This document shows, one piece after another, positions 1-22,458 of a stretch of DNA of 22,458 nt. Source of the stretch: a virus. The notes under the pieces are model-generated. The model saw nothing but the letters and a program-made list of their open reading frames with translations. It searched no databases and was not told the DNA's origin. The stretch lies in IMG/VR virus record IMGVR_UViG_3300021364_001321, positions 1 through 22,458 of that record; one strand, written 5' to 3'. The number at the start of each line of letters is the position of its first letter. Within the stretch, counting starts at the first letter, position 1. The position numbers and the translations under genes were made by a program.

Positions 1-394
1 GACTTTCACTATACACTGTATGGAAACGCATGAACAAAACATTAGGGTGCGGAATGCTTTCAATTACATTCTTACTTGCGGCATATGGATTCAAGTGTGG
101 TTCATACTGTGAACTTGAACCTGCTACAAGAACTCTAACATTTTTATAGAACTCTAATATTCTTTTCGTACCTTCTACATTTGTATTCCAGTACTTTGCT
201 GGATCTGCAAGACTTTCTCTTACACCTCCTATACCTGCCAAGTGTATAACAAAATCAACTTTTGGCAGTGGTGCAGTTAGGATGTCAGTACCTTCTTTTA
301 TATCAATACCTTCTACATCGTGTCCGTCTACAACTAGTTTTTCATATAGTCTGGAACCGATAAATCCTAAATGACCTGTTAACAGTATTTTCAT
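1..394 (-). CDS. NAD-dependent epimerase/dehydratase, 3' end cut by window edge
   Basis: This is the N-terminal 131 residues of a short-chain (extended SDR) sugar-nucleotide epimerase or dehydratase; the rest lies beyond position 1. My translation shows the Rossmann glycine motif TGHLGFIGS at residues 6-14, an HLAG segment near residue 57 that fits the NAD-binding loop, a serine-rich SSS segment near residue 97, and the catalytic pair in YAASK (YxxxK) near residues 107-111. Enzymes of this family act on UDP- or GDP-sugars in the cytoplasm. The ATG overlaps the TGA of the upstream dehydrogenase gene (ATGA), and AAGGAAAG lies just upstream as ribosome binding site. With the dehydrogenase next door it likely forms a nucleotide-sugar module that feeds surface polysaccharide or DNA/glycan modification. 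The exact substrate cannot be read from this fragment; UDP-glucose 4-epimerase, GDP-fucose synthase and UDP-glucuronate relatives all remain possible. Confidence 0.85.
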   Translation of the reverse strand, partial: MKILLTGHLGFIGSRLYEKLVVDGHDVEGIDIKEGTDILTAPLPKVDFVIHLAGIGGVRESLADPAKYWNTNVEGTKRILEFYKNVRVLVAGSSSQYEPHLNPYAASKNVIESIPHPNVLFMRFHTVYSES

Positions 395-1146
395 TTATCT
401 TTCCTTTTTTCTTTGTTACTTTTAATAGCAGTTAGTAACGTTGGTAGTGTAGCGCCAAGAACGTTTGCAGAGTAAACTAATGCTTCCGTGTCTTTTGGAA
501 AACATGCTCCGCCAAAACCTCTGTCGCCGTCTGGACCAGGAACATGCATATGACTGTGTGTTATCCTTTCGTCCATTCCTACCAATGCTTTGACTTGATT
601 ATAATCTATGCCTGCTGTTTCACATAAATCAAATACTTCATTAAAAAACGCAACTTTTGTTGCTAAAAAACTATTTCGTAAATACTTTGTTAAAATTAAC
701 TCTTCTATTGTTGCATATATTGGATCATATGCTTTGCACTCTATAAAAATATCATTCCAAAATTCTTTGTTATCCCCACCAAACAACATCTTATCTTGAT
801 TTCTAAAATCTTCATTTGCATTTGCCGCAGTCAAAAACTCCGGACTAAATGTAATTTGTTTACCTTGCGGTTCTAAATCTTTACGCCAACCTTCTAAACT
901 AATCGTGCTTTTAATTAAAATAGGTTTATTTTTTGGACATGCTTTGACTACTGCTTCAACTATAGTCATATCACATGCACCTGATAACGTAGTTGGTGTA
1001 GGCACACAAACAATATAACCATCACTGTCATTGTTTATAACATTGTCATTATATTGTGGATCAACGATTTTTACTTCGTAATGATCTTTAAGTACTTCAT
1101 GGACGGCCTTACCGACAAATCCATACCCTATTAAAGTTAAATTCAC
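391..1146 (-). CDS. Truncated UDP-glucose/GDP-mannose dehydrogenase family protein
   Basis: This 251-residue protein belongs to the nucleotide-sugar dehydrogenase family, which oxidises a sugar nucleotide C6 hydroxyl to the acid in two NAD-dependent steps. It starts with the dinucleotide-binding motif GYGFVG (residues 7-12), has SPEFL at 101-105, the conserved Lys/Asn helix (TKYLRNSF, 153-160), and the active-site cysteine motif FGGACFPKD (211-219, Cys215). Full family members are about 390-450 residues; this one stops soon after the dimerisation helix and lacks the C-terminal UDP-binding domain. It therefore may not be a complete enzyme on its own. The start is GTG, chosen because AAGGAG precedes it by five bases and the first residues lead straight into the Rossmann strand. 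It overlaps the upstream gene's stop (GTGA) and the downstream epimerase start (ATGA), so translation is probably coupled. Confidence 0.88.
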   Translation of the reverse strand: MNLTLIGYGFVGKAVHEVLKDHYEVKIVDPQYNDNVINNDSDGYIVCVPTPTTLSGACDMTIVEAVVKACPKNKPILIKSTISLEGWRKDLEPQGKQITFSPEFLTAANANEDFRNQDKMLFGGDNKEFWNDIFIECKAYDPIYATIEELILTKYLRNSFLATKVAFFNEVFDLCETAGIDYNQVKALVGMDERITHSHMHVPGPDGDRGFGGACFPKDTEALVYSANVLGATLPTLLTAIKSNKEKRKDK

Positions 1147-1355
1147 TTCTTCTCCTTTTTTGCTACAAGTTTTGGGTGTGGAGTTCTATCGTTGTAAATA
1201 TCTCCAGCCATTGCTTGTATTTGTTCTACAAGATGTGTTACTTTGTCAACATCATATTCACCATCGTGGCTTTTATATTTTTCTCTATGAGCTTGCACTG
1301 CCAAGCCATGCATTGCACTCACTTTATCCATTAGTTGTTGAATTGTATGAATCAT
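1143..1355 (-). CDS. Small unidentified protein between DNA polymerase and sugar genes
   Basis: This 70-residue protein is not recognised. It is mainly helical by composition, with a hydrophilic middle (HREKYKSHDGEYDVDKV) and a lysine-rich end (AKKEKK), and has no membrane segment or signal peptide. The reality of the gene is supported by a very strong ribosome binding site, GGAGGTGAT, seven bases before the ATG, and by tight packing: its ATG shares a base with the polymerase stop (TAATG), and its TGA overlaps the GTG of the dehydrogenase. It may be a small accessory factor co-translated with the polymerase, but nothing in the sequence shows what it does. Confidence 0.75.
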   Translation of the reverse strand: MIHTIQQLMDKVSAMHGLAVQAHREKYKSHDGEYDVDKVTHLVEQIQAMAGDIYNDRTPHPKLVAKKEKK

Positions 1356-4027
1356 TAATCACCTCCAAAATCAAATAGACTATTAAACGTATTGTTTTGC
1401 TTGGTATCTTCTAAATCATAATTCAACACACCAATAAGATTGTCTAGTTTGTTGTCAATGATAGTTGACTCCATAGCATCGCCATCAAATGGCAGTTCTT
1501 TAAACCAGTCTGGAAGACGCAGTTCATCTGTTGGATATGCAACACTTGTATATCCTAACGGATTCTGTTTAAGTTTGCAAACAATAACTTTCATACCATC
1601 TACAATCTCTTGCGAATACTTGTCGCCATTCATACGTTTAAGTGTGTTCCAGTTGATGCTTGCTCTAACATGACCAGGCATGTTTGCTTTGCCTTGCTTT
1701 TCTTCAAGACGCTGATAGTGTCCAATCTTGTTTGCACGTTTAGGAGCACCTTTCTCAAATCCTGGACGCAGTTTAAAGTCCTTTCTAAATTCTGTAATAC
1801 GATCTAATACTTCTTTTTCTGGAGCATCAGTCAAAACCATAAGCAATAGTTCGCTTAGGAACTCTTGCATGAATACAGGCGTGTCTGATCTACGCAAATC
1901 CAAACCCATTGCTTTTACTTTGCCTGGCTTGCCGTCTGTGTCACTTCTAAAGCCTTCTACATCATACACCAATGCCGCATAACGTTTCTTTGTGATATAC
2001 AATCCGCTTTCAGCAACAATTTCTCTAGCCGCCGCAATAACATCACTACGTGACTTTGGACAATGGAATGCTTGATACATAAATTTTTCAAACGTGTCAT
2101 TTGCCGCTTCGCATACTTGATCATACAATGTAATAACATTGTCTTTGCTCCACGGAATGGTACCTTTATCAATTTGTTCTTTCAATGTAGGGTATGCACT
2201 AAAATAAACAGAGTCTGTATCTCCGTAAATAACTGCTTCGCCTACATGATCATATGTGCCTGTAATAACTTTGTTTACTTCTGCACTCATGTGCTTAACA
2301 ATAGTTCTACCTGTAAGTGTAGTAGATTGTCCGATACGTTTATCAAAGAATCTACAACCAGGATTAAGAATAGCACCATACAAACTATTTAAATTAATTT
2401 TCTTAACCAACTGACGTTTATCCCAGTATTCAATCTCAGTAGCATTGCCAGCATCTTTTGCTTTTTTCAACATTGCTTGAAGTTCTTTACGTTCACTATA
2501 CCAACGTTTCAGTAGTCCAGGAATAACACCTTCGTGTTCTGTTGTAAAGATAGTTCCATTAGATGAAAGCATCCATGGTTGGTTATTATCAAACACAAGT
2601 TTGTAAATCTCTGCACCCGAAAGAACATCGCTTTGTCCGTTTTCCCAATCCACAGTAAGTGCAGTATCACGTTTCTGCTCCATTACTGCTTCATATTCTT
2701 CAGTGCTAAAACGTCCTTCCCAGCTTCCTGCGAATGACTTCTTTTTAAGACCCATGTCTTCTTCAACTCTTGCAGTACTAATGTCCGGCCGGATCTGTCC
2801 TACAATAGTTGCTGGATCCATATTCAATGCACGAATCACACTTGGATACAGACTGTTCAAGTCCATAGAACCAATCCATTTGTGCAGACCTTTTTTAGGA
2901 AATGCCACGTATGCACCTGCGGCTTGTGTATTCTCATCATCACGATGAGGACGATTAGGCACTTGCATACCTCGCCTATGTGCTTCATTCACAATGGCTT
3001 GTTCTGTAACTGCGACAGCACCCATAGTGGTCTGTAGCAAAACAGTATTTGCGTGTGCCAGTTCGTTACTAAGATCAATAAATCTTAGTTTTTTGTCCAG
3101 CTTGTCCAGTAGTGCGGTATCTTGTATGTTGTACTCAATGAACTTTCTAAAGTCATTATTGTACAATTGGTCCAAAGTGCCTTCATAAGGGACTTTATTC
3201 TCTCCAACTTCGATTTCGCCAATGGCATCAAGTCTATATGTGTGTCTTTCTTCATATGTATATTTACGATAAAGTTCTAAACTATCTAAATGTACTCTGC
3301 CTATTAGGTCAAAGGTTACAGCTGATTTGCCATACTTCTCATATTCACGTTTCTTAGGCAGTTGCCCCCATAAACAAAAACGTCTAGTGTCGTCTTTGCT
3401 TAATACACGGGCAGTTCTATTTACAGTGTAAGGAATATCATAACCTTCACTGTTCCAACCTGACAAAATGTCAGCGTCTTCAATTAATGTTAAGAAAGTA
3501 TCAATCATTTCACTTTCTTTTTCAAACAACATTACATTTTCTATACCTTCAAGTTCTTTCTTTGCCTGGTCCATTGTAAGTGTCTTAGGCGGAACTGCTA
3601 AACAAATCATTGTTTCCATCCACTGCAAATATACAGAGATAGAAGTAATAGGCATAAACGGATCTGCAGGATCAGCAAAGCCTTTCTCAGGATCAAAGTC
3701 TGTCTCAATATCAAAAAACGCAATGTTTAGTTTAGGAGCATCTTGATTGAGATAGTTTTCACTTAGGCATTGGAAGATTGGATTGATATCACTTTCATAC
3801 ATCTTCTTGCCTTTGTTAATAGCAAGTTCTTTGCGAAACTCTTTTGTATTTTTACATACAATTCTGCTGATTGGATCACCATAGATGCTTCTATGTTTAC
3901 CTTTTGGATCTTCATAGTAAAATGTATACTTGATAGGATATTCAGTATACTTTCGTTTGCCGTCTTTGCGTTCTACAACACGGACAATATCGCTATCTCT
4001 ATCAAATAATGCGTCTACGTAACTCAA
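1355..4027 (-). CDS. 43: DNA polymerase, family B, T4 gp43-like
   Basis: This is the phage replicative DNA polymerase with 3'-5' proofreading, 890 residues against about 900 in T4 gp43. Exonuclease motifs are FFDIETD (Exo I, Asp106 and Glu108), SGWNSEGYDIPY (Exo II, 189-200) and YNIQD (Exo III, 299-303). Polymerase motifs follow: MDLNSLYPS (motif A, 388-396, Asp389), KKINLNSLYGA (motif B, 542-552) and YGDTDSVYF (motif C, 601-609) with the two catalytic aspartates. All key residues are intact. The start codon is TTG, not ATG: there is no ATG near, the SD sequence AAGGAG lies seven bases upstream, and the upstream stop TAA directly abuts it. The gene sits directly after a 2OG oxygenase and directly before a 70-residue gene (TAATG), all apparently one operon. 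It would work with a sliding clamp and the rest of a T4-type replisome, encoded outside this window. Confidence 0.97.
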   Translation of the reverse strand: MSYVDALFDRDSDIVRVVERKDGKRKYTEYPIKYTFYYEDPKGKHRSIYGDPISRIVCKNTKEFRKELAINKGKKMYESDINPIFQCLSENYLNQDAPKLNIAFFDIETDFDPEKGFADPADPFMPITSISVYLQWMETMICLAVPPKTLTMDQAKKELEGIENVMLFEKESEMIDTFLTLIEDADILSGWNSEGYDIPYTVNRTARVLSKDDTRRFCLWGQLPKKREYEKYGKSAVTFDLIGRVHLDSLELYRKYTYEERHTYRLDAIGEIEVGENKVPYEGTLDQLYNNDFRKFIEYNIQDTALLDKLDKKLRFIDLSNELAHANTVLLQTTMGAVAVTEQAIVNEAHRRGMQVPNRPHRDDENTQAAGAYVAFPKKGLHKWIGSMDLNSLYPSVIRALNMDPATIVGQIRPDISTARVEEDMGLKKKSFAGSWEGRFSTEEYEAVMEQKRDTALTVDWENGQSDVLSGAEIYKLVFDNNQPWMLSSNGTIFTTEHEGVIPGLLKRWYSERKELQAMLKKAKDAGNATEIEYWDKRQLVKKINLNSLYGAILNPGCRFFDKRIGQSTTLTGRTIVKHMSAEVNKVITGTYDHVGEAVIYGDTDSVYFSAYPTLKEQIDKGTIPWSKDNVITLYDQVCEAANDTFEKFMYQAFHCPKSRSDVIAAAREIVAESGLYITKKRYAALVYDVEGFRSDTDGKPGKVKAMGLDLRRSDTPVFMQEFLSELLLMVLTDAPEKEVLDRITEFRKDFKLRPGFEKGAPKRANKIGHYQRLEEKQGKANMPGHVRASINWNTLKRMNGDKYSQEIVDGMKVIVCKLKQNPLGYTSVAYPTDELRLPDWFKELPFDGDAMESTIIDNKLDNLIGVLNYDLEDTKQNNTFNSLFDFGGD

Positions 4028-4630
4028 TTAATTCTCCTTCTGTGCAATGTCATTTATATTTCCTGCTAAAATATATCTTGTAGCATTTACAGGATATACC
4101 TTATGATGTATATTGCTTGGAAACATTACTACCATATCATTATACACAGGAAGATGTATTTCGTCAACCGGAAATACTTCGTTTTTGGTTTCTTTCATTT
4201 CGATAAATGTAAGAGGACTATTATTTTCACCTACATCTAAGTAGTAAACCCAACTATAACGACTTAATGTTCCATGTTCATGCTGAGGACATCCTTGTCC
4301 AGGCAGGCTTTCTTGGAACCAAACTTCAGCATCGATGTCAAAGAACTTTGTATTAGGCCATTTTTGGTCTTGCATAAACTTAGGACCACGCGGCCCAACA
4401 ACATTATTACAATACCATAAGTGTATTTGATCTAAAACATTATCAAGTATGTTATGATCTAGATGTATATGGTGATTTGTTTTCCAGGCTTGATTTGTAG
4501 GAGTGTCTTTGTCTTTTAATTTAAGAAAATATTCAACAATTTCTTGAGATTGTTGCTTTTGCATACCAAGCGGACCATGTCTAATAGCCACCGGGTGTGA
4601 GATGTATAGTGTACTACAACTTAACTTCAT
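4028..4630 (-). CDS. 2OG-Fe(II) oxygenase family protein
   Basis: This 200-residue protein looks like the phage 2-oxoglutarate and Fe(II)-dependent oxygenases of the prolyl-hydroxylase-like fold that are frequent in marine T4-like phages. The double-stranded beta-helix core shows a first metal-ligand segment CPQHEHG (114-120), then SRYSWVYYLD (123-132), a strand segment MVVMFPSNIHHKV (166-178) supplying the distal histidine, and TRYILAGN (184-191) with an arginine placed to bind 2-oxoglutarate. Family members hydroxylate proteins, nucleic acids or small molecules; the substrate here is unknown. The ATG at 4630 has AGGAAAA five bases upstream. An internal Met at residue 23 is a weaker alternative start. 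The stop directly abuts the DNA polymerase start, so the two genes are probably co-translated. A late-type box lies about 70 bases upstream. Confidence 0.8.
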   Translation of the reverse strand: MKLSCSTLYISHPVAIRHGPLGMQKQQSQEIVEYFLKLKDKDTPTNQAWKTNHHIHLDHNILDNVLDQIHLWYCNNVVGPRGPKFMQDQKWPNTKFFDIDAEVWFQESLPGQGCPQHEHGTLSRYSWVYYLDVGENNSPLTFIEMKETKNEVFPVDEIHLPVYNDMVVMFPSNIHHKVYPVNATRYILAGNINDIAQKEN

Positions 4631-4698
4631 ATTTTCCTACGTTGCTTATGGCCAACTTAACCTTCTACATGCCTGGCAATCGCCATTGGCGTTAATAT

Positions 4699-4706
4699 TA
4701 TTTATT
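4699..4706 (-). promoter_or_regulatory. Candidate T4-type late promoter box AATAAATA
   Basis: On the minus strand the octamer AATAAATA matches the late consensus NATAAATA. It overlaps the stop codon of the small membrane protein gene and would start transcription in the 75-base gap before the 2OG oxygenase gene. The gap is AT-rich, so a chance match is quite possible. Confidence 0.35.
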
Positions 4707-4923
4707 AAAACAGTAAACCCGCAACATAAATTACGGTTAGTCCTGCATTTAATACCACTAAACTCTTTTCTTTCCACAAAAGACCTATTAATACCCAAAG
4801 TCCGTTACTAACAATAAATGCGTAAATGTACCAAGGGTATATATTAAAAGCGGCCATTGTAGCGGCAAGTAGTAGACATGCCGTACTGAACCATGCTAAT
4901 GGTTGATATGGTTTTACCACCAT
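4705..4923 (-). CDS. Small membrane protein, about three TM segments
   Basis: This 72-residue protein is almost wholly hydrophobic, with segments around residues 9-27, 29-48 and 53-71, separated by short turns and a WKEK charged loop near residue 50. An upstream Met would give a 94-residue protein starting at 4989, but that extension would overlap the preceding gene deeply and read as out-of-frame coding sequence. The ATG at 4923 overlaps the preceding gene by only ten bases, with GGAG about 13 bases upstream, so I chose it. It follows another tiny membrane protein, and the two may assemble together. I do not recognise a transporter or holin signature. A lysis role seems unlikely this far from the lysis genes. 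Confidence 0.6.
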   Translation of the reverse strand: MVVKPYQPLAWFSTACLLLAATMAAFNIYPWYIYAFIVSNGLWVLIGLLWKEKSLVVLNAGLTVIYVAGLLF

Positions 4924-5195
4924 GATGCGGCAACTCCATATCCAAAGATATTGACACATACGAACCAACCTGTCAATAGCATTACCCATGCCGCACCTCT
5001 ACGCATAGAAGCATAACATTGTGTTACACTACCTACAAAAAATGCAGGATAAACTATTAACATGTTAGGATCTCTGGCAGTCAATGCTAGTGTCATGCTC
5101 GCACCGACTGTGAAAATAAAACTGACAAGCTCGAAAGCAAACGCAATTTTATCTGACTGATAACTATTAATCCAAAAGTCTTTTACCTTTTGCAT
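4914..5195 (-). CDS. Small membrane protein, about three TM segments
   Basis: This 93-residue protein has a short basic cytoplasmic-looking start (MQKVKDFWINSYQSDK), then hydrophobic stretches near residues 18-42, 47-60 and 70-90 with a positively charged loop (SMRRGA). Its ATG shares a base with the dsbA stop (TAATG), and its end overlaps the next membrane gene by ten bases, so the three genes are likely one transcript from the promoter at 5483-5511. No family is recognised with confidence. It and its neighbour could form a two-component membrane complex, but no sequence feature tells what passes through or binds. Confidence 0.65.
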   Translation of the reverse strand: MQKVKDFWINSYQSDKIAFAFELVSFIFTVGASMTLALTARDPNMLIVYPAFFVGSVTQCYASMRRGAAWVMLLTGWFVCVNIFGYGVAASWW

Positions 5196-5458
5196 TATAC
5201 TTTATCTTTACCAACTGTAACAACAAGAGTTTCTAGATCTTCAAACTCGTCCTGTACTTTATCCCAATCGCCTTTGTGTGCAACTTTGATAGCTTTGTTG
5301 ATAAGAGCTGGTTTGATATCTAATTCTTCTGCTACTGCCTTTACAGTTTCTTTAAGACCTGTATTCAGATCTTCAATTTCTCGCATAACTGTTGCGCCTT
5401 CGTTTACCAAACGTTCTAGTTTAGCTTTTTCGTCAGCACCGTATACTCGATCACTCAT
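5195..5458 (-). CDS. dsbA: DsbA-like double-stranded DNA-binding protein (late transcription)
   Basis: This 87-residue protein resembles T4 DsbA (89 residues), a double-stranded DNA-binding protein that helps transcription from late promoters. The match is in overall length and in the central and C-terminal pattern: a helical N-terminus with a charged coiled segment (KLERLVNEG, MREIEDLN), then a compact helix-turn-helix-like region AEELDIKPALINKAIKVAHKGD (47-68, described here by position), then an acidic tail DEFEDLETLV. The SD sequence AAGGAG lies seven bases before the ATG. It is the first gene of a transcript that starts at a consensus sigma70 promoter only about 20 bases upstream and runs into the two membrane proteins. 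Presence of NATAAATA boxes elsewhere in the window fits a T4-type late transcription system that this protein would serve. Identification is by remembered family pattern and not by alignment. Confidence 0.75.
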   Translation of the reverse strand: MSDRVYGADEKAKLERLVNEGATVMREIEDLNTGLKETVKAVAEELDIKPALINKAIKVAHKGDWDKVQDEFEDLETLVVTVGKDKV

Positions 5459-5482
5459 AAGATTCTCCTTTAGTTTCTATAT

Positions 5483-5511
5483 ATTATACATGATTTTAAG
5501 ATTATTGTCAA
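5483..5511 (-). promoter_or_regulatory. Consensus sigma70-type promoter of dsbA
   Basis: The minus strand carries a perfect -35 TTGACA (5511-5506), a 17-base spacer and a perfect -10 TATAAT (5488-5483). Transcription would start near 5476, leaving a leader of about 18 bases with the SD AAGGAG. The promoter begins only seven bases after the upstream stop codon. It is probably an early or constitutive promoter read by host RNA polymerase. Confidence 0.85.
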
Positions 5512-5517
5512 GTGTTT

Positions 5518-6129
5518 TTATTTAATAAAAGCACCAATTCTGCCGTGTATGTCTGGATAATCACGATATTGGTAGCCTTCTGGAGGATTTGTATCTTCGC
5601 CCTCCCACACAGGAATGAATTCGTTGATATCCCCATCAAAATCTTCGTTTCTTCTAAGATGTACTTCGATAAGTTTATCTTCTATGTATTCTAAATTGAC
5701 AATAGGATAACTATTGATAAGAGGAAATATTACACTCGGAAGTCTTTGTTGATCACTGTCTTCAACCTTTATCCATTTCCGCCATTTAGTAAATGTGTTT
5801 GGATCTTTAATACCTAATATAGTATTAACTTTTATTCCAAACTGTGGCATGTAATCAATACTATAATGATTACCTTCAAACCATTCACACCAAAAGTGTC
5901 CTACAGGAAGATGCATTGTTTCTTTTTCTAACCAAACCTTTTGTGCTCCTAATCCTAAACCTATCATGTTCACACAAGGGCGTACGATATACCATCCTGG
6001 CTTTGGAACGTCAAGTCCAACAGGACCACAGTTGTATTTTAATTTTCTGGAAAGTATAAGTTTATCTAAGATCCAAATATGATCTGGATCAATGTCGTGC
6101 CATACGAAGTCTTCGGCACTGTCATCCAT
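5518..6129 (-). CDS. Conserved phage protein of unknown function
   Basis: This 203-residue soluble protein is of a kind I recall from T4-like marine phages but cannot name functionally. It has recognisable conserved-looking blocks: DHIWILDKLILSRKL (16-30), YNCGPVGLDVPKPG (32-45), YIVRPCVNMIGLG (47-59), a tryptophan-rich stretch FWCEWFEG (79-86), and a C-terminal segment PEGYQYRDYPDIHGRIG. The pattern of Gly/Pro-rich turn followed by YIVRP recalls the nucleotide-binding part of ATP-grasp folds, though I see no full ATP-grasp signature. The ATG at 6129 has only a weak SD and lies three bases after the upstream stop, which suggests coupling to the preceding 224-residue gene. A strong promoter for the next gene starts just after its stop. 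Confidence 0.8.
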   Translation of the reverse strand: MDDSAEDFVWHDIDPDHIWILDKLILSRKLKYNCGPVGLDVPKPGWYIVRPCVNMIGLGLGAQKVWLEKETMHLPVGHFWCEWFEGNHYSIDYMPQFGIKVNTILGIKDPNTFTKWRKWIKVEDSDQQRLPSVIFPLINSYPIVNLEYIEDKLIEVHLRRNEDFDGDINEFIPVWEGEDTNPPEGYQYRDYPDIHGRIGAFIK

Positions 6130-6132
6130 GTG

Positions 6133-6807
6133 CTACATCTTCACACAGTTGTCTACAGTCTTGCCACCTTTTTTCTTAGTGCCCATACGCTTGTAGCCTT
6201 TCCAGCATACTTTGCCGTCAACACCTTTTTGTTTTTCTTCTGGTAGTGTTGTATAACTTGGATTACCACAGTCTGGACATTTAGATTCTACAGATTCTTT
6301 AGCAGTCTTATAGTAAAGACCTTTTGATTTTTTCTTTTCTTCTAGTTTTTGAGTAAGTGTTTCTAGGTAAGATTCTTTAAATCCTTTTTTCTTTGCTTCA
6401 TCGTCTAGTTCAGCTTTTTTAGCCATTACTTCTTTTTTAAGTTTTTCATCTTTGTTTGTATTTGGATTCATTTGGATATCCTGTATGGCCTTTTTCTGTG
6501 CCATATAATCTTCTTTGTCTTTGATAGCTTCGTCAATTTTACGAGACTCTGAAACTTGATCAAACTTCATTTCATAATCCATATGATGATAAACACTGCT
6601 TAGATAATCAGCGGCTTTTGTAATTTTAGATTGCACCCAACCTTCAAGACCTTCACGTTCTTCAACACCTTTTAGCATTTCATGCATTTTAATCGCATAT
6701 TTTGCAACCTTGTACAATTCTGCTCGTGCCATTTGTACTTCGTGATCTGACTCGACTTTGAAAGCCATGTCAGCTAAACCAGTTTCTTTTAGATCTTTTT
6801 CTCTCAT
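6133..6807 (-). CDS. Charged helical protein with C-terminal zinc-binding segment; probable virion or core protein
   Basis: This 224-residue protein is mostly helical and strongly charged. A block GWVQSKITKAADYLSS (56-71) followed by VYHHMDYEM is of a type seen in several marine T4-like phages, function unknown. A lysine-rich coiled region runs to about residue 170. The C-terminal 50 residues hold CPDCGNPSY, then single cysteines in GKVCWKGYKR and VDNCVKM, so a four-cysteine zinc site (C-x2-C plus two later Cys) is possible. The N-terminus MREKDLKETG has an L-K-E site like the leaders of its neighbours. The SD AAGGA lies eight bases before the ATG. The gene follows a 69-residue basic protein with a 21-base gap. 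A structural or packaged role is inferred from the neighbourhood only. Confidence 0.75.
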   Translation of the reverse strand: MREKDLKETGLADMAFKVESDHEVQMARAELYKVAKYAIKMHEMLKGVEEREGLEGWVQSKITKAADYLSSVYHHMDYEMKFDQVSESRKIDEAIKDKEDYMAQKKAIQDIQMNPNTNKDEKLKKEVMAKKAELDDEAKKKGFKESYLETLTQKLEEKKKSKGLYYKTAKESVESKCPDCGNPSYTTLPEEKQKGVDGKVCWKGYKRMGTKKKGGKTVDNCVKM

Positions 6808-6828
6808 TGAATTATCCTTGTAATATAT

Positions 6829-7038
6829 TTACCTTTTAATACTTCCGCCTGTCATTAAATTAGCACCCATATCTAAGGCATTTACAGCAGTCCCGTCTTT
6901 CTTCTTTTTCTGCTTTGCTTTTGGCATACCGTTTTTATCACGTGGTGCGTCATTCTTATATATAGCACCAACACTTACATTTGCCGCAGATGTGCCACCT
7001 GTTGTTGCTATTTCTTTTAGAAGTTCTCTTATTAACAT
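6829..7038 (-). CDS. Small basic protein with L-K-E leader
   Basis: This 69-residue protein starts MLIRELLKEIATTGG, then has a Gly/Ala/Ser-rich segment, a strongly basic patch (KAKQKKKKDG, 40-49) and ends in NLMTGGSIKR. The C-terminal M-T-G-G pattern resembles the end of the 69-residue protein at 9387-9596. The start may be a capsid-targeting-like leader with an L-K-E cut site (see findings). The sequence before the ATG, GGTAAATAGTATTATG, shares 14 bases with the start region of the gene at 13882-14223; AAAGG is 11 bases from the ATG. It sits between the 777-residue mosaic protein and the 224-residue protein in the same orientation. A role as a small packaged or DNA-binding protein is inferred from charge and context only. 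Confidence 0.65.
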   Translation of the reverse strand: MLIRELLKEIATTGGTSAANVSVGAIYKNDAPRDKNGMPKAKQKKKKDGTAVNALDMGANLMTGGSIKR

Positions 7039-7056
7039 AATACTATTTACCTTTTT

Positions 7057-9390
7057 TTATGTACTCTTATTGGTATATGGAGCACTTGTGTCTTTAGCTA
7101 TGTTTAGATCTTTTTGCATTTGTTTCATAGTTTTCTTAGCCGCATCCATGTCTTTAGTATTCATTTTATAGCTTTTGCCACCACCGGCATCAAAATTAAA
7201 ATGCTTATTACCATCTACATCAATACCAACAGATGCCGCGCCTGCTCCAATTTTAACTCCACTTTTAAGTTTGTTGCCATCCATATCATAAATGCCTTTT
7301 AGATCTACACCTACATCTCCGTCACCTGTGTCTACTGGTGTATGAAAGTCTTGTGTTACAGTGTTTTTAACAAAATCCTGCACCTGTTGTAATCCTTTTA
7401 TCTTAGGAGATTCATATTTAATTAATTTACCATCTGGTGTAAAAGTATATGTGCCAGCACCACTTGCTACAGTTCTGTTTCCATCTTTTGTAGTGTCAAT
7501 AGTTGTACCATTGTCATTTGTACCGTCTGGAGTATCTGAACTAGGAGCTTCTGGAGCTGTTGGCATTTTTAATATTTTTATTTTATCAGGCACTGCACTT
7601 TTTGGATCAGGATTACCTTGGTTTGGATCATCCATTGTCGAACTCATTGTTGCCATATTGTTGAGTTTGTCTAGCGGAGTATTTACTTTTGCCATATCAC
7701 CTGCCGCTACAGCATTAACCATAGTGCCTAGTAAGACAGCAATAAGTGTTAAGTTCTTAGCTGTTTTTGGAATTTTTTTAAGAATAGGTTGTACTTTACC
7801 TAATAGATTTTTTGGAAGTTTTTTTAAAGTATCTGCTATGCCTTCCTCTAATTGTTGAGGAGTGCTTTCTAATAAAATTTTAAAAAATTCATCCTGTGTG
7901 TATGATTCAGATTTTTTACGACCTGACTTCATATTAGCACACCAGTGATACATCTTTGCCTTTTCACCACTTGCGTTTTTTGCTCTTTTTCGTAAACTAG
8001 TTACTGATCCATTACAACTAGCACCTGCTTTTTTAACACGACCCGGTCTACTTTTGCCTTTTTTCTTACCGTCAGCAAAGTTTTCTGTCATCATCCCTAA
8101 AACAAATTCAAGAGTGTAAGGTAATTTTGCAACAGTAATTGATTCCATTTGTAGCATTTTTACAACATCGTATCTATGATGACCGTTAATAATTCTATTT
8201 GTGCTATCAACTACTATAGGTGTATATTTTCCACCTGCAATTTTCTTTAATTGTTTAGTATAGTTTTCTTTAAGTCTTTCTTTTTGTACAGGTACAATAC
8301 TTTCTACTTTAATACTTACAATCTTATGTGGTATATATTCTAAATGTTTTTTACGTATTTGTGGAAGTTGATCTCTAGTATAACTTTCTGATTTTTTCTT
8401 TTTAGGTAAACCTTTATGTTTTGTAGAAGCAAATTTTTTCACATCAGATTTTTTCATATCTTTTGCTACTTCTCCTGCTTCTCCACCTTTAGGCATATCG
8501 CCTTTTTGCATTGCTCTAACTATGCCAAAGAACTGTTGTTGTTTTTTGCTTACTGCTTTTTCTTCAACAGGTTGTTTCATGTGTTGCTGTATTGCTTTTG
8601 CTGTTCTTTCAAACTTATGATCTTTGTGTTTGAAGCCTTCACCGCCTGCGGCTTCCCAACTTGCAATATTTTTACCAAAGTCGTCAATTAATATGTTAGG
8701 TGTGCCATCTGGATTTGTTGCGAACTTTGCTTTATCATGTGTAATGATAACATTTTCTGGGGGGAAGAAATCTAAGTTCTTTTTAATCCATTCACGCTTG
8801 TGTGGTTCTGAATTAGGGTCATTAGGTAGTGGGCTACTTAAAATACTGTAACTACCTTTTACTTTTTTAATTACACCTAGTAAGTTTTTTGCTTGCGGAA
8901 GCAAAGGTAAGTTTAACCAAAAATCATCTGTATCTCTAATTTTTTGTAGTGCAGGCTCTATGTCTTTGACTTTACGCCAATCTTTGCCTATTAACTTTTG
9001 CCATTCTCCAAAAAAGTCTGCTAGTACTCCATCCATGTCAACAAATACTTTACTTGTACTTGCTAATTCACCTATATCTTCTGCCATCTTAGCATAGTAT
9101 AACACAAGTTCATCGGAGTTGTCAACCGATTCTGCAAGGCCTAGATTGAATAGTACATTGGTTTTGGAGCCTTTTACTTTTTTTGATAGTGTAGGTGGAC
9201 GGCCATCCTTGTCTACTTTGTTACCAAACTTAGCGGCTTGTCTTTTTGTTTCACCTGGTTTTACATCTGCTGTGGTATTTTGTTTTGTTATTTTACCAAC
9301 ACCAGCCGCTTCTACTTGCATAAGAACATGTTTGAAGCTTCCTTTCTTAGGTACTTTGTTTTCAATGTCTTTAAAACTATGAAACTTCAT
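7057..9390 (-). CDS. 777-residue mosaic protein: HAD nucleotidase, DUF3008-like, ParB-like and Cys/Lys modules
   Basis: The protein is a string of modules. Residues 1-90 are basic (QAAKFGNKVDKDGRPP at 51-66) and end in GLAES. Residues 114-245 form a HAD-fold 5'(3')-nucleotidase-like domain: FVDMDGVLADFF (116-127) gives the catalytic aspartates, ILSS (183-186) motif II, K220/K222 the conserved lysine, and LIDD (234-237) motif IV. Residues 278-330 (KKQQQFFGIVRAMQKGD to KHKGLP) match a small module common in marine phages (DUF3008-like). Residues 356-425 are ParB/sulfiredoxin-like with RIINGHHRYDVV (399-410). Residues 443-493 form a basic Cys module (GKSRPGRVKKAGASC, YHWCANMKSG). A single hydrophobic segment (546-563) precedes a low-complexity, Gly/Asp-rich tail. 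The linker KKSESYT recurs at 332 and 492. Its ATG overlaps the previous stop (ATGA). A multidomain packaged 'polyvalent' protein or a polyprotein is my inference. Confidence 0.88.
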   Translation of the reverse strand: MKFHSFKDIENKVPKKGSFKHVLMQVEAAGVGKITKQNTTADVKPGETKRQAAKFGNKVDKDGRPPTLSKKVKGSKTNVLFNLGLAESVDNSDELVLYYAKMAEDIGELASTSKVFVDMDGVLADFFGEWQKLIGKDWRKVKDIEPALQKIRDTDDFWLNLPLLPQAKNLLGVIKKVKGSYSILSSPLPNDPNSEPHKREWIKKNLDFFPPENVIITHDKAKFATNPDGTPNILIDDFGKNIASWEAAGGEGFKHKDHKFERTAKAIQQHMKQPVEEKAVSKKQQQFFGIVRAMQKGDMPKGGEAGEVAKDMKKSDVKKFASTKHKGLPKKKKSESYTRDQLPQIRKKHLEYIPHKIVSIKVESIVPVQKERLKENYTKQLKKIAGGKYTPIVVDSTNRIINGHHRYDVVKMLQMESITVAKLPYTLEFVLGMMTENFADGKKKGKSRPGRVKKAGASCNGSVTSLRKRAKNASGEKAKMYHWCANMKSGRKKSESYTQDEFFKILLESTPQQLEEGIADTLKKLPKNLLGKVQPILKKIPKTAKNLTLIAVLLGTMVNAVAAGDMAKVNTPLDKLNNMATMSSTMDDPNQGNPDPKSAVPDKIKILKMPTAPEAPSSDTPDGTNDNGTTIDTTKDGNRTVASGAGTYTFTPDGKLIKYESPKIKGLQQVQDFVKNTVTQDFHTPVDTGDGDVGVDLKGIYDMDGNKLKSGVKIGAGAASVGIDVDGNKHFNFDAGGGKSYKMNTKDMDAAKKTMKQMQKDLNIAKDTSAPYTNKST
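7888..7917 (-). repeat. Linker repeat copy 2 in the mosaic protein (KKSESYTQDE)
   Basis: Residues 492-501 of the 777-residue protein repeat the linker found at residues 332-341, eight of ten positions identical. It joins the Cys/Lys module to the C-terminal part and runs into FFKILLES, a segment resembling an internal-protein leader with an L-L-E site. Confidence 0.7.
8368..8397 (-). repeat. Linker repeat copy 1 in the mosaic protein (KKSESYTRDQ)
   Basis: Residues 332-341 of the 777-residue protein, directly after the basic end of the DUF3008-like module and before the ParB-like domain. Both copies follow a run of lysines, so each seems to mark a boundary between formerly separate modules. 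Confidence 0.7.
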
Positions 9391-9596
9391 TTTTTGCGTC
9401 CTCTAAATCCACCACCGGTCATGTGCGGTAAACTAAACCATAGTTTGAACCAGTCATCGTCTCCTGGCTTGATACCTTTTTTCTTTTCTATCTTACGTTT
9501 CTCACTTGCAGTTTTACTAATGTTTTCTATAGTATAAGGTGTGTATCCTTTATACTCGTTGACACCTGCAAGTTCTTTCAAACGCTCGATATCCAT
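9387..9596 (-). CDS. Small basic protein with KELAG leader
   Basis: This 69-residue protein begins MDIERLKELAGVNEYKG, continues with a charged helix (EKRKIEKKKG, 33-42), and has the aromatic segment DDDWFKLWFSLPHMTGGG before a basic end (RGRKK). The WFKLWF-type segment is one I recall in other marine phage small proteins, without known function. ERLKELAG reappears as NRVKELAG in the middle of the 220-residue protein at 11016-11678. The ATG follows the upstream TAA by one base (TAATATG) without a clear SD, so translation is probably coupled; the TGA overlaps the start of the mosaic protein. Confidence 0.68.
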   Translation of the reverse strand: MDIERLKELAGVNEYKGYTPYTIENISKTASEKRKIEKKKGIKPGDDDWFKLWFSLPHMTGGGFRGRKK

Positions 9597-9597
9597 A

Positions 9598-10692
9598 TTA
9601 ATCTGCCCGTCTAATGTCGTGTTTAATACCTAAATTAGAAAATAATTTTGATGTTGTTTCTATACTTGTAAGTGCTTGTTTAATTCTGTCTAAATGATCT
9701 GGGTTAGCTTCTACTTTTTGTCTAAACTTATTAGCGGCATCAGGTTTAATGAATATTAATCTACCACTCCAAGCGGCGCCTTTGCGATAAAAACTTAAAA
9801 AATGTTCCTTACCATCTGCTCTATCTGCAATCCAATCTAACACTTTAAGTTTGTTAGGATCTTGTTCCTTAATACTATTATTGTCTGTACCTTTAAATAA
9901 TTTATATTCGTCTAAGTTTTCGTTTTGCTTTTCTTTTTCTGCTTTATCTTTAGCATCAAGATCCTTTTCAATTTTATTGCTTTTTCCTAAACTCTTTTTA
10001 AATTTTGATATTGCTTTTTTGCCAGCATCTCCAGTTCCAGGTTTTACTTTTGTAGGTTTTTTACCTGTTCTTTTCATATATTCGTCTGGAGTTTCTTTTC
10101 GCTGTTCGCCTAATGCTTCTCCTACAGCGTCAACACCCATTATGCCTTGTAGTTTCTTAAACATTTCTTCTGCGTGAGGCATAGCTTGTTGTGTAATACC
10201 TCTTTTAAAAGAATTAATGTCGTTGTCTAGCACAGTTTGTCTAAGTTTACTAGCACTCATTCCAGTAGCATCACCTGCTTCTGGATCACGCTTTAGTTGA
10301 ACATAGTTGATTTTTTCAAAGTTGTAGTTATGCTGTTCTTTTTCAACACCATTATACTGTTGCAATATTTTTAATAGTTTTGGTTCACCTTCTAAAAATG
10401 TTACTTCAGTATAACCCATTTTGTATAGTCTATCAGCGGCTGTTAGTACAGTTTTTGCTAGTCCAATACTAATACCATCAAAGCTCTTACGAGCCCAATC
10501 TAGTTTATCTTGTGCTGTTAATGGATCTGATGGAAGTTTCGGTGCTCTATCTGTTAAAAATAAAAAAGAATCACCTGGGGCATTTTTAATTGCATTTACA
10601 AGAAGTTCATGTCCTGAAGTTGCTGGATTTAATCTGCCTAGTGCAAACGAGGCAACTTTACCTTCAGCCTCATATAGTTGTCTTAGTCGCAT
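9598..10692 (-). CDS. Nucleotidyltransferase-domain protein with basic linker and extra C-terminal domain
   Basis: The first 190 residues are a cytidylyltransferase/NMN-adenylyltransferase-like fold. GRLNPATSGH (20-28 with Gly19) is the nucleotide-binding G-x-x-N-P-x-T-x-G-H motif, and GMSASKLRQ (144-152) is the C-terminal S-x-S/T-K-x-R motif. Such enzymes transfer a nucleotide from ATP or CTP to a phosphate acceptor such as NMN. Residues 196-260 are a lysine-rich, low-complexity linker, and 280-364 form a separate unrecognised domain (KVLDWIADRADGKEHFLSFY, then LIFIKPDAANKFR). It begins MRLRQLYEAEG, a leader-like sequence with an L-Y-E/A site. The ATG lies inside the preceding gene (23-base overlap), with AAGGAAG ten bases upstream. 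NAD salvage is one possible role; CTP-dependent chemistry is another. Confidence 0.8.
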   Translation of the reverse strand: MRLRQLYEAEGKVASFALGRLNPATSGHELLVNAIKNAPGDSFLFLTDRAPKLPSDPLTAQDKLDWARKSFDGISIGLAKTVLTAADRLYKMGYTEVTFLEGEPKLLKILQQYNGVEKEQHNYNFEKINYVQLKRDPEAGDATGMSASKLRQTVLDNDINSFKRGITQQAMPHAEEMFKKLQGIMGVDAVGEALGEQRKETPDEYMKRTGKKPTKVKPGTGDAGKKAISKFKKSLGKSNKIEKDLDAKDKAEKEKQNENLDEYKLFKGTDNNSIKEQDPNKLKVLDWIADRADGKEHFLSFYRKGAAWSGRLIFIKPDAANKFRQKVEANPDHLDRIKQALTSIETTSKLFSNLGIKHDIRRAD

Positions 10693-11014
10693 CTGGTAAT
10701 TCTTCCTTAGGGTTTCTTTCGTGATCTAAAACTTTGTTAGCTAGGTCTGCTCTCTCTTGAGGATTCATTAGTTCCTCAGGTGTTTTATCCAAGTTATATT
10801 TTAAACAATAATGATTTAAACATTTGTCAATCATAGGCATTAGATGTCCTTGAATAACCTTTTCGTTATGTTCGCTACGTATTTTATCCATGCATGGCAT
10901 ATAATGATGACGATAAAAAGGTTCATCATTTAGCATATGAAAATGCACATCGTCTGCAACATTATATGGCATTGAATCGTTTAATGGATTGTTAAAAATT
11001 TCTGTTAGTAACAT
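10670..11014 (-). CDS. Unidentified protein, 114 residues, His/Met/Cys-rich
   Basis: No family is recognised. It starts MLLTEIFNNPLNDS, then contains a histidine-rich stretch (HFHMLNDEPFYRHHYMPCMDKI, about residues 24-45, given here in pieces), another Cys/His stretch (KCLNHYCLKYN), and an acidic, helical end. The His and Cys spacing could bind a metal, though no standard motif is formed. A longer reading frame begins at 11086, but it would overlap the upstream gene by over 70 bases; the ATG at 11014 has AGGAAG about eight bases upstream and comes one base after the upstream stop, so I chose it. Its 3' end overlaps the nucleotidyltransferase start by 23 bases. Confidence 0.7.
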   Translation of the reverse strand: MLLTEIFNNPLNDSMPYNVADDVHFHMLNDEPFYRHHYMPCMDKIRSEHNEKVIQGHLMPMIDKCLNHYCLKYNLDKTPEELMNPQERADLANKVLDHERNPKEELPDATKTTI

Positions 11015-11015
11015 A

Positions 11016-11678
11016 TTACCACTTCCTACATGACCAATATCTTGCCTTAGTTCTTGGTCCTGGGTTGTCGCAGTTGTGTCTTGCACGGAACGAACGTCTA
11101 CGTGCTGGGTTTGACTTTTTGATCTTCATGTTAGGATCACCAAAGTTAACTTTCTTGATATTTTTAGTCTTTGGATCTCTTACATACACTTTGAACTTCT
11201 TAACATCGCCACGCATTGGCTTACCAAGTTTAACTTTTCTTCCTTGGTATTCTGCTTCGTCCATGATTTCATCTTCGTTGTACCACATGTCACCATAATT
11301 ATTATAGAAATCATCTCCATCATACGTTTCTTCGTTAGTGTATATGCCGGCTAATTCTTTAACTCTGTTTACTTCAGTAGATTCATTTGTACCGCAGTCT
11401 GGACCGCAGTTACAATCAGGAGTACAATTTCCGCCACAAGCACAATCTTCATTGCAGTTACAAGCCATTGCTTCTTTAACTTCAATGCTTTCTTTTTTCT
11501 TTTCAGCTTTGCTATATTTGTCTTTTAAGCGTCCTAGTTCTTCTTGGCTTGCACCTTCACGTCCTGCTTTAGCGGCCTTTTTCATGTATTCTTTACCGTG
11601 CTTTTTGACACCTGTATAATACTGTAGGCCCGATTCGTTTTCAGCTTCTTTGAGATAATCTTTAAATGTTTTTGTCAT
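11016..11678 (-). CDS. Modular basic protein with central Cys-rich metal-binding-like segment
   Basis: This 220-residue protein begins MTKTFKDYLKEAENE, very like the capsid-targeting start of T4 internal protein III (MKTYQEFIAEA). A basic helix follows (YTGVKKHGKEYMKKAAKAGR). Residues 72-96 hold nine cysteines in C-x-C-x3-C-x-C-x3-C-x3-C-x-C-x3-C-type spacing (ACNCNEDCACGG, CTPDCNCGPDCG), which may bind zinc, copper or an iron-sulfur group. NRVKELAGI near residue 105 repeats the leader of the 69-residue protein at 9387. The last 75 residues are very basic (KVKLGKPMRGDVKKFKVYV, then ARRRSFRARHNCDNPGPR, ending YWSCRKW) and belong to a module common in marine phage proteins, function unknown. 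It is preceded by both a sigma70-like promoter and a late box, with SD AAGGTG. Confidence 0.82.
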   Translation of the reverse strand: MTKTFKDYLKEAENESGLQYYTGVKKHGKEYMKKAAKAGREGASQEELGRLKDKYSKAEKKKESIEVKEAMACNCNEDCACGGNCTPDCNCGPDCGTNESTEVNRVKELAGIYTNEETYDGDDFYNNYGDMWYNEDEIMDEAEYQGRKVKLGKPMRGDVKKFKVYVRDPKTKNIKKVNFGDPNMKIKKSNPARRRSFRARHNCDNPGPRTKARYWSCRKW

Positions 11679-11700
11679 GTGTCAACACCTTTTAAATTAT

Positions 11701-11729
11701 AATATAAAGTATTTATCAATATCAGTCAA
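11701..11729 (-). promoter_or_regulatory. Sigma70-type promoter for the Cys-rich protein operon
   Basis: The minus strand has -35 TTGACT (11729-11724), a 17-base spacer and -10 TATATT (11706-11701); an overlapping TATAAT lies at 11702-11697. It lies in the short divergent gap between the speD-like gene and the minus-strand block, and would drive 11678 leftward. Confidence 0.65.
11710..11717 (-). promoter_or_regulatory. Candidate T4-type late promoter box GATAAATA
   Basis: This octamer sits inside the spacer of the sigma70-like promoter at 11701-11729 and points the same way. Transcription would begin near 11704, about 25 bases before the ATG at 11678, leaving the SD AAGGTG in the leader. The gene might thus be read in both early and late phases. 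Confidence 0.5.
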
Positions 11730-11775
11730 GCTCTATATGGTCAGTGGACTAAATAGAAACCAAAAGGAAACGGCT

Positions 11776-12138
11776 ATGTTGAAGCACAAACATATGATAG
11801 TAAGAGCTGAAGTTAGCAATCCTCCTCAATACGAGCAAAACATAGTCGATTGGGCGAGTAATTTAATCAGAGATATAGATATGAAAATAATGATGGGCCC
11901 ATATGCAAAATATTGTGAAATGCCAGGCAATAGAGGCTTTACATGTGTTGCTATTATTGAAACAAGTCATATAGCAGTACATATTTGGGACGAAGTTAAA
12001 CCTGCACTTGTACAACTTGATGTATATACATGCGGAGATCTTGATAAAGGTAAAGTGTTTGATGCACTAGAACGTTGGGATCCAGTCAAAGTAGAATTTA
12101 AATATCTTGATAGAGAAAAAGAACTTATTGAAGTTTAA
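11776..12138 (+). CDS. speD: SpeD-family pyruvoyl decarboxylase (AdoMet decarboxylase or arginine/ornithine decarboxylase)
   Basis: This 120-residue protein is a SpeD-family proenzyme, which cuts itself before a serine to form a pyruvoyl cofactor. TSHIAVHIWDE (63-73) matches the cleavage region with Ser64 as pyruvoyl residue and His69 as the processing histidine; DVYTCGD (82-88) supplies Cys86. The classical family has Glu before the serine; here it is Thr63. AdoMet decarboxylase makes the aminopropyl donor for spermidine. Marine phage homologues are reported to include arginine or ornithine decarboxylases, so the substrate is uncertain. I chose the ATG at 11776, with AAAAGGAAA five bases upstream, because the reading frame further upstream (from 11677) crosses the divergent promoter region. 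It is the only plus-strand gene, and its stop overlaps the stop of the convergent gene. No confident promoter is seen for it. Confidence 0.92.
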   Translation: MLKHKHMIVRAEVSNPPQYEQNIVDWASNLIRDIDMKIMMGPYAKYCEMPGNRGFTCVAIIETSHIAVHIWDEVKPALVQLDVYTCGDLDKGKVFDALERWDPVKVEFKYLDREKELIEV

Positions 12139-13607
12139 GTTTTAGGTAATTTAAAAGCAAATCTACTCTTGATATCAGTACCGTAGTAAGGACTATTTTC
12201 TATTGTAGCTTTTTCTTTGAAGTTTGGAGGATAAACAACTCCTATACTTCTAACTGCGGCATCTTCACCTTGAGCACCTAGTATACTGGTAGCCTGAATC
12301 ATAGCGGAACTGTTTAGAAACTTTCTAATTGCTTCACCAAAATCTATTAATTGGCCTGCGTGTGTTGCATTTGGATCATTAATATACTTGGCAACGTCTT
12401 TTGCAATACTGCTTAACACAACTAATCCAAAATAACTGCCTGGTTTGTATGCAATTTTATCAAACATTGGTAATAAAGATGCAGGACCTTTTTGTCTATC
12501 TGTATTTCTATCACCAGTAAGTTTTTGATCTTCTGTATAACGGTTAGCTTTCTTTTCAACAATAGCATAAAGGTCTGCCGCTTCTTCTTTTGTAATAATA
12601 CCATATCTAATAGCAAGTGTTAGAGGTTGTTTTGCCGCAGATTCATTTGCACAAATATCTAAGATATGCACTGCTTCTGCATATTGCTTAATATATGTCT
12701 GACCTGTCTGTGTTTTTTTGGCAGATTCTTTGGCTTTCCATATGTTAGAAATACTTGCATTTGCACCTGTCTTTCCTTTATGGCTAACACCCATTTGTAT
12801 ACCGTCTTTTGAAATATAACAATCAACTAACGGATTATTCTGTCCTTCAGGAAACATAATTGTTGCATTATCTAGTTGGAATCCAGGTGACCATATGTCA
12901 TCTATAGCAACATTAATAGGACCTTTTACTGCTTGGTGTTTGTTAATGATTGCAATTGGTGCAACAACTTCCATAAAGTCATCTTGTAAGGCTCCAATAA
13001 TTGGTTTACCTTTGTCAAATATTATCGCTTCATTACTACTTGCTTCTGTTGCCCCTTTCGCAAGCATCGGACCGTTGTTTGGATCCTTACCAACTTCAGC
13101 AATAACCTGTCCAACACTTCTAGCCTTGTTATCACCTAAGCCCAGATCGCCTGGTTGAAGTTTACTATTCATTTTGCCTTTAACACTGCTCGTACTAGAA
13201 ACACTTCCCGCACTCAAACCAACAAGTCTTGCTTCTTTATCTAATATTGTATTACCTGGACTTTTTCTTGAATAAAAACTTGTTAACCACAAATCACTTT
13301 TTGGTATTTTATTTCCTTTATCATCCATCCGAGCAAATTTTGCAAAAGCAAAAGACTTCATTCTTGGGGTCATTTGTTTTACAAGTTTAAATGTTACATC
13401 TGGATTTGCTTGTTGTACTGCTTTTAATCCTGCATCGAGCTCTTCCATGTTAGCAAACATGTCTCTGTCTTCAGGATAGTTGTAATCCCATTCAATAAAT
13501 GTGTATTCATCTTTGTTTGTGCTATTTTCATCAGTATAAATTTCTCCAGGAGTTCCGGCTCTAAGTCCGCTACCTTCCATGAGATTTTTAATCTGATAAA
13601 AACGCAT
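12135..13607 (-). CDS. Unidentified 490-residue protein with L-M-E leader
   Basis: No family is recognised with confidence. The protein begins MRFYQIKNLMEGSG, which fits the leader pattern of the neighbouring block with an L-M-E/G site. Residues 20-110 look like a globular alpha/beta domain, followed by a Ser-rich stretch (LSAGSVSSTSSVKG). The middle holds KDGIQMGVSHKGKTGANAS (about 267-285), whose beta-strand and G-x-S-H-K-G-K pattern faintly recalls nuclease cores of the PDDEXK type; this is a guess. The C-terminal third is helical and ends in an ordered-looking segment (SPYYGTDIKSRFAFKLPKT). Its ATG overlaps the upstream stop (TAATG). It faces speD with overlapping stop codons. It is complete, with no sign of frameshift. 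Confidence 0.8.
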   Translation of the reverse strand: MRFYQIKNLMEGSGLRAGTPGEIYTDENSTNKDEYTFIEWDYNYPEDRDMFANMEELDAGLKAVQQANPDVTFKLVKQMTPRMKSFAFAKFARMDDKGNKIPKSDLWLTSFYSRKSPGNTILDKEARLVGLSAGSVSSTSSVKGKMNSKLQPGDLGLGDNKARSVGQVIAEVGKDPNNGPMLAKGATEASSNEAIIFDKGKPIIGALQDDFMEVVAPIAIINKHQAVKGPINVAIDDIWSPGFQLDNATIMFPEGQNNPLVDCYISKDGIQMGVSHKGKTGANASISNIWKAKESAKKTQTGQTYIKQYAEAVHILDICANESAAKQPLTLAIRYGIITKEEAADLYAIVEKKANRYTEDQKLTGDRNTDRQKGPASLLPMFDKIAYKPGSYFGLVVLSSIAKDVAKYINDPNATHAGQLIDFGEAIRKFLNSSAMIQATSILGAQGEDAAVRSIGVVYPPNFKEKATIENSPYYGTDIKSRFAFKLPKT

Positions 13608-13873
13608 TATACACTCACTTCAATATCAAAGTTGTTATAACCTAGATCAAATAATTTATGCGCCACATCTTCTGCAATTAAATCTGATTCTTCTTCGTCT
13701 AATTTTGCGTGTGTTTCTACAGTAAGGATTGTTTGTCCTTTCTCTGATTCAGTTAGACTGTAATTAGTTTCGCTTTCTAATAATGCAGGCGAAGCCATTG
13801 TAGCAACTTCTGATACTACAATATCATCTATTTCTTCTTTGTTATCAAAAATGATATTAATAAAGTGTTCCAT
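13607..13873 (-). CDS. Small acidic protein, possible prohead-core type
   Basis: This 88-residue protein is strongly acidic (DNKEEIDDIVVSE at 11-23, DEEESDLIAED at 59-69) with few basic residues and no membrane segment. It contains two L-x-E/S sites close together (ALLESE and SLTESE), the type cut by the T4 prohead protease, so a scaffold or core protein is conceivable; T4 has small acidic core proteins. The last residues (GYNNFDIEVSV) look like a beta strand. The SD TAGGA is seven bases before the ATG, and its stop overlaps the next gene's start (TAATG). No homologue is recalled, so the function is open. Confidence 0.65.
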   Translation of the reverse strand: MEHFINIIFDNKEEIDDIVVSEVATMASPALLESETNYSLTESEKGQTILTVETHAKLDEEESDLIAEDVAHKLFDLGYNNFDIEVSV

Positions 13874-13881
13874 AATAATTC

Positions 13882-14223
13882 CTAATGATTAAGCATAACA
13901 CTGTTTACAGTACCATCAGTATATACTAGTTTTGCTCTAATATAAACAAAGTTTCCTGTAAAGTTAGCATACTTAACTTCTGTTTGATTTGCAACGGTTA
14001 CAATATCAACGTCAAACCAATCACTTTCTGTTGGTGTTGTTGCTAGTGTTGCTTGAATAGTAATAGACCCTGTGAGACCTGTGTAATCATACTGTACAGT
14101 ATGCACACCATCTGATCTTCCGTAGTATCCATCACCTCTAAAATTAGATCCAGTTACAGTTTCGGTCGTACTGTCCCCTGGATGTGTATTGGCTGATAAA
14201 ATTATTTCACTTGTACTCGGCAT
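13882..14223 (-). CDS. Small beta-rich protein, probable virion component
   Basis: This 113-residue protein is rich in Thr, Ser, Gly and aromatic residues in alternating patterns typical of beta-sandwich virion proteins: HTVQYDYTGLTGSITIQATL (about 41-60), SDWFDVDIVTVANQT (67-81) and NFVYIRAKLVYTDGT (91-105). I recall similar small proteins in marine T4-like phages annotated only as structural or hypothetical. The frame is open from 14256, but the ATG at 14223 fits best: it is the Met just before PSTSEI and sits five bases after a CATAAATA late box, with no SD in the usual place. That would make the message leaderless. Late timing agrees with a structural role. Confidence 0.7.
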   Translation of the reverse strand: MPSTSEIILSANTHPGDSTTETVTGSNFRGDGYYGRSDGVHTVQYDYTGLTGSITIQATLATTPTESDWFDVDIVTVANQTEVKYANFTGNFVYIRAKLVYTDGTVNSVMLNH

Positions 14224-14227
14224 AATA

Positions 14228-14917
14228 CTATTTATGCAAATCCTGTTGTGAAACATATTTGATTACACGACGGATCTGTCCTCCTAATGCTATCTTTGCT
14301 AACATAAGATAACGTTCATTTTTTGCATAAAAGTAAAATCCTTCTGCAAAATGGTTATTTCTAACCACACGTTTTGCTACCTTACCAATTCTAAATCCAT
14401 CTGGATTATTTTCACAATAATCTGCAAAATTAGGATCTACTGATCTTCCTAATGTTGCTTTGAATTGCCATTCTACCGGCCCGTCAACGATTTTTGTATT
14501 TACATTTTCTAATAGATAATCAAAAACTTCATCATTTTCTGGTTCATGCCATTGCACAACATCTATTTGTGTCATTAATGCTTGTAACCAATCTGGTTCA
14601 TTTGAATAAATGTCTAAGTTAAAACCTTCGCAACGTACCATTGCATTATCTTTATTTTTTTCTAGTGCATTGTATATTACGCAAGCATCCATAAAAGTTT
14701 CTAAACTTACTATCTTTTCTTTTCTACGCATAAAAGCATGGTTGAAAGGACTTTGTATAGGCATATCAGCTTCTGCATCTCTTTGCATAGCGTCTAATTT
14801 TGTTTTAGTATAACCTAAATTCAATCCGCGAAAGAGCGGTGCTACATGACTCTTTACACGTAGTTTATACAAATACTTGTTATAGAATAACTTAGTTGTG
14901 TAGAACTTTTGCAACAT
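14228..14917 (-). CDS. Unidentified 229-residue phage protein
   Basis: The protein has no family signature that I recognise. Its first 35 residues are basic and aromatic (KFYTTKLFYNKYLYKLRVKS is residues 4-23), followed by a helical, acidic and mixed region. Notable segments are NHAFMRRKEKIVSLETF (59-75), a tryptophan-containing stretch EPDWLQALMTQIDVVQWHEPE, and a basic C-terminal third (GKVAKRVVRNNHF, GGQIRRVIKYVSQQ). No transmembrane segment, signal peptide or leader site is seen. Its ATG lies inside the end of clpA (26-base overlap) with AAAGGT seven bases upstream, so it is probably co-translated with that gene. The start is supported by the SD, although the first dozen residues could be a coincidental extension. 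Confidence 0.75.
   Translation of the reverse strand: MLQKFYTTKLFYNKYLYKLRVKSHVAPLFRGLNLGYTKTKLDAMQRDAEADMPIQSPFNHAFMRRKEKIVSLETFMDACVIYNALEKNKDNAMVRCEGFNLDIYSNEPDWLQALMTQIDVVQWHEPENDEVFDYLLENVNTKIVDGPVEWQFKATLGRSVDPNFADYCENNPDGFRIGKVAKRVVRNNHFAEGFYFYAKNERYLMLAKIALGGQIRRVIKYVSQQDLHK
14229..14236 (-). promoter_or_regulatory. T4-type late promoter box CATAAATA, five bases from ATG
   Basis: The box overlaps the last codons of the upstream gene (His-Lys-stop). In T4 the octamer spans about -13 to -6, so transcription would begin exactly at the A of the ATG at 14223. Confidence 0.6.
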
Positions 14918-17150
14918 CTTTTACCTTTTTAGTTATAGGTTTTAGATGCAGTTCATTATCGGAGACATCAATTTTTAAAGTACCACCATCTTTGAGATCA
15001 CCGAATAACAGCATCTTACTAAGGGGTCGTTTAATTTGTTTGTCAATGTATCTGTGCATAGGTCTTGCACCCATCTTGCTATCAAAACCATTTTCTACAA
15101 GATGATCTAGTGCATCGTCACTTATTTCACAAACAACATTCTTATCATCTAACATTGTTTTCAGTTCTAGCAAGAACTTACCAACAATCTTAAGCATAAT
15201 AGGTTTTTCTAGTTTACCAAATGTAACAACACCGTCAAGTCTATTTCTAAATTCTGGTGCAAAGAAACGTTTGAATTCTTCATCACCATAATCACCTGTT
15301 AGATCTTGACTAAATCCAATAGTGTTTTTCTCTGCTTGTTCAGCACCTAAATTAGTTGTAAGAATCAAAATACAATTACGTGCATCTGCTTCTTTACCGT
15401 CACTGCCTGTTATCTTACCATTGTCCATAATTTGTAATAAAATTTGAGCAATGTCTGGATGTGCTTTTTCTATCTCATCAAGCAAAAGAACACAATTAGG
15501 ATGTTCTTGTAGTTGATTGATTAGTTGTCCTGCATGTTCATCATGACCGACGTAGCCTGGAGGAGAACCAATTAGTTTACTTACACTATGCTTTTCTTGA
15601 TACTCTGACATATCAAAACGTGCAAGGTGAATACTTAAATTTTTAGCAAGTTGTTTTGCAAGTTCAGTCTTACCAACACCTGTTGGACCCATAAACACAA
15701 AACTTCCTATAGGTTTTTCTTCTGATTTCAAACCTGCCTGTGCAACAAGGATCTTATCAACAATCTCTTCAATAGCATTATCTTGACCGTAAACATTAAG
15801 TTTTAAATTTTTATCTAATGTTGCAAGATTATTAGTCTCTTTTTGTTGAATCTGTTCAGGGGGAAGATTAACAAATTTTGCTAGTTCATATTTAATTTCT
15901 TCAGGACCAACAATACGTTCGCCTTCTACATTATTAACTTTAAATCTTGAACATGCAAGATCTATTAAGTCAATTGCCTTATCTGGTAATTTTTTATCGG
16001 TAATATATTTTACTGAAAGTTTTACAGATTCGTCAATTGCTTCTTGTGTAATAGTTGTAGCATGGAATTCTTCATAGTATTTTTTGATCCCTTGTAGGAT
16101 ATCAGTTGTTGTTTTCTTATCAGGTTCATCAACACTAACACGTTGGAATCTACGCATCAATGCACGATCCTTCTCAAAGAATTTACGATATTCGTCCCAG
16201 GTTGTTGATGCTACTACTTTGATATCACCTTTTCCTAATGCTGGCTTTAACATATTTGCTAAATCATTAGAGCTTTGTCCGCCACCTGCACCTGCACCGT
16301 TCATCATATGTGCTTCATCGATGAATACAATAGTTTTACCTTGGCGTTTGATAGCCGCCATAACAAGTTTAAATCTTTCTTCAAAGTCTCCGCGGTACTT
16401 GCTACCGGCTAACATTGCACCAATGTCTAAATTGTATACACTATACTCTTCAAGAAATTTAGGAACTTCTTTATTTACAATCCTATAAGCAAGTCCTTCA
16501 GCAATAGCAGTTTTACCTACACCTGGATCACCTACTAATAGAACGTTGTTCTTTTGTCTACGTCCGAGTGATAAACAGATACTTTCAAGTTCTTCTGTAC
16601 GTCCTATAACAGGATCAATTTTTCCATCTTCAACTTGTTTGTTTAGATTAGAAGTAAATGCTTTTAATGCCCTTTGTGCATGTCCTGCCATTTCTTCATC
16701 TTCGGCAGTGCCTACAAATTCATTGTTAATATATGTGTTGAATGCTTCTTTTTCTACGCCTGCTTTTGTTACAGAATATGTTGCAAAAGATTTCTTTTCA
16801 TTAAGCATTGATAAAAACACATCACAGATATCAATATGTTGACGTCCGCTAAACAATACTTGTGTGAATGCTCTATTCATCACACGTTCTACAGTTTGTG
16901 TTTTTTTAGGCTTATATTTTGTTCCTGCTGGAACTTTAATATCATCTAGTTTAGTTTGTAGATATGACAAAATATCATTTTGCAAAGGTTGAACATCAAT
17001 TCCAAAACCTTTTAGAATATTGGTAAAATTTTCAGTACAAAGCATTGCAAATAGCAAATGCTCTAGTGTAACATATTCATGCTCTAGTCTCTTTGCATCT
17101 TTGATAGCTTTATCAAATACAACTTGTAGCTCTTCGCTCGGTTCAACCAT
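14892..17150 (-). CDS. clpA: ClpA-type AAA+ unfoldase (Hsp100)
   Basis: At 752 residues this is nearly the length of bacterial ClpA (about 758). Residues 1-145 form a Clp N-domain (repeat segment YVTLEHLLFAML, 26-37). The first AAA+ module has Walker A GDPGVGKT (207-214), Walker B VFIDEAH (275-281) and pore-loop KYRGDFEER (251-259). No long middle coiled-coil follows, which excludes ClpB. The second module has Walker A GPTGVGKT (488-495), GYVG pore loop (532-535), LLLDEIEKA (555-563) and sensor-2 GAR (694-696). NTIGFSQD (609-616) resembles the IGF/IGL loop that docks on ClpP, so it may drive the host ClpP protease. All ATPase residues seem intact. It has its own sigma70-type promoter and lies directly downstream of dnaJ. 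The ATG at 17150 has AAGGA about twelve bases upstream. Confidence 0.95.
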   Translation of the reverse strand: MVEPSEELQVVFDKAIKDAKRLEHEYVTLEHLLFAMLCTENFTNILKGFGIDVQPLQNDILSYLQTKLDDIKVPAGTKYKPKKTQTVERVMNRAFTQVLFSGRQHIDICDVFLSMLNEKKSFATYSVTKAGVEKEAFNTYINNEFVGTAEDEEMAGHAQRALKAFTSNLNKQVEDGKIDPVIGRTEELESICLSLGRRQKNNVLLVGDPGVGKTAIAEGLAYRIVNKEVPKFLEEYSVYNLDIGAMLAGSKYRGDFEERFKLVMAAIKRQGKTIVFIDEAHMMNGAGAGGGQSSNDLANMLKPALGKGDIKVVASTTWDEYRKFFEKDRALMRRFQRVSVDEPDKKTTTDILQGIKKYYEEFHATTITQEAIDESVKLSVKYITDKKLPDKAIDLIDLACSRFKVNNVEGERIVGPEEIKYELAKFVNLPPEQIQQKETNNLATLDKNLKLNVYGQDNAIEEIVDKILVAQAGLKSEEKPIGSFVFMGPTGVGKTELAKQLAKNLSIHLARFDMSEYQEKHSVSKLIGSPPGYVGHDEHAGQLINQLQEHPNCVLLLDEIEKAHPDIAQILLQIMDNGKITGSDGKEADARNCILILTTNLGAEQAEKNTIGFSQDLTGDYGDEEFKRFFAPEFRNRLDGVVTFGKLEKPIMLKIVGKFLLELKTMLDDKNVVCEISDDALDHLVENGFDSKMGARPMHRYIDKQIKRPLSKMLLFGDLKDGGTLKIDVSDNELHLKPITKKVKDVAKVLHN

Positions 17151-17183
17151 ATGTCTTTATTCCTTTTTTATAACTGTATTTAC

Positions 17184-17212
17184 ATTATACGGTATTAGTC
17201 TAGTAAAGTCAA
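17184..17212 (-). promoter_or_regulatory. Sigma70-type promoter of clpA
   Basis: On the minus strand -35 TTGACT (17212-17207), a 17-base spacer and -10 TATAAT (17189-17184). The dnaJ stop TGA lies inside the -35 hexamer. Transcription would start near 17177, leaving a leader of about 27 bases with AAGGA. Confidence 0.8.
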
Positions 17213-18039
17213 CTATATTTTTGTCCAATTTGCTCAATAATTTTCTTATCAGCAGGACTAAGCCCGCCGGGCGTTTGTCCAATAATTTTGACTAAAATAT
17301 TTCCTGGATTGCCTTGTCTGTTTGGTAAGCCTTTGCCTGTAATCTTTAAAACTGTACCAGGTTGTGTTCCTCCAGGCACGTTCAAATTCACGTTTGCACC
17401 GCCTGGAACACTTATGTTTAAGTAACAACCAGTTATAAGTTTCAAAGTGTTTATCCTCTTACTAGTAATTAAATCTACGCCATTAACTTCGAAGTCATTT
17501 GTGGATTGAATAACTATTTGCACAAACAAATCACCTGGTGGTATTTGCTGTATATCATGTTGACCCATTCCAGTATATCTGACTTTGTCACCATTTCGCA
17601 CACCCACAGGTATTTTAATGTCAACAGTTTGTTCACGGCCATTATTTAATCTATATGTAGCAAGAACATTCTTTCCTGTGTAAACTTCTGCAATAGTAAT
17701 GTTACAACCTATTGTGATATCTGCGTTACGCATTTGTTGTCTTGCGCCAAATCCAAATTGACTCATTAGATCGTTAATATCAAATGCTCCGTTGAAGCCA
17801 CCACCGTTAAAATGCTGTGATCTGAAACCTGCCTGCTGAGGATCAGTGGTTCCAAACTGATCATACATCTGCCTTTTTTCAGGATCTTTTAGTGCAGTGT
17901 ATGCTTCGTTTATTTCTTTGAACTTTGATTCATCACCACCTCGATCAGGGTGATGTTGCATACTTGCTTTCTTGTATGCTTTCTTGAGTTGTTCTTCTGA
18001 AGCGTTTCTATCGACACCTAGTATGTTGTAATAGTCCAT
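17209..18039 (-). CDS. dnaJ: DnaJ/CbpA-type co-chaperone without zinc finger
   Basis: This 276-residue protein is a type II J-protein. The J domain (1-65) has HPD at 30-32, which stimulates DnaK ATPase activity; KFKEINEAYTALKDPEKRQ (38-56) is the conserved helix IV region. A short Gly/Phe-rich part (NGGGFNGAFD) follows, then the two beta-barrel substrate-binding domains, without the four CxxCxGxG repeats of classical DnaJ. Typical CTD motifs are seen: VDIKIPVGVRNGDKVRY (139-155), GDLFVQI (169-175), and NVPGGTQPGTVLKITGKG (219-236). It resembles host CbpA and phage J-proteins. No DnaK is encoded here, so it would use host DnaK. No strong SD is seen before the ATG, which lies 17 bases after the upstream stop. 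It stands upstream of clpA, giving a folding/unfolding pair. Confidence 0.93.
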   Translation of the reverse strand: MDYYNILGVDRNASEEQLKKAYKKASMQHHPDRGGDESKFKEINEAYTALKDPEKRQMYDQFGTTDPQQAGFRSQHFNGGGFNGAFDINDLMSQFGFGARQQMRNADITIGCNITIAEVYTGKNVLATYRLNNGREQTVDIKIPVGVRNGDKVRYTGMGQHDIQQIPPGDLFVQIVIQSTNDFEVNGVDLITSKRINTLKLITGCYLNISVPGGANVNLNVPGGTQPGTVLKITGKGLPNRQGNPGNILVKIIGQTPGGLSPADKKIIEQIGQKYS

Positions 18040-18056
18040 ACTAGTACTTATTGGAT

Positions 18057-18428
18057 TTATTTTCTAGATTTATCAGTTCCGGTGTATAATCCAAACCATG
18101 CCGCGCCAGCACCAACAACAATACTAATCAAACCTGATTGTTCCATTGTAGGATCTGCTAAGTTCATATACCAAATTACACATTTGTAAAGCAGTATAAT
18201 ATAAACTGTTAAGAACAGTCTTGGAAAAATTCTCCAAGCATCTACTGCTCTTGCCATGTGTATTATTTTTGCATATGGATTAGGACCCATATCCTTTACA
18301 CTTGTGTCTACTTCTAAATCAAGTTTTACTTTACGTGTTGTGTTATCTTCAGTAGAGACTACAACTGCATCAGGCTTTTTTTCCGGTGCCGGTTTCGCTT
18401 CTAGTTCTTCTAGACTCTTTCTTGGCAT
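18057..18428 (-). CDS. Two-TM membrane protein, holin or antiholin candidate
   Basis: This 123-residue protein has a soluble, charged first 60 residues (proline and acid rich, KPAPEKKPDAVVV) and two membrane segments, about 70-92 (RLFLTVYIILLYKCVIWYMNL region) and 98-118 (SGLISIVVGAGAAWFGLY). It ends with a short basic tail (TDKSRK). The second segment VGAGAAWFGLY is one I recall in marine phage membrane proteins sometimes annotated as holin. The neighbouring lysis cassette upstream and the late box at 19188 are consistent with a lysis role. The SD is strong (AGAGGGAG), and its ATG overlaps the stop of the MscS-like gene (TAATG). Another role, such as membrane anchoring or superinfection exclusion, is not excluded. 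Confidence 0.65.
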   Translation of the reverse strand: MPRKSLEELEAKPAPEKKPDAVVVSTEDNTTRKVKLDLEVDTSVKDMGPNPYAKIIHMARAVDAWRIFPRLFLTVYIILLYKCVIWYMNLADPTMEQSGLISIVVGAGAAWFGLYTGTDKSRK

Positions 18429-18883
18429 TACTTTCTCCCTCTTAGTTTATCAATTTCTTTTTTGTTTTCTTCAATGTCATCTCTGTTTCTTCCTATTTTG
18501 GAATCTTGAGCTTTGTCTATTAGTTCTTGCATTCTAAGACCTCTTTCAATATCAGAATCTAAATGAAGATCTTTATTGATAATTTTTTCTAATTTTAAAC
18601 TGCCTATTCGATCATTAGCAACATACCGCCATGTATATCCTCTTGAACCATAACAACCAAACACAGTTTCTCTCAAACCAATCTTTACAATAATAGATTG
18701 TTCTCCGTCTAATAATACTTCATCGCCCTCATTAAACGCTGGATTAAATCTAAATTTTAATCCTTGCATAAAGTTTGTGGCAAAATCTTTAAACCAAAAA
18801 GCGGCAGAAATACTGACAAGTATTGCAATCCATGGCACAAGCATTTCTGCGACACTAAGGCCCATACTGTCAAACAGTTCCAT
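18428..18883 (-). CDS. Minimal MscS-like membrane protein
   Basis: This 151-residue protein has one N-terminal membrane segment (about 12-31) and then sequence like the core of small-conductance mechanosensitive channels: KDFATNFMQGLKFRF (32-46) resembles the pore-lining helix end, and NEGDEVLLDGEQ plus VKIGLRETVF (51-76) the adjoining beta domain. A charged coiled-coil tail (DRDDIEENKKEIDKLRG-like, 135-149) may give oligomerisation. Typical MscS has three membrane segments and about 280 residues, so this is a reduced form. As one of three tightly packed membrane genes it could open a channel or modulate turgor during infection; a pore-forming lysis role is also possible. Stop and start of its neighbours abut (TAAATG and TAATG). 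Confidence 0.7.
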   Translation of the reverse strand: MELFDSMGLSVAEMLVPWIAILVSISAAFWFKDFATNFMQGLKFRFNPAFNEGDEVLLDGEQSIIVKIGLRETVFGCYGSRGYTWRYVANDRIGSLKLEKIINKDLHLDSDIERGLRMQELIDKAQDSKIGRNRDDIEENKKEIDKLRGRK

Positions 18884-19162
18884 TTACTTTTTCTCCAACT
18901 TCTTAATTCTTTTTTCGAGTTCATCGATCTTCTTCGTAACATGTGGATACTTTTTACGCCACGCATCATCAGGTTGCTGTAACCATGTCCAACCATAACG
19001 TTCAACTAAAAAGTCTACAGTTAGATCAAACTTGGCATACAACCATAGCCCTATTCTTGTACTTTTGAAATATGTTGAAAATGCTAAACCAAATAGCGAT
19101 CCAACTAATGCTGTGTATATCCACAGGCGATCACTCGCCATTCTTTCTATCATTTCCCACAT
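18884..19162 (-). CDS. Single-TM protein with C-terminal coiled coil
   Basis: This 92-residue protein has a short start (MWEMIERMASDR), a membrane segment at about 13-32 (WIYTALVGSLFGLAFSTYF), a tryptophan-containing middle (YGWTWLQQPDDAWRKKY) and a lysine/glutamate coiled coil at the end (KKIDELEKRIKKLEKK). The family is not recognised. It is the first of three membrane protein genes that follow a late box at 19188-19195. The SD AAAGGG is eight bases upstream of the ATG. A holin accessory role is possible from position alone. Confidence 0.65.
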   Translation of the reverse strand: MWEMIERMASDRLWIYTALVGSLFGLAFSTYFKSTRIGLWLYAKFDLTVDFLVERYGWTWLQQPDDAWRKKYPHVTKKIDELEKRIKKLEKK

Positions 19163-19180
19163 AGTTTTACCCTTTTATTA

Positions 19181-19987
19181 CTATGTGTATTTATCGATAT
19201 ATTCTGCGAAGATCTTGTTGGATTTTGAACCGTGATGTAGACAATCTCTTGCACGATCTACACCCGGTGGTAATAGTTTGAATGGAAATGCAGTTTGATT
19301 ATCAATCATAAATCTTCCGTAATGGAAATAATAGTTATATACTTGAACTCCTGCAAGTTTCCAAGCATTCATTACAGAAGTTTGTATTAGGTATGCTATT
19401 GTTTTGTAATGCTCTGTGTTCTCAACAAAGTTTATATACGCTTCCTGTTGTCTTTTTTTGACGTGCATTCTTTTTGAGAAAGTCCAGTCATTATCTTGAA
19501 CTACCCAATTACCTAAAAACAATGGCTTTTCACCACTATTCATTTCATCACCGTTATAGAACATTTGTCTAGAAATTTCAGGCCAAATTATTATTACCTT
19601 TTTAGGAATATAATTCTTTTCAATAAGTGCGATAGTATTATGATGAATTGTGTCAGGACCTGCACCACAAACACCCATATTAATTGTAGGAAATCCAGAC
19701 AGTTTCGAATATAATGAAGGTATTGTATCCTTTAAGTAATTACCTTTTCCGTACACATGACTGCACCCCATAAACAGAACTTTATTTTTCCATTTGAAAC
19801 TATTAAATTCAGGACATCGATAGCCATAAGAATTATGTTTGTATTCTATATCGTCAGCATTATAATAATACCAACCTTCTCCTAACTGCTTTCTGTTATG
19901 TTGCCAGGTATCTTTATCATCATTTTCAAGCCAATTCTGTACTGGTGGATGATACTTATTGAGTTGTAAAATATCTAAATGGTTCAT
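19181..19987 (-). CDS. SGNH/GDSL-type hydrolase-like protein
   Basis: The 268-residue protein shows three blocks typical of the SGNH fold: VLFMGCSHVYGKG (70-82) with Ser76 as nucleophile, INMGVCGAGPDTI (102-114) as the Gly/oxyanion region, and DCLHHGSKSN (248-257) with the Asp-x-x-His pair. The nucleophile motif is GCSH and not GDSL, which I recall from many marine phage members. Such enzymes act as esterases or acetyl hydrolases on sugars and lipids; a role in modifying host surface polysaccharide or virion glycan is possible. It begins five bases after a perfect TATAAATA late box with no SD, so the transcript is predicted to be leaderless. It is a complete gene between the lysis cassette and the membrane-protein trio. 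Confidence 0.75.
   Translation of the reverse strand: MNHLDILQLNKYHPPVQNWLENDDKDTWQHNRKQLGEGWYYYNADDIEYKHNSYGYRCPEFNSFKWKNKVLFMGCSHVYGKGNYLKDTIPSLYSKLSGFPTINMGVCGAGPDTIHHNTIALIEKNYIPKKVIIIWPEISRQMFYNGDEMNSGEKPLFLGNWVVQDNDWTFSKRMHVKKRQQEAYINFVENTEHYKTIAYLIQTSVMNAWKLAGVQVYNYYFHYGRFMIDNQTAFPFKLLPPGVDRARDCLHHGSKSNKIFAEYIDKYT
19188..19195 (-). promoter_or_regulatory. T4-type late promoter box GATAAATA
   Basis: The box lies in the end of the SGNH gene, 26 bases before the ATG at 19162. Transcription from about 19182 would leave a leader with AAAGGG and serve the three membrane protein genes. Confidence 0.55.
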
Positions 19988-19992
19988 AAAGA

Positions 19993-20000
19993 TATTTATA
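19993..20000 (-). promoter_or_regulatory. Perfect T4 late promoter box TATAAATA
   Basis: This is the exact T4 late consensus, starting two bases after the stop of the 51-residue lipoprotein gene and ending five bases before the SGNH hydrolase ATG. Transcription would start at the A of that ATG. Confidence 0.7.
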
Positions 20001-20001
20001 G

Positions 20002-20157
20002 TTAAAAAGTACAGGCCACAGAAGCGCCTGGTTCAATGTCAACACTTCTTTCGCTAATTTCTACTTTAGGTTCGGGCTTGGCTTGGCAGTCGACTTGTCT
20101 TGCACAACTACTTGTCAGTAGTATCGTCAGTATCAATAGGCTGAACAGCTTTTTCAT
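20002..20157 (-). CDS. Small lipoprotein, second outer-spanin candidate
   Basis: This 51-residue gene is easily missed because of its size. It encodes MKKLFSLLILTILLTSSC as an ideal lipoprotein signal peptide with lipobox LTSSC and alanine at +2, giving a 34-residue mature lipoprotein. The mature part is short and ends in DIEPGASVACTF. Size and type resemble Rz1, the outer-membrane spanin of lambda (mature 40 residues). It overlaps the end of the 127-residue lipoprotein gene by 50 bases in another frame. No clear SD is visible (the upstream bases are an AT-rich run), so it may be translated by coupling. The stop lies two bases before the late box of the next gene. Confidence 0.7.
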   Translation of the reverse strand: MKKLFSLLILTILLTSSCARQVDCQAKPEPKVEISERSVDIEPGASVACTF

Positions 20158-20491
20158 AATATAATATAATTGCTTTTTGCTGTTCTATGTAACGTCTTAG
20201 TTCGGCAAAGTTTTTTGATAGGTTTTCGTAGTCTTTTATGCTAATTGCAACATAAGAATCTCCACCATTTTTGGCTTCGAACTCTTTTTTGAATTCTTCA
20301 AAGTTTTCGCTTGGCGATACAACATAAATTTTTATGTCGTTCATTTGCACTGGCTTAGGCATTGGTTGGATAGGTACTACTGTTTTTTCTATCTTTGTAA
20401 CAACTTTTATTTCTGGGTCAGGTCTAAAAGAACTGCAACTACTCACTAGGAGTAGCACCAGTAATAGACTCAAGATCTTTCCATAGTGCAT
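20108..20491 (-). CDS. Lipoprotein, probable outer-spanin (Rz1-like), overlapping the i-spanin gene
   Basis: This 127-residue protein starts with a lipoprotein signal peptide (MHYGKILSLLLVLLLVSSC, cut before Cys19, lipobox VSSC). The mature protein has a proline-rich start (VVPIQPMPKPVQ), then an acidic segment and a helical end (NLSKNFAELRRYIEQQ). Such proteins form the outer-membrane partner of the inner spanin, and they fuse inner and outer membrane in the last lysis step. The gene starts inside the i-spanin gene in another frame (53-base overlap), the classical Rz/Rz1 layout; SD AAGGT lies seven bases upstream. It is longer than typical Rz1, and a second lipoprotein gene follows, so which one is the true spanin partner is open. 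Confidence 0.75.
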   Translation of the reverse strand: MHYGKILSLLLVLLLVSSCSSFRPDPEIKVVTKIEKTVVPIQPMPKPVQMNDIKIYVVSPSENFEEFKKEFEAKNGGDSYVAISIKDYENLSKNFAELRRYIEQQKAIILYYEKAVQPIDTDDTTDK

Positions 20492-20831
20492 CTGTTTTAC
20501 CTTGCATTCGTTTTTCTATCAAGCCTGGCTTTTTATTTGCCAAGTGTGTTAGATTATGTTTGTTAAGTGTTGCACGAAGCTCGTCTCCGTACTCTTCTGA
20601 TTTTTTAAGATCAATATTTAATTGGTCAGTAATTTTATTAAGTCTTTCATTATCTGCTTTAAGTAATGCTAGACTTTGTTCACTTGTTTCAACGGCAACC
20701 TCCAATTTAGCAACATTGGCTTTCGCTACCTCAAGATTGGCTTTCAAGTTTTTGACATACAACAAGCCACCTCCTGCACTGGCAAGAAGCCCCACTACTA
20801 GGAGTATTTTTAAACCGCTGAAGATACCCAT
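20439..20831 (-). CDS. Inner spanin-like (Rz-type) membrane protein
   Basis: The 130-residue protein has an N-terminal membrane segment (MGIFSGLKILLVVGLLASAG, residues 1-20, then GGLLYV) and a long periplasmic coiled coil (residues 30-95, with NLEVAKANVAKLEVAVETSE and NERLNKITDQLNID patterns), followed by a basic end. This is the architecture of i-spanins such as lambda Rz. An open frame reaches back to 20909, but it would overlap the endolysin gene; the ATG at 20831 has AGGA nine bases upstream, five bases after the endolysin stop, and puts the membrane segment at the N-terminus. It would link to the lipoprotein encoded in the overlapping gene, across the periplasm. Confidence 0.78.
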   Translation of the reverse strand: MGIFSGLKILLVVGLLASAGGGLLYVKNLKANLEVAKANVAKLEVAVETSEQSLALLKADNERLNKITDQLNIDLKKSEEYGDELRATLNKHNLTHLANKKPGLIEKRMQGKTDALWKDLESITGATPSE

Positions 20832-20836
20832 ACCTT

Positions 20837-21685
20837 TTATCCTAAGAGCTTTCCCAATGTTTTTGGTCCAACAATTCCATCTGCAACTAAACCATTTGAA
20901 CTCTGCCATTCTTTTACTATACGTGCAGTGCCAGGACCAAATATACCATCAGCAGGTGAAATATCAAGTTTTTCTTGTACTTCAGCTACTAACGGACCAC
21001 GTGATCCTTGTCTAATTGTTTGATTGTAGTCTACTTCTGGCTCTTCAAAGTCACCACCAAATACATCAAGTGCATGTAGATAATGTTTCTTTCTATCTTC
21101 TAAGCCTATAGTACCACCGTTAATACGTTTTGTCATGCCAACTATGTCTTGTGCATCACAGTATTTGTTAATGTTGTTTGTATCCCAGAACCAACATGCA
21201 CTATCTAGTGCACCTTGTTTTGTACGAACATAATCAACTGCTTCTTCAGGCGTCTTATCTACTGCTTTTCCGAATTCTGTGTAGTTGTATCTTCCAGTAA
21301 GTTGAAGTATTCCGCCACCTCTGAAACGCCAACCATCGCCGCTGTCGGAATCGCCGTTGTCCATACGGTTTGCATATATGACATTAGCAATTTTTTCTGG
21401 TTGTCTATGATATTCATTTGCATCTCTACCTGCCCTTCTAAAATATTTAGGAAAAATAGTGTTTAGTGCTTTGGCGCTATAGTTTAAGTTTTCACTTAGT
21501 ACTCTAAAGCCGCCGGACTCGTGTCCACACTGTGCAATAAATCCTGCAACACGCTCGACTGTATCTACTTCCCATAATGGTAAAATTTCGCACATTGCGT
21601 CATACCATTCTTTCCAGTCATCTCTATGGATTAGCTCTTCAGCCATCCATTCTTCGAAATCAAATTTAAAGTGTTCTTTAGCCAT
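20837..21685 (-). CDS. Endolysin: GH19-type lysozyme/chitinase fold with peptidoglycan-binding domain
   Basis: This 282-residue protein hydrolyses peptidoglycan. The catalytic domain shows FIAQCGHESGGF (49-60) with the general acid Glu56, Glu65 in LSENLNYS as the likely second acid, FRGGGILQLTGRYNY (121-135) and the helical end GALDSACWFW (158-167), as in family 19 glycoside hydrolases of phages. A peptidoglycan-binding domain of the PG_binding_1 type occupies 226-282 (RQGSRGPLVAEVQEKL, then ADGIVGPKTLGKLL). No signal peptide is present, so export needs a holin. A GTG at 21730 gives a longer frame, but the ATG at 21685 has AGAGGA about nine bases upstream and overlaps the stop of the zinc-ribbon gene (ATGGCTAA). 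It leads the lysis cassette. Confidence 0.9.
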   Translation of the reverse strand: MAKEHFKFDFEEWMAEELIHRDDWKEWYDAMCEILPLWEVDTVERVAGFIAQCGHESGGFRVLSENLNYSAKALNTIFPKYFRRAGRDANEYHRQPEKIANVIYANRMDNGDSDSGDGWRFRGGGILQLTGRYNYTEFGKAVDKTPEEAVDYVRTKQGALDSACWFWDTNNINKYCDAQDIVGMTKRINGGTIGLEDRKKHYLHALDVFGGDFEEPEVDYNQTIRQGSRGPLVAEVQEKLDISPADGIFGPGTARIVKEWQSSNGLVADGIVGPKTLGKLLG

Positions 21686-21830
21686 TTGTATTATCCTCTG
21701 TTTGGCAGTCTTGGCATCGGCACTGCTCACATACTTTGATATTTATTACTTGATTGTCACCGTCTTTATGGTCTTTGAATAATGCCGTTCCGCAATGTGA
21801 TTCATGTCCGCAGTTATGACAATTTTTCAT
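21678..21830 (-). CDS. 50-residue zinc-ribbon protein
   Basis: This short gene encodes a Cys/His-rich protein: C-x2-C at residues 4-7 (CHNC), His9, Cys13, then CEQCRCQDC at 34-42, giving seven cysteines in two knuckles, one C-x2-C-x5-C and one C-x2-C-x-C-x2-C. It could bind zinc and nucleic acid or protein; the function is unknown. Support for the gene: the ATG follows the upstream TAA directly (TAAATG), AAAGGA is four to five bases upstream, and the stop overlaps the endolysin start. A late box for the endolysin lies within it. Confidence 0.7.
   Translation of the reverse strand: MKNCHNCGHESHCGTALFKDHKDGDNQVINIKVCEQCRCQDCQTEDNTNG
21740..21747 (-). promoter_or_regulatory. Candidate T4-type late promoter box AATAAATA
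   Basis: The box is inside the zinc-ribbon gene, about 55 bases before the endolysin ATG. It could give a late transcript that carries endolysin and spanins. As it is in coding sequence, a chance match is possible. Confidence 0.45.
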
Positions 21831-22458
21831 TTAGATCCTTTTCAAATGTAAACTATAACCTTCGTTTGTTAACACAAGTGTATCACCGTATTTTGTAATG
21901 TTATAGTCACCTAATACTTTGGAAAGGAAAATAACTTCACCCATATCTTTCATATTGATAGTTTCGTCAAGTTTAGTATCTTTACCAAAGTCAGTTACAT
22001 TAAATCTTAAGGGTTGAGCGTAGGTATTCTTAATTATTAAAGTTTCACCTAACATATCAATAGATTCAGCATAACTCTTAGTAAAGAAATTTTTGTAGTT
22101 TTCGTATTGCGTTTCATTTATAGCAATTTCATAACTTTCTTTATCAACAGGTATACTGGCACTTAGATTTTCTTCATCTAAATTCTTACTCTTAAAATTT
22201 TTGTAGTACCTAAATCTCATGCCTTCTATGTCGGCTAGTTTACTTACACCGTCAGCAATTTCTAAAATATTTGTAGGAATATCTTTGTTACGCTCCATTT
22301 CAACAAATACTTTATAAGTGCCATCTGTTTGCTCACCTGATGTAACGTCTGCATCTAAAACAAAAGGATAACCTTTTTCAATAAAATTTTCTAAATCCTT
22401 TGCAGGTTCGTTTCCATGTACACTAAATGCTAGTGTAACAATATCTGAATCCTCGCCC
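21831..22458 (-). CDS. Unidentified phage protein, 5' end cut by window edge
   Basis: The frame stays open to the right edge (GEDSDIVTLAFSVHGNEPAK onward), so the ATG at 22298 is an internal Met and the gene is longer. The 208 visible residues include a segment EKGYPFVLDADVTSGE, then TYKVFVEMERNKDIP (a feature I recall in T4-like marine phages), a helical region around ILEIADGVSKLADIEG, and an end that looks like two beta hairpins (MGEVIFLSKVLGDYNIT, TLVLTNEGYSLHLKRI). I cannot assign a function. It shares its orientation with the lysis genes, and its stop directly abuts the zinc-ribbon start. Confidence 0.75.
   Translation of the reverse strand, partial: GEDSDIVTLAFSVHGNEPAKDLENFIEKGYPFVLDADVTSGEQTDGTYKVFVEMERNKDIPTNILEIADGVSKLADIEGMRFRYYKNFKSKNLDEENLSASIPVDKESYEIAINETQYENYKNFFTKSYAESIDMLGETLIIKNTYAQPLRFNVTDFGKDTKLDETINMKDMGEVIFLSKVLGDYNITKYGDTLVLTNEGYSLHLKRI

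Follow-up and report, generated by a model that had tools for sequence, protein, structure and literature searches.

Organization of the locus

The window analyzed here is the entire virus record IMGVR_UViG_3300021364_001321 (22,458 bases), whose source lineage is a marine T4-like myovirus infecting bacteria. Its DNA polymerase shares no more than about 50% identity with those of cultured phages (the jumbo phages Phosso and Atu_ph07), 68-69% with those of the records G026 and G027, and 88% with that of G001, a record of 145,946 bases. A megablast search of phages with the whole window returned no match. Between the clpA/dnaJ side and the polymerase side lies a minus-strand block of about nine genes, which is interrupted by one plus-strand SpeD-like gene. 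Gene starts were set by a home-made caller that was blind to the L-x-E motif. The block genes are as follows, with predicted cut sites written as a slash.

6133..6807 (minus): 224-aa basic cassette protein (g224); predicted leader MREKDLKE/T, nt 6784-6807, Glu8
6829..7038 (minus): 69-aa basic protein (g69b); predicted leader MLIRELLKE/I, nt 7012-7038, with IRE and LKE at Glu5 and Glu9
7057..9390 (minus): 777-aa mosaic; putative long leader ending ...KHVLMQVE/A, nt 9310-9390
9387..9596 (minus): 69-aa basic protein (g69a); MDIERLKE/LAGVNE/YKGY, Glu8, cut site ambiguous
9598..10692 (minus): adenylyl/cytidylyltransferase of the NMNAT/PPAT superfamily; predicted leader MRLRQLYE/A, nt 10669-10692
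10670..11014 (minus): 114-aa protein (g114); predicted leader MLLTE/I, nt 11000-11014, Glu5
11016..11678 (minus): 220-aa basic cassette protein (g220); predicted leader MTKTFKDYLKE/A, nt 11646-11678, Glu11
12135..13607 (minus): 490-aa protein of unknown function (g490); predicted leader MRFYQIKNLME/G, nt 13575-13607, Glu11
13607..13873 (minus): 88-aa acidic protein, an uncertain member at the edge of the block

In PHROG and Pfam scans the block proteins fell into other or unknown families, not those of T4 IPI, IPII or IPIII. The original prediction had placed a nucleotidyltransferase and a HAD/ParB mosaic in the block. The transferase matched a PHROG cytidyltransferase family (3e-27), its AlphaFold model retrieved PPAT and NaMNAT/NadM folds from the PDB with Foldseek (E ~1e-5 to 1e-4), and the core residues of a GRxNPxTxGH-type motif are invariant in the alignment. 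An NMNAT/PPAT-type fold is supported at the level of a predicted model; the substrate is not known. The 777-aa protein combines a HAD-type 5'(3')-deoxyribonucleotidase, a DUF3008-like cassette, a ParB-like domain, basic cassettes and an internal KILLE/S site. Neither g490 nor g69b found a match in phages by tblastn, and the predicted structure of g490 was of low confidence (mean pLDDT 45, three sequences) and allowed no assignment.

The L-x-E motif is enriched in the block

All seven N-terminal L-x-E sites that the original prediction named were found at the genes concerned; it spoke of eight, but listed these seven and the internal KILLE/S. Its statement that the motif is absent from genes outside the block was nearly right, as only two of 24 carry it (g123, LEE; g155, ILE), compared with seven of nine block proteins having (L/I)-x-E within residues 2-14 (Fisher p=2.6e-4). 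The 88-aa acidic protein has no (L/I)-x-E within its first 14 residues, and its G001 homologue has IEE. The excess over the rest of the proteome that had been anticipated was also clear in 42 syntenic viral loci that share the flanking genes, where the motif occurs in 218/370 distinct block proteins versus 36/504 outside. When proteins were clustered on their bodies alone (residues 21 onwards), so that families were formed blind to the leader, most members carried the motif in 58 of 99 block families versus 9 of 83 outside (p=9e-12). Within the g114 family, 25 of the 31 distinct members at block loci have it.

The same test applied to T4 scored IPII, IPIII, Alt, gp67, gp68, gp21, gp22 and gp24, and it also scored many unrelated proteins, 50 of the 232 called T4 genes having the loose motif in residues 2-14. 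L-x-E alone is therefore weak evidence for any single protein and diagnoses none; it has weight only in aggregate or together with junction and homology. This background, and the two window genes outside the block, leave room for the explanation that short, Glu-rich amphipathic N-termini yield functionless L-x-E sites by chance. We consider this very unlikely in view of the leader-blind family test, and because 13-mers taken as a control from the interior of the same block proteins carry the motif at only 9% (9-12% overall).

In G001 the motif is present in 11/12 block, 6/11 head-region and 9/115 other genes, and in G026 and G027 it marks only about half of the block genes versus 15-17% of genes elsewhere. 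The window clade's leaders with Glu at position 8 follow the consensus M-[RK]-[LI]-[RK]-[EQD]-[LI]-x-E, and this difference in consensus is why a strict T4-IP leader regex returned zero matches on G001. Within the block, the leader of g220 is the closest to the T4 IPII/IPIII leader MKTYQEFIAE/A. No clear leaders were seen at the annotated starts of the transferase regions of HTVC008M and S-PM2, so the leader is not universal among T4-like phages. A search for the T4-like late promoter TATAAATA 5' of the block genes gave no clear pattern.

A Glu marks the junction between exchangeable leaders and conserved bodies

Homologues of the 777-aa protein have 35 distinct N-termini, 6-36 residues long, in front of one conserved body that begins GRIVKGVNTT or a near variant (GR(I/V)VKGVNTT-type). 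Leaders as different as MRLRQLYE, MKISDLLE, MRFYELNE and the long MKFHSLKDIENKVPKPGSFKHFLRIQE are swapped on this body, and in 35/35 a Glu lies 1-2 residues ahead of it. Position P3 is L, I, M, V or F in 34/35; only the window's leader, ...LMQVE/AAG, departs from this with Gln at P3, which makes it the weakest of the block's N-terminal sites by the strict motif. This junction is the strongest single result of the study.

The putative propeptide is likewise separable from the mature body in the g490 and nucleotidyltransferase families. Homologues of g490 start MRFFELILE/ASGLRA and MRFYQIKKPLFE/AKG, and the residue corresponding to Glu11 is invariant in the three sequences despite unequal leader lengths. 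Glu8 of the transferase is invariant in 14 homologues, two of them from cyanophages; few residues of the family are, and Glu8 is the sole one between Met1 and the nucleotide-binding motif. Starts also vary among g224 homologues (MREKHLKE/G, MKAKQLKE/G and others). The expected conservation of the site among homologues is thus met. A Glu placed exactly at the body junction behind unrelated leaders is explained by a cleavable propeptide; it is not explained by chance or by an amphipathic N-terminus.

A close relative encodes the protease and T4-like head genes

The original prediction required a gp21-type protease in the genome. No such Peptidase S77 was found in the 22-kb window record, as expected for a fragment of this length, but G001 encodes a gp21-family member, and this protease is present in 13/13 related records, which were picked because they carry the window clade's capsid protein. 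A search of 20 further records with the block did not find it; most of these are fragments and little informative. The head genes of G001 follow the T4 order: portal, small acidic/core-like proteins, gp21 protease, gp22-like scaffold and gp23-like capsid protein. With the exception of the protease, these names rest on gene order and sequence features. Where the junction is expected, the capsid protein has KYLAE/NATAGATSAGNVA.

Since the clade's head genes share the L-x-E motif, the leaders could instead be scaffold- or shell-binding tags of factors that help to build the head and that, like T4 gp22, gp67 and gp68, are not injected but for the most part degraded or expelled. Several block proteins, however, have enzyme domains without an assembly role. 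The same distribution over head genes, together with the T4 controls, speaks against a leader that addresses proteins to a destination other than the capsid (membrane, replication compartment or degradation), for which it can be said that there are no localization data for the window phage.

Block proteins resemble head-assembly sequences

The predicted leader of g69b, MLIRELLKE/I, is followed by ATTGGTSAANV, which resembles the N-terminus of the mature major capsid protein; behind MLIRELLKE the protein continues IATTGGTSAANV. Of all window proteins it best matches the capsid-protein junction of G001 (score 39; runner-up 30), and its clade homologues match the capsid junction more strongly: MKIKEILE/SATAGATSAGSIAT in G026 and MKIREIFE/TATAGATSSANIAT in G027, for a capsid protein reading KYL(S/A)E/SATAGATSAGNVAT. 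We further searched seven proteomes, each with its own mature capsid N-terminus; for S-SM2 and S-SCSM1 the search covered part of the genome. In six of the seven, the best other match was a leader-bearing protein, matched just behind its leader. Best and next scores were 69/37 in T4 (whose protein appears twice in the output), 95/39 in S-CREM2, 83/39 in S-SCSM1, 110/40 in S-SM2, 60/39 in G026 and 53/40 in G027, with shuffled-query maxima of 39-47. G001 had no such mimic above background. Separately, a 355-aa block protein of G001 has a capsid-junction-like sequence at its C-terminal end.

The T4 mimic is gp61.1, an uncharacterized 54-aa protein in which the leader MKTFKEFIKE is followed by a copy of the N-terminus of mature gp23 and then by a Lys-rich tail; cut behind the leader, it would start DMVAGDSGGNPENISIG. 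Relatives of gp61.1 were matched in a total of 1386 phage records, and part of these matches may be to gp23 itself. g69b has the same layout of leader, capsid N-terminus copy and Lys-rich tail, whereas the sequence of gp61.1 follows the T4 capsid protein and not that of the window clade; packaging of gp61.1 is not known. The S-CREM2 mimic, gp160, is among the virion proteins detected by mass spectrometry (MS) in the published data (PMC10665884). New here, by sequence resemblance, is a small leader-bearing protein that appears to copy the capsid mature N-terminus after its leader in the window clade, in cyanophages and in T4 gp61.1.

A second shared sequence is the motif [ILV]x[ERKQD][LI]AG[ILV], found in 35/370 block versus 1/504 other proteins, many of the 35 belonging to one family. 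Outside the block in three large relatives it occurs only at the scaffold C-terminus. In the window, g220 has RVKELAGI, and g69a has the LKELAG motif, which complete relatives otherwise have at the C-terminus of the scaffold. Both the scaffold motif and the capsid-junction mimics can be counted in favor of the assembly-factor explanation.

Leader-bearing homologues are found in purified cyanophage virions

NMNAT/cytidylyltransferase homologues were detected by MS in CsCl-purified virions of S-SCSM1 (PMC9602691), S-CREM2 (PMC10665884) and S-SZBM1 (PMC9146016). All three have Glu-terminated leaders (MKSFLQFLKE/A, MKNFSSFLTE/A and MRFRQFIIE/A, respectively), the last being nearly the window's MRLRQLYE/A. 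For the predicted presence in purified virions, these homologues from three isolates are support by analogy; none of these data come from the window phage. The persistence of transferase homologues in mature virions makes the assembly-factor explanation unlikely, and the detection of leader-bearing homologues there makes a destination outside the capsid highly improbable.

In S-CREM2, 5/6 proteins with T4-IP-like leaders were MS-detected versus 52/219 overall (p=0.003), and its virion SAM hydrolase, APH/ChoK-like kinase, cytidylyltransferase and gp13 all start with such leaders. With a looser leader regex the difference was no more than a trend (p=0.07). For S-SCSM1, the annotation as virion proteins covers five neighboring genes around NMNAT, one being a DUF3008 cassette shared with the window's 777-aa protein. 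Two adjacent virion proteins there show no obvious N-terminal leader, and the strict leader test (1/5) was not significant.

The authors of the S-CREM2 (PMC10665884) and S-SCSM1 (PMC9602691) studies note that abundant proteins may co-purify and leave open whether the enzymes are carried or co-purified. No packaging signal is named in the available portions of the three papers (PMC9602691, PMC10665884, PMC9146016). We found no published peptide beginning directly after any predicted site, and in the literature searched, capsid targeting and cyanophages came together in a single paper, and there only through a reference-list mention of cyanophages.

Discussion

Taken together, our best reading is that a T4-type capsid-targeting and prohead-protease system has been expanded into a modular cargo operon. 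Support comes from motif enrichment, from the conserved junction with leader swapping, from the protease and cleavable head proteins of a near relative and from published virion homologues. The claim that the block encodes capsid-packaged proteins is supported on these grounds; mature N-termini have not been shown, and the window phage itself offers no protease, capsid gene or proteomics. We propose, with a probability of roughly 0.85, that the block is a cargo operon whose leaders dock, are cut by a gp21-family protease and release cargo that is injected; targeting, cutting, injection and host function are all inferred. Each block gene would encode a protein that carries, at its N-terminus, a capsid-targeting propeptide, which would dock it into the scaffold core during head assembly. 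The gp21-family protease would then cut after the Glu, the mature NMNAT-like nucleotidyltransferase, the HAD/ParB mosaic and several basic proteins would stay in the DNA-filled capsid, and the cargo would enter the host together with the DNA. In T4 IPIII, a change of the Glu to Asp leaves targeting intact but abolishes cutting. Targeting and cutting are inferred by analogy with T4 IPIII, for which they are experimental (PMC9026906).

The proposed system resembles T4 IPI, IPII, IPIII and Alt, whose capsid-targeting sequence is cut by gp21 (PMC9026906), in its leader of ~8-11 residues ending in (L/I)-x-E, in the gp21-family protease of a close relative and in the basic proteins of the block. Unlike the T4 internal proteins, it comprises at least eight proteins that are encoded almost side by side and are for the most part unrelated, with several enzymes or multi-domain mosaics among them; its clade consensus is MRLREL.E rather than MKTYQEFIAE, and some leaders reach 27-36 residues. 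With the virion transferases of S-SCSM1, S-CREM2 and S-SZBM1 it shares a homologous domain and a Glu-terminated leader, and it would supply the packaging signal that those reports, so far as they are available, do not name in weighing packaging against co-purification. As in the ejection proteins of phiKZ and SPN3US (PMC9026906, PMC5694885), a prohead protease would trim many packaged proteins after Glu, but the P3 residue differs (S/A-x-E in phiKZ), the phage group is another and the proteins of those phages make up an inner body or an ejection mass.

It is possible, and we suggest it only tentatively, that T4-related phages as a whole use copies of their own head-assembly signals to load protein cargo: the leader, the capsid N-terminus copy (T4 gp61.1, S-SM2, S-SCSM1, S-CREM2 and the window clade) and the scaffold LAG motif. 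Such copies would anchor cargo on the inner surface of the shell, with Lys-rich tails meeting the DNA there, and gp61.1 would be an internal protein that has been overlooked.

Of the T4 internal proteins, IPI blocks a restriction system and IPIII is implicated in infecting E. coli ECOR17 (PMC9391042). An NMNAT-like enzyme could, by inference, restore NAD or another cofactor early in infection, possibly against NAD-depleting defence. If our preferred reading is correct, the leader is a sequence signal for proteins that a T4-related phage carries into its host, and it would explain the so far unexplained enzymes of cyanophage virions (NMNAT-like, SAM hydrolase and kinase). Even in T4, the best-studied phage, gp61.1 with its capsid-mimic design is flagged as a testable internal-protein candidate. 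Many uncharacterized proteins would thereby become candidates for first-minute host takeover or for suppression of defence, T4 IPI being a known and IPIII a proposed precedent (PMC9391042).

A motif common to block proteins and the scaffold

The motif [ILV]x[ERKQD][LI]AG[ILV], exemplified by RLKELAGVNE, was observed in 35 of 370 distinct proteins of the block of leader-bearing genes, as compared with 1 of 504 others. In three large related virus records (G001, G026 and G027) its sole further occurrence is at the very C-terminal end of the gp22-like scaffold.

Features discussed in this section
window 9387-9596: region holding the [ILV]x[ERKQD][LI]AG[ILV] motif
window 11016-11678: region holding the [ILV]x[ERKQD][LI]AG[ILV] motif
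G001 122243-123343: region holding the [ILV]x[ERKQD][LI]AG[ILV] motif
window 11776-12138, + strand: short gene inside the block, on the strand opposite to the block genes
T4 NC_000866 18966-19130: gene 61.1

Short basic cassettes, shuffled among loci, make up mosaic block proteins (window 7057-9390, 6133-6807, 11016-11678 and homologues), with DUF3008-like, CWKGYK, KGKSRPGRVK...YHWCANMKSGRK and GLYYYVNK-like types. The product of the opposite-strand gene resembles S-adenosylmethionine decarboxylase (speD), an identity that we presume from likeness only, with no family search behind it.

Leaders, capsid mimics and C-terminal tails

The T4 gp61.1 sequence can be read as a T4 internal-protein leader (MKTFKEFIKE), then a stretch that copies the mature N-terminus of gp23, and last a tail rich in Lys; judged from this sequence, the protein resembles an internal protein that has so far gone unrecognised. 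The capsid N-terminus mimic in cyanophage S-SCSM1 is a 61-aa protein annotated as 'major head protein' (L131:18122-18307), for which an upstream in-frame start yields MDKTDRVIQLIREMIAVGAGG. The start of the Bellamy cytidyltransferase (L126:4830-6017) is probably annotated too late, because an upstream in-frame Met yields MKSLFQFLNEAQSQAS, in agreement with S-SM2 and S-SCSM1.

Leader-like sequence also lies close to each end of the Cas9-like virion nuclease of S-CREM2 (OR473000 7704-10313), with LRFASFMAEAA at one end and PKTFRDFLN at the C-terminus, and TFKEFLE/TLKEFLE-type tails terminate S-SCSM1 gp279 and S-SM2 SSM2_163. Given these tails, which are known from sequence alone, targeting may operate from the C-terminus as well.
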